NCBI GenBank assembly: GCA_945860275.1 | Contig: CAMAPN010000004.1 | Location: 1-64,000, forward strand | Source of the DNA: Bifidobacterium breve | Lineage (GTDB): Bacteria > Actinomycetota > Actinomycetes > Nanopelagicales > Nanopelagicaceae | Reading direction: 5' to 3' | DNA length: 64,000 nt | Shown here: positions 1-64,000 of the stretch, in pieces | How positions within the stretch are numbered: the stretch's first letter is position 1 | How the letters are laid out: each line of letters begins with the position of its first letter | Notes under the pieces: generated by a model | Database searches by the model: none | What the model was told of the DNA's origin: nothing | Seen by the model: the letters and a program-made list of their open reading frames with translations, nothing else | Made by a program: the position numbers and the translations under genes

Positions 1-132
1 ATGGATATTTCACGAAGTACGGCTTCGGAATACATTCAACGCGCGCGTAAGAAGTACACCAAAGCTGGAATCAATCTGCCGACGAAGACCGACCTCTATC
101 GCCAGGCTCAGCGAGATGGGCTTCTGAAGTAA
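1..132 (+). CDS. C-terminal end of a LuxR-type helix-turn-helix regulator (partial)
   Basis: Frame 1 is open from the first base to TAA at 130-132 and gives 43 residues. They read like the recognition helix and tail of a LuxR/NarL HTH: S-R-S-T-A-S-E-Y-I, then R-A-R-K-K-Y, then a T-K-T-D-L segment and a short end. In the family this domain closes a response regulator or ligand-sensing regulator and binds DNA as a dimer. The window opens on an ATG codon, but 43 residues are too few for the whole domain, so the gene almost certainly starts upstream and the ATG is probably internal. The sensor part is not visible, so the signal is unknown. Confidence 0.6.
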   Translation: MDISRSTASEYIQRARKKYTKAGINLPTKTDLYRQAQRDGLLK

Positions 133-135
133 ACT
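130..135 (+). promoter_or_regulatory. Candidate -10 element for a leaderless ybaK-like transcript
   Basis: TAAACT fits the actinobacterial -10 pattern TANNNT. It overlaps the stop codon of the upstream gene and is followed by six bases and then the GTG at 142. That spacing would start transcription at the start codon itself. No convincing -35 is seen. The hemW promoter near 63634 has nearly the same sequence. Confidence 0.45.
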
Positions 136-141
136 TCCCTC

Positions 142-630
142 GTGAGCGAGAGCGTTTCTAACCATCCGAGCGTTGTGCGAGTTCGCGCTCGCTTAAGGGA
201 GTTGGCGGTGAGCGGCGAGATCACAATCCTTGAAGATTCCGCCCGCAGCGCTCGGGAAGCGGCCGATGCGCTTGGCGTAGAAGTTGGCCAGATTTGTTCC
301 TCATTAATCTTCGCTGTGAGCAATAAACCGATATTGATTCTTACCTCCGGCAGACATCGAGTTGACACCGAACTTGTCGCCAAGCACCTGGGCGTCTCCA
401 GTCTGGATCGAGCAGATGCTGATTTGGTCCGCTCGGCGACTGGATTTGCCATTGGTGGCGTTGCGCCCATCGCCCACGCCACTGCTATCGATACATATAT
501 AGATGGCGCACTCGGTGAGCACTCGATCATTTGGGCTGCCGCCGGCCACCCGCATGCGGTTTTTCCCACATCTTTCACCGAACTGGTTGCAATCACCGGG
601 GGGAAAGTAATCGAGGTGGCAGAGCAGTAA
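142..630 (+). CDS. YbaK/EbsC-family aminoacyl-tRNA deacylase-like protein
   Basis: This 162-residue protein has the YbaK/ProX editing-domain layout: a helix ending near residue 50, a strand around 53-58, a T-S-G-R-H-R-V-D-T segment near 70, and the G-F-A-I-G-G-V-A-P loop near residue 110. Family members hydrolyse misacylated Cys- or Ala-tRNA(Pro) in the cytosol. The lysine that usually follows Q-I-(A/V) in the active site appears to be Ser53, so activity or specificity may differ from E. coli YbaK. The GTG start is supported by a TANNNT element six bases upstream and by the lack of a ribosome binding site. It stands ahead of the carotenoid locus with no evident functional link. Confidence 0.75.
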   Translation: MSESVSNHPSVVRVRARLRELAVSGEITILEDSARSAREAADALGVEVGQICSSLIFAVSNKPILILTSGRHRVDTELVAKHLGVSSLDRADADLVRSATGFAIGGVAPIAHATAIDTYIDGALGEHSIIWAAAGHPHAVFPTSFTELVAITGGKVIEVAEQ

Positions 631-652
631 CAGGTTGCGAGAGAATCTCCTG

Positions 653-1477
653 GTGACCGTGAAGTTTCAGCGATTCGCTCCTGTTGGCGCTAACGCACCT
701 GCCCAAGGTGCCAGTAGCGGTTCGCGTTCGCCCATCCTTCTTATCCACGGAATGGGCTCTGCAGATACCGTCTGGAAACCAGTCATTCCCGCGCTCCAAG
801 AATTTGGCGAAGTTATCACCTGCCTGCTTCCTGGACATGGTGGCAACCCATTAGATCCACGCGTGGCAATGGATCCACAATCACTGGCCACTCATCTTCG
901 CGAAGAGATGGTTCGCGAAGGTCTTGAACGTGCGCACGTTGTCGGAAATTCTCTCGGAGGTTGGATTGCTCTCGAATTAGCTGGACACTTTCCCCAGAAT
1001 GTCCAGACAGTCTGCGCACTTGCTCCGGCAGGACTGTGGTTACATCCATTCTTCTTTCGCGTTCCAGGCACCGATGCAGCAAAACGAATTGCTAATCGAA
1101 CCTCAAAATTCGCGCACGTCGCGCTACGACTCTCTCCCGCGCAGCGCCTTGGATTTTCACGAGTCTCACCTCGTTGGCAAGAGATTGGATATCAGACCAT
1201 GCTCGATGCAACAATGGCGATGGCTCGGTCCGATGGGTATTACCCAGCATGGGATGCATTTCTTGATAAGAGATTTGATACGCCCATCTCTGAAAACGTT
1301 CCGGTCACGGTAATTTTTGGCGATCGAGATCGTGCACTTCCTGCAAAGACATGTCAAGAACGTTCACTCGTACCACCGCATACACGTTGGGTAATTCTCA
1401 AAGATACCGGACATGCTCCGATGTGGGATAGCTCGAGCGATGTAGTGGCCGAAATCAAACGACATGTGCACGCATGA
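653..1477 (+). CDS. Alpha/beta-fold hydrolase
   Basis: The protein has a classical alpha/beta-hydrolase layout: an oxyanion strand with L-I-H-G-M-G near residue 30, a nucleophile elbow G-N-S-L-G around residue 100, an acid in F-G-D-R-D near 220, and a catalytic histidine in T-G-H-A-P near 257. Substrate cannot be told; esters, lactones or acyl conjugates are all possible. Several starts are possible (TTG 635, GTG 653, GTG 659); I chose GTG 653 because it avoids an overly long N-terminus. The gene ends in an ATGA overlap with the CrtA-like gene, so it belongs to the carotenoid tailoring operon and might act on a carotenoid ester or glycoside, which is inference. Confidence 0.75.
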   Translation: MTVKFQRFAPVGANAPAQGASSGSRSPILLIHGMGSADTVWKPVIPALQEFGEVITCLLPGHGGNPLDPRVAMDPQSLATHLREEMVREGLERAHVVGNSLGGWIALELAGHFPQNVQTVCALAPAGLWLHPFFFRVPGTDAAKRIANRTSKFAHVALRLSPAQRLGFSRVSPRWQEIGYQTMLDATMAMARSDGYYPAWDAFLDKRFDTPISENVPVTVIFGDRDRALPAKTCQERSLVPPHTRWVILKDTGHAPMWDSSSDVVAEIKRHVHA

Positions 1478-2181
1478 AAATTACGCTCTTCATCTGGCGG
1501 ATCCACACCAGCGCAATCCCTTTCGCAATCCTGCGGATGGCCTTAGATCGAACCTATCTGCGCGCCGTCCACGGTTTAACTTTTTACAAACTCTTGGGAA
1601 CTGGCAAGGGGCAAAGCTTCACGCCGCGCGATGCTGATCTATGGCAGTGGGGCTTATTAATCGTTGGAGATGAACAGGCCGTAGCACAGATAAAGAGTTC
1701 ACGATTAATCCAACGCTGGAACAGTAGAGCCAAAGAATGTGCAGCGTTAAATTTACAGACGCTCTCGTCCCACGGAGCGTGGGCAAAGCAAGAACCATTT
1801 GTGAAGAGTGAAGCAAAGCCGTCGCTAGAAACGCATAGCCCACTTGCCATCGCAGCAATCACTAGAGCACGCATTAAATGGTCGAAGAACATCACCTTTT
1901 GGCGAGCAGTTCCTCCTGTCATCGATGCGCTAGAGCGCGCGCCTGGTTTGATTACCGCCATCGGAATCGGTGAGGCTCCCATCGGATTGCAAGGAACTTT
2001 CTCGCTATGGAGCGATGGAAAATCTCTTCGAGACTTCGCGTATAAATCCGATGAACATAACCGTGCGATTGCGGCGACTAAAGAAGTCGGCTGGTATAGC
2101 GAAGAGTTATTCGCCAGATTTGCTGTGGAGTCTGCTTCGGGCTCGCTTAATGGAATCGCCCTCGGCAATACGGCAGACTAA
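1474..2181 (+). CDS. crtA: CrtA-like (spheroidene monooxygenase family) carotenoid oxygenase
   Basis: Characteristic blocks of the CrtA family are visible across 235 residues: F-I-W-R-I-H and A-L-R-M-A-L-D near the N-terminus, K-L-L-G-T-G-K-G and F-T-P-R-D-A-D around residues 40-55, F-W-R-A-V-P-P-V near 145, G-I-G-E-A-P-I-G-L-Q-G-T-F-S-L-W near 170, and E-E-L-F-A-R-F near the end. In phototrophs CrtA introduces a 2-keto group at the acyclic psi end of carotenoids. ATG 1474 overlaps the preceding stop, and the next gene starts five bases after this one ends, so translation is probably coupled. The neighbouring CruF-like hydratase also works on a psi end, which agrees with this assignment. The exact substrate is unknown. 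Confidence 0.8.
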   Translation: MKITLFIWRIHTSAIPFAILRMALDRTYLRAVHGLTFYKLLGTGKGQSFTPRDADLWQWGLLIVGDEQAVAQIKSSRLIQRWNSRAKECAALNLQTLSSHGAWAKQEPFVKSEAKPSLETHSPLAIAAITRARIKWSKNITFWRAVPPVIDALERAPGLITAIGIGEAPIGLQGTFSLWSDGKSLRDFAYKSDEHNRAIAATKEVGWYSEELFARFAVESASGSLNGIALGNTAD

Positions 2182-2185
2182 CGCT

Positions 2186-2989
2186 GTGTCCATCCGAAAT
2201 TACACCCCTCGTAGACGTGAGCGACGTGGCCCCAGCCGTTTCGACTCTCTGCTTCTCTGGGGTTCCCTTGCTGTAGCGATCGCCTTTCAAATCTCCTACC
2301 CACTCTTAGATGGCGAAGCGCTCAGACTCATCACCATTGGCACTGTGTACGCAGCTGCTTGTGCAACCTTGGTCAATGCGTACCTCTCCCATGGCAGCGT
2401 CTATGTCACCCGATATTTTCTGATTACTTTCACATTCGGATTATTGATTGAACAAATTGGTGTCACCACTGGATGGCCCTTTGGTAATTACGCGTACGAC
2501 ATTTCGTTGGGCGCATTTCTTTTTAATGTTCCCTTGGTCGTTCCCTTCGCATGGATGATGCTCACCCATCCATTGCTGATTGCTGCACGTGAACTCTCGC
2601 CTCGTTGGACCATCGTCGTCGGAGGTTTTGCACTCATGTCATGGGATCTATTCCTTGATCCCCAGATGGTGAGCGCGGGGCGGTGGACCTGGAGTGACAC
2701 CACGCCACATGTTCCCTTCCAACCAGAGATTCCACTTTCCAACACATTCGGCTGGCTCCTCTCTGGAATATTACTTATGGCGCTCTTACAACTCTTTCTG
2801 CCACGAGAGCGACGGAAGAACGGAGTAAACACAAACGCAGGCGACGCGTTACTCATCTGGACTTGGTTCTCTTGCGTTGTGGGAAATCTCTTCTTCTTCT
2901 CTCGCCCGGGTGTAGCGCTTGTTGGTGGATTCTGCTTCTCGCTCTTTCTCTTCCCATATTTACTCAAGCGCTGGATAAATCGTCAGTGA
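2186..2989 (+). CDS. cruF: CruF-like carotenoid 1',2'-hydratase (integral membrane)
   Basis: This 267-residue membrane protein has about seven hydrophobic segments and the hallmark block S-W-D-L-F-L-D-P near residue 150 followed by G-R-W-T-W, which is typical of CruF and bisanhydrobacterioruberin hydratases (DUF422). These enzymes add water across the terminal double bond of the acyclic carotenoid end and give a tertiary 1'-hydroxyl. I chose GTG 2186, directly after the crtA stop; an upstream in-frame ATG would force a long overlap into crtA. It overlaps the next gene by four bases (GTGA). A CruF followed by a glycosyltransferase is the arrangement seen in myxol- and sioxanthin-type pathways. 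Confidence 0.85.
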   Translation: MSIRNYTPRRRERRGPSRFDSLLLWGSLAVAIAFQISYPLLDGEALRLITIGTVYAAACATLVNAYLSHGSVYVTRYFLITFTFGLLIEQIGVTTGWPFGNYAYDISLGAFLFNVPLVVPFAWMMLTHPLLIAARELSPRWTIVVGGFALMSWDLFLDPQMVSAGRWTWSDTTPHVPFQPEIPLSNTFGWLLSGILLMALLQLFLPRERRKNGVNTNAGDALLIWTWFSCVVGNLFFFSRPGVALVGGFCFSLFLFPYLLKRWINRQ

Positions 2990-4068
2990 CCACAATTCTC
3001 TTTGTACTTGGGTTTGCACTTGCCCTCCACTCGATTGTTAACGGTTTACTCCTACGCCGTCCCGGGAATAAAGAAGTCATAAGTGAAAAAGTTTCGATTC
3101 TCATCCCTGCCCGCAATGAAGGCAGAAATATTGCGCAATGTTTGGAAACGGTGTTGGCTCAACAAAACCTCGCCGATTTCCAAGTCATCGTGCTCGATGA
3201 TGCCTCGACAGATGAAACCAACCAGATTGTGAAAAAATTAGCGTCGGGGCATGCCAATCTCACTCTGCTCTATGGACAAGAGCTCCCTGAGGGGTGGACG
3301 GGGAAGAATTTCGCCTGCTGGCAATTAGCAAACGCTGCCTCTGACTCGCAATACCTGGTCTTTATCGATGCCGATGTCCGGCTACAACCTGCAGCGGTGG
3401 TTCGCTCGATTAACGCTCTCAAGAAATATCGATGGAAATTCATCTCTCCCTATCCACGACAGATTGCAAAGAGCCTCAGTGAATGGTTGATTCAACCGCT
3501 ACTTCAATGGAGTTGGATTACGACATTACCCCTGCGCATTGCTGAACGCTCATTGAGGCCACAACTTACGGCAGCTAACGGACAATTCTTCATCTTCGAT
3601 ACGAACGCATACTTTAGCGCCGGTGGACACAAGTCGATCCGCGAGGAAGTGCTCGATGACATTCATCTGGCACGTCAAATGAAGCGCAGCGGTTATCATG
3701 GAAATGTCATCGATGGCAGCACGATCGCACAATGCCGCATGTATCAATCCTGGAGCGAACTCCGTGAAGGGTATTCAAAGTCGCTTTGGTCGGCTTTTGG
3801 TTCGTTCTCGGGTGCGTTACTTGTCATCATCTTCCTGGTCTCGCTCTACATCTTTCCGCTCTTCATCGCTGCTCTTGGGTGGCAATGGGGAATCTTCCTT
3901 CTACTTGCGGCTCTCATTTCCCGTTTCATGGCAGCGATTCGAAGTCAATCATCAATAACCAGTGCGCTGCTCCATCCTATTGCTATCGCTCTGCTTTGTT
4001 ACCTAGTTCTTCGATCGTGGTGGTTGAAACGAAAGAATCGACTGGAATGGAAATCTAGGGCGTTATGA
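2986..4068 (+). CDS. Family 2 glycosyltransferase of the carotenoid locus (CruG-like position)
   Basis: After one N-terminal membrane helix (residues about 2-20) comes a GT-A domain. It has the opening motif S-I-L-I-P-A-R-N-E-G near residue 37, a V-L-D-D-A-S-T-D-E-T block, and a DxD-type metal site in F-I-D-A-D-V-R near 125; two or three membrane helices close the protein. GT2 enzymes transfer a sugar from a nucleotide donor. Directly downstream of CruF the likely acceptor is the hydroxyl at C-1' or C-2' of a hydrated carotenoid, as for CruG, but this is inferred from position. GTG 2986 overlaps the cruF stop by four bases, and the gene in turn overlaps the next by four. Confidence 0.8.
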   Translation: MTTILFVLGFALALHSIVNGLLLRRPGNKEVISEKVSILIPARNEGRNIAQCLETVLAQQNLADFQVIVLDDASTDETNQIVKKLASGHANLTLLYGQELPEGWTGKNFACWQLANAASDSQYLVFIDADVRLQPAAVVRSINALKKYRWKFISPYPRQIAKSLSEWLIQPLLQWSWITTLPLRIAERSLRPQLTAANGQFFIFDTNAYFSAGGHKSIREEVLDDIHLARQMKRSGYHGNVIDGSTIAQCRMYQSWSELREGYSKSLWSAFGSFSGALLVIIFLVSLYIFPLFIAALGWQWGIFLLLAALISRFMAAIRSQSSITSALLHPIAIALLCYLVLRSWWLKRKNRLEWKSRAL

Positions 4069-5582
4069 ATCCCACCTCTTCTAGCAACAAAGTGATCATC
4101 ATCGGTGGTGGGCTCGGTGGATTGAGTGCAGCGCTTCGCTTAGCGAAGAAAGGTTTCTCCGTTCAGCTCTTCGAACGCTCAGCGAGGCTTGGTGGTAAGT
4201 GTCAGGTTGAGAGTTTCGCCGGATATTCCTTCGATACTGGCCCTTCGCTACTCACCCTCCCAGCGGTCTACCGAGATCTCTTCTTAAAGACGGGTGCACC
4301 GCTAGAGGAAGAGGTGACACTCACCCCCGTTGATCCCGCTTTTGATTACCACTTTGCTAGTGGCAAACGGTTAACACTTCCCAATGCCTCTCGCGCTGGC
4401 GTCGCAGAAGCAATCGAAAAAACTTTTGGGAAGGAAAGCGCTCAAGAGTGGGTAGCGTTGATGGACCGAGCCGAGGCGATGTGGGATGTTGCTCGAGAGC
4501 CCTTCGTCGAATCAGAGCTTCGTGGACTACTTCCTTTATTGCGAAGGCCAGGATTCCTCGCCAGTTTGAAGACGATTTCACCATTTACCTCGCTGCGAAA
4601 AATGGCAAAGCGCTACCTAACTACCCCGGAACTCATCACGCTCATTGACCGGTATGCAACATATACCGGCTCTGATCCACGAAAAGCACCAGCAGTACTG
4701 CTGACCATTGCCTACATCGAACAGATTTTTGGTGCGTGGCATATTGCAGGTGGTATCGGCCAACTTAGTGCTGCGCTCGAGCGACGAGCAAAAGACCTTG
4801 GCGTTGAAGTCCATCTCAATAGTGAGGTTCGTTCAATCACCACAACAGGTAATAAAGCAACAGGCATCATGCTCGCAAATGGTGACCAGTTCGACGCTGA
4901 CCATGTAATAAGTAATGTTGACGCGCAATTTACTTACAAGCAATTGCTTTCCAATCATCCAAAGGGCGCGCGCGAACGAAGAAAACTTAACCACGCTATC
5001 CCATCCTTCTCTGGCTTTTATCTCCTGTTAGGTTTGAAAGGCAGAGATGCCAGCCAGAGTCACCACACCGTTTCATTCCCTGCTGATTACGATGCAGAAT
5101 TTGATGCCCTCTTCAAGACCCAAACGCCGGTTGCTGATCCAACGCTTTATATTTGCTCGCCGTGGGATCATTCGATGTCACCATCGCCCAATCATGAATC
5201 GTGGTTTGTTCTCGTTAATGCTCCACGCCACAGTTCGAGCGGAGATGGATTTGATTGGAACGCTCCAGAAGTTTCGCAACGATATAGCGAGCATTTGGTT
5301 GATCTTCTCGTTGCTCGAGGCCTACTCGATAAAGCGCGAATAGAGACTCTTAGCTATCGCTCGCCTGCAGATATCGAAACGCTCTTCAATGCACCCGGCG
5401 GTTCTATTTACGGGAAATCGAGTAACGGAGTGAATGCCGCCTTTAATAGAGCGTCGAATCGATCCCCCATTGAAGGTTTATATCTCGTAGGTGGTTCTGC
5501 TCATCCAGGAGGCGGCATGCCGCTGGTGGGAATTAGTGGCGAAATCGTCGCTAACGTAATTGCTTCCGCGCCATCGAAATAA
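4065..5582 (+). CDS. CrtD/CrtI-family carotenoid desaturase
   Basis: The 505-residue flavoprotein has an N-terminal dinucleotide fold G-G-G-L-G-G-L-S-A-A-L-R-L at residues 14-26 and a C-terminal FAD block Y-L-V-G-G-S-A-H-P-G-G-G-M-P-L. The segment before it (F-N-A-P-G-G-S-I-Y-G, then a Ser-Asn-Gly and S-N-R-S-P-I) resembles CrtD and related 3,4-desaturases more than lycopene-forming CrtI. A true CrtI lies at 8107, so this paralog most likely desaturates C-3',4' after hydration by CruF. It is the last gene of the tailoring operon. Its 3' end overlaps the convergent phosphotransferase gene by 32 bases. Ketolase or other oxidase activity cannot be excluded. Confidence 0.75.
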   Translation: MNPTSSSNKVIIIGGGLGGLSAALRLAKKGFSVQLFERSARLGGKCQVESFAGYSFDTGPSLLTLPAVYRDLFLKTGAPLEEEVTLTPVDPAFDYHFASGKRLTLPNASRAGVAEAIEKTFGKESAQEWVALMDRAEAMWDVAREPFVESELRGLLPLLRRPGFLASLKTISPFTSLRKMAKRYLTTPELITLIDRYATYTGSDPRKAPAVLLTIAYIEQIFGAWHIAGGIGQLSAALERRAKDLGVEVHLNSEVRSITTTGNKATGIMLANGDQFDADHVISNVDAQFTYKQLLSNHPKGARERRKLNHAIPSFSGFYLLLGLKGRDASQSHHTVSFPADYDAEFDALFKTQTPVADPTLYICSPWDHSMSPSPNHESWFVLVNAPRHSSSGDGFDWNAPEVSQRYSEHLVDLLVARGLLDKARIETLSYRSPADIETLFNAPGGSIYGKSSNGVNAAFNRASNRSPIEGLYLVGGSAHPGGGMPLVGISGEIVANVIASAPSK

Positions 5583-6189
5583 ATTGAATGAGCGCGATGC
5601 TCTGCATTACTAACCAAATCAGCGCAACCCATTGCAATGTGCTGGAGTAGACCAACGATCCCAAGAACCCGAGCGAAACGAGTAAACCTCGCACCGGGCG
5701 TTCGCAGATAGTCACCACGCCTAAGAGACCGGAGCTGCCTCCAGCAACATGATGGAGTTTTGCGCGGCCATATTCCTGAGTGGCTACCACAACCCAGATT
5801 GATAAGAGGAGCGCAGGTGAGATTCCCGCATAGTAAAGCGCGCCAATCCAAAGCAGCTCGGTCACTCGGTCGACGATGCCATCCCAAACCCCGCCCATCG
5901 CAGAGGTTTTACCGCGAATGATTGCTACAGCGCCATCGAATCCATCAACCATGAGCGAACCGAGAATCAGAAGTGCAACTAGAAGTGTGTTCTCTGTGAA
6001 CAACGCGAGCAAGGCAAGTGCCGGAGCAAACAATGTCACTAAATTCGGTGTGAATTTGATCAAAACAAGTGGTTTAACAAGCGAGTAGTTCACTGCTAAA
6101 TATGCTCGAGCGATTCCTTGAACTTCAGAGTCGGCAGCAAAGCCATGGAGCGCTGACCACGCTCGTAAGTATTCTCTTCGATTCATCAT
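5551..6189 (-). CDS. CDP-alcohol phosphatidyltransferase family protein
   Basis: The 212-residue membrane protein carries the CDP-alcohol phosphotransferase signature D-x2-D-G-x2-A-x9-G-x3-D-x3-D around residues 84-108, with all four metal-binding aspartates. The arginine normally following the alanine is isoleucine, which is unusual. About five hydrophobic segments follow. Members join a CDP-activated group to an alcohol in the membrane, making for example phosphatidylinositol phosphate or phosphatidylglycerophosphate. It overlaps metF upstream (ATGATG; start at 6189 or 6186) and the CrtD-like gene at its 3' end. Location inside a carotenoid locus is suggestive, but the acceptor is unknown. 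Confidence 0.75.
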   Translation of the reverse strand: MMNRREYLRAWSALHGFAADSEVQGIARAYLAVNYSLVKPLVLIKFTPNLVTLFAPALALLALFTENTLLVALLILGSLMVDGFDGAVAIIRGKTSAMGGVWDGIVDRVTELLWIGALYYAGISPALLLSIWVVVATQEYGRAKLHHVAGGSSGLLGVVTICERPVRGLLVSLGFLGSLVYSSTLQWVALIWLVMQSIALIQFISMARKQLR

Positions 6190-7031
6190 CTGATTCCCAA
6201 ATTCGCCACGACTTCACGCGTTGCTGGCGAGCTATTTAACGTGAAGAAATGCAAAGCATCCACTCCGATATCGATCAACTCTTGGCACAGAGTGGTTGCC
6301 ACTTCAACACCCAATTGCGCAACGGCGACTGGATCATCTGCGACCGCTTCAAATCGCGATCTAATTGCTGGAGGAATTTCTGTTCCAGATAGCTCTGCAA
6401 AGCGAATTATTTGTTTGACATTTGTAACCGGCATGATTCCTGGAATCAAAGTCAAGTTAAGTCCAGCGCGCGCAACTTGGTTCATCAAATGTTGCCAAGA
6501 ATTCACATCGAAGAAGAATTGTGAAATCGCGAAAGTGGCGCCAGCGTCAACTTTTCGCTTGAGCGTAACAAGGTCTTCTGCTCGATCTTTGCTGGCGGGA
6601 TGGCCATCTGGAAAGACGGCTACGCCAACGTCGAAACCCATCGTTCGTGCTTTCGCTACGAGTTGATCGGCATGATCAAATCCATCTGGCGTGTTCACCC
6701 ACAGATCACGCGGGCCTTCGGGTGGATCACCGCGCAGCGCAAGCACTCGATGAATGCCAGCGCTCTTATATTGCGTGAGTACCGATTCAAGTTCAGCGCG
6801 CGTAGCTCCTACACACGTTAAATGCGCAACAGTTGGAATTCCCGTTCGCGCTGTTATTTCTGAAGTTATCCGAAGCGTGCGATCACGTGTACTTCCGCCG
6901 GCTCCGTAGGTGACCGAGAGAAAATCCGGCGCGATGTCGGCAAGGTGGGCGAGGGTATCCCAGAGCCGCGCCTCCCCTGCCCCATCCTTGGGCGGGAAGA
7001 ACTCAAACGAAAGGCTTGTCGGCTGGTTCAC
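6186..7031 (-). CDS. metF: Methylenetetrahydrofolate reductase
   Basis: The 281-residue TIM-barrel flavoprotein shows the MTHFR signatures F-E-F-F-P-P-K near residue 9, S-V-T-Y-G-A-G-G-S near 39, H-L-T-C-V near 68, a L-A-L-R-G-D-P-P block near 95 and F-A-I-S-Q-F-F-F-D near 168. It reduces 5,10-methylene-THF to 5-methyl-THF for methionine synthesis. The GTG start has a TACCCT element seven bases upstream and no ribosome binding site, so it is probably leaderless. It is divergent from crtE with only 23 bases between them. A MetF homolog divergent from a GGPP synthase is also found in Mycobacterium (Rv2172c/idsA2), so the pair is an old actinobacterial neighbourhood. Confidence 0.92.
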   Translation of the reverse strand: MNQPTSLSFEFFPPKDGAGEARLWDTLAHLADIAPDFLSVTYGAGGSTRDRTLRITSEITARTGIPTVAHLTCVGATRAELESVLTQYKSAGIHRVLALRGDPPEGPRDLWVNTPDGFDHADQLVAKARTMGFDVGVAVFPDGHPASKDRAEDLVTLKRKVDAGATFAISQFFFDVNSWQHLMNQVARAGLNLTLIPGIMPVTNVKQIIRFAELSGTEIPPAIRSRFEAVADDPVAVAQLGVEVATTLCQELIDIGVDALHFFTLNSSPATREVVANLGIR

Positions 7032-7038
7032 GGCAGTC

Positions 7039-7048
7039 AGGGTAGCGT
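7039..7048. promoter_or_regulatory. Overlapping divergent -10 elements for metF and crtE
   Basis: The 23-base gap holds two TANNNT boxes that share two bases: TACCCT on the minus strand (7044-7039, seven bases before the metF GTG) and TAGCGT on the plus strand (7043-7048, six bases before the crtE ATG). Both would give leaderless mRNAs, and polymerase could probably serve only one direction at a time. Any -35 region must lie inside the opposite gene. Confidence 0.5.
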
Positions 7049-7054
7049 TGCTAC

Positions 7055-8107
7055 ATGCTTTCCGGCTCTCGTTTGGCGATAGACCGCGCCCTAGAGAACT
7101 TTCTGGCTGCCGCCTATAACGAACTAACCACCATCGATTCGCAGCTCACATCTATTGGTGGCGCACTTAGTGAATTCCTGATTGGAGGAAAGCGATTGCG
7201 CCCGCTTTTTGCCATTGCAGGTTTCCTTGGCGCTGGCGGCTCCCCCGACGATGAAGGCATCTACAAAGCTGCGGTGAGCTTGGAATTACTCCAGGCCTGC
7301 GCGCTAATTCACGACGACATGATGGATGGATCAGATACCAGGCGCGGGGCACCTTCAATGCATCGACGCTTCGAACGCAGCCACCGCGAACGTCACGGTG
7401 TTGGCGATAGTGAGAGCTTTGGCCACGCAACTGCGCTCCTAATCGGTGATCTTGCTCTCGTCTGGTCAACTCAAGCGCTCAATCTCTCAGGGCTCTCCCT
7501 CACGCAACTTCAGGCAGTCAATCCCATCTTCGACATCATGCGCGTAGAGCTGATGGCTGGCCAGTATCTGGATATGCACGGCGGTAGCCGCAATGAGATG
7601 ACCATAGATGATGCACTGAAGATTGCAACGTATAAATCTGGTAAGTACACAATTGAGCGTCCGTTACATTTTGGAGCCGCCCTATCTGGCGCCGGTGAGG
7701 ATTTCCTGCCGATCTATACCGAATATGGAATACCACTTGGAATTGCTTTCCAAATGCGAGATGACTTGCTTGGGGTGTTCGGTGATAGTTCTGTCACAGG
7801 TAAACCAGCAGGCGATGATCTGATTGAAGGAAAACGAACGGCTCTAATTGCCTACGCGCAGCAGAATCTTGCTACCAACGAACTGAATGAGTTCGTGAAG
7901 CTCTTTGGCCAGAAGAGCCTCACTCTTGATGAGATAAATGCCTTGCGCGAACTGATTCAACGGTCGGGGGCTGTCGATTTCATCGAGAAATTAATTGAAG
8001 AGAAAACTATCCTTGCCCTATCGGCAATCAAAGACCCGAAGATTTCACGCTCGGGTCGGGAATTTCTCTCAGAACTTGCGATAAAGGCAACACAAAGGAG
8101 CGCGTAA
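7055..8107 (+). CDS. crtE: Geranylgeranyl diphosphate synthase
   Basis: This trans-prenyltransferase of 350 residues has the first aspartate-rich motif D-D-M-M-D at residues 87-91 followed by T-R-R-G, a G-G-K-R-L-R-P block at 44-50, and the second motif in F-Q-M-R-D-D-L-L-G-V-F-G-D. It condenses IPP with allylic diphosphates to supply C20 units for phytoene. It opens the crtE-crtI-crtB operon; its TAA overlaps the crtI ATG by one base. The start is set by the TAGCGT box just upstream. Idi and a retinal-forming oxygenase are not in the window, so C40 carotenoid production is the clear purpose here. Confidence 0.93.
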   Translation: MLSGSRLAIDRALENFLAAAYNELTTIDSQLTSIGGALSEFLIGGKRLRPLFAIAGFLGAGGSPDDEGIYKAAVSLELLQACALIHDDMMDGSDTRRGAPSMHRRFERSHRERHGVGDSESFGHATALLIGDLALVWSTQALNLSGLSLTQLQAVNPIFDIMRVELMAGQYLDMHGGSRNEMTIDDALKIATYKSGKYTIERPLHFGAALSGAGEDFLPIYTEYGIPLGIAFQMRDDLLGVFGDSSVTGKPAGDDLIEGKRTALIAYAQQNLATNELNEFVKLFGQKSLTLDEINALRELIQRSGAVDFIEKLIEEKTILALSAIKDPKISRSGREFLSELAIKATQRSA

Positions 8108-9582
8108 TGCGAAAAGTCTCAGGACCTACCGACAAGGTGATTGTCGTTGGCGCCGGACTTGGCGGGTTGAGCGCAGCGCTCCGCTTAGCTGGCGCAGGTC
8201 GCGAGGTCACGATCGTGGAACGAGAGTCCGTTCCCGGTGGACGAAATGGCCTCATTGTCGATCAGGGTTATCGCTTCGATACTGGCCCGACCGTTCTCAC
8301 CATGCCCTCACTTATCGAAGAGGCGCTGGCCTCTGTCGGTGAGAAACTTTCAGATTGGCTAGAGCTGGTGCCGCTGCGCCCGCTCTATCGAGCGTTTTAT
8401 CACGATGGTTCCCAGCTTGATGTCTTTCCGAACACTGCCGAAATGGAAGAAGAGATCGCGCGTGTTATTGGACCAGATGAAGCGATGGGTTATCGAAAGT
8501 ATGTTGATTTTGTCACCAAGTTATACAAGTACGAGATGAACGACTTCATCGATCGAAATATTGATTCACCACTTCAGCTGCTCACTCCCAACTTGGCAAA
8601 ACTAATTGCAATTGGTGGCTTCCGTCGACTCGCGCCAAAAGTCAATCAATACCTAAAGGATCCACGAACTCAGAAGGTTTACTCCTTCCAGGCGATGTAT
8701 GCCGGAGTAAGTCCGCAGCAAGCTCTTGCAATCTATGCCGTGATTGCATACATGGATAGCGTCAATGGTGTTTTCTTTCCTAAAGGTGGGATGCATGCAC
8801 TACCTCGAGCGCTTGCAGGGGCGGCCGAAAAACATGGCGTGAAGATTCGGTATTCAACGACGGTTACAAGCGTTGCAATCAAGAACGGTCGTGCTACAGG
8901 TGTGCTCACTGATACTGGTGAACATATCCCAGGTGATGTTGTCGTGCTTAATCCAGATCTACCGATTGCCTACAAAGAGTTGCTTGATAGAGAGCCGCTG
9001 GATGTGAAACGTTTGAATTACTCGCCTTCATGTGTTGTCATGCTCGTTGGCTCGAATAAGAGCTATGACCACATTGCCCACCACAATATTCATTTTGGTC
9101 AATCGTGGGATGGCGTCTTCGAGGAATTAATCAAGAAGAAAACTTTTATGACTGATCCTTCGTTACTTGTGACAGTGCCAACCTATGATGACCCCTCGCT
9201 CGCACCAGCGGGCAAGTCCTCGTATTACGTGCTCTTTCCTACGCCGAACCTCAACTCCGCAATCGATTGGTCGAAAGAGCGCAATCGATATCGCGATGAG
9301 ATGGTGCGCACCCTTGAAGCGCGGGGCTATACCGACTTTGCGTCAGGCATCGAGGTGGAGCACCTCACGACTCCCGTTGAGTGGCGAGCACAAGGGATGG
9401 AGGCAGGCGCTCCCTTTGCTAGCGCGCATACCTTCTTCCAAACTGGCCCATTCCGGCCACGTAACCTTGCCCGAGGAATTGAGAATGTGGTCTTCACAGG
9501 CTCTGGCACACAACCGGGAGTGGGCGTTCCGATGGTGCTGATCTCTGGCAAATTAGCTGCAGAACGCATCATTGGTCGATGA
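8107..9582 (+). CDS. crtI: Phytoene desaturase
   Basis: The 491-residue FAD enzyme has the N-terminal fold G-A-G-L-G-G-L-S-A-A-L-R-L at residues 16-28, a G-Y-R-F-D-T-G-P-T-V-L segment near 55, and the bacterial CrtI C-terminal signature F-T-G-S-G-T-Q-P-G-V-G-V-P-M near 467-480. It converts phytoene to lycopene, probably in four desaturation steps at the membrane. It is flanked by crtE and crtB with 1- and 4-base overlaps. It is clearly paralogous to the desaturase at 4065, as the Rossmann segments are nearly the same, but its C-terminal block differs. Confidence 0.94.
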   Translation: MRKVSGPTDKVIVVGAGLGGLSAALRLAGAGREVTIVERESVPGGRNGLIVDQGYRFDTGPTVLTMPSLIEEALASVGEKLSDWLELVPLRPLYRAFYHDGSQLDVFPNTAEMEEEIARVIGPDEAMGYRKYVDFVTKLYKYEMNDFIDRNIDSPLQLLTPNLAKLIAIGGFRRLAPKVNQYLKDPRTQKVYSFQAMYAGVSPQQALAIYAVIAYMDSVNGVFFPKGGMHALPRALAGAAEKHGVKIRYSTTVTSVAIKNGRATGVLTDTGEHIPGDVVVLNPDLPIAYKELLDREPLDVKRLNYSPSCVVMLVGSNKSYDHIAHHNIHFGQSWDGVFEELIKKKTFMTDPSLLVTVPTYDDPSLAPAGKSSYYVLFPTPNLNSAIDWSKERNRYRDEMVRTLEARGYTDFASGIEVEHLTTPVEWRAQGMEAGAPFASAHTFFQTGPFRPRNLARGIENVVFTGSGTQPGVGVPMVLISGKLAAERIIGR

Positions 9583-10511
9583 GTACGCGGGAGTTAGATG
9601 CAGCTGGGATCTTCACCCCAGAGCTGCGCGCTTCATACGCCGAATGTAAACGGCTTAACTCACTCCATGGGAAAACGTATTACCTAGCCACCCTCCTGCT
9701 CCCACCCGAGAAGCGACCATTTGTGCACGCCCTCTACGGTTTCGCCCGCTACGCCGATGAGATAGTCGATGACCTTGCCTCAACGTTGAGCGCGAAAGAG
9801 AAAGAGAGCGCTCTTTCTACCTGGAGTGAACAAATTCTTAACGATCTGGCTAACGGTGTCAGTCATGACCATATCGGTGCAGCGCTCGTGGATACCGTGC
9901 AGCGATTCGATATTCCTATCGAACACTTTCGCGCATTTCTCCATTCGATGGCGATGGATATCTCAGTCTCTCGATACGACAGCTACGAAGATTTGTTGGA
10001 GTATGTCTACGGTTCTGCTGCAGTTATCGGACTGGAGATGGTGCCGATTTTAGGACCACTCTCGAGCGCGGCATACCCAGCAGCCGAGAAACTCGGTATC
10101 GCTTTTCAGCTTGCAAACTTCATTCGTGATGTCGGAGAAGATCTAGAGCGGGGGCGCATATATCTCCCGCTCGATGAATTGCGATCTTTTAATGTGAGCG
10201 AAGAGATGCTTATCGAGCGAGTGGTCACTCCACAATTGCGAGCAGCTCTCCGGTTCAATATTGAGCGAGTGCGTCAACTGCAACGTGAAGCGCAACCTGG
10301 GATCGCGCTGCTCGCGCCAGAAAGCCGTGCCTGTATCGAAGCAGCCAGTGAACTCTATTGTGGAATCGTGGATGAAGTAGAGAAGATTGATTACCAGATA
10401 TTTACTAAGCGAGCCAAGACTTCAACTACCCGACGTCTTGCAGTGGCTATTCCTGCGTTCTCCCGCGCTCTTGCTGCACGCCGCGCGCGCCCCAAAATAT
10501 CCACAAACTAA
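9579..10511 (+). CDS. crtB: Phytoene synthase
   Basis: The 310-residue protein has the squalene/phytoene synthase motifs: Y-G-F-A-R-Y-A-D-E-I-V-D-D near residue 50 with the first aspartate-rich site, and Q-L-A-N-F-I-R-D-V-G-E-D near 180 with the second, followed by R-G-R-I-Y-L-P. It joins two GGPP molecules head-to-head to make phytoene. The start overlaps crtI by four bases (ATGA). The last 65 bases, which encode the arginine/alanine-rich tail, also encode the end of the convergent crtYd. Confidence 0.94.
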   Translation: MSTRELDAAGIFTPELRASYAECKRLNSLHGKTYYLATLLLPPEKRPFVHALYGFARYADEIVDDLASTLSAKEKESALSTWSEQILNDLANGVSHDHIGAALVDTVQRFDIPIEHFRAFLHSMAMDISVSRYDSYEDLLEYVYGSAAVIGLEMVPILGPLSSAAYPAAEKLGIAFQLANFIRDVGEDLERGRIYLPLDELRSFNVSEEMLIERVVTPQLRAALRFNIERVRQLQREAQPGIALLAPESRACIEAASELYCGIVDEVEKIDYQIFTKRAKTSTTRRLAVAIPAFSRALAARRARPKISTN

Positions 10512-10770
10512 TTACACCAAGAATCAAAGCGAATCCAAAGAGGAGGTCTTCGATTGGCGCGCTTGCTATCCGTAATCCAGTGATAAATTCACCTCGATAC
10601 ATCACGATTTCTCGAGAGGTAAGCCACCAGTTAGTAAGCAACTGAAATGGCAAGATGATTGCATACGAAGTCCAAAATGCGCGGCGCAGAATCATTCGTC
10701 GTCGAGTAATGAATAGGTCAAAAAGAATTGCAACAGGAACCGCCATAAGTGCAAGCTGGGTGTAGCTCAT
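10447..10770 (-). CDS. crtYd: Lycopene cyclase subunit, CrtYd type
   Basis: The 107-residue membrane protein has three hydrophobic helices and the lycopene cyclase domain blocks F-Q-L-L-T-N-W-W-L-T near residue 42 and A-P-I-E-D-L-L-F-G-F near 72, with the glutamate/aspartate pair typical of the second subunit of heterodimeric CrtYc-CrtYd cyclases. With CrtYc it forms ionone rings on lycopene. It overlaps crtYc by four bases (ATGA). Its 3' end runs 65 bases into crtB on the other strand, so the C-terminal W-G-A-R-G-V tail and the CrtB tail constrain each other. Confidence 0.88.
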   Translation of the reverse strand: MSYTQLALMAVPVAILFDLFITRRRMILRRAFWTSYAIILPFQLLTNWWLTSREIVMYRGEFITGLRIASAPIEDLLFGFALILGVISLWIFWGARGVQQERGRTQE

Positions 10771-11108
10771 CGCTCGTCACCAAACTTCCATTTCTCATTT
10801 TTTCGCTTAACCACGCCCACTGCTTCGATAGTCATAATGGCAGCCAATGGCACCACAGTGAAGAAGAGAAATTCCTCGAGCGGAATCCCACCGAATCCGA
10901 ATATCCCTAAAATTTGCTCAGCATCAAAGTGCCAATGCCCCCTACTAATTGCGTAGAGATCCCAGATAATGAAAATGGATGCAACTGGAAGAATGCTTAA
11001 GAGCGCTCGTTTGATTCGTCGCAGGACACCAACCTTGAGGAATATTTCCAGCCAGAACGAACCCAGGATGGTAAAGGTAATCATCGCAAGATAGCCAAAC
11101 TTAAGCAC
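10767..11108 (-). CDS. crtYc: Lycopene cyclase subunit, CrtYc type
   Basis: The 113-residue protein has three or four membrane helices and the family blocks W-D-L-Y-A-I-S-R-G-H-W near residue 49 and I-P-L-E-E-F-L-F-F near 75, which hold the acidic residues thought to protonate lycopene. The heterodimer makes beta- or epsilon-rings and may act on one end only. That would leave the psi end free for CrtA, CruF and the glycosyltransferase. The start is GTG at 11108 with a TAGCAT box five bases upstream, divergent from the thiamine transporter. Its 1-2 kb separation from the tailoring genes suggests separate control of ring formation. Confidence 0.88.
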   Translation of the reverse strand: MLKFGYLAMITFTILGSFWLEIFLKVGVLRRIKRALLSILPVASIFIIWDLYAISRGHWHFDAEQILGIFGFGGIPLEEFLFFTVVPLAAIMTIEAVGVVKRKNEKWKFGDER

Positions 11109-11113
11109 GTCTA

Positions 11114-11123
11114 ATGCTATCCT
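11114..11123. promoter_or_regulatory. Divergent -10 elements for crtYc and the TPP riboswitch transcript
   Basis: TAGCAT on the minus strand (11119-11114) sits five bases before the crtYc GTG. TATCCT on the plus strand (11118-11123) would start an RNA near 11130, just where the TPP aptamer begins. The two boxes share two bases. Assignment rests on pattern and spacing only. Confidence 0.4.
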
Positions 11124-11130
11124 CTTACTT

Positions 11131-11211
11131 GCACGGGAGCCGAAGTACGGCTGAGAGGGTGGCTAGCCACCGACCGTTTTCACCAGTCCGGTAATGCGGA
11201 TTCGGAAGGAG
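11131..11211 (+). promoter_or_regulatory. TPP (thiamine diphosphate) riboswitch, THI element
   Basis: The conserved aptamer parts are present in order: a G-G-G-A-G-C-C strand near 11135, the pyrimidine-sensor segment CTGAGA at 11151-11156 followed by GGGTGG and its complement, then the pyrophosphate-sensor region with CCGGTAATGCGG at 11188-11199, closing at the purine-rich GGAAGGAG (11204-11211). That last strand is also the Shine-Dalgarno sequence of the following gene, so ligand binding would hide it and block translation. I see no separate terminator hairpin. This makes the downstream gene a thiamine-related transporter. Confidence 0.9.
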
Positions 11212-11223
11212 TAATTGAGATAT

Positions 11224-11811
11224 ATGTTTGATTTAATCCTTTTCACAGCATGGAGCTACCAGGTCTCATTGTTGGAGTTCACTGCAGCGGTCACTTCGTT
11301 GGTGGCCGTGTACTTGGGAACCACTGGACGTAAAATTATGTGGCCTTGGTGGATTGTGAGCTCGGCGCTCTATGCGATCTGGTTTCTTGATGCCAAGTAT
11401 TACGCCTCCGTTGCCACGCAACTCATCTTCGTAGCGTTTGGCGTATGGGGTTTACTCGCGTGGAAGAAAACAGGAGCGCAGCCTGCACCACTTTCTCTCA
11501 AGGGTCGGATTATCGTGGTGCTTGCCTTCGCCGCTTGTTGGCTAGCTTTTGCTCCTTACTTGAAGTCGGTAGGAGCGGTTGCAATCTGGAGCGATACCTT
11601 CGGTTTACTCGGAAGTCTGATTGCACAGGTCATTATGGTTAAAGAGAAGTGGGAGAACTGGGCGCTCTGGTTCGCAGTCGACATCGTGTTAACTATCCAA
11701 TACTTCCGTGGCGGCGCGTACTTCACCTCACTGGTCTATCTCGTCTTTACGGCAATCGCGATTCTCGGATGGGTACGTTGGTATAAGAATGCAACCCGCG
11801 CTATCAGTTAA
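11224..11811 (+). CDS. pnuT: PnuC-family transporter, probably thiamine-specific (PnuT)
   Basis: The 195-residue protein has seven closely packed hydrophobic helices and PnuC-family features such as W-x-V-S-S-A-L-Y near residue 44, a K-E-K-W-E-N-W pair near 142, and the end block A-I-L-G-W-V-R-W-Y. PnuC carriers move vitamins by facilitated diffusion, with trapping by phosphorylation inside. The TPP riboswitch directly upstream marks thiamine rather than nicotinamide riboside as substrate. ATG 11224 lies 12 bases after the riboswitch-embedded GGAAGGAG; a TTG at 11215 is too close to it. The next gene begins 23 bases before this one ends, so the two are co-expressed. Confidence 0.85.
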   Translation: MFDLILFTAWSYQVSLLEFTAAVTSLVAVYLGTTGRKIMWPWWIVSSALYAIWFLDAKYYASVATQLIFVAFGVWGLLAWKKTGAQPAPLSLKGRIIVVLAFAACWLAFAPYLKSVGAVAIWSDTFGLLGSLIAQVIMVKEKWENWALWFAVDIVLTIQYFRGGAYFTSLVYLVFTAIAILGWVRWYKNATRAIS

Positions 11812-12355
11812 TATCCGCGAACTTCTGAGCGCTAAGAGTGAGAGCTCATCGCCGGTATTCATCGTGATTGATGGTCCTGCCGGAGCTGGCAAGACAACGC
11901 TCGCGGCGGAAATTATCGAAACTATTGGACTTGGCGAGGTAATTCACTGCGATGATCTCTATAACGGCTGGGATGACGCACTCACACCCACCCTTGAGCG
12001 AACTATCAGAGAACAAATCATCACGCCTATATCCGATAAAGCGCCAATCCATTATCGAAAGTACGACTGGGTTGCAGGAGGTTATGGCCAAATGATCTCA
12101 CTTGGGCCAACGCCACTGATTATTCTTGAAGGGGTCGGCTGTGCACTGCCGAGCGTTACAAAGTTGGCAGATCTCTCAATTTGGATGGATATTCCTTTTG
12201 ACCTGGGACTTGAACGGGTAGTCAAACGTGATGGAGCTGGGATTCGAAAGGAGATGTTGGTGTGGATTGCGCGCCAAAATGAGTTTTTTGCTGAGAATAG
12301 GAATCGAGAGAATTGCGCAATACACCTTCCCTACGGAGCGCCTGCTCAGCCATAA
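11789..12355 (+). CDS. Small P-loop kinase (uridine kinase-like), coupled to pnuT
   Basis: This 188-residue protein has a Walker A loop G-P-A-G-A-G-K-T-T at residues 29-37, an acidic strand end I-H-C-D-D-L-Y-N-G-W near 55 like uridine kinases, and a lid-like R-D-G-A-G-I-R segment near 150. It is the size of nucleoside and small-metabolite kinases. It starts inside pnuT and has no promoter of its own in view, so the TPP riboswitch probably controls it. PnuC-type carriers need a kinase to trap substrate, so it may phosphorylate thiamine or a precursor. That is inference; a nucleoside kinase with no thiamine role is the main alternative. Confidence 0.65.
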   Translation: MQPALSVNIRELLSAKSESSSPVFIVIDGPAGAGKTTLAAEIIETIGLGEVIHCDDLYNGWDDALTPTLERTIREQIITPISDKAPIHYRKYDWVAGGYGQMISLGPTPLIILEGVGCALPSVTKLADLSIWMDIPFDLGLERVVKRDGAGIRKEMLVWIARQNEFFAENRNRENCAIHLPYGAPAQP

Positions 12356-12368
12356 GGGGCGCTCTTCA

Positions 12369-12374
12369 TAGAAT
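12369..12374 (+). promoter_or_regulatory. Candidate -10 element for the PASTA kinase gene
   Basis: TAGAAT is followed by six bases and then GTG 12381, the same grammar as other starts in this window. It implies a leaderless mRNA. The same hexamer and spacing precede the gene at 55772 on the minus strand. Confidence 0.5.
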
Positions 12375-12380
12375 TTCAGA

Positions 12381-14300
12381 GTGTCGGAGCGAATTGGCGA
12401 ACTCATTGATGGGCGCTATCAGATAACTAGCGCCATCTCTCGCGGTGGAATGGCCACAGTCTATTCTGCCGTTGATACCCGACTTGATCGAACAGTCGCT
12501 GTGAAAATCATGCACGAAAACCTTGCGCGCGATGAGGAATTTGTCTCGCGTTTTATTCGTGAAGCTAAAGCTGCCGCAGGTTTATCTCATCCCAACTTAG
12601 TTCAAGTCTACGACCAAGGATGGAATCAAGGTGGGGTTCCTGCAGTCTTCCTGGTCATGGAGTACATACCTGGAGCGACGCTGCGCGACCATCTTTTTGC
12701 TGTTGGTCAACTAGGTGCAAAGGAAGCGTTGGAGATCATCAATCAAGTTCTTTCGGCTCTTACCTACGCTCATCATGGCGGAATCATTCATCGCGATATC
12801 AAACCTGAGAACATCATGATTACTGCTGATGGCCGGGCAAAACTTGGCGATTTCGGATTAGCTCGGGCAGTCAGCACCGGAAATACCCTCACCGCTGATG
12901 CAAATGTTTTGATGGGCACAGTGGCATACCTTGCCCCTGAGCAAGTCCAACGTGGCATCGCTGATGTGAAGAGCGACATCTATTCGCTGGGAATTGTGCT
13001 CTTTGAAATGCTCACAGGTAAGAAACCTTACGAAGGTGACTCCCCTATTCAAATTGCATATCGCCACGTCCATGATCGAGTGCCTGCTCCCTCGACACTC
13101 AATCACGCAATAACCCGCGATCTCGATTCCTTAGTGCTGCACGCAACAGCTCCAGATCCTGGTTTGCGCTATCAAAGCGCCCGAGAATTCCAAGAAGATA
13201 TTCGCAAATCTTTGCTCTTGCTCGATCCCAATGAACAGCAATTGAGTTTGCCACTTGGCATCCCGGAGGAGCTGCGGCGGCCAGTACGAACTGCCAAAAC
13301 TAAGCGCGAGAAATCCCTCGGCGCTAAGGTGAATGCACAAGAGGCCAAGCCAGAGATAAGTCGTCCGCGAATGAGCAATACCAGCGAAATCAGAAGGAGA
13401 ACTTCTCGGAGAGTGCGCCGTAATCGTCTCATCGCACTGGCGATTGCTGGTGTCATTGGCATCACCGGTTGGTATCAGCTCTTTGGTCCGGGTGCACAGA
13501 TTGCTATCCCCTCTGTGGTCGGTGGAACGAAGAAAGAGGCTGAACGCACCTTAGAAAAACTTGGCTTTGACATCACAGTTGCTAAATCTGTCTTCGATGA
13601 ACAGATTCCAAAAGGGAAGATCATAAGCATGTCTCCCCCTGCGGGAAGCAGAGTGTCCGAGGGTGAACGAATTTCGGTAGTGCTCTCTAAGGGAGCGGAG
13701 CGATACAAGGTACCTAGCCTCAAAGGTAAGAGCATCTCGCAAGCCACAATTGAATTAGCGAATGTGAAATTGGTGATTGGTTCGGCGCAAAGTCAATTTG
13801 ATCTCAAGATTCCAAAGGACCAGATAATTTCAACCTCGCCGGCTCCAGGAACCATGGTCAAGAAAAATACCCAGGTCAACCTTCTGGTCAGTAAAGGACC
13901 AGAGCTGGTGGCTATCGCCAATTATGTGGGCAAGTCGAGTGAGCAAGCGCTCAACGAGTTAACTGATGCAGGCTTTGATGTTAAGCAGAGCGATGAGTTC
14001 AGCGATAAATTCCCAATGGGAATTGTTATCGCACAGAACCCGACTGATCCAGAACTTACCAAGGGAGCGCAGGTCTCGCTCACAATCTCAAAGGGTCCTG
14101 AAAAGATAAAAGTTCCATCTGGAATCCTCAAGAGCGAAGAAGGTAAAGCGATCAAGCTTCTCGAGGATTATGGCTTCAGCGTAAAAGTTCTAAAGCCTGC
14201 CAAGGTGGCAAAGGGAAAGAAGTTGATTGTCATCAAGGTCAACCCCGCTGAGGGCGCACTTGTGAAGCGTAATTCTGTAATAACCATCGAAGTGAAGTAG
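12381..14300 (+). CDS. pknL: Membrane Ser/Thr protein kinase with four PASTA domains (PknL-like by context)
   Basis: The kinase domain covers about residues 10-270: glycine loop I-S-R-G-G-M-A-T-V, V-A-V-K near 38, H-R-D-I-K-P-E-N near 135, D-F-G near 157 and A-P-E-Q near 189. A basic linker leads to one membrane helix (about 348-368), then four extracytoplasmic PASTA repeats of about 67 residues, each with a G-x(n)-A/E-x-L pattern and a closing S-K-G. PASTA domains sense muropeptides or lipid II and tune cell wall growth. It lies between a GGPP synthase locus and DAHP synthase, as Mycobacterium pknL does, though mycobacterial PknL lacks PASTA repeats while the Corynebacterium protein has them. 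Confidence 0.9.
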   Translation: MSERIGELIDGRYQITSAISRGGMATVYSAVDTRLDRTVAVKIMHENLARDEEFVSRFIREAKAAAGLSHPNLVQVYDQGWNQGGVPAVFLVMEYIPGATLRDHLFAVGQLGAKEALEIINQVLSALTYAHHGGIIHRDIKPENIMITADGRAKLGDFGLARAVSTGNTLTADANVLMGTVAYLAPEQVQRGIADVKSDIYSLGIVLFEMLTGKKPYEGDSPIQIAYRHVHDRVPAPSTLNHAITRDLDSLVLHATAPDPGLRYQSAREFQEDIRKSLLLLDPNEQQLSLPLGIPEELRRPVRTAKTKREKSLGAKVNAQEAKPEISRPRMSNTSEIRRRTSRRVRRNRLIALAIAGVIGITGWYQLFGPGAQIAIPSVVGGTKKEAERTLEKLGFDITVAKSVFDEQIPKGKIISMSPPAGSRVSEGERISVVLSKGAERYKVPSLKGKSISQATIELANVKLVIGSAQSQFDLKIPKDQIISTSPAPGTMVKKNTQVNLLVSKGPELVAIANYVGKSSEQALNELTDAGFDVKQSDEFSDKFPMGIVIAQNPTDPELTKGAQVSLTISKGPEKIKVPSGILKSEEGKAIKLLEDYGFSVKVLKPAKVAKGKKLIVIKVNPAEGALVKRNSVITIEVK

Positions 14301-14311
14301 CCTTCCTGCAT

Positions 14312-15172
14312 ATGGCTACCCAAGTAAAAAACCGAATTGGCGCTCACGTCCCCACTTCTGGCGGATTGGTAAAGCGTGCTTTGGGTTATGCCAAAACAAT
14401 TGAGGCAGAGACCATTCAAATTTTCGCCTCGAACCCGCGTGGCTGGGCGATGCCCGATGCAAATCCTGCCGCAGATGCAGATTTTCGAGAGAGCGCAGCG
14501 GCGATGGATATCACCACCTATGTACACGCGCCATTTCTCATCAATCTTGGATCGCCGACTGAAGGAACGTACGAGAACTCTCTGGCGTCAACCGAGTATG
14601 CCCTCCGTCGAAGTCGTGAGCTTGGCGCGCTAGGCGCTGTCATTCATACTGGTTCGGCAGTCAAAGAGGAGTTTGTCGACCAAGCGTGGAAACAAATTCA
14701 TAATGGAATGATGCCAATTCTTGAAAATCTCAAAGATGAAGATCCTTTTCTCTTACTTGAACCCACTGCAGGACAAGGTCAATCGCTTGTGAAGAAACTT
14801 GAAGAGTTGGTCAAATACTTTGAGGCGCTTGAATTCCATCCGAAAGTTGGCATCTGCATCGACACCTGCCATGTTTTCGCTGCAGGACACGACATCACCA
14901 CGAAGAAGGGTATTGATCTGATGCTCTCCGGATTGCTCGCTCATGTCCCAAGCGACCGAATCAAACTAGTGCACGCTAATGATTCGATGGATATCTGTGG
15001 CGCATTGAAAGATCGACATCAGTCGATTGGCGAAGGTCACATCGGTCAGAAGCCTTTTCAAATGTTGATGGAACATCCTGCGATGGCAGGAGTCCCCTTC
15101 GTACTCGAAACCCCTGGTGAAGAGCTAGAACATGGCGGCGAAGTGAAAATTCTCAAGAAACTTCGCGGATAG
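14312..15172 (+). CDS. nfo: Endonuclease IV (AP endonuclease)
   Basis: The 286-residue TIM-barrel enzyme shows the Nfo metal-site blocks: I-G-A-H-V near residue 6, I-Q-I-F-A-S-N-P-R-G-W near 34, Y-V-H-A-P-F near 69, G-A-V-I-H-T-G-S near 108, L-E-P-T-A-G-Q-G near 148, C-I-D-T-C-H near 182, and H-A-N-D-S near 221. It cuts 5' of abasic sites in base excision repair with three zinc ions. Its ATG lies 11 bases after the kinase stop; a TAGCCT box overlapping that stop might give its own leaderless transcript. Confidence 0.93.
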   Translation: MATQVKNRIGAHVPTSGGLVKRALGYAKTIEAETIQIFASNPRGWAMPDANPAADADFRESAAAMDITTYVHAPFLINLGSPTEGTYENSLASTEYALRRSRELGALGAVIHTGSAVKEEFVDQAWKQIHNGMMPILENLKDEDPFLLLEPTAGQGQSLVKKLEELVKYFEALEFHPKVGICIDTCHVFAAGHDITTKKGIDLMLSGLLAHVPSDRIKLVHANDSMDICGALKDRHQSIGEGHIGQKPFQMLMEHPAMAGVPFVLETPGEELEHGGEVKILKKLRG

Positions 15173-15196
15173 CACTTAAGGAAATATCTAGAGACC

Positions 15197-16078
15197 ATGA
15201 CAAGAAAAGTTCAGATTTTTGCTCTTATAGCGCTCACTTCCGTCGCTGCTATTTGGGGAGCTTCCTTTGTCCTCATGAAAGATGCCCTCGCTGGGCAGAG
15301 CGTCGATGACTTCCTCGCTACCCGATTTATCATCGCCACCTTTGTACTGATCCTTATCCAACCGAAAACATTGACGCAAATCTCCCCTGAAATGTTGAAA
15401 AAAGGTTTTGCACTCGGACTCTTCTTGGGATCTGGATATCTATTTCAAACGATTGGACTAAACCTCACAACCGCCGCAACAACTGGATTTCTCACTGGCC
15501 TTTATGTTGTTTTCACACCGATACTCGGTGCCCTCTTTCTCAAATCTCATGTAACAAGAAATGAATGGATTGGCGTTGTGATGGCCACGGCTGGACTAGG
15601 GCTGCTCTCCTTTAAGGGTTTCGCTATTGGCGTTGGCGAACTATCAGTCTTGCTTAGCGCGCTATTTTTCGCTCTCCATATTCTCGGACTTGGCAGATGG
15701 TCTGAGAAATTTGCAACGTATCCACTGACCGTCGTGCAGCTAGGCACGATTGCCATCCTCACCTCGATGCTCGCAATAATTGATAAAGGCTATGAACCCC
15801 CCAATACCGATCAGGAGTGGAAGGCGACGATTTTCACGGCAATTCTGGCTACCTCAGTTGCGTTCTTAGTCCAAACCTGGTCGCAATCCAAAATGGATGC
15901 CACAGTAGTTGCTGTCGTGCTCACACTCGAAGTCGTCTTTGCTGCGCTATTTGCAGTAATTGCTGGACAAGAATCATTAACGGTAAAAGCAACTATCGGC
16001 GGTGCATTGATTTTTGCCGCGATGCTCTTGATGCAAGTGCGACAGAACTCGAAAGTCAGCAGCGCGACTAATCAATAG
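15197..16078 (+). CDS. EamA/DMT-superfamily membrane transporter
   Basis: The 293-residue protein has ten predicted hydrophobic helices arranged as two EamA repeats. The first begins V-A-A-I-W-G-A-S-F-V near residue 15, the typical start of RhaT/YdcZ-like carriers; T-A-A-T-T-G-F-L-T-G-L near 95 ends the first repeat. DMT carriers export amino acids, nucleobases or other small metabolites. Nothing here tells the substrate. Its 3' end overlaps the convergent ogt by 11 bases. Confidence 0.85.
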   Translation: MTRKVQIFALIALTSVAAIWGASFVLMKDALAGQSVDDFLATRFIIATFVLILIQPKTLTQISPEMLKKGFALGLFLGSGYLFQTIGLNLTTAATTGFLTGLYVVFTPILGALFLKSHVTRNEWIGVVMATAGLGLLSFKGFAIGVGELSVLLSALFFALHILGLGRWSEKFATYPLTVVQLGTIAILTSMLAIIDKGYEPPNTDQEWKATIFTAILATSVAFLVQTWSQSKMDATVVAVVLTLEVVFAALFAVIAGQESLTVKATIGGALIFAAMLLMQVRQNSKVSSATNQ

Positions 16079-16568
16079 CTCCCTCATGGCGTAGCAACCA
16101 ACTTTTTTTGGTGGTGCCATATCCGTAGTTGCCAAGCGTTCCATCGCTGCGCACGATTCGATGACAGGGTGTAAAAGGAGCGATCGCATTACGTCCGCAC
16201 GCCGTTCCGGCAGCCCGCACTGCTGCAGGTGATCCAGCTTTATTTGCCAGTACTGCATAAGAGATGACTCGCCCCGCAGGAATCTTTCGCATCGCACGCC
16301 ACGCGCTCTGACTAAAGTCATTGCCCGGCTGTCGAACCGCAAGGCCATTGATTGCCGAGATATCGCCATCAAAGTAATCGGCAATAACTACTTCAATCCA
16401 CTTCGACTCTCTACTTAACGTTAGTGAGCGTTCTTGCGCGGCAATCGCAAGCTTGCCGCGCAATTCGGCAAACGTCGCAAAGCCCGCTGCTACGAGGGTT
16501 CTCCCATCAAGAAGTACATTGAGCGTTCCCAACGGAGTAGCAGAGCTACTTTTAAGAAGCGGTTGCAC
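16068..16568 (-). CDS. ogt: Methylated-DNA-protein-cysteine methyltransferase
   Basis: The 166-residue protein carries the alkyl-acceptor site P-C-H-R-I-V near residue 132, preceded by the HTH block I-P-A-G-R-V-I-S-Y near 90 and R-A-A-G-T-A-C-G-R-N near 113, and followed by G-N-Y-G-Y-G. It removes O6-alkyl groups from guanine by irreversible transfer to the cysteine. Start is GTG 16568, eleven bases after the DAHP synthase gene, and a TAACCT box eight bases upstream may allow independent expression. Confidence 0.92.
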   Translation of the reverse strand: MQPLLKSSSATPLGTLNVLLDGRTLVAAGFATFAELRGKLAIAAQERSLTLSRESKWIEVVIADYFDGDISAINGLAVRQPGNDFSQSAWRAMRKIPAGRVISYAVLANKAGSPAAVRAAGTACGRNAIAPFTPCHRIVRSDGTLGNYGYGTTKKSWLLRHEGAID

Positions 16569-16579
16569 AAGATGAGAGG

Positions 16580-17917
16580 TTATCGAGCCTGCAACATTTC
16601 AGCAACGAGAAAGGCAAGTTCGAGCGACTGGGTGTGATTCAATCGCGGATCGCAGGCAGTTTCGTAGCGTGATGCTAAATCCTCATGCGAAATCTCGGTG
16701 CCACCGCCTACACATTCAGTGACATCGTCGCCGGTCAATTCGATATGTACGCCACCAGGATGCGTGCCCAGTTTCTTATGCACTTCAAAGAATCCGCGCA
16801 CTTCGTCCATCACATCATCAAACTTGCGAGTCTTATATCCACTCGGCGCTTCATAGGTATTTCCATGCATCGGATCGCAGACCCACAGCACTTCTGCGCC
16901 AGATTTACGCACGCCTTCAACGAGAGCTGGGAGCGCTTGGCGAATCACTCCGGCACCCATGCGAGTGATAAGAGTGATGCGTCCTGGCTCACGATCAGGG
17001 TCGAGCTTATTGATTAACGCAGTGATCTCTTCGACAGTGGCCTTGGGTCCAACTTTGATGCCAATTGGGTTGCGAATCTTGGAGCAGAAATCCACGTGTG
17101 CGCCATCAATCTGTCTAGTGCGTTCACCTATCCAGACGAAATGCGCAGAGACATCGTATGGTTCCCCGGTTCGTGAATCTATTCGGGTTAAGGCCTTTTC
17201 ATATTCAAGGATGAGCGCTTCGTGGCTCGAGAAGAGGTCTACCGCCCGGAATTGATCAGCGTCTATCCCTGCAGATTTCATAAAAGCCAACGCTCTGCCA
17301 ATCTCATTGGCCATCTGCTCATAACGTTCGCCAAAAGCAGCATCTCGGATGAAGCCCTTATTCCACTCATGAACTCTCCGTAAATCTGCGAAGCCGCCTT
17401 GAGTGAAGGCGCGTACGAGATTCAACGTCATTGCTGAAGTGTGATAAACCTTTACCAAACGCTGTGGATCGGGAGTGCGCGAGCGCTCGTCAAACGCTAA
17501 ATCATTAACGGCATCACCACGATAAGCAGGAAGCGTTATGCCATCTCGAGTCTCGGTATCTTTACTGCGCGGTTTAGCGAATTGGCCAGCCATGCGTCCA
17601 ACTTTGATAACTGGAAGGCTCGCACCATATTGCAGCACTGCGGCCATCTGTAAAATTGTCTTGATTCGGTTTCGAATCGAATCTGCTGTTGCGCCGGTGA
17701 AAGTTTCAGCACAATCTCCGCCTTGCAACCAGAATGCCTCACCGCGCGCTGCTTGGGCAATTCTGCGCTTTAGCTCATCACACTCGCCAGCAAAAACCAG
17801 AGGCGGGAAGGTGCGCAACTCCGCAGTGGCCTGATCAAGAGCTGCAGAATCTGGCCAATTGGGTTGTTGTGCGGCAACCAGCGAAGGGTCAAAGAGATTC
17901 TCCAATGATGTGGTCAT
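16580..17917 (-). CDS. aroG: Class II 3-deoxy-7-phosphoheptulonate synthase
   Basis: The 445-residue protein is of the plant/actinobacterial DAHP synthase type: W-L-Q-G-G-D-C-A-E-T-F near residue 67, K-V-G-R-M-A-G-Q-F-A-K-P-R near 108, G-I-K-V-G-P-K near 288, C-D-P-M-H-G-N-T near 351 and G-G-V-H-I-E-L-T-G near 391. It commits PEP and erythrose 4-phosphate to aromatic amino acids. I chose ATG 17917 because an upstream frame extension would run into pfp, and an A-G-G-A-C-G-A-G Shine-Dalgarno lies upstream. Confidence 0.94.
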   Translation of the reverse strand: MTTSLENLFDPSLVAAQQPNWPDSAALDQATAELRTFPPLVFAGECDELKRRIAQAARGEAFWLQGGDCAETFTGATADSIRNRIKTILQMAAVLQYGASLPVIKVGRMAGQFAKPRSKDTETRDGITLPAYRGDAVNDLAFDERSRTPDPQRLVKVYHTSAMTLNLVRAFTQGGFADLRRVHEWNKGFIRDAAFGERYEQMANEIGRALAFMKSAGIDADQFRAVDLFSSHEALILEYEKALTRIDSRTGEPYDVSAHFVWIGERTRQIDGAHVDFCSKIRNPIGIKVGPKATVEEITALINKLDPDREPGRITLITRMGAGVIRQALPALVEGVRKSGAEVLWVCDPMHGNTYEAPSGYKTRKFDDVMDEVRGFFEVHKKLGTHPGGVHIELTGDDVTECVGGGTEISHEDLASRYETACDPRLNHTQSLELAFLVAEMLQAR

Positions 17918-17951
17918 AGTAAGTGCTCGTCCTTTTCCTGTTGTCCTGGCG

Positions 17952-18977
17952 CTATCCGAAGAATATTTCTGACTCTGCATAAAGTGCTGGGTCGACCAAC
18001 TTGAGCTTCTCGGTCGCGCTCGCTAATGGAACGCGAACGATATGTGTTGATTGGAGCGCAACCATGCTGCCCCATGCTCCATCGTGAGCTGCAGTGATGG
18101 CGTGCAAGCCAAATCGAGTGGCCAATACACGATCAAATGCAGTCGGTGTGCCACCCCGTTGAATATGCCCCAAGACAGACACGCGCGCTTCTTTGCCGGT
18201 TCGCTTCTCGATCTCTTGCGCGAGCCACTCGCCAATACCTGAGAGCTTGACATGGCCGAACGCATCCAGCGTTCCATCTTTGGTAATTGCACTTCCCTCT
18301 TGAGGTAGCGCGCCTTCGGCAACGACGATGATTGGTGCGTAGTTATATGTGTAGCGCGATTCTACGTACTCACAGACTTTCTCTATTGAAAAAGGCGCTT
18401 CTGGAATCAAAATGCATGATGCGCCACCAGCTAACCCAGAGTGGAGCGCGATCCATCCTGCATGACGCCCCATCACCTCGACAATCAAGGTTCGATGATG
18501 AGACTCTGCAGTGGTGTGGAGGCGATCAATCGCTTCAACAGCAATATTCACTGCGGTGTCAAAACCAAAGGTGTAATCAGTAGCGTTCAAATCATTATCA
18601 ATAGTCTTTGGAACGCCAATGACTTTGACGCCGAGTGAATGGAGTTTCGTTGCAACGCCTAATGTATCTTCGCCACCAATTGCAATTAGTGCATCGATAC
18701 CCTGCGCTTGCAAATTCTTCTTGATTTGCTCTACGCCGCCTTCGATAGCAAATGGATTGGTTCGTGACGACCCTAGAATCGTTCCACCTCGGGGAAGTAG
18801 CCCGCGAGTTCGTTCGATATCTAGCGGGATACTCAAGCCTTCGAGCGGACCTTTCCAGCCATCGCGAAAACCAATGAATTCGTACCCATATTCTTTGACG
18901 CCCTTGCGAACAATCGCGCGAATGACAGCATTGAGGCCGGGGCAATCTCCCCCGCCAGTCAACACGCCAACGCGCAT
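17952..18977 (-). CDS. pfp: 6-phosphofructokinase, probably pyrophosphate-dependent
   Basis: The 341-residue enzyme starts M-R-V-G-V-L-T-G-G-G-D-C-P-G-L-N. In canonical numbering it has G-G-E-D-T with Asp104 and P-K-T-I-D-N-D with Lys124. ATP-dependent enzymes carry glycine at both positions, while PPi-dependent enzymes of the actinomycete group (Amycolatopsis type) carry Asp and Lys. It therefore probably phosphorylates fructose 6-phosphate reversibly with PPi. Start ATG 18977 follows an A-A-G-G-G-G Shine-Dalgarno. The next gene downstream is DAHP synthase. Confidence 0.9.
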   Translation of the reverse strand: MRVGVLTGGGDCPGLNAVIRAIVRKGVKEYGYEFIGFRDGWKGPLEGLSIPLDIERTRGLLPRGGTILGSSRTNPFAIEGGVEQIKKNLQAQGIDALIAIGGEDTLGVATKLHSLGVKVIGVPKTIDNDLNATDYTFGFDTAVNIAVEAIDRLHTTAESHHRTLIVEVMGRHAGWIALHSGLAGGASCILIPEAPFSIEKVCEYVESRYTYNYAPIIVVAEGALPQEGSAITKDGTLDAFGHVKLSGIGEWLAQEIEKRTGKEARVSVLGHIQRGGTPTAFDRVLATRFGLHAITAAHDGAWGSMVALQSTHIVRVPLASATEKLKLVDPALYAESEIFFG

Positions 18978-19084
18978 GGTTTGCCCCTTAATAATGAGAT
19001 TTTCGCTAGGCCTAATGGTACCGGGGCAGAGATAGCTCGCGCTCTGGCCTGAACGATTGAGCAATTCCCTGAGATATGCTCGGG

Positions 19085-20014
19085 ATGGTGAGCCTTACGC
19101 GACCCGACAGCGCAACGCAGCCACAGCCTGATTCCCGCTATATCGGGTACTACCTTGCAGTAAGCGCCCTGTGGGGCGTGCCCTATCTATTTGTCAGCGT
19201 TGCCGTGAAAGAGCTCTCTGTTCCCGTAATTGTCTTTACTCGAGTATTTATTGGTGCGCTGATTCTCATTCCATTGGCACTTCGTGCCGGCGCTCTAAAA
19301 GTTCCGCGTGCCAGCATCAAATACATCGCGCTCTACGCGCTCTTTGAAATGTTCATTCCTTGGACTTTGATTTCCGACGGGCAACGTTCGGTGAGTTCAG
19401 GATTAGCAGGATTATTGATCGCAACTGTTCCGATTTGGGCAAACCTGCTCGCAGCTCTTGCGGGCGATCGATCAGTGCGGCACCCACGGCAAGCCTTTGG
19501 CATTGTGATTGGATTTATCGGCGTCGTAGCGTTGGTAGGCATCGACTCACTGATGGAGAGCCATGACTTAATCGCCATGCTCAAGATCCTCTTCAGCGCC
19601 TTTTCCTATGCGTTTGCAACATTCATGGCTGTGCGACACCTCAGCGGCGTCGCGGGCGTCACCGTCAACGGTTTGGCTATGGCGCTCACGGCAATCGTTT
19701 TCTTCATTCCAGCGCTACAAACCGCTCCAACGTCAATGCCCTCGTATGAAGCGCTCTTTGCGCTCCTTGCGCTAGGGCTGCTCTGTACGGCGCTGGCCTT
19801 TTATCTCTTCTTCACCCTGCTGCGAATGATTGGACCACCCAAGGCATCGACGGTGACCTACCCCAATACCGCGATAGCAATCGCGCTGGGGGTCATTCTT
19901 CTCAACGAGCCGATAACTGTTGGGATGCTGCTGGGTTTCCCGATGGTCCTGCTGGGCTCCTACCTAGCAGCCTCGCGCACTACCCGAGGGAAGATTTCAA
20001 CGAGCGAAAAGTAG
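19085..20014 (+). CDS. EamA/DMT-superfamily transporter
   Basis: About 309 residues with ten hydrophobic helices in two EamA repeats. The first helix pair holds A-V-S-A-L-W-G-V-P-Y-L near residue 30, and the end of the second repeat holds L-L-N-E-P-I-T-V-G, a common DMT end motif. Substrate is unknown. Starts at ATG 19076, ATG 19085 and GTG 19088 are all possible. A TATGCT box at 19075-19080 lies seven bases before GTG 19088, which by the grammar of this window would favour the latter as a leaderless start. It is divergent from pfp and is unlike the transporter at 15197 in sequence. Confidence 0.85.
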   Translation: MVSLTRPDSATQPQPDSRYIGYYLAVSALWGVPYLFVSVAVKELSVPVIVFTRVFIGALILIPLALRAGALKVPRASIKYIALYALFEMFIPWTLISDGQRSVSSGLAGLLIATVPIWANLLAALAGDRSVRHPRQAFGIVIGFIGVVALVGIDSLMESHDLIAMLKILFSAFSYAFATFMAVRHLSGVAGVTVNGLAMALTAIVFFIPALQTAPTSMPSYEALFALLALGLLCTALAFYLFFTLLRMIGPPKASTVTYPNTAIAIALGVILLNEPITVGMLLGFPMVLLGSYLAASRTTRGKISTSEK

Positions 20015-20024
20015 CTCCCAGATT

Positions 20025-20030
20025 TACTCT
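20025..20030 (+). promoter_or_regulatory. Candidate -10 element for the small zinc-ribbon gene
   Basis: TACTCT fits TANNNT and ends seven bases before ATG 20038, the same spacing as at the larger genes here. It lies after the stop of the upstream transporter gene and supports the small frame as a real gene. Confidence 0.4.
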
Positions 20031-20037
20031 TGCCAAC

Positions 20038-20181
20038 ATGCCCCAAAGCTCTCAGTCACTTCTCAGATGTGGCTGCGGAACCCCATGGAGCATTGCGCCA
20101 AATGGAGTGGTGATCTGCCAGAGGTGCCAACGCCCTGCACATCCTGCAATAGCAGCGATGGCAGTGGCAGGAAAAAGCTAG
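20038..20181 (+). CDS. Small zinc-ribbon-like protein, 47 residues, unknown function
   Basis: The frame runs from ATG 20038 to TAG 20179-20181. It has one metal-binding-like pair C-G-C at residues 12-14 and a second C-Q-R-C at 28-31, with 13 residues between: a mini zinc ribbon, followed by an alanine-rich tail and G-K-S. It fills the whole gap between the transporter and era, overlapping the era stop by three bases on the other strand. The TACTCT box upstream supports expression. I do not recognise the family; it could bind nucleic acid or a protein partner. A chance frame is possible, but two cysteine pairs in 47 codons make it less likely. Confidence 0.55.
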   Translation: MPQSSQSLLRCGCGTPWSIAPNGVVICQRCQRPAHPAIAAMAVAGKS

Positions 20182-21062
20182 AAACCAAATTTCTCAAGCG
20201 CTCGTGGGTTGCCCTGCCACTCTGATTCAACTCCTACGTGCAGAGTGAGGAAGACTTTCTCGCCTCGATATTTCTCGATTGCTTGTCGAGCCTTACTTCC
20301 AATCTCTTTGATTCGTTCCCCAGATTTTCCAAGAATAATTTTCTTTTGACTATCTCGCTCGAGAAAAATTTTTGCGTAGATCATCGGTGTCTTCCCGTCG
20401 CCACCAACGCCTACTTCTTCAATGGTAACCATCAATGAATGTGGAAGTTCATCGTCTAGCATCTCAAGAGCAGCTTCGCGAATTAATTCGCTGTAGATGT
20501 CATCATCGCTCTCCTCGCTGACATACTCCTCAGGATAGAGCGGTGGCCCCTCTGGTAAGTGAGCAATCAGCAGGGAAAGTAGACGATCAACTTGGAAATT
20601 CTTCTTTGCAGAAACCGGAATAATTTCTCGCCATGGAGCAAGGGATCCCACGCTCGCCAATTTTTCCATAAGAGTCTGTGGGGCAACTCGATCGCTCTTG
20701 GTGACAACTGCGATGAGTGGAATGGAGCCGGAGATATCACCGATGATTCTCTTATCTCCTGGCCCAATCTCTTCATCAGCTGGTAAGCAGCACACAATAA
20801 GATCAACGTCGGCAAAAGTTTCCGCAACAAGCGCATTGAGGCGCTGCCCCAGAAGTGTCTTTGGTTTATGTAAACCTGGCGTGTCTACGACAATGACTTG
20901 TCCCTCTGGACGATGGACGATGCCACGAATTGCTCGCCGCGTAGTCTGGGGGCGACTTGATGTGATGGCCACTTTCTCACCGACCAACGCATTAAGGAGC
21001 GTCGACTTTCCGGTATTTGGGCGTCCAACAAGTGCGACGAAGCCGGAACGAAATTCACTCAC
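20178..21062 (-). CDS. era: Era GTPase, ribosome assembly
   Basis: The 294-residue protein has a G domain with G-R-P-N-T-G-K-S-T at residues 13-21, D-T-P-G-L-H-K-P near 60 and T-K-S-D in place of the usual N-K-x-D near 121, then a C-terminal KH domain with the I-L-G-K-S-G-E-R-I-K loop near 245. Era binds the 3' end of 16S rRNA and couples 30S maturation to growth. Start is GTG 21062. In most actinobacteria era follows the corC-cdd segment; here it lies 35 kb away from that block. Confidence 0.95.
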   Translation of the reverse strand: MSEFRSGFVALVGRPNTGKSTLLNALVGEKVAITSSRPQTTRRAIRGIVHRPEGQVIVVDTPGLHKPKTLLGQRLNALVAETFADVDLIVCCLPADEEIGPGDKRIIGDISGSIPLIAVVTKSDRVAPQTLMEKLASVGSLAPWREIIPVSAKKNFQVDRLLSLLIAHLPEGPPLYPEEYVSEESDDDIYSELIREAALEMLDDELPHSLMVTIEEVGVGGDGKTPMIYAKIFLERDSQKKIILGKSGERIKEIGSKARQAIEKYRGEKVFLTLHVGVESEWQGNPRALEKFGF

Positions 21063-21092
21063 CGCCCCATTCTCTCACCTTTGCCGCATTGG

Positions 21093-21794
21093 CTACTCCG
21101 CTGAAATGACATCGCCCTGGTGATCTAATGGCGCGAGAATCTCGAGCGCTTCAGTCGGAGAGGTGACCAACTCTGCTATTCGGTCGCGGATGAGAGCATG
21201 CACACCGGCGCTTTGTGGTGAGGTGATTGCGCCAGGGGTAGCCAGCACCGGGCGAAGTAGTTCGGCGCTATCGCGGGCGGTTCTAATTGCGCCGCTTTTG
21301 TATGCCGCTTCTACAACTATGGTGCCGATACTGAGCGCTGCAATGAGCCGATTGCGAGCGAGGAAATGTCCTTTTGCCGCGCGCACGCCAGGCGGTTGCT
21401 CAGAAATCAGCGCTCCTCGACGAGCAATCTCTGCGAAGAGACCATCATGGCTACGTGGATAGGGCGCATCGAGGCCACCAGCTAGTACCGCAATGCTCAC
21501 GCCATCGATTAGCAACGCGCCACGATGTGCGTTGTAATCAATCCCGAAGGCGCCACCACTGACAACCGACCAATCGAGCGCGGCAAAATATGTTGCGAAG
21601 TCGCGGGCAATTTTCTCGCCATAGTAGGTGCAGTTGCGCGCACCAACGATTGCCACGGTGCGATGTCGCTCTGCTGCTATCTCGGCAAGATTTCGGCCGA
21701 GTACAAACAATTCACCTGGCGGTTTTGCCAGAGCATTTAATCGCGTTGGCCACTCGGAACTGTGCGGGGTGATTCGACGAATCTCACTCTTCAT
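21093..21794 (-). CDS. dprA: DprA/Smf DNA-processing protein
   Basis: The 233-residue protein consists almost only of the Rossmann-like DprA core: V-A-I-V-G-A-R-N-C-T-Y-Y-G near residue 46, S-G-G-A-F-G-I-D-Y-N-A-H near 80, a V-L-A-G-G-L-D-x-P-Y-P block near 103 and S-E-Q-P-P-G near 132. DprA loads RecA onto single-stranded DNA during uptake. The N-terminal SAM and C-terminal winged-helix domains of longer homologs are absent. ATG 21794 overlaps the comM stop by four bases, so it is the last gene of yraN-comM-dprA. Confidence 0.92.
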   Translation of the reverse strand: MKSEIRRITPHSSEWPTRLNALAKPPGELFVLGRNLAEIAAERHRTVAIVGARNCTYYGEKIARDFATYFAALDWSVVSGGAFGIDYNAHRGALLIDGVSIAVLAGGLDAPYPRSHDGLFAEIARRGALISEQPPGVRAAKGHFLARNRLIAALSIGTIVVEAAYKSGAIRTARDSAELLRPVLATPGAITSPQSAGVHALIRDRIAELVTSPTEALEILAPLDHQGDVISAE

Positions 21795-23311
21795 AACCGC
21801 TCCCGTAAATGAAGAGCCAGCGCTTGCTCGATTGAATTCTCTGATGGGGAGGGCTCTCCTGCTAAGTCGGCGATGCTCCACGCTACTCGTTGAATTCGAT
21901 GGAGGCCGCGGACTGTTATCTCTTCTGCATCGAGTGCGCGATAGAGAATGCGCAGCGCCCGAGAATCTGGTGCGAATTCAGTGCGGAGCGCAGCGGCGGG
22001 AATTTCGGAGTTCATCGACCATGGGTGAGCACGAAATCGTGCGCTCGAGCGCTCGCGAGCGCGGCTGACCCGTGCTCTAATTTCTGCGCTGCTCTCACCA
22101 CTTCGTAAAAGATCTCCTTGTGAGAGCGGTTCCAATTCGATTCGAAGATCGATCCGATCAAGAATTGGGCCAGATAACTTCTCGCGATAGCGACGACTGG
22201 CCAGCGATGAGCAGGTGCATCGTTTTGCTTTGCCAATTGCCCACCCACATGGACATGGATTCGACGCCAAGACAAGAGTAAATCGAGCGGGAAAAGTCGC
22301 GCTTCGCCCTAGTCGAGTGAGTGTGATTTCCCCAAGCTCCATCGGCTCCCGAAGCGATTCGATAACTGGACGGGCAATCTCCGGCGCTTCATCGAGAAAG
22401 AGAATCCCGCGATGTGCCAACGAACATGCGCCGGGGGAAATACTCGTAGCGCCACCGCCGATTAACCCTGCTCGTGTGATGGTGTGATGAGGAGCAACAA
22501 ATGGCGGCGTAGTAATAAGAGGTGCGCTGCTACCCGCTGAGATTTTCCCCGCTATTGAGTGGAGTGAGGTCACATCTAATGCATCTCGGTCATCAAGGGT
22601 TGGCAGAATCGAGGGAATGCGTGCAGCAAGCATGCTCTTGCCAACTCCAGGAGGCCCAACCATTGCAATGTGATGACCGCCGACGGCGCCAATCTCAAGC
22701 GCTGCTTTTGCACGCTCTTGTCCTGCGATATCAGAGAAATCTGATGGAGCGCTATCTGGCTCTGCTCGTTGAGCTGATCTCAGATCAGATGGAGAGTATG
22801 CACCCCCTTGAAGCCAGGTGATCACCTCACGCAGATGTCTAAAGTGCAGAATCTCTATTCCAGATACGAGCGAGCCCTCCTGGTAATTGTCAGAGGGAAT
22901 GATTGCCTGCTTGACTCCATGTAACGATGCTGCGCGAAGTGCCGGAAGAATTCCGGGAACAGATTTGATTCTGCCATCAAGGGTGAGCTCCCCGAGCACG
23001 ACCGCTTCGCCAAGTCTCTCCAATGTGATCTCTTCTGCCGCAGCGAGCAGGGAGAGTGCAATTGCGCAATCGAATGCCGAACCGCGTTTAGGTAGGGCTG
23101 CGGGTGAGAGCGCAAGAGTTATCCGTTTATTGGGCCATTGCGCCGACGAGTTGATGATTGCTGAACGAACCCGATCACGTGCCTCTGAGAGCGCTGCATC
23201 GGGAAGGCCAAGGAGCGTAAAGCCTGGAACTCCATTTCCAATATCTGCCTCAACATCGATCAAGTGCCCTGATAATCCCACTAAGGAGATAGCGCGAGTA
23301 GTAGCAAGCAT
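21791..23311 (-). CDS. comM: YifB/ComM-type Mg-chelatase-like ATPase
   Basis: The 506-residue protein has an N-terminal Lon-protease-like fold domain (G-L-P-D-A-A-L-S-E-A-R near residue 35), an AAA+ core with Walker A G-P-P-G-V-G-K-S-M near 218 and Walker B I-L-F-L-D-E-A-P-E near 297, and a C-terminal Mg-chelatase segment with the R-F-D/I-L-D-R-I-D-L-R block. ComM is a hexameric helicase that extends heteroduplex joints in natural transformation. It overlaps yraN by one base and dprA by four. Confidence 0.95.
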   Translation of the reverse strand: MLATTRAISLVGLSGHLIDVEADIGNGVPGFTLLGLPDAALSEARDRVRSAIINSSAQWPNKRITLALSPAALPKRGSAFDCAIALSLLAAAEEITLERLGEAVVLGELTLDGRIKSVPGILPALRAASLHGVKQAIIPSDNYQEGSLVSGIEILHFRHLREVITWLQGGAYSPSDLRSAQRAEPDSAPSDFSDIAGQERAKAALEIGAVGGHHIAMVGPPGVGKSMLAARIPSILPTLDDRDALDVTSLHSIAGKISAGSSAPLITTPPFVAPHHTITRAGLIGGGATSISPGACSLAHRGILFLDEAPEIARPVIESLREPMELGEITLTRLGRSATFPARFTLVLASNPCPCGWAIGKAKRCTCSSLASRRYREKLSGPILDRIDLRIELEPLSQGDLLRSGESSAEIRARVSRARERSSARFRAHPWSMNSEIPAAALRTEFAPDSRALRILYRALDAEEITVRGLHRIQRVAWSIADLAGEPSPSENSIEQALALHLRERL

Positions 23312-23694
23312 TAAGCAATCAGCCCTTTGTGATGGGTGATGTGAAAGCCGCTAGCAGAGCGGAGTAGAGCCAGAACGTCAATGCGCCACAAGGCGCCCGG
23401 TTGATAGGTAGATATCCATTCGCGACCCAAAAGGAAAAGCCTTCGATACTTCGTGGAGGTAACTGCTTCAAGCGGTGTGCCACATTGAAGTGATGAACGA
23501 GTCTTCACCTCAACCACAACGAACTCGGGATGATGAGATTCGCAGCGCGCAATGATGTCTATCTCACCATGCGCTCCTCGCCAGTTCTGATTGATTATTG
23601 AATAGCCAGCGTCAATTAAGTAGGCGACCGCTGCTGCTTCACCAGCCTTACCTAATTGATGTGGACGATATGGAGAGCTGGAGGAATTGACCAT
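23311..23694 (-). CDS. yraN: YraN-family (UPF0102) nuclease-fold protein
   Basis: The 127-residue protein has the restriction-endonuclease-like core of this family: G-x-x-G-E-x-x-A near residue 16, N-W-R-G-A-H-G-E-I-D-I-I-A near 37-49, and V-V-E-V-K-T-R near 60, so the E-I-D and E-V-K metal-binding residues are intact. Its precise role is unproven; it travels with dprA-comM and rnhB in many bacteria. ATG 23694 is preceded by six bases and a TAGATT box, so yraN-comM-dprA may form its own leaderless operon. Confidence 0.9.
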   Translation of the reverse strand: MVNSSSSPYRPHQLGKAGEAAAVAYLIDAGYSIINQNWRGAHGEIDIIARCESHHPEFVVVEVKTRSSLQCGTPLEAVTSTKYRRLFLLGREWISTYQPGALWRIDVLALLRSASGFHITHHKGLIA

Positions 23695-23700
23695 GGCGCA

Positions 23701-23706
23701 AATCTA
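23701..23706 (-). promoter_or_regulatory. Candidate -10 element for yraN-comM-dprA
   Basis: On the minus strand TAGATT is six bases before the yraN ATG. Just upstream, a 6-base inverted repeat (GCCTCC at 23713-23718 with GGAGGC at 23729-23734) lies between rnhB and this promoter. It lacks a T-run, so it is not a standard terminator. Confidence 0.45.
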
Positions 23707-23765
23707 AGTTTTGCCTCCGACACCGATAGGAGGCTGTACACACCTAGAACGTTCTGCTCTGGCTG

Positions 23766-24380
23766 TTAATGGCGAAAATCTGAACTTTCGAGTAAGCGTG
23801 CAATCGGTGCGAAAGATTTTCTGTGAATTGGTAAGACGCCGTACTTCTCTAATGCGCGTTGATGGAGGGCAGTGCCATAACCTTTGTGTTGGGCAAAGCC
23901 ATACTCTGGATAGCGATCGTCCCACTCAATCATGATGTGATCTCGATAATTTTTAGCCAGTATTGAAGCTGCACCTACAGATTGACTGACTTGATCACCA
24001 CGCCACATTGCTATAGATGGAATTTCCAAGCCAGCAACGTAATAGCCATCGGTGATGATGTAGTCGGGGGTATGAGAAAGGGCGGTTATCGAGCGCCGCA
24101 TTCCCCCAATGTTCGAGGGATGCAGTCCGTACGTATCAATCTCCTCTGCTTCGATCGCGATAATCGAATAGGCCAAGGCGCGATCTTTGATTTCTTCTGC
24201 AATGTCACGGCGTTTACTTTCAGAGAAAGTTTTGGAATCCCCAACTTCCGTCAGCGGGTTGTCGGAATCAAGGATTACTGCAGCCACTACAAGAGGGCCG
24301 GCATAGGCGCCACGTCCTGCCTCATCCACTCCCGCGATGAGCCTAAATCCCGCCGCTCGAAGCGCAGCTTCAGGATTCAT
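23766..24380 (-). CDS. rnhB: Ribonuclease HII
   Basis: The 204-residue protein has the RNase HII catalytic blocks: G-V-D-E-A-G-R-G near residue 18, D-S-K near 50, I-T-D-G-Y-Y near 110, and S-I-L-A-K-N-Y-R-D near 140. It cuts RNA and single ribonucleotides in DNA-RNA hybrids. It overlaps lepB by four bases (ATGA). The small DUF2469 gene that often follows rnhB in actinobacteria is absent; only 71 non-coding bases separate it from yraN. Confidence 0.95.
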   Translation of the reverse strand: MNPEAALRAAGFRLIAGVDEAGRGAYAGPLVVAAVILDSDNPLTEVGDSKTFSESKRRDIAEEIKDRALAYSIIAIEAEEIDTYGLHPSNIGGMRRSITALSHTPDYIITDGYYVAGLEIPSIAMWRGDQVSQSVGAASILAKNYRDHIMIEWDDRYPEYGFAQHKGYGTALHQRALEKYGVLPIHRKSFAPIARLLESSDFRH

Positions 24381-25051
24381 TTCACTGGAATCGCGGTCAA
24401 CGCCTCTGGTCGAGGTAGCAGCGAGAAATGTTGTACTGGCCAGATCACCAGGAAGGCGCGGCCAACAACTTTGTTGAGCGGAACCATTCCTTTGTTGGGA
24501 TCTTCTTGGTGATATCGGGAATCCTCGCTGGCTGCTCGGTGATCACCCATCGCCCACAGCGAGCCTTTGGGAACTCGGACATCAAATTTGGTTTCACTCG
24601 GCGCATTGCCTGCATACAAGTACTTCTCTTTGACCGCTTTGCCATTAATCACCAACGAACCCTTAGCATCACAACAGACGATGTGATCCCCGCCAACGCC
24701 AATAACGCGCTTAATTAAATGCTGCTTAGCAGGATCGGGTGCAAGTCCCACAAAGACCAATCCATTGCGAAGCGCTTGTAGCGGCGCTGAGCGCTTCTCT
24801 TCATATGCTGGTGGCAACCATCCTCCTGGATCGCGGAAGACCACCACATCACCGCGCTTGACGTCAGTGAAGAAGTTGCCAAGCTTGTTGACGATAACTC
24901 GATCATTAATCTCAAGGGTGGCCTGCATAGAGCCCGACGGAATATAGAACGCCTGAATCAAGAAGGCTTTGATGATGATTGAGATGAAGAGAGAGACAAC
25001 TACCAGGACAGGAATTTCGCGAAGGAGCGAACCCTTCCGCGGGAGTTTCAC
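24377..25051 (-). CDS. lepB: Signal peptidase I
   Basis: The 224-residue protein has an N-terminal membrane helix (about 11-33) followed by the catalytic serine block Y-I-P-S-G-S-M near 39-43 and the lysine block K-R-V-I-G-V-G-G-D near 113-121, then G-D-H-R-A-A-S-E-D-S near 168. It removes Sec and Tat signal peptides at the outer face of the membrane. It is the gene after rplS, sharing one base with it. Confidence 0.94.
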   Translation of the reverse strand: MKLPRKGSLLREIPVLVVVSLFISIIIKAFLIQAFYIPSGSMQATLEINDRVIVNKLGNFFTDVKRGDVVVFRDPGGWLPPAYEEKRSAPLQALRNGLVFVGLAPDPAKQHLIKRVIGVGGDHIVCCDAKGSLVINGKAVKEKYLYAGNAPSETKFDVRVPKGSLWAMGDHRAASEDSRYHQEDPNKGMVPLNKVVGRAFLVIWPVQHFSLLPRPEALTAIPVK

Positions 25052-25560
25052 TACTCGGATTTCTCTTTCTCAGTATCAGTCGTGCTCACTTGAGCAGCCT
25101 CAGCAGATTGCACAGCTTCAACTGCTTCAACCACTTCGACGGGAGCTAATACCTCTTCGGTGAGAACCTCTGCCTCGCCCGTTTCAAAGACAATCGTCTC
25201 GCTTGGGCCGAAGTTGCCACCGCGTCGCTCGCGAATCTTCGATGCCTTACCGCGAAGCTCGCGGAGGTAGTACAACTTCGCACGGCGAACATCGCCACGA
25301 CGAACTACTTCAATTTTTTCGATTACTGGTGTGTGGACTGGGAATGTTCGCTCGACACCAACTCCGTAAGAGATCTTACGAATGGTGAAGCTCTCACGAA
25401 CGCCGCTACCGCGACGTCGGATGACCAAGCCTTGGAAGACCTGGATACGTGATTTATTTCCTTCGATAACGCGGACGTGAATCTTTAATTCATCGCCGGG
25501 GCGGAAGGATGGGAGGTCGCGACGGAGGGTTGCCGCGTCAAGGGCGTCCAATGTGTTCAT
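25051..25560 (-). CDS. rplS: 50S ribosomal protein L19
   Basis: Residues 1-115 are standard L19: F-R-P-G-D near 19, V-x-E-G-x-K-x-R near 32, Q-x-F-Q-G-x-V-I near 40, and R-R[12 protein letters not shown] near 88-100. The protein sits at the 30S-50S interface. A 50-residue extension rich in Glu, Ala and Val follows; most L19 proteins end near 115. Start ATG 25560 follows a 166-base leader. Confidence 0.95.
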
Positions 25561-25726
25561 AAGTGCTATCTCGTTTTTCTCTGGTAATCGCCGCAGGTCG
25601 ATAACCTGGTTAGGACCACTTCGCGATCAGAAACTCGCTCCCCTGCGGCGGGGCGCATTTCTCGCCAAGGCGCCCTATTCTGCCGTGCCCCTGGGGATTA
25701 CCCAAATCCGGCCGCTACGTGAACGC
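25561..25726 (-). other. Leader region between trmD and rplS with possible RNA structure
   Basis: This 166-base gap holds no open frame. On the minus strand it can form a 6-base GC stem (GGGCGC 25651-25656 with GCGCCC 25670-25675, 13-base loop) and an 11-base palindrome TAACCTGGTTA at 25602-25612 near the rplS start. No T-run follows the stem, so it is not an obvious terminator. It might be an rplS leader that controls L19 level. Confidence 0.3.
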
Positions 25727-26422
25727 CTACTTGAGCCGGCGTGCGCGAACCCGTGCCTGCTCAAGGCGCCACCGGGCGATGGCCCCGTGATTGCCTGAGG
25801 TGAGAATCTCGGGCACTTCAAGGCCGCGCCAGAGCGGAGGTTTGGTGTAGTTGGGGTACTCCACCAGCGCCTCTTGCCCATCTTCGTCTCGAAGCACATG
25901 CGACTCCTCCACTAGCGATTCAGGATTTCCAAGAACCCCTGGCAGTAATCGAGTAATCGCTTCAATCATCGCAAGCGTTGCGACTTCACCGCCAGCAAGA
26001 ACATAGTCGCCTAACGAGAGCTCAAGAACTTCGATCTGTGCAACGTTTCGGTAATACTCTGGAATGCGGGCATCAATTCCCTCGTATCGACCGCATAAAA
26101 AAATCAGATGGTTCTCACGCGAGAGTTTTTCTGCAATTGGTTGCGTGAACTTCTCTCCAGAAGGCGTGGGAATAATCAGAATCGCGGTGGGATTTTCTTG
26201 GATTAATGGATCGATGGTGTGTGCGATTGGTTCAGCCATCATGACCATGCCAGCGCCACCACCGTATGGAGTGTCATCAACGCTTTTATGTACACCCAGC
26301 GCATGCTCGCGCAGATTATGTGTCGTACATTGCACGATGCCCTCTGTCTGAGCTTTACCTAATAATGAGAGTGACAGCGGGTCAAAATACTCTGGAAAGA
26401 GGGTGGCGATATCAATCTTCAT
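25727..26422 (-). CDS. trmD: tRNA (guanine-N1)-methyltransferase
   Basis: The 231-residue protein has the TrmD trefoil-knot signatures: I-A-T-L-F-P-E-Y-F near residue 5, D-D-T-P-Y-G-G-G-A-G-M-V near 48, F-L-C-G-R-Y-E-G-I-D near 107, and S-L-G-D-Y-V-L-A-G-G-E near 133. It makes m1G37 in tRNA and prevents frameshifting. ATG 26422 overlaps rimM by 11 bases; a TTG one codon earlier is less likely. Confidence 0.96.
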   Translation of the reverse strand: MKIDIATLFPEYFDPLSLSLLGKAQTEGIVQCTTHNLREHALGVHKSVDDTPYGGGAGMVMMAEPIAHTIDPLIQENPTAILIIPTPSGEKFTQPIAEKLSRENHLIFLCGRYEGIDARIPEYYRNVAQIEVLELSLGDYVLAGGEVATLAMIEAITRLLPGVLGNPESLVEESHVLRDEDGQEALVEYPNYTKPPLWRGLEVPEILTSGNHGAIARWRLEQARVRARRLK

Positions 26423-26930
26423 CAATCAGTCCCCCTGGAGGATCGATGAGAATTCGTCCACCTGCAATATCAACTTTTGGTACCAATGCCTTAACAAATG
26501 GAATGAGAAATTCCTTGCCATCTGGCTTAATGATCTCCAACAAATCTTGTGCAACTCCCGTGATAACTCCACTAATCTCGCCAATTTCATTGGAAAACTG
26601 AAGATCTGAGAGATGAAAGACCTTTAAGCCCATCAATTGTTGGATGTGGTACTCATCGTCGTCGACATCATCGAGATCGACTTCGGCAAGCAGTTGCACA
26701 TTGCGCAAACTTTCTCCTGCATTTCTATCGTCAAAACCAATAAAGCCAAGAAGTAATGTCGAGTTATGCCATCTAGCAGTTGAAATTGTTAACCCACCGG
26801 CGCGCGCCGGTTCGGTTGTTAATTGTGCGCCAGGATAGAAACGTTCTTCTGGTGAATCTGTCAGTACTTCGACGGTAACTTCACCGCGTATGCCATGAAC
26901 GCGACCAATTCGGCCGACGGTCAGGAGCAT
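26412..26930 (-). CDS. rimM: Ribosome maturation factor RimM
   Basis: The 172-residue protein has an N-terminal RimM barrel with V-G-R-I-G-R-V-H-G-I-R-G-E near residue 5, and a PRC-barrel C-terminal half with L-M-G-L-K-V near 100. It assists assembly of the 30S head, near S19. It lies two bases after khpA and overlaps trmD, which is the usual rpsP-khpA-rimM-trmD order. Confidence 0.94.
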   Translation of the reverse strand: MLLTVGRIGRVHGIRGEVTVEVLTDSPEERFYPGAQLTTEPARAGGLTISTARWHNSTLLLGFIGFDDRNAGESLRNVQLLAEVDLDDVDDDEYHIQQLMGLKVFHLSDLQFSNEIGEISGVITGVAQDLLEIIKPDGKEFLIPFVKALVPKVDIAGGRILIDPPGGLIDED

Positions 26931-26932
26931 TG

Positions 26933-27166
26933 TTATTCGTCAGCCTCGAGCAGATCTACTCGAATGGGACGACGGGCAAGTGCACTGGCAACTGTCCGAA
27001 GCGCTTTCGCAGTCCGTCCAGCGCGACCAATTACCTTGCCAATATCTTCAGGATGAACGCGCACTTCGTAGGTCAAGCCACGACGACCATTTTTTTCGCT
27101 CACCACAACATCAGAAGGATGATCAACTATCCCTTTGATGAGATGTTCTAACGCCTCATCAATCAT
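26933..27166 (-). CDS. khpA: KH-domain RNA-binding protein KhpA
   Basis: The 77-residue protein is a single type II KH domain; the R-V-H-P-E-D-I-G-K-V-I-G-R-A-G-R-T loop near residue 40-55 is the GxxG RNA-binding motif. KhpA binds small RNAs and mRNA, often with KhpB/Jag, and affects cell division. Position between rpsP and rimM is the standard one. Confidence 0.94.
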   Translation of the reverse strand: MIDEALEHLIKGIVDHPSDVVVSEKNGRRGLTYEVRVHPEDIGKVIGRAGRTAKALRTVASALARRPIRVDLLEADE

Positions 27167-27168
27167 GG

Positions 27169-27696
27169 CTACTCGCTTACTGGAGCGCTCTCAGGTGCGC
27201 TCTCTGCTTCAGGAGCTGCAACTGATTCTGCTACCTCTTCAGCTGGTGCTGCAGCTGGTACTTCTTCAGCTACTTCAGCTTTTGGAGCTGCTTTCGCAGC
27301 GAGCTTCTCTGCTGCGCGCTTCTTCAAAGTCGTTGCGCCATCTTTTGGCTCGTTCATCGCCTCTTTTGCCGCTGCCTCAAATGCTGCGCGTCGATCCGGG
27401 CGAGGTGGAGCAACTTTTAGTGTGCCCTCTTTGCCTGGCAGGTCGTAATACTTCTGCCAATCACCAGTGATCTTTAGTAGCGCTTCCACTGCAGGTGTTG
27501 GTGTTGCACCGACGCCCATCCAATAGAGCGCGCGCTCGGAATTAATGATGATTAATGATGGCTCTTGAGCTGGTGAGTAACGACCGATCTCCTCGATCGC
27601 CTTGCTGTTACGCGCAGAGCGCGAATCAGCCACGACGATGCGAAAGTGTGGGGTACGAATCTTTCCCATACGAGCCAAACGAATTTTTGCAGCCAC
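27169..27696 (-). CDS. rpsP: 30S ribosomal protein S16
   Basis: The first 90 or so residues are S16: K-I-R-L-A-R-M-G near residue 4, P-x-F-R-I-V-V-A-D-S-R near 17, E-x-I-G-R-Y near 37, and W-M-G-V-G-A-x-P-T near 60. About 80 further residues form an Ala/Glu/Lys/Pro-rich tail; S16 of E. coli has 82 residues in all. The start is GTG 27696 with a G-G-A-G-A-G Shine-Dalgarno five bases before it; a longer upstream frame is not likely to be translated. Confidence 0.95.
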   Translation of the reverse strand: MAAKIRLARMGKIRTPHFRIVVADSRSARNSKAIEEIGRYSPAQEPSLIIINSERALYWMGVGATPTPAVEALLKITGDWQKYYDLPGKEGTLKVAPPRPDRRAAFEAAAKEAMNEPKDGATTLKKRAAEKLAAKAAPKAEVAEEVPAAAPAEEVAESVAAPEAESAPESAPVSE

Positions 27697-27828
27697 AAAC
27701 TCTCCAAGTTCTTGTATGTAATGAGGAAGCGGGCAACTGCCTCGAGGGTTATGAGGACGGGAGAGAGGGCCCGTTCCCAAGGGTGCTTATCTTGCCAGCA
27801 GCTGCCCGAACCGCCAAAACGAGTGGCT

Positions 27829-29304
27829 CTAGCCGCGCTCCTCTTGAGCCCGCTTGGCGGGGTTCCCGGAGCGAGATTTCTTAACTGGCCGCTCGTGCGC
27901 TCGAGCAGCACGTGCGCCCATTGACCCGGAGCTAGGCGCCAGCCCTGGCGGCAACCCTGCAGCTGCCCCCATACCTGAGCCGCCCTGACGTAGCTGCTTC
28001 ATCGCTTTTTGTGCGGCGGTAAATCGATCGAGTAAGCGATTAACCGTTGAAACTTCATGGCCGCTTCCCTTTGCGATTCGAAGGCGACGTGAACCATTGA
28101 TGATCTTTGGATTGATGCGCTCTTGTGGGGTCATCGATTGAATGATTGCTGCCGCACGATCGGTTTCGCTGTCATCAATGGATTCGATCTGCTTCTTCAT
28201 GGCAGCGCCCTGCGCGCCAGGCATTCCTGGCAACATGCCAAGTAGCTTTGACATTGAACCCATCTTCTTCATTGCTTGCAGCTGCTCTAAGAAATCTTCG
28301 AAAGTGAAATCTTCGCCACTTGTGAACTTCTCTTCTAGCCGCGCCGCGCTCTTCTCGTCTAGGGCTTTCTTTGCTTGTTCAGCCAAAGTTGCGACATCCC
28401 CCATGCCGAGAATTCGTTGCGCCATTCGCTCGGGGTAGAACGGTTCAAAATCTTGACTCTTCTCTCCCGTAGAGAGAAAGAGAATGGGTTTTCCAATAAC
28501 TGACGTAACAGAGAGCGCAGCTCCAGCTCGCGCATCGCTATCAACTTTAGTAAGCACGACGCCATCAATGCCAACTGCGGTGTTGAATGCATGCGCTGTA
28601 TTTACCGCATCTTGGCCAGTCATTGCGTCGACAACAAAGAGTGTGTCATCGGGAGTGATAGCGCTCTTAATTGCGCGCGCTTGTTTCATTAACTCGACAT
28701 CGATACCAAGTCGTCCTGCAGTATCAAAAATTACATAGTTGTGTAATCGCTTCTCCGCGAAAGCTAATCCTTCCGCCGCAACTTTTATTGGGTCGCCAAT
28801 CCCGTTACCAGATTCTGGTGCGAAAACTGGAACGCCAATCTGTTCGCCGATTATCTGCAACTGCTGCACAGCGTTAGGTCTGGCTAGATCGCAAGCGACT
28901 AGTAGCGGCGTATTGCCCTGCTCTTTTAGCCAGAGCGCCAACTTGCCAGCAAGAGTGGTCTTTCCTGATCCTTGAAGTCCAGCCAACATGATCTTTGACG
29001 GTGGGCGTTTTGCCGTCGCGAGTGATCTCGCATTGGTGCCAAGAACTTTCAGAATCTCTTCATGAATGATGGTGATCACTTGCTGCGCCGGATTGATACC
29101 CGATTGCTTGAGTGAGAGCGCTTCTAATCCGCGACGCCTAACTTCACTAATCAACTGATCAACAACAATAAGCGCAACATCGGCCTCTAACAGTGCGGTG
29201 CGGATCTCTCCTAACGTTGATTCAAGATCAACGGGATTGATCCGCCCGCGACTGCGAAGTCCGGCAAGGGTTCGCGACATCCGCGAGGTAAGCGCATCAA
29301 ACAC
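27829..29304 (-). CDS. ffh: Signal recognition particle protein Ffh
   Basis: The 491-residue protein has an N-domain, a G-domain with G-L-Q-G-S-G-K-T-T near residue 110, D-T-A-G-R-L near 194 and T-K-V-D near 252, and a methionine-rich M-domain with M-K-K-M-G-S-M-S-K-L-L-G-M-L-P-G near 345, then a glycine/arginine tail. It binds signal sequences and SRP RNA and docks at FtsY. GTG 29304 has a TAGGCT box six bases upstream, so the mRNA is likely leaderless. The 132-base gap after the gene holds no frame and only the short leader of rpsP. Confidence 0.96.
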   Translation of the reverse strand: MFDALTSRMSRTLAGLRSRGRINPVDLESTLGEIRTALLEADVALIVVDQLISEVRRRGLEALSLKQSGINPAQQVITIIHEEILKVLGTNARSLATAKRPPSKIMLAGLQGSGKTTLAGKLALWLKEQGNTPLLVACDLARPNAVQQLQIIGEQIGVPVFAPESGNGIGDPIKVAAEGLAFAEKRLHNYVIFDTAGRLGIDVELMKQARAIKSAITPDDTLFVVDAMTGQDAVNTAHAFNTAVGIDGVVLTKVDSDARAGAALSVTSVIGKPILFLSTGEKSQDFEPFYPERMAQRILGMGDVATLAEQAKKALDEKSAARLEEKFTSGEDFTFEDFLEQLQAMKKMGSMSKLLGMLPGMPGAQGAAMKKQIESIDDSETDRAAAIIQSMTPQERINPKIINGSRRLRIAKGSGHEVSTVNRLLDRFTAAQKAMKQLRQGGSGMGAAAGLPPGLAPSSGSMGARAARAHERPVKKSRSGNPAKRAQEERG

Positions 29305-29310
29305 TCCCCT

Positions 29311-29316
29311 AGCCTA
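29311..29316 (-). promoter_or_regulatory. Candidate -10 element for ffh
   Basis: On the minus strand TAGGCT is followed by six bases and the ffh GTG. The AGGGGA between them is too close to the start to serve as a ribosome binding site, which favours a leaderless mRNA. Confidence 0.45.
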
Positions 29317-29331
29317 ACTGGCTACTGCTGG

Positions 29332-30962
<1,631 letters not shown>

Positions 30963-30980
30963 TTCATTCACTCCCACTCT

Positions 30981-31038
30981 GTTAACTGGGTTAACTGGCG
31001 TTTACTCGCGTTTACTCGCGTTTACCTGCGTTGCAGGT
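30981..31038. repeat. Tandem 9/10-base repeats and a palindrome in the amtB leader
   Basis: Reading on the plus strand: GTTAACTGG twice (30981-30998), then CGTTTACTCG twice and CGTTTACCTG once (30999-31028). The last unit runs into the perfect palindrome ACCTGC-GTT-GCAGGT (31024-31038). A GTTNAC-like core thus recurs about every 10 bases on one face of the helix. This sits 19-76 bases upstream of the amtB start on the minus strand. Such phased arrays typically bind a regulator, here probably a nitrogen regulator, but the protein is unknown. Confidence 0.6.
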
Positions 31039-31137
31039 GGGGTAACTATGGAGGGGCTCTACGTCGAAGGGGTTAGTGGCAGGTTTCGCGTTGATAAACA
31101 ATGGCGTACTTGTGTAACGCGGATGTTTCCGCAGTCC

Positions 31138-31983
31138 CTACTGGCTCAACAGGCCTGAGATATATCCCTCTGGCGAGAAGGGCGAGAAGTCGCCTACACC
31201 TTCCCCGGTACCGACAAATTTGATCGGTATCCCAAGCGAGCGTTCGATAGCTAGGGCAGAGCCACCACGAGTGGAGCCATCCAGCTTTGTCAGTACCAGG
31301 CCGGTTACCTCTACCGCAGCGGTGAAGTTCTCTGCCTGCGCTAAAGCGTTCTGACCCGTACTGCCATCAAGGACTAAAAGCACTTCAGAGACGTGCGCGC
31401 GTTTCTCGACCACTCGGCGAATTTTGCCAAGTTGGTCCATCAACCCCTCTTTAGTGTGGAGTCGACCTGCAGTATCAATGAGTACGTAATCAGCGCCCCG
31501 CTCAAGCGCCTGACTGACGCCATCAAAAGCAACAGCGGCAGGATCGGCGCCATCGTTGCCGCCGAAACAGATCAGGCCAGATCGCGCCGCCCAAGTCTCT
31601 AACTGTTCTCGCGCAGCTGCGCGGAAAGTATCTGCCGCAACAACAACTACAGATTTCCCTTGCGCAGCAAGAAGTGCGCCAAGCTTTCCGACACTCGTAG
31701 TCTTTCCGCTGCCATTAACGCCGACCACCAGTATGACCGTCGGTCCTGCGACGGCGAGATTGAGCTGACGTTCTTTTGTCACGAGTAATTGCTCTAGTGC
31801 GCCATGGAGTGAGAGCTTCTTATCTTCTTTCAATTGCTGCGCTACCTCATGGGCAAGAGTCGGACCTAAATCAGCGCTGATCAACGTGCTCTCGAGCTCT
31901 TGCCAATCTATATGGCCTCGTTCATGTGCCGCGCTCTCGTGGGCGCGTTTAAAGAGCGAACTGAACTTAGAAAAGATTGCCAC
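31138..31983 (-). CDS. ftsY: SRP receptor FtsY
   Basis: The 281-residue protein has N and G domains only: an N-domain start followed by G-V-N-G-S-G-K-T-T near residue 88, D-T-A-G-R-L-H near 170 and L-T-K-L-D-G near 230, closing with G-V-G-D-F-S-P-F near the end. The acidic A-domain of E. coli FtsY is missing, as in many actinobacteria. It receives ribosome-SRP complexes at the membrane. It overlaps smc by one base. Confidence 0.95.
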   Translation of the reverse strand: MAIFSKFSSLFKRAHESAAHERGHIDWQELESTLISADLGPTLAHEVAQQLKEDKKLSLHGALEQLLVTKERQLNLAVAGPTVILVVGVNGSGKTTSVGKLGALLAAQGKSVVVVAADTFRAAAREQLETWAARSGLICFGGNDGADPAAVAFDGVSQALERGADYVLIDTAGRLHTKEGLMDQLGKIRRVVEKRAHVSEVLLVLDGSTGQNALAQAENFTAAVEVTGLVLTKLDGSTRGGSALAIERSLGIPIKFVGTGEGVGDFSPFSPEGYISGLLSQ

Positions 31984-34900
31984 TAGGCGCTCTCTACTTC
32001 ACGAATTCGCTGCGAAATGACTTCAGTCACCCCGTCGCCACGCATAGTCACGCCGTAAAGCGAATCGGCAATCTCCATTGTGCGTTTCTGGTGCGTGACG
32101 ATGATCAGCTGCGAGTCAGCGCGCAATTCAGCGAGCACTTCAAGAAGGCGACCTAAGTTCACATCATCAAGAGCAGCTTCAACTTCATCAAGAACATAGA
32201 ACGGACTTGGACGTGCTTTGAAGATTGCAACCAAAAGCGCAACAGCCGTTAGCGAGCGCTCGCCACCAGAGAGGAGCGAGAGTCGTTTAACGCGTTTTCC
32301 AGGAGGGCGAGCTTCTACATCAACGCCAGTAGTGAGCCAATCTTCAGGGTTGGTCAGAATCAATCGACCATCTCCACCAGGGAAGAGTCGAGGGAAGATT
32401 TCACCAAAGGCTTTGGCGGTATCGCGGTATGCCTCTTTGAAAATTATCTCTACTCGCTCATCGACCTCTCGAACAATTTCGAGCAAGTCGCGACGAGTGT
32501 TCTTCAAATCCTCTAATTGGTCAGCTAAGTACTTAGCACGCTCTTCAAGTGCCGAGAACTCCTCCAACGCAAGCGGATTAATCTTGCCAAGAAGGGCGAG
32601 TGAACGTTCGGCAGCAGCAAGACGCTTTTCTTGCTGATCGCGACGATATGGAATGACTTCGGTCGAAATAACTTGCCCGTCATCATCTAAAACGAAAGTT
32701 GGGACATCATTTGTCGGCCCATACTCAGCAATCAAAGTTGGGATATCCAAGCCGAACTCGGTTGCAATCTTCTCTTCAAGTTGCTCAATACGCATGCGCT
32801 GTTCCGCGCGCGCAATCTCATCTTTATGGACGCTATCGGTTAGCTGCTCCATTTCAGCGGTGAGTTCACGGTTCTTCGAACGAACTGCAAGAATCTCACC
32901 TTCGCGTTCGGTACGAGCAGCTTCGAGTGCGCTGCGCTCTGCCATCGCTTTGGTGATGGACACTTCGATTTGGATTAACGCGTCGTATGCGATTTCTGCC
33001 AGGCGCTGCGCGACGACTGCAGCATGTGCACGCGCTTCCCGTTTGGCTATCGCACGAACGCGTGAATCTCGTTCATTCTGGGCGCCACGTTCGAGCGCAA
33101 CCGCACGCTCTGCCATCGCATTTGCCCGCTCTTCGCTGGTGCGCAGCGTTAGCCGCGCTTCCATTTCAACGGTACGAGCGAGTGAAACGCGCTCTCGTAA
33201 CTGGTCTACATCAAAAGTATCTGTTTCAACAATCGGCGCTGCGGCAATCGGTGCGTTCTGTAACGCGATCAGATCAGCTTGATAGCGCGCGATTAAGTCA
33301 TTTGCTTCACCGATTGACGAAGTGAGTCGTTCAGCTTCCGCATGTGCAGCCGAACGTGTCTGACTGAAAACGGCAATCTGCTCAGCTAGCGCTGCCATTC
33401 GGGCATCAGATTCATTAAGCGCAGCGAGCAATCGCTCAAGCTCAGTTCGCTGCGTTGAAACTTTTTCAACTGCTTGGGAAATTTCAAATCTCAGACGTTC
33501 GCCATTATGCGTGAGGTCAGTCAACTTCTGCTCGCTTACCTCAATTGCCGCATTCAATTCGACAACACTAGATTCGCTCTTGGAACCACCGCTGACTAAA
33601 TCACGACCGAGAATGTCACCTTCTTTTGTTACCACTCGCAGGGCTGGATATTGCTGAACGATTGCATGGGCGACATTGAGTGAATCGGCAATCACGGTAT
33701 TGCCAAGAAGTTGGGCAAGGGGTCGTTGTAATTGAGCTGTTCGAATGAGATCCACTGCTCGGTATGAACCTTGCGGTAGTGGCTGATTAAAAATGCTTGC
33801 CGAACTCTCTTGCGCGCCCACTACAACAATCTCCGCACGACCGGCTTTCTCGCGCTTAAGCAAGGTGAGCGCATCAAGGGCATCGGAGAATCGACCGACA
33901 ACTACGGCATCCGCAAGTGAGCCCAGGGCTGCACCGATGGCCACCTCCCATCCAGTTGCCACTTCCATCAAGGATGCGAGCGAGCCGAGTACGGGCACTT
34001 CGTTTCGAGCATTGAGCAGCGCTGCACTGCCATCACGAGATGCAACAGAGAGTTTGAGCGCTTCAACGCGCGCCTGAGTAGAGGAGCGTTCGCGCTCGAT
34101 CGCTCGTTCTCGATCGCGCAACGCTTCAAGCTGCGCGTTAGCGCTATCCAATGCGCTCTTCTTGCCTTGATAATCAGAATCTAATTGCTCTTCACCAGCG
34201 CCATGCCCTGCAATTTCGACCTCTTTTGCCGCGAACTGTTGCTGGGCTTGCGCTGCCCGATTTAGCGCATCATCACGATTGCTGGAGAGCCGTGCAATCT
34301 CAGCTTCACTTGCTTGAATTCGCGAAAGCAGCGAATTGATTTCACCTTCGCGCCGTGCATTTCCCTCGCGCACATCGGCTGCTGCGCGAAGAGCTTGCGC
34401 TAATTCATTTTCGCGCGCTTTCAATTCCGATTCTGCTAATGCCAAGTTTGAACTCGCCGCGCGCAACGCTTCTTCCTGTGTGGTGAGCGTCTGGCGGAGT
34501 GATTGTTCTTGCATGCGAATTCCCGCTGCTTCACGTTCCATCGCTTCCGGATCGACAGTTGAGGCGAGCACTTCTTCCGAATCAGCAAGATATCGAGCTC
34601 GTTCGCTAGCCAAGTTCGCGCTGCCGCGGAACCGCTCACGCAAGGAATTAAGTTGATAAAAAGTATCCTGCGCTTTAGCAAGCAGTGGCGCTTGGGAGAA
34701 AGTTAATTGCTCCAACTCCCCTTCCCGCGCACGAATGGTTTCGAGTTCGCGCTCCACTTCAGTACGTCTCGCACGGAGCGCACCCTCATCTGCAACTTCT
34801 ACGGTGAAAGTTTCTTTGAGTTGAATCAAGTCCTCTGCATAAAGACGAAGTTTCGCATCGCGTACATCGGCCTGAATGGTTGCAGCTTTCTTCGCAACCT

Positions 34901-35528
34901 CCGCTTGCTTGCCAAGTGGCTTTAGTTGACGGCGAAGTTCAGTCAGGAGATCTTGAATACGTGCGAAGTTAGCTTGCATTGCCTCTAATTTTCGAAGCGC
35001 CTTCTCTTTGCGCTTGCGATGCTTGAGAATTCCCGAAGCTTCTTCAATAAAGGCGCGTCGTTCTTCTGGATTAGCAGAGAGAATGGAATCGAGCTGTCCT
35101 TGGCCGACTACGACATGCATTTCACGACCGATGCCGCTATCGCTTAACAACTCTTGGATATCTAGTAAACGAGAGGTCTCACCGTTGATCTGATACTCGC
35201 TTGTGCCATTACGAAAGAGAATGCGCGAGATTGTCACTTCAGTGAATTCAATGGGCAGCGCGCCGTCAGTGTTATCGATTGTTACCGAAACTTCTGCGCG
35301 ACCTAGCGGAGCGCGACCAGTAGTGCCGGCAAAGATGACATCTTCCATCTTGCCGCCACGAAGGCTCTTAGCTCCCTGTTCACCCATCACCCAGGTGAGG
35401 GCATCAATGATGTTTGATTTTCCGGAGCCATTGGGGCCGACAACGCAGGTAATGCCTGGTTCAAAGCGAAGCGTGGTGGCAGATGCGAACGATTTAAACC
35501 CTTTTAGGGTTAACGCCTTGAGGTACAT
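31983..35528 (-). CDS. smc: Chromosome segregation ATPase SMC
   Basis: The 1181-residue protein has a head with Walker A G-P-N-G-S-G-K-S-N near residue 32, two long coiled coils, a hinge around residues 500-640 (N-E-V-P-V-L-G-S-L near 508, G-G-S-K-S-E-S near 640), and a C-terminal head with signature L-S-G-G-E-R-S-L-T and Walker B F-Y-V-L-D-E-V-E-A-A-L-D-D near 1120. It loops and compacts the chromosome with ScpAB. ATG 35528 follows a G-G-G-G-G-T-G-G stretch; a longer upstream frame adds a non-family N-terminus. It is the usual neighbour of ftsY. Confidence 0.96.
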   Translation of the reverse strand: MYLKALTLKGFKSFASATTLRFEPGITCVVGPNGSGKSNIIDALTWVMGEQGAKSLRGGKMEDVIFAGTTGRAPLGRAEVSVTIDNTDGALPIEFTEVTISRILFRNGTSEYQINGETSRLLDIQELLSDSGIGREMHVVVGQGQLDSILSANPEERRAFIEEASGILKHRKRKEKALRKLEAMQANFARIQDLLTELRRQLKPLGKQAEVAKKAATIQADVRDAKLRLYAEDLIQLKETFTVEVADEGALRARRTEVERELETIRAREGELEQLTFSQAPLLAKAQDTFYQLNSLRERFRGSANLASERARYLADSEEVLASTVDPEAMEREAAGIRMQEQSLRQTLTTQEEALRAASSNLALAESELKARENELAQALRAAADVREGNARREGEINSLLSRIQASEAEIARLSSNRDDALNRAAQAQQQFAAKEVEIAGHGAGEEQLDSDYQGKKSALDSANAQLEALRDRERAIERERSSTQARVEALKLSVASRDGSAALLNARNEVPVLGSLASLMEVATGWEVAIGAALGSLADAVVVGRFSDALDALTLLKREKAGRAEIVVVGAQESSASIFNQPLPQGSYRAVDLIRTAQLQRPLAQLLGNTVIADSLNVAHAIVQQYPALRVVTKEGDILGRDLVSGGSKSESSVVELNAAIEVSEQKLTDLTHNGERLRFEISQAVEKVSTQRTELERLLAALNESDARMAALAEQIAVFSQTRSAAHAEAERLTSSIGEANDLIARYQADLIALQNAPIAAAPIVETDTFDVDQLRERVSLARTVEMEARLTLRTSEERANAMAERAVALERGAQNERDSRVRAIAKREARAHAAVVAQRLAEIAYDALIQIEVSITKAMAERSALEAARTEREGEILAVRSKNRELTAEMEQLTDSVHKDEIARAEQRMRIEQLEEKIATEFGLDIPTLIAEYGPTNDVPTFVLDDDGQVISTEVIPYRRDQQEKRLAAAERSLALLGKINPLALEEFSALEERAKYLADQLEDLKNTRRDLLEIVREVDERVEIIFKEAYRDTAKAFGEIFPRLFPGGDGRLILTNPEDWLTTGVDVEARPPGKRVKRLSLLSGGERSLTAVALLVAIFKARPSPFYVLDEVEAALDDVNLGRLLEVLAELRADSQLIIVTHQKRTMEIADSLYGVTMRGDGVTEVISQRIREVESA

Positions 35529-35613
35529 CGATCCACCCCCTCTCGCAGCACGGAAACAGGAAAAATCGCGGCCGCACTCCACAGCGACCACCTGCGCTTA
35601 CCCTAACTATTGG

Positions 35614-36504
35614 CTAGCGCTTCTTCTGGCACTTCGGGCAGAGGTGGCTTGAGCGATTCATAAACCTCAACCTTTGGATGAGGGTTCCACAACGCGCGCA
35701 TGGCTCACCATCCTGGCCATACGCGTTGAGCTCCACGTCAAAGTACCCGCTCTCACCATTGACCCGTTTGTACTGCTCGTCGATGGAGGTGCCACCTGCT
35801 TCGATGGCGCGCTTCATCACCTCGCGCAAAGCGACTAGAAGCGCATCGACCTCCCCAGAATGCAACACATTGGCGTGAGTTTCAGGGTGAATCTGTGCTG
35901 ACCAGAGCCCTTCGTCTGCATAAATGTTTCCTACTCCGCTTACTACCTCCTGATTGAGAAGTACCCGTTTAATCTCACTCTTTCGTGAGCGAATTTTCTC
36001 GTTCACTCTTGCTCGCGAGTAGCTAGAGGTGTGGTTATCGAAAACTTCCATCAAATCTGGCGCGATGTGAGTGATTGAGCTCGGAATTACTCCCCCGATG
36101 CTGGTACTGCCGTGGATATCTTCCGTCAACTCTTCTAATGCGAGATACCCGAAGGTACGTTGATCGACAAAATGAAGCTCTTTTGCACCGTTAGTGAATT
36201 CAGCAAATGCGCGAAGATGCGACGATCGCGTTGCAGGGATTTTTGGCAAATGCAACTGCCCACTCATTCCCAGATGAATCACCAGCGCATAAGGACGATC
36301 GAAGGTAAGCCAGAGGAATTTACCGCGCCGATTCACCGCCGCTACTTGTGCGCCAAGTAGGGGGTTCTTTGCACTTCGCAAGGAAGGGCCGGAATTCCGT
36401 CGAAGCGCGCGTGGATGGAGAATCTTTATTGAAGAAATGGTTTTTCCTGGAAGCCAGCGAGCGAGCTCGTTTCGAACCGTTTCGACTTCGGGTAACTCAG
36501 GCAC
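35614..36504 (-). CDS. mutM: Formamidopyrimidine-DNA glycosylase
   Basis: The 296-residue protein starts P-E-L-P-E-V-E-T-V (Pro2/Glu3 are the catalytic residues), has a lysine in R-G-K-F-L-W near residue 60, the helix-two-turn-helix block near 165-190 (V-V-S-G-V-G-N-I-Y-A-D-E), and ends with a zinc finger with C-A-R-C near 265 and C-P-K-C near 290. It removes 8-oxoguanine and ring-opened purines. It overlaps rnc by eight bases. Confidence 0.95.
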   Translation of the reverse strand: MPELPEVETVRNELARWLPGKTISSIKILHPRALRRNSGPSLRSAKNPLLGAQVAAVNRRGKFLWLTFDRPYALVIHLGMSGQLHLPKIPATRSSHLRAFAEFTNGAKELHFVDQRTFGYLALEELTEDIHGSTSIGGVIPSSITHIAPDLMEVFDNHTSSYSRARVNEKIRSRKSEIKRVLLNQEVVSGVGNIYADEGLWSAQIHPETHANVLHSGEVDALLVALREVMKRAIEAGGTSIDEQYKRVNGESGYFDVELNAYGQDGEPCARCGTLIQRLRFMNRSSHLCPKCQKKR

Positions 36505-37174
36505 GGTCGCTTAGGGCAGCAAATGCCATCGTCGCCGCAATCTGTTCTGCTTCACGCTTGCTCTTTCCTGCTCCGTGACCAACTACTGCGCCATGCACGC
36601 GTACCTCAGCAACAAAATCCTTGTCGTGATCGGGGCCAGAATCGGTGACTACATATTCAAGAACTCCTAAGTTTCGCTCTGCTACTAACTCTTGCAGCGC
36701 AGTTTTGCCATCCAAACCTGCACCTCGCTCGAGAGCATGAGAAATGAGCGGTGCAATCAGCGGCAGGATGATGTTCTTTGTTGCTTCAAACCCTTTATCT
36801 ATGTAGAGCGCTCCAAATAGCGCCTCTAGCGAGTCAGCGAGAATAGAAGCCTTAGCTCGTCCGCCAGAACTCTCTTCGCCTTTGCCGATCTTGATGTGGT
36901 TGCCAAGTCCAAGCGTTCGCGCAACATCGGCGAGCGCAACGGTATTGACGATGCCCGAGCGAAGCGGACTTAATCTGCTCTCTGGAAGATCTGGATAGCG
37001 TTGATACAACTCGGCGGTCACGATCAGACCCAAAACGCTATCGCCTAGAAATTCCAAGCGCTCATACGTGGGCAGTCCGCCAGATTCGTACGCGAACGAA
37101 CGGTGGGTAAGTGCTATTTCAAGTAGATGTTCATCAACCTCAGCACCGAGAGCCTGAGTTAGGTCGCGATGCAT
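36497..37174 (-). CDS. rnc: Ribonuclease III
   Basis: The 225-residue protein has the RNase III signature E-R-L-E-F-L-G-D-S-V-L near residue 39-49, a second acidic site A-D-S-L-E-A-L-F-G-A-L near 112, and a C-terminal double-stranded RNA-binding domain ending with K-S-K-R-E-A-E-Q-I-A-A near 205. It processes rRNA precursors and other duplex RNA. It lies eight bases after rpmF, and its gene order rpmF-rnc-mutM-smc is conserved. Confidence 0.96.
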   Translation of the reverse strand: MHRDLTQALGAEVDEHLLEIALTHRSFAYESGGLPTYERLEFLGDSVLGLIVTAELYQRYPDLPESRLSPLRSGIVNTVALADVARTLGLGNHIKIGKGEESSGGRAKASILADSLEALFGALYIDKGFEATKNIILPLIAPLISHALERGAGLDGKTALQELVAERNLGVLEYVVTDSGPDHDKDFVAEVRVHGAVVGHGAGKSKREAEQIAATMAFAALSDRA

Positions 37175-37182
37175 AGCGCTAC

Positions 37183-37356
37183 TTAAACCTCTAGAGCGTT
37201 ACGGTCCCGATAAGTGCCACATGTTGGGCACGCAATATGTTGCAAACGTGGCTGTCGGCACTGCTCACAGAGAACGGTGTTCGCTGCAGTGGTACGCCAC
37301 ATGCTCCGGCGCCAACGAGTCCGGGCACGGGAGAGCTTGCGCTTTGGTACTGGCAT
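37183..37356 (-). CDS. rpmF: 50S ribosomal protein L32
   Basis: The 57-residue protein starts M-P-V-P-K-R-K-L-S-R-A-R-T and has a zinc site of two pairs: C-E-Q-C at 30-33 and C-P-T-C at 43-46, so it is the zinc-binding (C+) form. The start is ATG 37356; there is no strong ribosome binding site. The gene sits between a YceD protein and rnc, the standard place. Confidence 0.93.
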   Translation of the reverse strand: MPVPKRKLSRARTRWRRSMWRTTAANTVLCEQCRQPRLQHIACPTCGTYRDRNALEV

Positions 37357-37403
37357 GGGAGAACTATCCCGTATCAGCGGGCAATTTCCAAAACGGCCAG
37401 AAA

Positions 37404-37964
37404 TCAGCCCTCTTGCCCTGAGCCCCCATCGAGCTGCTCGAGTTTGCCCAAGGCAGCCCAGCGCGGGTCGATGCTCTGATGGACATGGCCCCCTGGGTTC
37501 AGCGCCACCTTCTCCCCGCAATCAGGGCAGAGCCCCAGGCACTCCTCGGAACAATGCGGCGTCAGAGGCAGATCGAGAATTACGCCATCACGAATTGGAG
37601 CAAGCAGGTCAATGTTTTCATCGGAGATTAACAGCGGCTCATCTTCATCTTCTTCTAAATCTAGAGGAACCGAATAATAAAAAAGCTCTTGAATAAAAGC
37701 GTGAATTGGAAGCGTGAGCCGGTCTAAACATCGCACGCACTCCCCTGTGGCGATTGCCTCAACCTGACAACTTGCGAGTACTCCAGTAGATACCGACTCC
37801 ACCTTTCCGGAAATTGAAATTTCGGTATTCACTTCGATTGCGATGATGTCGATTCCAATTCGCTCTGGCGAAGGGAACGAGCGATTTATCTCCATCATCT
37901 CGCCCGGCTGGCGGCGCAAGTCGTGGATTGAAATGGCGAACTCGGAAGCGATTGACCCACTCAT
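37404..37964 (-). CDS. YceD/DUF177-family protein
   Basis: The 186-residue protein contains the DUF177 core, a C-V-R-C pair near residue 92 within G-E-C-V-R-C-L-D, and a C-terminal C-x3-C-x2-L-C-x2-C-G cluster near 147-159, which suggests metal binding. DUF177 proteins precede rpmF and are implicated in 23S rRNA metabolism or L32 expression in other organisms. The end is unusually rich in Gly. ATG 37964 has a G-A-G-A-G ribosome binding site. Function here is inferred from family and order. Confidence 0.85.
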   Translation of the reverse strand: MSGSIASEFAISIHDLRRQPGEMMEINRSFPSPERIGIDIIAIEVNTEISISGKVESVSTGVLASCQVEAIATGECVRCLDRLTLPIHAFIQELFYYSVPLDLEEDEDEPLLISDENIDLLAPIRDGVILDLPLTPHCSEECLGLCPDCGEKVALNPGGHVHQSIDPRWAALGKLEQLDGGSGQEG

Positions 37965-37981
37965 CTGCGATCTCTCGAAAT

Positions 37982-38461
37982 CTATTCGTCAGCTAGCTGG
38001 GAGAGAACATCTTTCTCGCTAGCGCCAGCAATACGTTCGCGACCTTTTACTACCGCATCCATCGTCTTAGTAAGAATGACTTCAAGGGTGGCCAGTCGAG
38101 AATCGATATAAGAATCCACCTCGTCGCGCTGCTCTTGTGCGCTTTGATGAGCCTGGCTCAAAATTCGCTCCGCCTCTGCTCGTGCAGCAATAACAATCTC
38201 GGTTTGCTCAACTAAGCGTGCGGCCTCTTCACGCGCCATTGCAACAAGTTGCTCTGCGCTAACGCGACCTTCTTCGACAATGGAATCCCGATCAGCAAGA
38301 ACCTTCGAAGCTGCATCGAGATCGGAAGGAAGGCTTAAGCGAACTTCATCAAGTATGCCGAGTAATTCCCCGCGGTGCACTACACACGATGCGCTCAACG
38401 GAACCGAGCGAGCCTCTTCCACCATCGAGAGCGCAAGTTGCAACTTATCAAGTGACTCCAT
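37982..38461 (-). CDS. DivIVA-like coiled-coil protein
   Basis: The 159-residue protein is predicted mostly helical. A short head (L-D-K-L-Q-L-A-L-S-M-V-E near residue 5) precedes a long coiled-coil of Ala/Glu/Arg repeats from about residue 55 to 140. There is no membrane segment or catalytic motif. Actinobacterial proteins of this type between coaD and the YceD gene resemble DivIVA/SepIVA proteins and are linked to polar growth and septation in some genera. It starts one base after coaD ends. Function is inferred from shape and position. Confidence 0.7.
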   Translation of the reverse strand: MESLDKLQLALSMVEEARSVPLSASCVVHRGELLGILDEVRLSLPSDLDAASKVLADRDSIVEEGRVSAEQLVAMAREEAARLVEQTEIVIAARAEAERILSQAHQSAQEQRDEVDSYIDSRLATLEVILTKTMDAVVKGRERIAGASEKDVLSQLADE

Positions 38462-38947
38462 TTATTGCTTACCTCCTCCGATACGTTCCACAAGCGAGGC
38501 ATGAACTGGCGCTGGGACATAGGTCGTGACATCTCCACCATACGTTGCTAATTCTTTCACTAGTGACGAGGAGAGAAATGAGAACTCTGGTCGAGTTGCC
38601 ATGAACAAGGTCTCAATTCCAGAGAGCTGACGATTCATTTGTGCCATTTGAAGCTCGTAATCAAAATCACTGACTGCGCGAAGGCCTTTAACAATTGCAG
38701 GAATTTTTCGCTCTTTGCAGTAATCAATCAGTAGTCCACTCCATGAATCTACTTTGACATTTGCAAAACCCTTCACGGTCTCGCGAATCATCTCCATCCG
38801 CTCTTCAACGGTGAAGAGCGAACCCTTTGTCCGATTCACCAGAACTGCAACGACGACCTCGTCAAACTGCTCACTTGCGCGTTCGATGACATCAAGATGC
38901 CCAAAGGTGATGGGGTCGAACGAGCCGGGGCAAACCACGCGCATCAT
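38462..38947 (-). CDS. coaD: Phosphopantetheine adenylyltransferase
   Basis: The 161-residue protein has the nucleotidyltransferase motif G-S-F-D-P-I-T-F-G-H near residue 7 (T/HxGH), K-G-L-R near 88, and the end motif F-L-S-S-S-L-V-K-E near 122, all typical of PPAT. It makes dephospho-CoA from 4'-phosphopantetheine. ATG 38947 has a TACCGT box six bases upstream. RsmD ends 41 bases away on the upstream side, so coaD may have its own promoter even though rsmD-coaD is often one unit. Confidence 0.95.
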   Translation of the reverse strand: MMRVVCPGSFDPITFGHLDVIERASEQFDEVVVAVLVNRTKGSLFTVEERMEMIRETVKGFANVKVDSWSGLLIDYCKERKIPAIVKGLRAVSDFDYELQMAQMNRQLSGIETLFMATRPEFSFLSSSLVKELATYGGDVTTYVPAPVHASLVERIGGGKQ

Positions 38948-38953
38948 GAGGAC

Positions 38954-38959
38954 ACGGTA
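38954..38959 (-). promoter_or_regulatory. Candidate -10 element for coaD
   Basis: On the minus strand TACCGT is followed by six bases and the coaD ATG, giving a leaderless arrangement within the 40-base gap after rsmD. Confidence 0.45.
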
Positions 38960-38987
38960 GCAAGCAGAGCCGGTTCAGGGCGAGAAA

Positions 38988-39554
38988 TCAGGAAACCCCG
39001 AAGTAAACAGCGCCCTCTCCGTATTTTCGCTCCTTCAAGGCCTTGAGCCCTGCAGGCCAAGAGAAGGGCTTAGTGCGCGAGGATCGCTCGACTATGACGA
39101 CCGCATCGGCGTGCAGCAACCCTCGATCACAAATCTTGCCGAGAATCTTCTCAATGACTTCATTGGTGACCTCATAGGGAGGGTCAAGATAGACCACATC
39201 ACAACTAGGAAGTTTCGATGCTTCGAGGTCAAGGTAATTATCAACGCTCATTCTAAGTACAGAAAAGTTTCCCGATGTCGAACGTGAAATCAATTCGTAA
39301 TTTTCGCGACAAACGTTTGCAGCTTTAACATCTTTTTCCACCACAATCACTTCGCTGGCACCGCGTGAGAGCGCTTCTAATCCCACCGCGCCGGTACCGC
39401 CAAAGAGGTCAAGGAAGGTGATTCCCACACAAGTTCCAATTTCAGATTCAAGCGCTGAGAAGATTCCCTCTCGCGTTCGATCTGAAGTTGGTCTTGTCAC
39501 TCCTGCCGGTTGCGTGAGAGTTCTTCCTTTAGCGCTGCCAGCGATAATTCTCAT
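38988..39554 (-). CDS. rsmD: 16S rRNA (guanine966-N2)-methyltransferase
   Basis: The 188-residue Rossmann methyltransferase has R-I-I-A-G-x-A-K-G-R near residue 2, R-P-T-S-D-R-T-R-E near 21, the SAM loop D-L-F-G-G-T-G-A-V-G near 49, and the catalytic N6/N2 motif L-D-P-P-Y near 122. It methylates G966 of 16S rRNA. It follows recG after six bases. Confidence 0.94.
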   Translation of the reverse strand: MRIIAGSAKGRTLTQPAGVTRPTSDRTREGIFSALESEIGTCVGITFLDLFGGTGAVGLEALSRGASEVIVVEKDVKAANVCRENYELISRSTSGNFSVLRMSVDNYLDLEASKLPSCDVVYLDPPYEVTNEVIEKILGKICDRGLLHADAVVIVERSSRTKPFSWPAGLKALKERKYGEGAVYFGVS

Positions 39555-39560
39555 TTTTCG

Positions 39561-41705
39561 TTAGGCCTTCTCAATGAAATCTGAACGCTCGTCACGTTCT
39601 AACATTGCAAGTTCATCGCGGAGCGCACTGTGGTTCACCAATTCCGGATCTGCAGCAATGATACATATTGCTACCTCGCGAGCGTGTTCGATGATCTTCT
39701 CATCGCGAAGAACGCGCAAGAGACGTAATTGGGAACGGCTACCTGATTGAGCGGTGCCGAGCACATCACCTTCACGTCGTTGGTCTAAATCAACGCGGGC
39801 AAGTTCGAACCCATCAACTGAACTAGCAACTGCTTGCAATCGCTCCATCGCTGCGCTCTGCTCATCCACTGTGGTCAGTAGCAAACACAGGCCAGCTTTG
39901 GAACCACGTCCTACTCGCCCTCGAAGCTGATGAAGTTGCGAGATTCCAAAACGATCTGCATCGGCAATCACCATGACAGTGGCATTAGGAACGTCAACAC
40001 CAACTTCGATAACCGTTGTTGCGACTAGGCAATCGATATCGCCTTGCGCAAATGATCGCATAATCCGATCCTTCTCGTCACTGGGCAACTTGCCGTGCAG
40101 CAAACCTACTCGCAAAGATTTCAGTGGCCCCTTAGTGAGGAATTGATAGAGCGACTCCACTGAGTGTGCTTGCTCACGCGACTCGTCGCCATCTTTTTCG
40201 CCGCTCTCAATTCGTGGCGCGACAACGTACGCCTGCGCACCGTTACCCACCTCTTCGAGAATTCGCTCCCACGCGCGCTCAACATAATGTGGCTTTTCTA
40301 CTTCGTGGATGACATGTGTTGTGATAGGTGAGCGCCCTTTTGGAAGTTCAGTCAATGTAGAAATATCTAAATCACCAAAGACGGTCATCGCCACAGTCCG
40401 CGGGATAGGCGTTGCTGTCATCACCAATAAGTGTGGCGGAAGTTGCGCCTTAAGTTTGAGCGCATCTCGTTGCTCAACACCGAAGCGATGTTGCTCGTCG
40501 ACGACTATCAATCCAAGGTCTGCAAAATCAACACCCTCACTCAACAACGCGTGCGTGCCGATGACAATTCCGGCAGAACCATCTTTTATCTGTGCCAACA
40601 CTTCTTTACGTACCGGCGCGGGCGTGGAGCCCGTCAGGAGCACCACTCGAGTGGCGCGATCGCTGCCACCTAGCATTCCTGCAGTTGCTAATTCGCCGAG
40701 CGTTGCAGAGATGGAGCGAAAGTGCTGCGCCGCCAACACTTCAGTGGGTGCTAGCAACGCACCCTGACCACCCGTATCAACGACAGCTAGTAACGCGCGT
40801 AAGGCAACAATGGTCTTGCCCGAACCAACTTCACCTTGGAGTAATCGATGCATCGGACGTTGTGATTTCATATCCGACTCGATCTCGTTACCTACCTCAA
40901 TCTGACCTGCAGTTAGTTCGAATGGGAGATTGTTATCGAAGATCTCTAGTAATCCACCGCTGCGAAACAAACGTGGGGTCGTGTGCAGTGATTCAAATTG
41001 GTGACGACGGCGCGCAAGAAGTAATTGCAGGGCAAGCGCTTCATCAAAGGTGAGTCGCTCCAGCGATTTTGTTGCTGCTAGATGCGATTCGGGTAGATGA
41101 ATGTCATGTAGCGCCTGGTGGGCACTTGGTAGATCTCCACGATATTGATCGGGCAAGGTCTCGGGAATCTCATCTATGACATCGAGAATTGTCCGGATGC
41201 ATTGTCCAATCTTCCATGAGGGAAACTTTGCTGTGGCGGGATAGACCGGAATCAATTTGCCGGCAAACTCCCCTGCTGCTTCATCGCTATCAGTGCCATC
41301 TGGAATTAAGAGATATTCAGGATGTGCGAGTTGGCGCGCTCCTTTATACGTTCCAATCTTCCCTGCAAATAAACCAGTGCGCCCTACTCGCATCTCCCGC
41401 TCGCGCCACGCTTGATTGAAGAACGTTAGTGAGAGTTTTTTCTTCCCATCGCTAACCCTTACTTCAAGGATCGAGCCTTTCCGTCCACGCATAGGGCGAT
41501 TGTTGGTATCGACTATCTCAGCCAAAATCGTCACCACATCGCCATCCTTCAATTCATCGATATCAGTGAGTTCGCCACGCGCGACATACCTGCGTGGGTA
41601 GTGGCGGAGTAAATCTTCGATTGTGGAGTATCCGAATGCTGTGTTGAGAGCTTTAGCGGTTCTATCACCCAGCGCAGCTGAAAGTTTGGCGTTGAGTGCA
41701 ACCAT
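39561..41705 (-). CDS. recG: ATP-dependent DNA helicase RecG
   Basis: The 714-residue helicase has an N-terminal wedge/OB domain (to about residue 180), Walker A G-E-V-G-S-G-K-T near 295, the V-D-E-Q-H-R-F-G motif near 405, motif III T-A-T-P-I-P-R-T near 434, and the C-terminal H-Q-L-R-G-R-V-G-R-G near 615. It remodels stalled replication forks and Holliday junctions. It directly abuts the DAK gene with no gap. Confidence 0.96.
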   Translation of the reverse strand: MVALNAKLSAALGDRTAKALNTAFGYSTIEDLLRHYPRRYVARGELTDIDELKDGDVVTILAEIVDTNNRPMRGRKGSILEVRVSDGKKKLSLTFFNQAWREREMRVGRTGLFAGKIGTYKGARQLAHPEYLLIPDGTDSDEAAGEFAGKLIPVYPATAKFPSWKIGQCIRTILDVIDEIPETLPDQYRGDLPSAHQALHDIHLPESHLAATKSLERLTFDEALALQLLLARRRHQFESLHTTPRLFRSGGLLEIFDNNLPFELTAGQIEVGNEIESDMKSQRPMHRLLQGEVGSGKTIVALRALLAVVDTGGQGALLAPTEVLAAQHFRSISATLGELATAGMLGGSDRATRVVLLTGSTPAPVRKEVLAQIKDGSAGIVIGTHALLSEGVDFADLGLIVVDEQHRFGVEQRDALKLKAQLPPHLLVMTATPIPRTVAMTVFGDLDISTLTELPKGRSPITTHVIHEVEKPHYVERAWERILEEVGNGAQAYVVAPRIESGEKDGDESREQAHSVESLYQFLTKGPLKSLRVGLLHGKLPSDEKDRIMRSFAQGDIDCLVATTVIEVGVDVPNATVMVIADADRFGISQLHQLRGRVGRGSKAGLCLLLTTVDEQSAAMERLQAVASSVDGFELARVDLDQRREGDVLGTAQSGSRSQLRLLRVLRDEKIIEHAREVAICIIAADPELVNHSALRDELAMLERDERSDFIEKA

Positions 41706-43274
41706 TTATTCGATGCCAATCAACAGTGGATACCAGGCTTGCCCGCCTGAGTAGTCGGTCACCTCGAGCGCTGGATATGCGCCCTGTATCCGCGCAATTA
41801 GTTCTTGCACAATTGCGCTATCAACATCTGCACCAGTGACTAACGTGATCAACTCAGCAGTCGGCGTGATTACTTTTGCGATTGCCTCAGTTGCAACATT
41901 AATGAGATTGCTGCCGTGAGCAATTACAACGCGATCTCGCAGAGCGATAACTGCGCCTGATTTCACCACTTCGCCATCGCAGGTCATCTCTCGAGGGGCG
42001 TAAGCAATTGTCACTGAGAGCGTTCCCGCTGCGGCCGCTTCCATCGTTTCGACCTCTTGTGCGAAATCGCTCTCTACACCCTCTGAATGGCTTGATATAG
42101 CCGCAAGAGCTTGTAAGGGAGAGCGCGAATTGATTACCGCCACGCTTTTCCCTTGCGATGTCATTACTTGCGCTGCATCGAGTGCGCTTTCATAGCCATG
42201 GAGATCATGGGGAATGAGGATAATTTCGCTACTTTCGCCTGCTGCGACTACCCATTCCTGTGGAGCAACGCGGCGAGAATCAATCGCGATAATTACGTTG
42301 ACTCCAGAATCACGCATCAACTCTGCGAATCCGGAACCGTTTGCCACAGTGATGAGGGTTCGCTTGCTCTCACATCCCGAGAGCTCGAGCGCTGTGATGC
42401 GGATATTCTCAGGAGTGCCAATCTCTTTTGCGAACTCCACTGACTTTTCGACGTAGTCGGTATGTACATGTACTTTCCAATATTTAGCCTCACCCACGAC
42501 CAACAAGCTTTGTCCGATACTTGCCAGTTTGGTTCGCAACTGCTCAATCTTCATCTCAGAGATGTTTGAGAGCTCATACATGACTTCATACGCGCCATCA
42601 CTCTTTGCTAGCGCCTGATTTTGGATAGCGCTTCGAGTTTGCTGTGGAATGTCAGTAATGGCATCTGATGATCCATCAAGTACTGCAACGAGAGAGCGAT
42701 AGATCAGTTCGATGCCATGCGCACCAGCATCGATAGTGCCGCGCGCGGCTTCACTTGGTGGATTGTTAGCGCTATCAAGCGTTGAGGCACGCGCCGCTCT
42801 CCATGCGGCGAGCGCAACTTCGCTATCGCGCCGCACCTCACTTCCCCACGCGCTCACATTTGTTACTGCATCACGTGCTGCGCGAGCGACGGAGAGAATT
42901 GTTCCTTCTTTTGGATCGGCAACTGCTTTCAATGCGCGCTCATGTGCCAGTGCAAATGCTTTCGGTAAATTTTCGCGCAAACCATCGGCGAAGCCTTGAA
43001 AGATTTGACTCAGCAAAACGCCAGAGTTTCCCTGAGCGCCATGGAGCGCACCTTCGGCAGCCGCATCTGCCACTACCTGAAGTTCATCGGAACTTTCACT
43101 CTCGACCGCCTCGGCCGCGGCGCGGATAGTGGCCTCAAGATTTGATCCGGTATCGGCATCGGCCACCGGGTAGAGGTTCTCCGCGTTGAGCCGTTCACGC
43201 GAGCGGGCAATCTCGTCCCGAGCGCGAGCAAGCCAGGCGCGAAATCGCGCGACATCTAGCTCGGGGTGGACCAT
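41706..43274 (-). CDS. DhaL/DAK-domain protein, FakA/YloV-like
   Basis: The 522-residue protein begins with a DhaL-type kinase domain: the Mg/ADP site P-V-A-D-A-D-T-G-S-N-L near residue 37-47 and H-G-A-Q-G-N-S-G-V-L near 78-87. The C-terminal half is the extra FakA-like domain with no DegV homology. FakA phosphorylates fatty acids bound to FakB (DegV) proteins in Firmicutes. No degV gene is near. In actinobacteria this gene is always next to recG but its substrate is not known. The ATG at 43274 has a TAGCCT box eight bases upstream. Confidence 0.85.
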   Translation of the reverse strand: MVHPELDVARFRAWLARARDEIARSRERLNAENLYPVADADTGSNLEATIRAAAEAVESESSDELQVVADAAAEGALHGAQGNSGVLLSQIFQGFADGLRENLPKAFALAHERALKAVADPKEGTILSVARAARDAVTNVSAWGSEVRRDSEVALAAWRAARASTLDSANNPPSEAARGTIDAGAHGIELIYRSLVAVLDGSSDAITDIPQQTRSAIQNQALAKSDGAYEVMYELSNISEMKIEQLRTKLASIGQSLLVVGEAKYWKVHVHTDYVEKSVEFAKEIGTPENIRITALELSGCESKRTLITVANGSGFAELMRDSGVNVIIAIDSRRVAPQEWVVAAGESSEIILIPHDLHGYESALDAAQVMTSQGKSVAVINSRSPLQALAAISSHSEGVESDFAQEVETMEAAAAGTLSVTIAYAPREMTCDGEVVKSGAVIALRDRVVIAHGSNLINVATEAIAKVITPTAELITLVTGADVDSAIVQELIARIQGAYPALEVTDYSGGQAWYPLLIGIE

Positions 43275-43282
43275 AGCCGATG

Positions 43283-43288
43283 AGGCTA
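43283..43288 (-). promoter_or_regulatory. Candidate -10 element for the DAK-recG unit
   Basis: On the minus strand TAGCCT lies eight bases before the ATG at 43274. The spacing is slightly longer than the six to seven bases seen elsewhere, so the case is weaker. Confidence 0.35.
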
Positions 43289-43392
43289 CCGGCTGATTAG
43301 ACCGAAATGGCGGGTCCGCGCTACCCTTCGGTGCTCGATTTCATTAGCGGGCGCAAGTCCTGAGATACCGCGAATACCAACCGGAGGCGAAC

Positions 43393-43581
43393 ATGGCAGC
43401 CAAGTGCGACATCTGTGGCAAAGGCCCACAGTTTGGAAACAGCATCTCGCACTCACACCGTCGTACCCGCCGACGCTGGAACCCAAATATCCAGCGCATC
43501 CGCACTCTCGTCAACGGTGTTACACCAAAGCGTCAAAATGTCTGTGCTGCCTGCCTCAAGGCCGGCAAAGTATCTCGCTAA
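43393..43581 (+). CDS. rpmB: 50S ribosomal protein L28
   Basis: The 62-residue protein starts [10 protein letters not shown], has S-H-S-x-R-x-T-x-R-R-W near residue 20 and ends with C-A-A-C near 53. The two C-x2-C pairs form a zinc ribbon, so this is the zinc-binding form. A strong G-G-A-G-G ribosome binding site lies just before the ATG. It is divergent from the DAK-recG unit, the common arrangement in actinobacteria. Confidence 0.95.
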
Positions 43582-43590
43582 ATTATTTCT

Positions 43591-44214
43591 TTAGCCGACC
43601 TTCACCAAATCAACTACGAAAACTAGCGTCTCATTGGCGCCTATTGGTCCCTGGGCTGTTGCACCATAACCAAGTGCCGGCGGAACAATCAGCAAACGAC
43701 GTCCACCTTCGCGCATTCCAGGAATTCCATCCTGCCAACCCTTAATAACGCCACTTAATGGGAAACTCGCAGTCTGTCCAGTAGTCCAGGACGATTCCAC
43801 GACTTTGCCAGTCGACCATGCCATCAATGTGTAATGAACTGTGACTGAAGCACCTGCGGCAACAGTTGCCCCGCCGCCTTTCACGATATCTGCAGAGAAC
43901 AGAGCAGTTGGCGGTTGACCCTTTGGCTTACCTAACACAGCGCCAGCGCTCGTATCGCCGGTAACTTTAATGAACTTAGTGTCAAGGTTTGCTGGGATTG
44001 TTACTTTTGTGATGACCCAAAGATACTTCTTTCCAAGGCGCCCACAAGTGAGGGTTTGCTGCCCTTCTTTGGAATCTTTGAAAGCAGATTGCACGCCAAG
44101 CTCCGAAGATTTACATGCTTTGCCTGGAGTGGCTGCTGCACCTTGAGCAACGGGAGAGAGTAAGAAAATAGAAGCGAGCGAGAAAATTCCAAGTACCGAA
44201 GCTGTTCGTTTCAT
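43591..44214 (-). CDS. Exported FKBP-type peptidyl-prolyl isomerase
   Basis: The 207-residue protein starts with a signal peptide (charged K-R, hydrophobic 7-20, cleavage likely after A-Q-G-A near residue 26). A cysteine module follows (G-K-A-C near 33, L-T-C-G near 57, then K-K-Y-L-W). The C-terminal FKBP domain has V-T-V-H-Y near 123, F-P-L-S-G-V-I-K-G-W near 148 and P-P-A-L-G-Y-G-A near 177. It should help fold exported proteins. No lipobox is visible. The start follows a G-G-G-A-G ribosome binding site. Confidence 0.85.
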   Translation of the reverse strand: MKRTASVLGIFSLASIFLLSPVAQGAAATPGKACKSSELGVQSAFKDSKEGQQTLTCGRLGKKYLWVITKVTIPANLDTKFIKVTGDTSAGAVLGKPKGQPPTALFSADIVKGGGATVAAGASVTVHYTLMAWSTGKVVESSWTTGQTASFPLSGVIKGWQDGIPGMREGGRRLLIVPPALGYGATAQGPIGANETLVFVVDLVKVG

Positions 44215-44249
44215 TCTGATATCTCCCTAGTCTGCGCTTGTGCGAATCT

Positions 44250-45185
44250 CTACCAGTGCCATGACGTGCCCTGAAACGGCAATGGTTTACCGAAGTACGT
44301 AATCTCATCACCCGTAACAACTGTGCCAAGCATAATCCATGATTCTGGCGTTCCGGATTGCCACTTGCTGTCAACTACCACTACAAATGAGTGCTCCTCA
44401 CCACTTCGCAGGAATAGCTCCAGCGGTGGGATCGCTAACTTCTCGGATAGCGACTCGAGGAAACTCAACTCTTTCTCATCAATCGTTAGGTCGATACCAA
44501 CTCTGGATGCCTTTGCGATTTTAGGTAAATCTGAGAGCAAGCCATCACTAACATCCATCAGCGCATTAATTTTCTCAAAACCAAATTCAATTAAATCATG
44601 CGGATCAAATTCAGGACGTTGGAATGCTCGCACGTCAGGAGAATCTGAGCTCGCTAATCCTTTACTCAGCAGCAACAATCCAGCCAGAGATCTTCCGGTA
44701 GCGCGCGTAAGAAATATTTTGTCACCAACTTTTGCACCGGAGCGGAGCACTGGAGCTTTGACAGACCCAAGAGCAGTGATAGCTATGGTCAATGTTTTAC
44801 CCGCTACCAAATCTCCCCCTACAACGCTGACGTCAAAATCTTTGGCAACTGATTCGATACCGCGGGCAATGTCCAATAAGTACGACACCTCTTCGTCACC
44901 TGGCGCTGAAATTGCCACGATAAGAAACTTCGGCACTCCGCCCATTGCGACGATATCTCCAAGGTTTGCAATGGCAATTTTTGCTCCGATATCTGTTGCA
45001 CTCGACCATGAACGATTGAAGTGGATTCCATCCGTTGCCATGTCGGCACTTATAACCTCTAGCGCAGATGTAGATTCGATGATTGCACCATCGTCGCCTA
45101 TTCCGACCGACACCCCGGCTCGGGAGCGGTAGATCTCAGCAAAGGCGGCTATTAAGGCCTCTTCGCCCATATCGCGAACCCGCAC
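44250..45185 (-). CDS. thiL: Thiamine-monophosphate kinase
   Basis: The protein has ThiL features: G-E-E-A-L-I at the N-terminus, the first metal site V-G-I-G-D-D-G-A, S-A-D-M-A-T-D-G-I-H-F, V-V-G-G-D-L-V-A-G, and D-V-S-D-G-L-L-S-D-L. It phosphorylates thiamine monophosphate to TPP. I chose GTG 45185 because a G-G-A-G-G-A-G lies immediately upstream and the result matches the family's N-terminus; TTG 45218 and ATG 45170 are alternatives. With the TPP-controlled transporter at 11224 it shows that the cell can finish TPP from thiamine or its monophosphate. It is divergent from the Lrp-type gene. Confidence 0.9.
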   Translation of the reverse strand: MRVRDMGEEALIAAFAEIYRSRAGVSVGIGDDGAIIESTSALEVISADMATDGIHFNRSWSSATDIGAKIAIANLGDIVAMGGVPKFLIVAISAPGDEEVSYLLDIARGIESVAKDFDVSVVGGDLVAGKTLTIAITALGSVKAPVLRSGAKVGDKIFLTRATGRSLAGLLLLSKGLASSDSPDVRAFQRPEFDPHDLIEFGFEKINALMDVSDGLLSDLPKIAKASRVGIDLTIDEKELSFLESLSEKLAIPPLELFLRSGEEHSFVVVVDSKWQSGTPESWIMLGTVVTGDEITYFGKPLPFQGTSWHW

Positions 45186-45290
45186 GGTCTCCTCCAGCTT
45201 TGCGCTTGCGCCATACAACTAACTTTCCGCCCGAGCCTATCCTGCGCTACCTTTGCTCCACATCAGCACAGCAAAAGGGGCGAAATACCA

Positions 45291-45526
45291 TGTCGATCCA
45301 GACCTACATTCTCATCCAAACCGAAGTGGGCAAGGCAGCAGCGGTTGCAAAGGCGGTCGGTTCCATTCCCGGCGTAAATATCGCTCAAGGAGTTGGCGGT
45401 CCATACGATGTGATCATGCGTGCTGAAGCTGGCTCGATGGAAGAGTTTGGTCGCACGATTCTTGCAAAAGTTCAGGCAGTGCCAGGGATTACTCGCACGT
45501 TGACGTGCCCCGTTGTAAACGACTAG
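45291..45526 (+). CDS. Small Lrp/AsnC ligand-binding domain protein
   Basis: The 78-residue protein is a stand-alone RAM domain: Y-I-L-I-Q-T-E near residue 5, I-P-G-V near 25, G-x-Y-D-V-I near 40, and an end like T-R-T-L-T-C-P-V. RAM domains bind amino acids and oligomerise; without a DNA-binding domain it may modulate another regulator. ATG 45291 follows an A-A-A-A-G-G-G-G ribosome binding site. Stand-alone copies near thiL are common in actinobacteria. Its partner and ligand are not known. Confidence 0.85.
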
Positions 45527-45537
45527 TTGTAACGCGC

Positions 45538-46884
45538 TTACTTTTTCTGATAGCCCTTTGGGCAACTCTTCGCTTGAACCTTCTTTACGCTCTTTCCTTT
45601 GGTGCAGGTAATCGTCTTGGACGTAACTACCTTGGGTGCTGCCTTCGCTTTCGCCACAGTTGGGCTCTTAAGCGTTATCTTTAAGACTGGATTCGAATAG
45701 GTAAATCCATATGCGCGAAGATCAATCCAATCAAACTCGGGAATGTACTTAGCGCTGACTGTGGCGATCTTTGTCGAACCATCGCTGTAGAGAAGTTCCA
45801 CTCGAGCAAAACCCGTTGCATCCTGAGGCGATATCCCCCACCAATGTTTGACCAACGCACCCTTTAGCTTCAATTCAAGCCAACCATCAACTTCGGTGAT
45901 GCCATCTTCAAAATAATGTGGCGCAGCAACTTCAACAGTTATCTGTCGCTCTTTCGCATCCCATTTGATACCGCCCAAACACCACCAACCATTTGTACCA
46001 AGAATTACTTCACCTGGCACTGAGGTGTAATTAGCGCTCTCGTAATCTGATGCTGTCGAGAGATTCACCGCCACAAATGCAGCGGATGAAACAGCCTTTT
46101 CCTTGTTCCCTAGATTTAATTTCTCGCAGCCCATTTTCCCAGGATTGGGGAACTTGGTAGTGACCCCTTTGATGAGAATTGTGCCATCATCTTTGAAAAT
46201 GACGCTGGGATTTTTCCCGTTACTAGTGACCCAGCGGGCATACTTCTTCAAATTCTTTGATTTCAAAACTGCTTCAAAATAGAGCCCGACAGGCAGGGAA
46301 ACTCCTTGATCCATATCACGCGGTGAAATGTTCATCTGAACTGCGCTCAACATTCGAGCGACATTTGCGCTCACAAGATTCTTTCCATCCGAGAGTGTCA
46401 TCCCGTCAGGAAGTCGCCACCAACCTTTCGTCCAGATGGTCTCTGGATTATTAAAGTCAGGATAGTTATCAATGAGGCCGGCGCTTTGACTATCTAGCGC
46501 TTGCGACCAGTTTTGTTTTACATCATAAGGATCAAAACCTGGCTCTTGCACGTAAGTGAGTGCACCAAGTTTTTTTCCTTCTTGGTCGTAGACGTTAATC
46601 TCCTGAATGCAATCATTCATTGACCACTCAGGGCGACAAGGCAACCATTGACCAAGGCGCACGTCAGTAAAAGTCTGCGATGAATACCATTTCTGTGGCC
46701 AGCTCCACCAATTAGGTAACTTTGGCCAGGGCCAGCCCTCTGAGTACGCCCGAGAGTCTTCGCTCCACGCCTTACCGTTTTGGTTGGCAAATCCTGGGCT
46801 GGAGGTAGGCAAGAGCAGTCCAGTTGCCAAAATGATGATGGCAAAAAGAGCCCTTGATTTCGTATCTCGCTTTCGCATGCTCAA
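45538..46884 (-). CDS. Large exported protein of unknown function, coupled to ddl
   Basis: The 448-residue protein has a Sec signal peptide (basic start, hydrophobic about 12-25, cleavage likely near residue 33). A Trp-rich segment around residues 50-70 follows, then a long region with no recognisable domain. The last 25 residues hold two cysteines in T-C-T-K-G-K and S-C-P-K-G-Y, after an Ala/Lys-rich linker. ATG overlaps the ddl stop by four bases, so it is made with D-Ala-D-Ala ligase. That suggests a cell-surface role, perhaps wall-associated, which is inference. I do not recognise the family. Confidence 0.7.
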   Translation of the reverse strand: MSMRKRDTKSRALFAIIILATGLLLPTSSPGFANQNGKAWSEDSRAYSEGWPWPKLPNWWSWPQKWYSSQTFTDVRLGQWLPCRPEWSMNDCIQEINVYDQEGKKLGALTYVQEPGFDPYDVKQNWSQALDSQSAGLIDNYPDFNNPETIWTKGWWRLPDGMTLSDGKNLVSANVARMLSAVQMNISPRDMDQGVSLPVGLYFEAVLKSKNLKKYARWVTSNGKNPSVIFKDDGTILIKGVTTKFPNPGKMGCEKLNLGNKEKAVSSAAFVAVNLSTASDYESANYTSVPGEVILGTNGWWCLGGIKWDAKERQITVEVAAPHYFEDGITEVDGWLELKLKGALVKHWWGISPQDATGFARVELLYSDGSTKIATVSAKYIPEFDWIDLRAYGFTYSNPVLKITLKSPTVAKAKAAPKVVTSKTITCTKGKSVKKVQAKSCPKGYQKK

Positions 46885-47933
46885 CTATGCAATTCAATAA
46901 GACGGGTAATAACCTCTTTATAACCAACGCCGGTCGCATCCCACAATCGTGGATACATCGATGTAGCAGTGAAACCAGGCATTGTGTTTAGCTCGTTGAG
47001 AATGATTTCGCCATTTTCCTGAAGGAAGAAATCAACGCGTGCAATACCTCGTCCGTCGATAAGCGAGAAAGCATCGAGAGCTAATTGTTGAATCTCGCGC
47101 TCGACCTCAACAGGAATCTTCGCTGGCACAATCAACTCCGTCGAGTTATCAAGGTACTTCGCTTCAAAATCATAGAACTCATGATCGCCCAGAATGCGCA
47201 CTTCACCAACACGAGATGCCTTATCCCCCAAGATGCCGCATTCGATTTCGCGCCCAGGCGCAAACGCTTCAATCACAATCTTCTCGTCGAAATCTTTCGC
47301 AAGAGATACTGCCGCATCTAATTCGCTCCATGACTTCACTTTGCTGATTCCATTGCTGGAACCTGCGCGGGAGGGCTTAACAAAAATAGGTAATGTAAAT
47401 TCATCCGTTAAACGCGAAGTGATCTCACCTTTATAGCTCTGCCACTCACTCCAAAAGAAGACATCAAAATCGACGGTAGGAATTCCTGCCTCCACAAACA
47501 ATCTCTTGCAGGTTGCCTTATCCATCCCAATTGCAGATGCCAGGACTCCAGCACCCACATAAGGAATATCGAACATTTCAAGAAGTCCTTGCACTGTGCC
47601 ATCTTCCCCGTATGGGCCATGGAGAACTGGGAACATCACATCCACATCGAGATTTTTCCCACCCGCGAACACGCCATCGCGATTTACCGTAACCGCAGGC
47701 GCTCGATCAGGAATGACGGGAAGTTTTCCATCGACTATCGCAAGCTCTTTCGTTAACCCCTCGAGAGAGACCCATTGACCAGATTGAGTGATACCAAGAG
47801 GTACCGGCTCGAACTTTTCACGATCCATCGCTGCCAACAAGCTCGCGCCCGATAAGCACGAGATTGAATGTTCGCTACTTTGACCACCACAGAGCACCCC
47901 AACGCGGATTTTCTTGGTTGTATTGGTAGCCAC
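46881..47933 (-). CDS. ddl: D-alanine-D-alanine ligase
   Basis: The 350-residue ATP-grasp enzyme has G-G-x-S-S-E-H near residue 16, H-G-P-Y-G-E-D-G near 110, D-K-x-x-C-K near 140, K-P-S-R-A-G-S-S near 185, and R-V-D-F-F near 300 with N-E-L-N-T-M-P-G near 316. It makes the D-Ala-D-Ala peptide of peptidoglycan. Start is GTG 47933, with a TACCCT box seven bases upstream, so it is likely leaderless. GpsA lies 45 bases away. Confidence 0.95.
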   Translation of the reverse strand: MATNTTKKIRVGVLCGGQSSEHSISCLSGASLLAAMDREKFEPVPLGITQSGQWVSLEGLTKELAIVDGKLPVIPDRAPAVTVNRDGVFAGGKNLDVDVMFPVLHGPYGEDGTVQGLLEMFDIPYVGAGVLASAIGMDKATCKRLFVEAGIPTVDFDVFFWSEWQSYKGEITSRLTDEFTLPIFVKPSRAGSSNGISKVKSWSELDAAVSLAKDFDEKIVIEAFAPGREIECGILGDKASRVGEVRILGDHEFYDFEAKYLDNSTELIVPAKIPVEVEREIQQLALDAFSLIDGRGIARVDFFLQENGEIILNELNTMPGFTATSMYPRLWDATGVGYKEVITRLIELHS

Positions 47934-47940
47934 GTTGTAC

Positions 47941-47946
47941 AGGGTA
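47941..47946 (-). promoter_or_regulatory. Candidate -10 element for ddl
   Basis: On the minus strand TACCCT is followed by seven bases and the ddl GTG. The same hexamer and spacing occur before metF. Confidence 0.45.
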
Positions 47947-47978
47947 CCGGTTACTAATTGCCCAGACTATTGCCGGCG

Positions 47979-48986
47979 CTAGTGTTCAGAGCGCGTCGTT
48001 CTGCTCATCAACCTGCGCACAACTTCCTTTGGTGGCATCCCATTTGCCACTACATCAACTACAGCCTCAACTATTGGCATATCGATCCCATATTCCCGTG
48101 CAAGATCAAGGACTGCTGCAGCAGACGACACTCCTTCGGCTGTGGTTTTAGTCTCGCTCTGAGCTTGCGAAAGTCCAAGTCCACGACCCAATCGTTCACC
48201 AAAAGAACGATTGCGCGAAAGGGGCGACGAACATGTAGCAACCAAATCACCCATTCCCGCAAGACCTGCGAATGTCATGGGGTCTGCACCAAGTGCGACT
48301 CCTAATCGCGTTGTCTCAGCCAGACCACGCGTGATAACAGTTGCTTTGGTGTTATCACCCATTCCTAAACCACTAGCCATACCTACCGCGAGCGCCATCA
48401 CATTTTTAATTGTTCCGGCAACCTCGCAACCGATTACATCAACAGAGGTGTACGGACGAAAATAAGCAGTGGCAATAGCGTCCTGCAGTTCAACAGCGTT
48501 CTCTTCTTTCGCACAGGCGATAACTACCGCAGCCGGTTCACGTTTGATGATTTCCCCCGCCAAGTTAGGTCCGGTTACGACGGCAATCTGACTCTCGTCG
48601 ATAGCGAGCTCCTGACTAATGACTTCACTCATGCGAGCATGAGTGCCGCGCTCAAAACCTTTGAGCAAACTCACCACAATCGCATTTTTCGGAATCAAAT
48701 TGCCCCAGCTTTTCAAATTCTCACGTAAAGTTTGTGCAGGAACAGCAAGAATCACCACATCAGCGCCTGTCAGTGCAACGGCAGGATTGGTAGTGGCAGT
48801 GATTTTTTCCGGAAGCATTAATCCAGGATGGAATTTAGAGTTGATGTGAAAAGCGTTGATTTCAGAAATGACATCAGCATTTCGACCCCAGATGCGCACC
48901 GTATGGTTTTGTGAATTATCCGCAAGGATCTGAGCGAAGGCGGTCCCCCATGAGCCTGAGCCCATCACGGCAATCGTTAGCGCCAT
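47979..48986 (-). CDS. gpsA: NAD(P)+-dependent glycerol-3-phosphate dehydrogenase
   Basis: The 335-residue protein has the dinucleotide fold G-S-G-S-W-G-T-A near residue 9, a V-x-x-x-K-G near 105, G-P-N-L-A near 141, G-C-E-V-A-G-T-I-K-N-V near 185 with the catalytic lysine, and G-x-G-D-L-x-x-T-C near 248. It reduces DHAP for phospholipid synthesis. ATG 48986 overlaps the plsC stop (TGATG), and it works with plsC in making phosphatidate. Confidence 0.95.
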   Translation of the reverse strand: MALTIAVMGSGSWGTAFAQILADNSQNHTVRIWGRNADVISEINAFHINSKFHPGLMLPEKITATTNPAVALTGADVVILAVPAQTLRENLKSWGNLIPKNAIVVSLLKGFERGTHARMSEVISQELAIDESQIAVVTGPNLAGEIIKREPAAVVIACAKEENAVELQDAIATAYFRPYTSVDVIGCEVAGTIKNVMALAVGMASGLGMGDNTKATVITRGLAETTRLGVALGADPMTFAGLAGMGDLVATCSSPLSRNRSFGERLGRGLGLSQAQSETKTTAEGVSSAAAVLDLAREYGIDMPIVEAVVDVVANGMPPKEVVRRLMSRTTRSEH

Positions 48987-49765
48987 CACTTTCTCTTCTT
49001 TTTCTTCTTGTAATTGCCAATTCGTGGATGCTCGCTGCTGGCAGGATCAAAACGAGTGGCCGGCGCGTGCTCACCGCGAATCTTCTCCAGAAGAGCTGCT
49101 AGGGCATCCATGGCGTAATCAGTCGCCTCTCTTATCGCAACAGGATCATCTTCCCTGCCGTACCACCTCGAAAAATCTAGCGGTTCACCTGCCCAAACAT
49201 GGAATGTTCTCCTGGGAAAGAGCGAAATCTTTCGTCCATACGGTGACAAAACCGCTTGCGCTCCCCACTGTGCGCATGGCACCACCTGCGTTTTTGTCAT
49301 AATCGCCAGTCGAGCCACGCCGGTCTTTGCCTTCATTGGCCAGAGTTCAGGATCGCGAGTAAGCGTTCCTTCTGGGTATACCCCGAGTAGGTGGCCTGCT
49401 TTAAGAAATGCAATTGCGTGCTCAAATGCCTGGCGCGCATTTGGGCTCTCTCGTTCTACGGGAACTTGCCCCGCCCCGCGCAAGACTGTTCCAATGAGTG
49501 GAATCCGAAAGAGTTCGGCTTTCCCAAGAAATCGCGGCGCTCGTCCGTTGTCATGAAGGAAGTGGGCGAATACCAGCGGATCTAGATACGAGATGTGGTT
49601 TGAGATGCAGATAATTGGGCCACTTTTTGGAATGTTCTCAGCGCCACGCCAATCTCGCTTAGCAATTGCAAAGAGGACCGGCCGAATGATTGATGCACCG
49701 AATCGAAACCACGGCGTGATGCCCAATGGTTTGCCAGTCGGAGGCGGGTACACAATCTCGCTCAC
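48986..49765 (-). CDS. plsC: 1-acyl-sn-glycerol-3-phosphate acyltransferase
   Basis: The 259-residue membrane-associated protein has the acyltransferase motifs N-H-I-S-Y-L-D near residue 57 (NHx4D) and P-E-G-T near 131, with a K-T-G-V-A-R block near 146. It makes phosphatidate. The protein ends in a lysine-rich tail. GTG 49765 has a TAGGGT box six bases before it. It forms an operon with gpsA. Confidence 0.9.
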   Translation of the reverse strand: MSEIVYPPPTGKPLGITPWFRFGASIIRPVLFAIAKRDWRGAENIPKSGPIICISNHISYLDPLVFAHFLHDNGRAPRFLGKAELFRIPLIGTVLRGAGQVPVERESPNARQAFEHAIAFLKAGHLLGVYPEGTLTRDPELWPMKAKTGVARLAIMTKTQVVPCAQWGAQAVLSPYGRKISLFPRRTFHVWAGEPLDFSRWYGREDDPVAIREATDYAMDALAALLEKIRGEHAPATRFDPASSEHPRIGNYKKKKKRK

Positions 49766-49771
49766 CTCTCC

Positions 49772-49777
49772 ACCCTA
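49772..49777 (-). promoter_or_regulatory. Candidate -10 element for plsC-gpsA
   Basis: On the minus strand TAGGGT is followed by six bases and the plsC GTG, consistent with a leaderless mRNA. Confidence 0.45.
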
Positions 49778-49810
49778 CTAGGAGTAAGAGAACAACTTCA
49801 GACGAAAAAG

Positions 49811-49844
49811 GAAAAGGGGCCGCGAAAGTTCGCGACCCCTTTTC
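49811..49844 (-). terminator. Intrinsic terminator of the HU gene, possibly bidirectional
   Basis: AAAAGGGG (49812-49819) pairs with CCCCTTTT (49836-49843), and inside it CGCGA pairs with TCGCG around a 4-base loop. One mismatch separates the two stems. On the minus strand the hairpin is followed by CCTTTTTCG, a T-rich end. It lies between the HU gene and plsC. Confidence 0.8.
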
Positions 49845-49865
49845 CCGCAATGCGAGAGAAGTGAA

Positions 49866-50303
49866 TTACTTCTTCTTTTTCTTTGCGACCTTCTTAGCAG
49901 CCTTTTTAGGCGCCTTCTTAGCAGCCTTTTTAGCAGCCTTCTTTGGCGCAGCTTTCTTAGCGGCCTTCTTTGGCGCAGCCTTTACAACTGGCTTTGGAGC
50001 TGGCTTTGGAGCTGCCTCCATCTTGCGGGTACCAGCGACGATCTCCTTGAGAACTTTTGCTGGGGTGAAGCGTGCAACAGTCTTTGCCTTTACCTTTACT
50101 GGCTCACCAGTGAATGGGTTACGAGCAACACGTGCTTTACGCTGAATTTTGCGGAACTTACCGAAGCCAGCGATGCTGACATCTTCGCCTTTTGCCATGT
50201 TACGGGTGATTGCATCGATGACGATTTCAACCGCATGGGTAGCTTCTTTCTTGCTGTCGTTGAAGTGTGGCACCAACGACTTGATAAACTGGGCCTTATT
50301 CAT
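49866..50303 (-). CDS. hup: HU-family DNA-binding protein with a lysine-rich tail
   Basis: The first 90 residues are HU: M-N-K-A-Q-F-I near residue 1, I-T-x-x-M-A-K-G near 33, I-A-G-F-G-K-F near 43, R-x-A-R-x-x-R-N-P-F-T-G near 55, and F-T-P-A-K near 80. A 55-residue tail of P-K-K-A-A-K-K-type repeats follows, as in mycobacterial HupB and eukaryotic H1-like tails. It compacts the nucleoid. ATG 50303 follows an A-G-G-G-G-A ribosome binding site. The tail region is a simple repeat at DNA level (49870-49990). Confidence 0.94.
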   Translation of the reverse strand: MNKAQFIKSLVPHFNDSKKEATHAVEIVIDAITRNMAKGEDVSIAGFGKFRKIQRKARVARNPFTGEPVKVKAKTVARFTPAKVLKEIVAGTRKMEAAPKPAPKPVVKAAPKKAAKKAAPKKAAKKAAKKAPKKAAKKVAKKKKK

Positions 50304-50422
50304 GAATTCCCCTTTTGTATAGCGTCGGAGTGAAAACCCCAACATTGAGCGCAAAAATACGTACCTAACCGCGAATCGTCCATTACCGCGTTGGCGTGTC
50401 GGAAAAGAAAAAAAGCGAAAAT

Positions 50423-50452
50423 TTCCCACTCTCAACAACAAGTTGAGGGAAG
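50423..50452 (-). terminator. Probable terminator of leuC-leuD
   Basis: The inverted repeat CTCAAC (50431-50436) / GTTGAG (50442-50447) is extended outward by TTCCC and GGGAA with small bulges. On the minus strand it lies just after the leuD stop and is followed by AATTTTCGCTTTTTTT. The rest of the gap (50304-50422) holds the hup leader and nothing else I can identify. Confidence 0.6.
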
Positions 50453-50462
50453 TTATGGTTTT

Positions 50463-51062
50463 CTAGCTCCGCACAGGAAGCGTTTTCACCTTATAAGAGG
50501 GGCGTTTTTCCTCATATCGGGCGATTGATTCCACATTTCGCAAGGTCAATCCGATGTCGTCGAGCCCTTCCATGAGCCGCCAGCGGGTGTAATCGTCGAG
50601 CTCAAAAGTAACCTTTTTGTCAGCAAAAAGAATCTCACGCGCCTCTAAATCAACGGTTACCGCAAGCGCAGAATCTGCCTCAATGCGGCTCCAAACATCT
50701 TCGATGACCTCTTGCGGCAAGATGACAGTGAGCAATCCAGCCTTTAATGAGTTATTCCGGAAGATATCGCCGAAACGGTGTGAGAGCACAACTTCAAACC
50801 CGTAGTTTTGCAGCGCCCAGACAGCATGCTCGCGAGAAGATCCTGTTCCAAAATCTGGTCCCGCGACCAGAATGGTGGCCCCTTTATATTGGGGTTGGTT
50901 GAGAACGAATTCAGGGTCTTGGCGCCAGGCGTTAAATAGCCCATCTTCGAAACCCGAACGAGTTACGCGCTTGAGGTACTGCGCAGGAATAATCTGATCG
51001 GTATCCACATTACTTCGACGAAGTGGAATTGCCGTTCCCGTATGAGAGGTAAATGCCTTCAT
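50463..51062 (-). CDS. leuD: 3-isopropylmalate dehydratase small subunit
   Basis: The 199-residue protein has [14 protein letters not shown] near residue 12, [13 protein letters not shown] near 67-79, and H-R-F-G-D-I-F near 95. These are the swivel-domain features of LeuD. With LeuC it isomerises 2-isopropylmalate in leucine synthesis. It starts eight bases after leuC. Confidence 0.96.
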
Positions 51063-51070
51063 GATCTCGC

Positions 51071-52474
51071 CTAACCTTCCAAATCATCTGGGCTTGAGAG
51101 GGTGCCCCGAACTGCGGTTGCCGCTGCAACAAGCGGGCTCACTAAGTGTGTGCGACCGCCCTTGCCTTGACGCCCTTCGAAATTTCGATTGCTCGTGGAG
51201 GCGCTGCGCTCTCCTGGTTTGAGTTGGTCAGGATTCATTCCTAAACACATTGAGCAACCGGCTTCACGCCATTCTGCTCCAGCATCAAGGAACACCTTGT
51301 TGAGGCCTTCTGCTTGTGCTTGCTGGCGCACTCGAGCCGAGCCAGGAACTACCAGCATGCGCACGCCGGAGGCGACCTTTCTCCCCTTGATCACTTCAGC
51401 TGCAGCTCGCAGATCTTCGATGCGTCCATTAGTGCAGGAGCCCAGGAAGACCGTGTCAATCTTCACTGATTTAAGTGGTGTGTGCGCCTGAAGACCCATG
51501 TACTCAAGCGCCCGCTCGGCCGCATTGCGTGCGCCTTCTTCGGCGAAATCACTTGGTGCAGGAATTATTGAATCTAATGGCGCACCCTGGCCTGGGTTGG
51601 TACCCCAAGTGACAAAAGGCGAGAGCGAGTTGGCATCGAGATCAACTTGAACATCAAATGTCGCATCACTATCAGAGTAAAGGCTCTTCCAATACTCAAC
51701 TGCGCGGTTCCACTCTTCTCCCTCGGGAGCGTGTGATCGACCTTTGATGTAATCGAAAGTCGTTTGATCGGGAGCAATGAGCCCAGCACGCGCTCCTGCT
51801 TCAATTGACATGTTACAAATAGTCATACGAGCTTCCATGGACAGCGCACGCATCGCGCTGCCGCGGTACTCAATGACATAACCCTGTCCACCGCCAGTGC
51901 CGATTTTTGCGATGAGCGCGAGGATGATGTCTTTACTCGTAACGCCTTTACGCAAAGTGCCTTCAACATTAACTGCCATCATTTTCGGTTTTGCCTGCGG
52001 AAGTGTTTGAGTGGCAAGTACATGCTCTACTTCACTCGTTCCAATACCGAAGGCGAGCGCACCGAATGCGCCGTGAGTTGAGGTATGCGAATCGCCACAA
52101 ACAATAGTCATCCCAGGCTGCGTGATTCCTAATTGAGGTCCGACAACGTGCACAATTCCCTGCTCGATATCACCCAATGAATGCAGGCGAATTCCGAATT
52201 CAGCCGCATTCTTCCGAAGAGTATCGACCTGGAGCTTTGAAATTGGATCCGCAATGGGCTTATCAATGTCGATTGTTGGCGTGTTGTGATCTTCGGTGGC
52301 CAAGGTGAGATCTGGTCTACGCACGGTGCGCCCAGAAAGACGCAACCCGTCAAAAGCCTGCGGGCTTGTTACCTCATGAATGAGATGGAGATCGATGTAC
52401 AACAAATCAGGTTCGCCAGCAGCGCTATGCACAACATGGTCGTTCCAGATTTTCTCGGCTAAGGTCTTTCCCAT
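51071..52474 (-). CDS. leuC: 3-isopropylmalate dehydratase large subunit
   Basis: The 467-residue aconitase-type protein has E-D-H-N-T-P near residue 62, [10 protein letters not shown] near 128, the first cluster cysteine in G-S-C-T-N-G near 345, and the C-x2-C pair in C-S-M-C-L-G-M-N-P near 405. It holds a 4Fe-4S cluster. ATG 52474 follows a G-G-G-A-G ribosome binding site seven bases away; the gene is divergent from an IclR-type regulator. Confidence 0.96.
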
Positions 52475-52520
52475 CGCACCACTCCCGTAACTATCCGGTT
52501 TCATTCCATTCAATATAGCC

Positions 52521-52537
52521 ATCTCACCATATGAGAT
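52521..52537. promoter_or_regulatory. Palindrome between leuC and the IclR-type regulator, probable operator
   Basis: ATCTCA (52521-52526) and TGAGAT (52532-52537) form an inverted repeat with a 5-base centre. It lies in the 77-base gap of divergent genes, close to the regulator's own -10 element. IclR-type leucine regulators (NdgR/LtbR) act at this place in other actinobacteria, so it is the natural candidate site. Confidence 0.55.
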
Positions 52538-52539
52538 GT

Positions 52540-52545
52540 TAGTAT
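52540..52545 (+). promoter_or_regulatory. Candidate -10 element for the IclR-type regulator
   Basis: TAGTAT is followed by six bases and ATG 52552, so the mRNA is probably leaderless. The palindrome at 52521-52537 directly upstream would let the regulator block its own promoter. Confidence 0.45.
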
Positions 52546-52551
52546 CATATC

Positions 52552-53271
52552 ATGGAAAGCATAGTAGGCAGTGGGGTCGGCGTACTCGATAAAGCCATTG
52601 CGATTCTCAATGCGCTAGAGGCCGGTCCACTCTCACTGGCCGAATTAGTCGCTGCAACAAAAATTGCGCGCCCAACATGTCATCGCCTTGCGGTCGCTTT
52701 AGAACATCACCGTTTCATTGCTCGCGACCTCCACGGTCGATTTACTATTGGCGCGCGCGAGGGTGAACTCGCTCAGAGCGCAGGTGAAGATCGGTTGCTG
52801 GTCATCGCCGCTCCTGCACTTACAGCGCTCCGCGATGCAACGGGAGAAAGCGCGCAAATTTATCGACGCCAAGGTGACTTGAGATTATGCGTTGCGGTAG
52901 CCGATCGACTATCTGGACTTCGCGATAGCGTTCCTGTTGGTTCTGCGCTCACCATGCAGGCTGGTTCAGCGGCACAAGTATTACTCGCATGGGAAGAGCC
53001 AGATCGAATTAATAAGATCGTGAAAAGCGCTCGGTTTGATGCAGCAACGCTCACAGCAGTTCGACGGCGTGGGTGGGCACAGAGCGTTGGTGAACGCGAA
53101 GCAGGAGTTGCCAGCGTCTCTGCTCCGATTCGTGGACCACATAATCGCGTGATTGCCGCGATAAGCCTGAGTGGTCCTATCGAAAGATTGGGTAGACAGC
53201 CTGGACGCACCCACGCTGCAGCGGTCATCGCTACTGCAGCTCGCATCTCTGAGTTCTTGAGTGGGAAATAG
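52552..53271 (+). CDS. IclR-family regulator, probable NdgR/LtbR-type leucine regulator
   Basis: The 239-residue protein has an N-terminal winged HTH (V-L-D-K-A-I-A-I-L-N-A-L near residue 11; T-K-I-A-R-P-T-C-H-R-L near 36) and a C-terminal IclR ligand domain with G-S-A-x-x-M-Q-A-G-S-A near 130 and S-V-G-E-R-E-A-G-V-A-S-V-S-A-P-I near 180. It is divergent from leuC. In Streptomyces and Corynebacterium the IclR regulator at this locus controls leucine and tryptophan genes. The effector is unknown. Confidence 0.9.
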   Translation: MESIVGSGVGVLDKAIAILNALEAGPLSLAELVAATKIARPTCHRLAVALEHHRFIARDLHGRFTIGAREGELAQSAGEDRLLVIAAPALTALRDATGESAQIYRRQGDLRLCVAVADRLSGLRDSVPVGSALTMQAGSAAQVLLAWEEPDRINKIVKSARFDAATLTAVRRRGWAQSVGEREAGVASVSAPIRGPHNRVIAAISLSGPIERLGRQPGRTHAAAVIATAARISEFLSGK

Positions 53272-53296
53272 CTATCGGTATTTGAGTACCGATAGC
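53271..53296 (+). terminator. Perfect 10-base hairpin after the IclR-type gene
   Basis: GCTATCGGTA (53271-53280) and TACCGATAGC (53287-53296) form a perfect 10-base stem with a 6-base loop, starting at the last base of the stop codon. The following stretch is T-rich but has no clean T-run. It separates the plus-strand regulator from the minus-strand tRNA genes and may terminate both. Confidence 0.55.
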
Positions 53297-53328
53297 GTTA
53301 CTTGATCTCTTCTTACATTTTCTAGGAG

Positions 53329-53401
53329 TAGCCCCGAAGGGATTCGAACCCTCGTAGCTGGCTTGAGAAGCCAGAGTCCTAGGCCGCTAGACGACGGGGC
53401 C
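53329..53401 (-). tRNA. tRNA-Glu (anticodon CTC)
   Basis: The 73-base sequence folds as a cloverleaf on the minus strand: acceptor GGCCCCG pairs with CGGGGCT (one G-U), discriminator A, anticodon stem CTGGC/GCCAG with loop TTCTCAA, and T-arm with GGTTCGAAT. The CCA end is not encoded. It lies 19 bases from tRNA-Gln and beside gltX. Confidence 0.93.
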
Positions 53402-53420
53402 AAGATATGAAATTTTTTCG

Positions 53421-53492
53421 CTGGGGTACCAGGATTCGAACCTAGACTAACGGAATCAGAATCCGCTGGGCTGCCAGTTACCCCATACCCCA
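53421..53492 (-). tRNA. tRNA-Gln (anticodon CTG)
   Basis: The 72-base minus-strand sequence has acceptor TGGGGTA paired with TACCCCA, discriminator G, an anticodon stem GCGGA/TCCGT around loop TTCTGAT, and a T-loop GGTTCGAATCC. This T-G-G-G-G-T-A start is typical of bacterial tRNA-Gln. No CCA is encoded. The gap to gltX (53493-53542) holds nothing I can identify. Confidence 0.93.
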
Positions 53493-53542
53493 CTACAGAG
53501 CGCCTAAGGATACCTGCTTCTCGCCCTCTAGATTAAATCGAT

Positions 53543-55000
53543 TTAAATCGCTGCAAGCCTGGCCAATACCCGCTCTCTACCAAGGATTTCCATCGATTCA
53601 AAGAGCGGCGGTGAGATATGGCTTCCTGTAATTGCAACGCGAATAGCGCTAAAGGCAAGTCGAGGCTTGAGCCCCATCTGCTCGATAAGCGCCGCACGTA
53701 GCGCACCATCGATTGCCTCATGGCTCCAGGTCGAAAGTGGTGTGAGCACCTCAATTGCTTTAGAGATGATCCCCTTCGCATCCCCATCGAGATACTTCGC
53801 TACAGAATCTGGATCTAAATCAACTTTCTCAGTGAAGAGGAACGCCAACATTCCTGGGATTTCGGAGAGCTTGATAAGTCGCTCTTGAATGATTGGCAGC
53901 GCTTGTCGGACCACACTCTCTTGCTCATTAGTTATCGGAGTTGCTACAACTTTCGCCTTCTGCAAGAAGGGCAGCGACCATTGATAGAAATCATCGAGGG
54001 TGAGCGCGCGAATCTTGTCGCCGTTGATATTCTCAAGCTTCTTCATATCAAATCGCGCTGGATTTGAGTTAACCCGCTCAATAGTGAAAAGTTCTGTCAA
54101 CTCTTTAAGCGTGAGGTTCTCTCGATCATCGCCTGGCGACCATCCAAGTAGCGCGAGATAGTTGCAAATCGCCTCTGGTAAGAATCCTTGCTCGCGATAC
54201 CACGCAATTGAGGTTTCACCATTGCGCTTTGAGAGCTTTGCATTATCCGTTCCCATGACAAATGGCAGATGCGCGAAGAGCGGGTAATCCTCTGCTTTTA
54301 CGCCCATCGCTTGATAGACGCGGATCTGACGTGGCGTCGAAGAGAGTAAATCTTCACCGCGCAAGACGTGCGTTACTTCCATCAATACATCATCAACGGC
54401 CACTGCAAGCGTGTAGAGCGGCGATCCATCTGCGCGCACGAGAACGAAATCTGGAACGAAGTTGTGATCGAAAGTACACTCCCCACGAATCACATCAGTG
54501 AAGGTGGTGCTTCCTTCGGGCATCCGCATTCGGATGACAGGTTCGCGCCCTTGTGCGCGATAGCGCGCTAGATCCTCATCGCTAATCGAACGACACTTGC
54601 CGTCATACCCGGGGGCCTGGCCTGATTCTTTTTGAGCCTCGCGCCGCGCTTCCAACTCATCAGGAGAGCAATAGCAATAGTAGGCATCGCCTTGTTTGAT
54701 AAATCGATCAGCCCATTCGCTGTAAATGTCCAGGCGCTGTGATTGCAAGTATGGCCCGTGCGGGCCACCTACCTCTGGCCCCTCGTCCCAACTGAGTCCA
54801 AGCCATTTCAAAGTGTCGATTGCCGCAGCGATGTATTCATCGGTCACTCGGCTGCGATCGGTATCTTCAATGCGAAAGAGAAAAATTCCGCCGGTATGGC
54901 GCGCATATGCCCAATCAAAAAGCGCAGTTCGAATATTGCCAACATGCAGATCACCAGTTGGAGAAGGTGCGAAGCGCACCTTTATCGGTCGATTACCCAT
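53543..55000 (-). CDS. gltX: Glutamyl-tRNA synthetase
   Basis: The 485-residue class I synthetase has the first signature P-S-P-T-G-D-L-H-V-G-N near residue 11-21 (HIGH-like H-V-G-N), R-I-E-D-T-D-x-x-R near 42, and the second signature K-L-S-K-R-N-G near 255 (KMSKS-like). The C-terminal half is all helical. It charges tRNA-Glu, and may mischarge tRNA-Gln for GatCAB; both tRNAs lie downstream. It overlaps the FAH-family gene by eight bases. Confidence 0.96.
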   Translation of the reverse strand: MGNRPIKVRFAPSPTGDLHVGNIRTALFDWAYARHTGGIFLFRIEDTDRSRVTDEYIAAAIDTLKWLGLSWDEGPEVGGPHGPYLQSQRLDIYSEWADRFIKQGDAYYCYCSPDELEARREAQKESGQAPGYDGKCRSISDEDLARYRAQGREPVIRMRMPEGSTTFTDVIRGECTFDHNFVPDFVLVRADGSPLYTLAVAVDDVLMEVTHVLRGEDLLSSTPRQIRVYQAMGVKAEDYPLFAHLPFVMGTDNAKLSKRNGETSIAWYREQGFLPEAICNYLALLGWSPGDDRENLTLKELTELFTIERVNSNPARFDMKKLENINGDKIRALTLDDFYQWSLPFLQKAKVVATPITNEQESVVRQALPIIQERLIKLSEIPGMLAFLFTEKVDLDPDSVAKYLDGDAKGIISKAIEVLTPLSTWSHEAIDGALRAALIEQMGLKPRLAFSAIRVAITGSHISPPLFESMEILGRERVLARLAAI

Positions 55001-55772
55001 GAGCTACCGCTCTATTCGCTAGCGTTCCGATACCTTCAATGGAGATAGCAACTGTGCTACCAACAGGAATGACCCCCACACCCGCTGGAGTGCCAGTAAG
55101 AATGACATCACCTGGAAGTAACGTGTAAACCTGAGAGACAAAGTTAATGATGGTAGGAATATCAAAGATCATCGATGAAGTTCGGTCGCTTTGTCGAAGC
55201 TCCCCGTCAACTAATGCCGAGATTGCTAAGTTGCTTGGGTCGATATCAGTTTCAATCCATGGTCCGAGCGGACAAAAAGTGTCGAAGCCTTTGGCTCGCG
55301 ACCACTGGCCATCGATCTTCTGTAGATCTCGCGCAGTTACATCGTTGGCAATGGTGTACCCGAAAACAACATCCTTGACGCGATCTTTCGGAACATCCTT
55401 GCAAATTTTTCCAATCACAACAGCGAGTTCAGCCTCGTGATCGACTTTTTTACTCATCGCAGGCCACACAATTGCATCATCGGGGCCGATCACCGAAGTA
55501 TTCGGTTTAATAAATAGCACTGGTTGCTCAGGAACTGCGCTATCCATCTCTTTCGCATGATCTGCATAGTTCTTTCCCACACACACCACTTTGCTTCTTG
55601 GGATGACAGGGGCCAACAGCTTCACTTTATTTAGCGCCACCTTCTCGCCAGTTTTGACAATTCCAGAGTAAAGCGGGTCACCGCTAAGAATTTCGATCTC
55701 ATCTCCGGCAACCACTCCAAAAAGTGGTGAGGCAGAGATTTCCTGAGGAGGGGTAAAACGCGCAATCCGCAT
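54993..55772 (-). CDS. Fumarylacetoacetate hydrolase-family protein
   Basis: The 259-residue protein has the FAH-fold blocks: V-C-V-G-K-N-Y-A-D-H-A-K-E near residue 64, the metal glutamates in D-H-E-A-E-L-A-V-V-I-G near 111, D-V-T-A-R-D-L-Q near 145 and G-T-P-A-G-V-G near 235. Family members hydrolyse C-C bonds in acylpyruvates or isomerise related diacids. In actinobacteria it commonly stands before gltX, suggesting a housekeeping repair or metabolite-clearing role. ATG 55772 has a TAGAAT box six bases upstream. Confidence 0.9.
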   Translation of the reverse strand: MRIARFTPPQEISASPLFGVVAGDEIEILSGDPLYSGIVKTGEKVALNKVKLLAPVIPRSKVVCVGKNYADHAKEMDSAVPEQPVLFIKPNTSVIGPDDAIVWPAMSKKVDHEAELAVVIGKICKDVPKDRVKDVVFGYTIANDVTARDLQKIDGQWSRAKGFDTFCPLGPWIETDIDPSNLAISALVDGELRQSDRTSSMIFDIPTIINFVSQVYTLLPGDVILTGTPAGVGVIPVGSTVAISIEGIGTLANRAVAHG

Positions 55773-55778
55773 TGGCCG

Positions 55779-55784
55779 ATTCTA
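55779..55784 (-). promoter_or_regulatory. Candidate -10 element for the FAH-family gene and gltX
   Basis: On the minus strand TAGAAT is followed by six bases and the ATG at 55772. It is the same hexamer and spacing as at the PASTA kinase gene and is close to consensus. Confidence 0.5.
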
Positions 55785-55788
55785 TCGG

Positions 55789-56115
55789 TTAAAGCCCGTG
55801 AGCAGACCCATCCGCAGTCACATGCCAGACCATCGAATTTTTCGAAATTTCCCGAACATTTTCGAGTGAGATGTCACTTGGGCGCTGCCCAACAATCACG
55901 GCCGCTTCGATAACTTCTGCACCGCTTGATACCGCCATTGCAAGAGCTACTTGCAATGCATCTAATTCCAGTGAGTCCAAAGCAATTACATTGCCAACAT
56001 GCGTTCGTCCGGTCCCATCGCGAAGAGCTGCGCTCTGTGTCACGTTGTTCCGTTGCATTGAAGCGCTCGCAAGGGTAAATAGCTTCTGGTCCTCACTGTT
56101 GCTCAGTGTGCTCAT
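55789..56115 (-). CDS. Degenerate cytidine-deaminase-like protein
   Basis: This roughly 108-residue protein has the fold pattern of cytidine deaminase: R-D-G-T-G-R-T-H-V-G-N-V near residue 32 and a helix L-D-A-L-Q-V-A-L-A-M-A-V-S-S-G near 52, but the zinc ligands are missing: the C-A-E of active enzymes reads D-A-L. In Mycobacterium a similar short protein (Rv2365c) follows corC. It is probably non-catalytic and perhaps structural or regulatory. I chose ATG 56115 (M-S-T-L-S-N-S-E-D), overlapping corC by 23 bases. An upstream Met would add a basic extension. Confidence 0.7.
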   Translation of the reverse strand: MSTLSNSEDQKLFTLASASMQRNNVTQSAALRDGTGRTHVGNVIALDSLELDALQVALAMAVSSGAEVIEAAVIVGQRPSDISLENVREISKNSMVWHVTADGSAHGL

Positions 56116-57391
56116 CGCTATCGCCCTCCTCGTTCTCAATCAAAACCGTTCCCACACGCTTCCTGCGACCAATTGGTCTTTCAGCGGTAAAGCGCCAGGT
56201 TCCAATTGTAATCTCGCTTCCTGGGATTGGTACCTGTCCGATATGTTTGCCAAGCAGGCCGCCAAGGGTATCTACCGACTCTTTATCATCATCAGCGAAG
56301 GTTATTCCTAGTTCACTCTCAAGATCTTCTAGATGAATTCGCGCTCGCGCTCGATACTTGTTCTTACTCAGTTGCTCCAGTTGCTCATCTTCATCATCAT
56401 CAAATTCATCGGAAATCTCTCCGACGATCTCCTCCAAAATGTCTTCAATGGTGACCAATCCTGCTGTTCCGCCATATTCATCAACCACTATTGCTAGGTG
56501 AATCTGCTCAGATTGCATCTCTTTAAGTAATTCGTCTGCCATTTTATTCTCCGGGACAAAGTTAGCCGGGCGCATTAATTCTTCTACCCGCTCGCTCTGC
56601 TCTGCCTCACGGTAATCATGGCTACGTTTGGCTAAATCCTTGATATACGCGATTCCGATGATGTCATCAAGGTTCTCCCCGATGACGGGAATTCGCGAGT
56701 AACCAGAGCGGAGCGCAAGAGAGAGAGCTTGTCTAAGCGTCTTGTCTCGCTCGATGTACACCATGTCTGTACGAGGCACCATAACCTCACGGACCAAGGT
56801 ATCCCCAAGTTCAAAGACCGAGTGAATCATTTCGTGTTCATCTTCTTCCACGAAACCTCGCTCGCGCGCTTGATCGACCAAATCCCGAAATTCCGCTTCC
56901 GTAGAGAACGGACCTTGCTTAAAACCTTTTCCTGGAGTGATTGCATTTCCAATCCCGATAAGAAGGCGAGTGACCGGAGAGAGCACTCGCGCGAGCACAA
57001 CTGCGATAACAGCACCGGGCAGCGCCCATTTCTCAGGATGTTGCTTTCCTAGGGTGCGTGGGCCCACACCAACAAGAACGTAAGAGGCGATGACCATGAT
57101 GAGAACGGTTAGCGCGAGAGCTTCTCGTTGATTTTGTAGTTGGTTAAGGGCAATTTGTGCCACTAGTGCGGCGGCGGCGAATTCAGCGATCTTACGGACG
57201 AGCAATACAACATTGAGAAAGCGAGATGGATCTTTAGAGAACTTCACTAGCGCACGAGAGCCGCGGCTCTTCGCCACGCTTTTATCCTCGATAAAGACTC
57301 GAGAGAGATTACTCAGAGCGCTCTCGGTGCCAGCCAAAAATCCAGCAAACACCAGAAGCGATAGGATGAGCAATAGTTCAGTAAAACTCAT
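56093..57391 (-). CDS. CNNM/CorC-type membrane protein with CBS domains
   Basis: The 432-residue protein has an N-terminal CNNM membrane domain of about four helices (F-A-G-F-L-A-G-T-E-S-A-L-S near residue 17-29), two CBS motifs (V-P-R-T-D-M near 205 and A-I-V-V-D-E-Y-G-G-T-A-G near 300), and a C-terminal CorC/HlyC domain with D-T-L-G-G-L near 385. It is likely a Mg2+ or Na+ transporter or sensor. ATG 57391 overlaps the ybeY stop by four bases. Confidence 0.9.
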   Translation of the reverse strand: MSFTELLLILSLLVFAGFLAGTESALSNLSRVFIEDKSVAKSRGSRALVKFSKDPSRFLNVVLLVRKIAEFAAAALVAQIALNQLQNQREALALTVLIMVIASYVLVGVGPRTLGKQHPEKWALPGAVIAVVLARVLSPVTRLLIGIGNAITPGKGFKQGPFSTEAEFRDLVDQARERGFVEEDEHEMIHSVFELGDTLVREVMVPRTDMVYIERDKTLRQALSLALRSGYSRIPVIGENLDDIIGIAYIKDLAKRSHDYREAEQSERVEELMRPANFVPENKMADELLKEMQSEQIHLAIVVDEYGGTAGLVTIEDILEEIVGEISDEFDDDEDEQLEQLSKNKYRARARIHLEDLESELGITFADDDKESVDTLGGLLGKHIGQVPIPGSEITIGTWRFTAERPIGRRKRVGTVLIENEEGDSDEHTEQQ

Positions 57392-57837
57392 CGCGTTCTC
57401 TTCCACTCTGAGATTATTTGCGTTTGCAAAGCAAACATCTCAATCTCTTCTGTTTTTTCTACATGGTCAAAACCCATCAGATGAAGGATTCCATGCACGA
57501 GAAGTATCTGCAGCTCATCAATCGTGCTGTGTGCGGCAACTTTAGCCTGACGCTGTGCTACCGCAGGACAGAGCACTACATCGCCCAGAGTCCCCTCTCC
57601 CTCTGCCAGTGGTTGACCCGGACGCAATTGATCAATCGGAAACGAAAGCACATCAGTGGGGCCCTCTTCGTCCATCCACTCCATGTGTAGCCGTTCCATC
57701 TCATCCTCGTTTACAGCAAGAATAGAAAGCTCCGCACGATCGTCGATTTTCATGAAAGTTAATGCATATGCAGCTAAAGAGAGTAGCTCGCTTTCGGGGC
57801 ACTCAAATTCAGTTTCATTCTCAAAAAGAATGGGCAC
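57388..57837 (-). CDS. ybeY: Endoribonuclease YbeY
   Basis: The 149-residue protein has the zinc motif H-G-I-L-H-L-M-G-F-D-H near residue 113-123 (HGxLHLxGxDH) and the front block D-V-L-S-F-P near 62. It matures the 3' end of 16S rRNA. It abuts phoH directly, in the usual phoH-ybeY-corC order. Confidence 0.95.
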   Translation of the reverse strand: MPILFENETEFECPESELLSLAAYALTFMKIDDRAELSILAVNEDEMERLHMEWMDEEGPTDVLSFPIDQLRPGQPLAEGEGTLGDVVLCPAVAQRQAKVAAHSTIDELQILLVHGILHLMGFDHVEKTEEIEMFALQTQIISEWKRTR

Positions 57838-58824
57838 TTATCGATCCTTGTGTAACGGGCGTGGGCGTGCAGAGCTATTCTGCTCATCAAATCGCTCATA
57901 GGCTTCAACAATGTCGGCGACAATTTTGTGGCGAACCACATCTTCTGAAGTAAGTTCTATGAACTCTAGATCGACCACTTTTCCTAGAATTTCTCGGACA
58001 ACTTTGAGCCCGGACTTGATGCCACTTGGTAAATCGACCTGCGTGATATCGCCAGTGATCACCATCTTGGAACCAAACCCCAAGCGAGTGAGGAACATTT
58101 TCATCTGCTCCGGCGAAGTGTTCTGTGCCTCATCGAGAATTATGAAAGCATCGTTGAGTGTTCGACCACGCATGTATGCCAGCGGCGCAATTTCAATAGT
58201 GCCATTGGCAACAAGTTTAGGAATCGAGTCTGGATCCATCATGTCATGCAATGCATCAAAAAGCGGACGTAGGTAGGGGTCAATTTTTTCGTGCAAAGTT
58301 CCAGGCAAGAATCCAAGTCGCTCCCCCGCTTCTACTGCTGGTCGGGTGAGGATGATTCGAGTGACTTGTTTGCTCTGCAACGCTTGGACGGCTTTCGCTA
58401 CAGCAAGATAGGTCTTTCCACTTCCAGCTGGTCCAATGCCAAACACAATGGTGTTCTTATCAATGGCATCAACATAATGTTTCTGGTTTAGTGTCTTCGG
58501 TCTAATTGTGCGTCCACGGGTGTTGAGAATATTCAAAGAGAGCACTTCACCAGGAAGCGAATTACCGCGGAGCATTTTTAGACTTTGCTCTAACCCTTGT
58601 GGCGTCACCTCTTGACCACGCTCTACCAAGAGCACCAGTTGTGCTAGCAACTTCTCGAAAGCATCTAGATCTTTTCGCTCGCCACGGGCTTGTACCTCAT
58701 TGCCGCGAACGGTGATTTCAAGGGCAGGGAACGCGCGTTCGATTGCACGAAGATTGATATCTGCTGGGCCAAAGAGGGCGACCGAAGAGAGCTCTTTGGG
58801 GAGCAAGCGGGTGGCTTTTTCCAT
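57838..58824 (-). CDS. phoH: PhoH-family ATPase
   Basis: The 328-residue protein has Walker A G-P-A-G-S-G-K-T-Y-L near residue 134, Walker B F-I-I-L-D-E-A-Q-N near 225, and R-P-A-V-E-A-G-E near 163. The N-terminal region lies before the PhoH ATPase fold. PhoH proteins act with YbeY in RNA metabolism and are induced by phosphate stress in some species. It lies ten bases after the HIT-family gene. Confidence 0.94.
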   Translation of the reverse strand: MEKATRLLPKELSSVALFGPADINLRAIERAFPALEITVRGNEVQARGERKDLDAFEKLLAQLVLLVERGQEVTPQGLEQSLKMLRGNSLPGEVLSLNILNTRGRTIRPKTLNQKHYVDAIDKNTIVFGIGPAGSGKTYLAVAKAVQALQSKQVTRIILTRPAVEAGERLGFLPGTLHEKIDPYLRPLFDALHDMMDPDSIPKLVANGTIEIAPLAYMRGRTLNDAFIILDEAQNTSPEQMKMFLTRLGFGSKMVITGDITQVDLPSGIKSGLKVVREILGKVVDLEFIELTSEDVVRHKIVADIVEAYERFDEQNSSARPRPLHKDR

Positions 58825-58834
58825 TGCTACCAGT

Positions 58835-59185
58835 CTAGCCTGGCGGCCAGCTCAACGGCCTGCCGGCGATTAGATGCAGGTGCGCATGAAAGACGCTCTG
58901 CCCAGCTTCTTCGCCAGTATTGAAAATCAATCGGTAATCCGAGAGTCCAGATTGCGTTATGAGGGTGTCTACGAGGGCGAAGATAGCCGTCATCGCCTCC
59001 GGTTCGCTTCGATGGAGCGCAATAGCGTTCGCTTCGTGTCGTCGGGGCAGGATCAAATAATGGGTGGGAGCAACGGGAGAGATATCAGCGATCGCAATTG
59101 CATCGGCATTGGATGCCAGATGTGGTGCAGGAATCTCACCCGAAACGATTTTGCAAAAAATGCACTCGGTTGCAGAAGTGCTCAT
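58835..59185 (-). CDS. HIT-family (HinT-like) hydrolase
   Basis: The 116-residue protein has the N-terminal C-I-F-C pair near residue 8, and the histidine triad H-A-H-L-H near 100, typical of HinT purine-nucleotide phosphoramidases. It sits between rsmE and phoH. The TAATGGTAATC leader before its ATG is short. Confidence 0.93.
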   Translation of the reverse strand: MSTSATECIFCKIVSGEIPAPHLASNADAIAIADISPVAPTHYLILPRRHEANAIALHRSEPEAMTAIFALVDTLITQSGLSDYRLIFNTGEEAGQSVFHAHLHLIAGRPLSWPPG

Positions 59186-59207
59186 GGTGTTTGCTCGCTC
59201 TCGCCGA

Positions 59208-59921
59208 TTACCAATTGCCAGTTAACGCATTAATTGCAGCGATAGCAAGCGCGCCTGCAAGGTCGGCCCGAATCACCGGGTCACCTAAAGACACTGCTTG
59301 TGCGCCGGCAGTTGTTAGCGCTGTAAGCTCATCATCAGTTAATCCCCCTTCGGGGCCAACTATGACAAGTACCTCTCGGCACTTTTCTAATCCAGTAATT
59401 GTCGTCAACTTACTCGAGGCGCCCTCGTGTAGCGCAATCACTTTGTCATATCGATTGAAGCTTTTACTGAGCTCATGTAACTCTACCTTTGGGAGAAGAA
59501 TCGGAATTCTTGACCGACGTGACTGCTTGGCAGCGGCGCGAATGGCTTCTTGCCATTTCTCACTCTTATCGGCAGCGCCAATCGATCGAAATGCGCGCCA
59601 AGGGATGATTGAATCCACTCCCGATTGCACCAGTTGATCTAAAGCAGCCTTCTGGTTATCACCCTTTAGTAATGCTTGCGCAGTAGTGATGGATGTGGCG
59701 TTCGCACGATCAATTCCGCGGTTACTTACTGAAATGGTTAGCGAATCTTTTGCTACCGAATTGATCTCCCCTTCAACCCAATTGCCAAGACCGTCCGCTA
59801 AACGAATGATCTCTCCAGTGCGCACACGTAGTACTGAAATGGCATGGCGAGCTTCAGTACCGTCAACTGTGATGTCATCTTTTTTTATCTCATGTGGAGC
59901 AATAAAAAAGAGGGTGTACAC
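59208..59921 (-). CDS. rsmE: 16S rRNA (uracil1498-N3)-methyltransferase
   Basis: The 237-residue protein has a PUA-like front (H-A-I-S-V-L-R-V-R-x-G near residue 26) and the SPOUT knot V-I-V-G-P-E-G-G-L-T near 180-190 and A-Q-A-V-S-L-G-D-P-V-I-R near 200. It methylates U1498 of 16S rRNA. It follows dnaJ after two bases. Confidence 0.95.
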   Translation of the reverse strand: MYTLFFIAPHEIKKDDITVDGTEARHAISVLRVRTGEIIRLADGLGNWVEGEINSVAKDSLTISVSNRGIDRANATSITTAQALLKGDNQKAALDQLVQSGVDSIIPWRAFRSIGAADKSEKWQEAIRAAAKQSRRSRIPILLPKVELHELSKSFNRYDKVIALHEGASSKLTTITGLEKCREVLVIVGPEGGLTDDELTALTTAGAQAVSLGDPVIRADLAGALAIAAINALTGNW

Positions 59922-59923
59922 CG

Positions 59924-61027
59924 TCAGCGACCTAGCGCATCTTTGAGTCGTGAGAAAAACCCGGTCTCGCCACCTTGCGTGTTACTCACCGAAACGCGCT
60001 CTTTATCTCCACGCATCTGTGCAAAAGAGCGAAGCAGCTGCGCTTCTGGATCTGAGAGCTTGGTCGGAATCACTACTTCCACGTGCACAAAGAGATCTCC
60101 GCGCCCTGCTCCGCGAAGCCTGGTCACGCCTTTTCCTCGGACTGGAATAGTGGTGCCACTTTGAGTTCCTTGCGGGATCGGCACTTGGAGTAACCCATCA
60201 AGGCTCTCGATTTCAACGGTAGTCCCCAGCGCTGCATCAACCATGGAAATAGCTAGCGGTGAATGAAGATCATCACCATCGCGAACAAGGGTTTCATGGC
60301 TAGCCACGTGAACTTCAACATACAGATCGCCACTTGGCCCACCACCGGGACCTACCTCTCCTTTGCCAGAGAGTTGAATCCGATTTCCATCATCGATTCC
60401 TGCTGGAATATTTATCTCTAAGGTCGAACGAGAACGTACTCGCCCATCGCCCGCACATTCACCACATGGCTCTTTTATTGTCGTACCAAATCCTTGGCAA
60501 TTCGCACATGGACGTGAGGTCATCATTTGGCCAAGAATCGAACGGGTTACCTGTTGCACTTCGCCTCGTCCACGACAGAGTTCACATGTTGTTGGCAAAC
60601 TCCCTGGCGCACAACCAGTTCCGGTGCACACTTCGCAAGTCACGGCAGTCTCTACTGTTAATTCGCGCTCACTTCCAAAAGCTGCCTCTTCAAGAGTGAG
60701 ATCAATTCGAATCAAGGCATCTTGTCCACGACGCACGCGTGCTCGTGGCCCGCGTGATCCACCACCACCGAAGAAGGCATCCATGATGTCGCCAAAACCA
60801 AAGCCGCTGGCAAACCCGCCGTCGCCACCCATGTCATAACTTCGACGTTTATCTGGATCGCTCAAAATCTCATAGGCGTGTGTCACCTCTTTGAATCGCT
60901 CTTGTGATTTCGGGTCGGGGTTAACGTCAGGATGAAGCTCGCGCGCTAATTTTCGATATGCCCGTTTAATTTCATCTGCAGATGCCTCGCGAGCTAACCC
61001 CAGCGCTGAGTAATGATCTTGAGCCAT
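59924..61027 (-). CDS. dnaJ: Chaperone DnaJ (DnaJ2-type, with HrcA)
   Basis: The 367-residue protein has a J-domain with H-P-D near residue 34, a Gly/Phe region, four zinc-finger repeats (C-E-V-C, C-E-L-C, C-A-N-C, C-G-E-C, each followed by x-G-x-G) between about 130 and 200, and the C-terminal substrate domain. It supplies clients to DnaK. It overlaps hrcA by one base; in actinobacteria the hrcA-dnaJ pair is the second dnaJ locus, and no dnaK lies here. Confidence 0.96.
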   Translation of the reverse strand: MAQDHYSALGLAREASADEIKRAYRKLARELHPDVNPDPKSQERFKEVTHAYEILSDPDKRRSYDMGGDGGFASGFGFGDIMDAFFGGGGSRGPRARVRRGQDALIRIDLTLEEAAFGSERELTVETAVTCEVCTGTGCAPGSLPTTCELCRGRGEVQQVTRSILGQMMTSRPCANCQGFGTTIKEPCGECAGDGRVRSRSTLEINIPAGIDDGNRIQLSGKGEVGPGGGPSGDLYVEVHVASHETLVRDGDDLHSPLAISMVDAALGTTVEIESLDGLLQVPIPQGTQSGTTIPVRGKGVTRLRGAGRGDLFVHVEVVIPTKLSDPEAQLLRSFAQMRGDKERVSVSNTQGGETGFFSRLKDALGR

Positions 61028-62037
61028 TAGATTTCCTCTTGTAAAAATCTGCTGACATAACGTGCGACAGCACTGACAGCTCCCATAGAGGTTGGGTAGT
61101 CCATCCGCGTGGGTCCAATAATTCCCAGAGTCGCTACTGCATCTCCAGTTGGCCCGTATCCAGTTGTGATCACGCTCGTTGAGTGCAATTTCTTATTCTC
61201 TTGTTCATGTCCGATTTTGACTTTCATCTCATCGACCGCCTCACCCAAAAGTCGTAGTAAGACAACCTGTTCTTCTAACGCTTCAAGGACTGGGTGCACG
61301 CTCTCATTGAAGTCTGGAGCATGGCGAGCAAGATTTGATGTACCAGAAACCACCACTCGCTCTTCGCTTCTCTCTATTGCCATTTCAAGAATCACTCCGA
61401 TAACCTGCCGAATATTGGTCGCAGTATTTTCTGTGAACTCCTCTTCAAGGCCCTTCAGAGTCTCTGGTAGCGCCGCTAACTTTTTGCCAACAGATCGAGC
61501 GTTGAGCTTACTTCGCAACAAGGTGAGGGTGCTCTCATCCATGTCGCGCGGCAGTTCCAAGATGCGCTGCTCGACCCGTCCAGTGTCAGCGATTAATACC
61601 AACATCAATCGATTTGGTGCAAGTGAAAGAACTTCGATATGTCGGACGGCAGAGCGCGTCAACGATGGATACTGCACTATTGCCACTTGATGTGTAACTT
61701 GCGAGAGTAAACGGACGGTGCGCGCGACAACATCATCGAGATCCACTGCGCCCTCAAGGAACTTGTCGATTGCACGTCGCTCCGGCGCGGAAAGTGGTTT
61801 CACTGTCGAGAGGCGATCAACGAAGACTCGATACCCTAAATCTGTCGGGATACGTCCGGCGCTTGTGTGCGGTTGGATGATTAGCCCTTCATCTTCAAGG
61901 GCAGCCATTTCATTTCGAATCGTTGCTGGCGAAATGCTCAAGCCATGGCGAGCGGCCAGAACTTTCGACCCCACCGGCTCATTGGTAGCGACGTAGTCCT
62001 CAACGATGGCGCGCAAGATTTCCATCCGCCGCTCCAT
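61027..62037 (-). CDS. hrcA: Heat-shock repressor HrcA
   Basis: The 336-residue protein has the N-terminal winged helix (R-M-E-I-L-R-A-I-V near residue 4; S-P-A-T-I-R-N-E-M near 36) and the conserved G-Y-R-V-F-V near 70. It represses class I heat-shock genes by binding CIRCE and needs GroEL for activity. I chose ATG 62037, which has an A-G-G-G-G-G ribosome binding site six bases upstream; a longer frame would extend across the operator side. A CIRCE element is just upstream, so it is self-regulated. Confidence 0.96.
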
Positions 62038-62066
62038 GAAGTACCCCCTACCCGTTACATTCTGGC

Positions 62067-62093
62067 TTGGCACTTGCGGTGCCCGAGTGCCAA
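62067..62093 (-). promoter_or_regulatory. CIRCE operator of hrcA-dnaJ
   Basis: TTGGCACTT (62067-62075), nine bases, then GAGTGCCAA (62085-62093): this fits the CIRCE pattern TTAGCACTC-N9-GAGTGCTAA with two changes in each arm at most. It lies 29 bases before the hrcA start. A TAAAAT -10 (62098-62093, minus strand) overlaps its edge, so HrcA binding would block transcription start. Confidence 0.9.
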
Positions 62094-62107
62094 TTTTAGG
62101 GGGAAAG

Positions 62108-62458
62108 CTAGATAGTTACGAGCGCAACCGAAGCGATTGTCAGCAGGATAAAGGCAGGTAACCCAGTGGCTGCCTTGCCCGCGCGAAAGTGGAGAATCAA
62201 CGCCACCGCCATCGTGCACCAGGCTCCCACGAGAGCTAACCATTGAATCGCGTTGGTGAACCATGAGTCATAAAGCCCGATCACTAGCCCGAGCGCGAGT
62301 AGCACTTCAAAGAAACCTACAACGCGTGCAATGCCATCAGGGACATTCACTTCTCGCGTACCCGATAGCCCCTTTTCGTTGCCACTGGCTTTTGAAATTC
62401 CAGAGAGCAAGAAGATAAGCGCCAGTAGAGCAGTGAGTACTAGATTCAATGTTTGCAT
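62108..62458 (-). CDS. DoxX-family membrane protein
   Basis: The 116-residue protein has four hydrophobic helices. L-S-G-I-S-K near residue 20 and the [14 protein letters not shown] block near 45-58 are typical of DoxX-type quinone-reducing or oxidoreductase partners. Exact role is unknown. ATG 62458 has a TACAAT box six bases upstream. Confidence 0.85.
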
Positions 62459-62464
62459 ATTGTC

Positions 62465-62470
62465 ATTGTA
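62465..62470 (-). promoter_or_regulatory. Candidate -10 element for the DoxX-type gene
   Basis: On the minus strand TACAAT, close to consensus, is followed by six bases and the ATG at 62458. No ribosome binding site is seen, which agrees with a leaderless mRNA. Confidence 0.55.
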
Positions 62471-62480
62471 CCTAAGGTCA

Positions 62481-63626
62481 CTACGAAAGTACTTCTCTGA
62501 CGATTTGATCCGCGAGAAGTCGCCCCTCTAGCGCAAGTACCACGCGCCCGTTCTGCCATTGCTCAGGGATAAATAGGCCGCGTTGAAAAAAACCATCCAG
62601 AACGTTGCGCTGTACATCACTAAAAGTAGAGAGCGCCATACCTTCACGCATTCGAATTCGTAGCATCACGCGCTCAGTTGACTTGTCATCTTCGGTGAGG
62701 AGTTCCTTTCCTGCAGATGGTGACTTTCCCTCTGCTATCGCATCGAGATATGTCTTGGGATGTTTAAGATTCCACCAACGCTCGCCTGCGACGTGTGAGT
62801 GCGCTCCAGCACCTAATCCCCACCAATCTCCACTGATCCAATACATCTGGTTATGTTTGCATTCATGTCCAGGTTTAGCCCAATTGCTTAGCTCATACCA
62901 AGGAAATCCTGCTGCGTTCATGCGTGCATCGATGAGCGCATATTTCTCGGCGGTCTGGTCATCGTTTGGCATGACAACTTCACCTCTTCGGACTGCTGCA
63001 CCAAACTTCGTTCCCTGTTCCACGATTAATGCATATGCGCTGATGTGATCTATTGGCAGGCTGAGCGCAAAATCCACGCTCTCTGCCAGATCGACAGCGC
63101 TCTCACCCGGCGTGCCATAGATTAGATCTACGCTGATGGAATCAAAGCCAGCACTTTTGGCAGCTGTAACTACCTCGCCCACTCGCGCCGAATCATGGGT
63201 GCGATCGAGAACTTGGAGTACGTGCGATTTCATGGATTGCACGCCAAATGAGATTCGGTTAAAGCCCACTTCACGAAGTTGATTGAGTGATCTGCTGTTC
63301 ACTGAGTCTGGATTGGCTTCCGTTGTAATTTCACACTCTTCTGTGATCTCGAATCGATTCTCAATAGCTCTGAGTATGCGAGCGAGTTGGTCTGGCGGTA
63401 GCAAGGTGGGAGTCCCGCCGCCAAAGAAGATAGTGCTAACTGCGCGCGTACCCAATCGAGTGCAGGCTTGCTCCAATTCTCCGATAAGCCCTTCGATATA
63501 CCCCTGCGAGACGCTGGCAACTGAATCGACGCCCTCGCGAAGCTCTGCTGGGGTGTATGTGTTGAAGTCGCAATAGCCACACCGCTTCACGCAGTATGGA
63601 ATATGGACATAGAAGGAGAGCGACAC
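62481..63626 (-). CDS. hemW: HemW-type radical SAM protein
   Basis: The 381-residue protein starts V-S-L-S-F-Y-V-H-I-P-Y and has the radical-SAM cysteine motif C-V-K-R-C-G-Y-C near residue 12-19 and F-F-G-G-G-T-P-T near 68. The N-terminal part reads as the HemW family (heme chaperone) rather than HemN, since the extra N-terminal residues of HemN are missing. GTG 63626 matches both the family start and the TAAACT box seven bases upstream; a longer frame from ATG 63674 is less likely. It follows the order hemW-hrcA-dnaJ with doxX between. Confidence 0.92.
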   Translation of the reverse strand: MSLSFYVHIPYCVKRCGYCDFNTYTPAELREGVDSVASVSQGYIEGLIGELEQACTRLGTRAVSTIFFGGGTPTLLPPDQLARILRAIENRFEITEECEITTEANPDSVNSRSLNQLREVGFNRISFGVQSMKSHVLQVLDRTHDSARVGEVVTAAKSAGFDSISVDLIYGTPGESAVDLAESVDFALSLPIDHISAYALIVEQGTKFGAAVRRGEVVMPNDDQTAEKYALIDARMNAAGFPWYELSNWAKPGHECKHNQMYWISGDWWGLGAGAHSHVAGERWWNLKHPKTYLDAIAEGKSPSAGKELLTEDDKSTERVMLRIRMREGMALSTFSDVQRNVLDGFFQRGLFIPEQWQNGRVVLALEGRLLADQIVREVLS

Positions 63627-63633
63627 GAAGGGA

Positions 63634-63643
63634 AGTTTATACT
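63634..63643. promoter_or_regulatory. Overlapping divergent -10 elements for hemW and the acyltransferase-like gene
   Basis: TAAACT on the minus strand (63639-63634) is seven bases before the hemW GTG. TATACT on the plus strand (63638-63643) is seven bases before GTG 63651. The gap between the two start codons is only 24 bases and the boxes share two bases, as at metF/crtE. Confidence 0.5.
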
Positions 63644-63650
63644 CTTCGAT

Positions 63651-64000
63651 GTGACGAGCACTGCCCCCGGTCAAAAACGCAAGCGCATCCTTGATGCTAT
63701 GCGCGGACTAGCAATCATTTTGATGGTTATCGATCATGCGCTCTCCGCACTTGAATCAATCGGCTTGAACAATGACATCGTCGAGTACTCACGGTTGACG
63801 TTCACACGTTTCTCAATGCCGCTTTTCATGGTTGCATCAGGCATCGTCTGGGGGCTGTACGGCCTAAAATTTAGACGGTGGATTGAAGTCTTTGCTCTCG
63901 CCGTGCTCCTTAATGCGATGATGCGCTTACTCTGGCCCGACTTTAACTTCCCCGAAATACTCATGGTGTGGGCGCTTCTGGCTATGGCATGGAAACTTAT
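63651..64000 (+). CDS. Membrane acyltransferase-like protein (partial, runs off the window)
   Basis: The visible 116 residues start with a basic stretch (Q-K-R-K-R-I), then D-A-M-R-G-L-A-I-I-L-M-V-I-D-H-A-L, the opening of integral-membrane acyltransferase/DUF1624-type proteins, followed by a second hydrophobic segment with F-S-M-P-L-F-M-V-A-S-G near residue 60 and two more helices. Such proteins often acetylate sugars or move acyl groups across the membrane. The start GTG 63651 is set by the TATACT box. The frame is open to the end of the window. Confidence 0.65.
   Translation, partial: MTSTAPGQKRKRILDAMRGLAIILMVIDHALSALESIGLNNDIVEYSRLTFTRFSMPLFMVASGIVWGLYGLKFRRWIEVFALAVLLNAMMRLLWPDFNFPEILMVWALLAMAWKL

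Follow-up and report, generated by a model that had tools for sequence, protein, structure and literature searches.

Carriers of the PnuC type are believed to admit their substrate by facilitated diffusion, and phosphorylation then traps it in the cell. The conversion of thiamine to thiamine monophosphate (TMP) with ATP, upstream of ThiL, is known for ThiK of Escherichia coli (YcfN; TIGR02721), which is an APH/choline-kinase-type protein. In Bacteroides thetaiotaomicron, a TPP riboswitch is followed in one operon by pnuT and tnr3 (PMC5613172). In acI genomes a PnuT under the control of a THI element has been predicted, and the acI bacteria were stated to be thiamine auxotrophs in which nearly all enzymes of the de novo and salvage pathways are missing (Kang et al., 2017; PMC5301498).

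The locus described here, found in a window of 64,000 nucleotides (the whole stretch of DNA that was analysed), resembles the Bacteroides operon in having a TPP riboswitch, a PnuC-type thiamine carrier and then a thiamine-phosphorylating enzyme, here a proposed one. The Bacteroides enzyme is an annotated thiamine pyrophosphokinase (TPK)-type Tnr3, whereas the protein in this position has a predicted uridine-kinase fold and a separate second step would be carried out by ThiL. The acI report contains the same riboswitch and transporter, but the kinase is unnamed there (PMC5301498), and a search of the open literature, with most subscription journals outside its scope, found no papers naming this kinase, a new thiamine kinase or PRK06547. 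The arrangement is already known; what fills the kinase slot is a candidate new enzyme family. On the evidence of genome context, it is probable that this protein is a thiamine kinase, forming TMP from thiamine in a thiamine salvage operon governed by a TPP riboswitch, with ThiL finishing the synthesis of TPP. This is the ThiK reaction. The features concerned are:

11123–11223, forward strand: TPP riboswitch aptamer, divergent (RF00059, 40.7 bits, E 4e-6; below the Rfam gathering score)
11224–11811, forward strand: PnuC-family transporter of 195 aa, predicted thiamine carrier PnuT (PF04973, E 2.9e-36)
11789–12355, forward strand: P-loop kinase of 188 aa with uridine-kinase fold, proposed thiamine kinase (Pfam, NCBIfam, AlphaFold2, Foldseek, gene linkage)
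44250–45218, reverse strand: ThiL, thiamine-monophosphate kinase, proposed next step (TIGR01379, 201 bits, cut-off 184.15)

The aptamer was matched at full length (model positions 1–105) in a search of 1.6 kb. Since its score falls under the curated gathering score of RF00059, 54.3, a default Rfam scan lists only tRNAs in the window. Most genomes of the family have a match of 30–45 bits at the corresponding position upstream of pnuT; CTGAGA and TAATGC are conserved cores among these relatives, the former lying 66–107 nt ahead of the pnuT match in all 50 of 50 family pairs, and compensatory changes are seen at 10 of 19 consensus pairs in 41 aligned sequences. Shared position, the CTGAGA core and covariation place the predicted riboswitch beyond a chance match, in keeping with the original prediction. 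It is the sole TPP riboswitch found in the window's genome, the assembly of which comprises 1.3 Mb in 61 contigs and is 92% complete. The aptamer match has AAGGAG (11206–11211) at its 3′ end, just ahead of the pnuT start, so that this ribosome site may be hidden when TPP binds. On this view TPP would switch the expression of pnuT.

The match of the transporter to PF04973 extends across the whole protein, which bears out its earlier recognition as PnuC-type, and the PnuC structure 4qtn in the PDB is also matched (E 4e-5). Thiamine is its predicted substrate in view of the TPP riboswitch and of auxotrophy, and its acI homologues have been predicted as PnuT (PMC5301498). The kinase gene overlaps pnuT by 23 nt (11789–11811), just as first described, and a search of the stretch from the riboswitch to the start of the kinase turned up nothing resembling a promoter, in agreement with the view that the kinase has no promoter of its own. 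The overlap suggests translational coupling of the two genes.

The kinase has the Walker A sequence GPAGAGKTT. In Pfam it scores 26.2 bits against the PRK/uridine kinase family PF00485, just over the cut-off of 22. The best NCBIfam model is NF005115/PRK06547 (E 1.1e-30), a ‘hypothetical protein’ model with no assigned function, whose cut-off of 173 bits it misses with a score of 106. It falls short of the uridine kinase equivalogs TIGR00235 (35.8 bits, cut-off 220) and PRK05480 (39.3 bits, cut-off 180). The TPK domain PF04263 is absent among its 25 best Pfam matches and the ThiK model TIGR02721 among its 25 best NCBIfam matches. In a Foldseek search with the AlphaFold2 model (pLDDT 94.2) the best match was uridine-cytidine kinase 2 (E 7e-10), and the nearest solved folds were human and Thermus uridine-cytidine kinases. 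Searching with a profile built from the kinase family brought in 1rz3 (E 1e-17), nicotinamide riboside kinase 1 (E 9e-8) and uridine kinases. With uridine-cytidine kinase and nicotinamide riboside kinase 1 (PF00485) the protein shares the predicted fold, Walker A, catalytic-type D55 and Y58, an EG motif and an R-x3-RD lid; among 43 aligned members the Walker A core, D55, Y58, W61, W94, E114, R143, R147 and D148 are invariant. In contrast, the kinase profile alignment contains no equivalent of the NYDHPDAFD stretch seen in the Thermus uridine kinase, the invariant W61 and W94 being present instead. Pfam score and predicted fold place the protein in the PRK/uridine kinase superfamily. It differs in this from ThiK, and by sequence comparison it is unrelated to either ThiK or TPK.

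The distribution of the locus was studied in 61 genomes of the family, the window's own included. A scan with the single kinase protein gave three near relatives only. Kinase homologues are found in 55 of the 61, and in 50 of these pnuT, led by the riboswitch, is directly upstream; measured from the pnuT stop, the candidate kinase starts in these genomes lie at −34 to +6 nt. One further kinase lies at the very beginning of its contig (G006), its upstream region cut off, and in the remaining four genomes (G007, G014, G024 and G035) the kinase stands without pnuT between crtB and pknB. Because the family keeps crtB-[..]-kinase-pknB together in this order as one conserved unit, the adjacency of kinase and pnuT within it is not independent evidence. 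In a second family (f39), one genome, G190, has riboswitch, pnuT and kinase in the same order amid unrelated neighbour genes, so that the original call for other riboswitch-PnuT-kinase sets was answered both within the family and beyond it.

Just upstream of the riboswitch (7055–11108 of the window) is a carotenoid cluster consisting of crtE, crtI, crtB and two small lycopene-cyclase-type ORFs, and crtB is at the same place in nearly all family loci. The crtI and crtB genes of G014 are separated by an insertion that encodes a CytX/CodB-like permease and a deaminase (locus L046, 1198–3093). Downstream, a PASTA-type Ser/Thr protein kinase gene (pknB-like; 12355–14300 of the window) starts 25 nt past the kinase candidate; wherever a family locus extends far enough, this gene nearly always has the kinase or thiG as its neighbour, and it may share the riboswitch-led transcript. 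One contig filed under ‘Candidatus Fonsibacter lacus’, an alphaproteobacterium (L031; RFXN01000026.1), carries the actinobacterial locus with 62–86% protein identity and is probably from a misassigned or contaminated MAG.

ThiL, placed at 44250 in the original prediction and confirmed there above the cut-off of its model, is found in 58 of the 61 family genomes. The known sources of its substrate are scarce. Full ThiE is present in just six of the 61; partial ThiE-like matches in several others (profile positions 84–180, E 1e-5 to 7e-4) were too short and weak to be counted. The suggested search for a TPK elsewhere in the window's genome found none (PF04263), nor was one found across the family genomes. 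Class-level matches to PF04263 cover only profile positions 6–45 of 113, in ORFs of about 400 aa, and were not counted as TPKs; such an ORF, its similarity confined to the first third of the catalytic profile, recurs in G066–G096 and is not a TPK. ThiK (TIGR02721) is not found above cut-off in any family genome, or at E 1e-3 in that of the window, and several complete kinase-bearing genomes (G005, G019, G021 and G030) have no match to the model at all. Weak ThiK matches are found in the kinase-less G009 and G034 too. An APH protein in the window's genome (G000:C9) adjoins a glycolate-oxidase-like gene rather than thiamine genes. With no TPK, no ThiK-level match and ThiE so rare, ThiL needs a source of TMP other than these enzymes.

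The kinase is absent from six family genomes: G056, which is 60% complete, and five of the six that carry ThiE (G009, G017, G023, G034 and G045). The sixth ThiE genome, G007, has both. The two-by-two table of kinase and ThiE in the 61 genomes (1, 54, 5, 1) gives a Fisher p of 6e-6 when shared ancestry is ignored; the ThiE-linked absences are confined to genera g6 and g14 and represent perhaps one or two events. In G009 and G017 a riboswitch and thiO-thiG stand before pknB, where relatives have pnuT and the kinase, with thiE divergent (L077, L078), a layout which suggests that thiamine synthesis and thiamine import were exchanged for one another in a single step. A riboswitch-led CytX-like permease is found in G009, G023, G034 and G045; from their family we take these permeases to be importers of HMP rather than of thiamine. 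The riboswitches that were read in the kinase-less ThiE genomes lead to genes other than pnuT, and ThiB is absent there. The four kinase genomes lacking pnuT, on the other hand, are the only four in the family with ThiB above cut-off, and ThiB was read directly behind a TPP riboswitch in three of them (G007, G014 and G035), the gene in G024 being cut by the contig end. The same contrast is seen in f39, where G190 has the kinase and no ThiE, and G200 has ThiE and no kinase. The kinase thus accompanies pnuT in 50 family genomes and ThiB in four, and ThiE carriers are mostly without it. In this way it tracks thiamine import: within the family, importers of thiamine have the kinase, and genomes that make thiamine and do not visibly import it lack it.

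These observations fit together in the following scheme. At low TPP, pnuT would be translated, and the overlapping kinase probably along with it. Thiamine would enter through PnuT by facilitated diffusion, and the kinase would use ATP to convert it to TMP (EC 2.7.1.89 activity), which would trap it in the cell. TMP would then feed ThiL for the formation of TPP, and high TPP would close the riboswitch.

In the class as a whole, a profile search found kinase homologues in 193 of 297 genomes. No association with the absence of ThiE is seen at this level (127/66/73/31, p 0.52), and neither pnuT, ThiE nor ThiG was found near the kinase in the other class loci that were fetched, G190 excepted; matches to ABC ATPases near class homologues are not specific and were not counted as thiamine genes. 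One genome from another family, G088, lacks ThiE and has both riboswitch-thiBPQ and a kinase homologue. In the tree, one weakly supported branch (74/29) separates the thiamine-linked rows from the rest, with G190, G088 and G136 closest to where the two parts join. G086 has ThiB, no ThiE and no kinase homologue at E 1e-10, so that another thiamine route must exist somewhere in the class. Two findings had been named in advance as together counting against the original prediction, homologues mostly away from thiamine genes and the presence of a TPK; the former holds outside the two families, and no TPK was found. Tree and class distribution fit a general actinobacterial thiamine kinase and, equally well, a family with several substrates. 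It is conceivable, though we hold it only tentatively, that the family is the general, hitherto unassigned thiamine kinase of Actinomycetes, which have ThiL and no TPK. It would then be a third way of phosphorylating thiamine, unrelated to the other two and possessed by some two thirds of the class, and the pnuT-linked members in a Nanopelagicales-like lineage would be the giveaway.

The class distribution, with homologues widespread away from thiamine genes and unassociated with ThiE, would also suit a nucleoside or nucleotide kinase with a housekeeping role in actinobacteria. Such a gene would happen to lie in a conserved block and be transcribed by read-through from the riboswitch operon, and another enzyme, such as an APH-type protein, would phosphorylate thiamine. 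The uridine-kinase-like fold and profile, the conserved crtB..pknB block and the APH protein in the window's genome are compatible with this. It is nevertheless unlikely, for riboswitch, pnuT and kinase recur together in another context in G190, genomes with thiO-thiG at the locus have lost the kinase whereas those with ThiB in place of pnuT have retained it, and the family offers no ThiK-level match to take over the reaction, with G005, G019, G021 and G030 lacking any.

Two other proposals keep the protein in thiamine metabolism and change its reaction. An analogue of TPK, making TPP directly from thiamine, would suit the operon slot, as pnuT is paired in Bacteroides with the TPK-type gene tnr3 (PMC5613172), and ThiL would then be retained for some other reason; the conservation of ThiL in 58 of 61 genomes, though ThiE is in just six, and a fold that is that of monophosphorylating kinases make this quite improbable. 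Alternatively the substrate might be a precursor or breakdown product such as HMP, aminoHMP or hydroxyethylthiazole. TPP-riboswitch operons often carry precursor salvage, CytX-type permeases stand behind riboswitches in kinase-less relatives, and HMP and hydroxyethylthiazole were named beside thiamine in the original prediction of a new kinase family. ThiE, which joins HMP-PP and thiazole phosphate, is however absent from 54 of 55 kinase-bearing family genomes, in which TPP could not be made from such precursors, and the ThiE-positive, HMP-importing genomes are without the kinase; a precursor substrate is likewise quite improbable. The context upholds a new thiamine-related kinase, and with ThiE lacking, thiamine is favoured over HMP and hydroxyethylthiazole.

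If the kinase phosphorylates thiamine, an annotation could be given to proteins that at present go under the names hypothetical or uridine kinase, the gene would mark genomes that import thiamine rather than salvage its precursors, and another non-homologous enzyme would have been recruited to the PnuC-type arrangement of uptake and trapping. The shared pnuC-plus-THI element suggests that the window belongs to acI (Nanopelagicales), in which case the finding bears on bacteria that outnumber all others in many lakes. These are predicted thiamine auxotrophs, and the published reconstruction has a gap between imported thiamine and ThiL, which one protein of 188 aa would fill.
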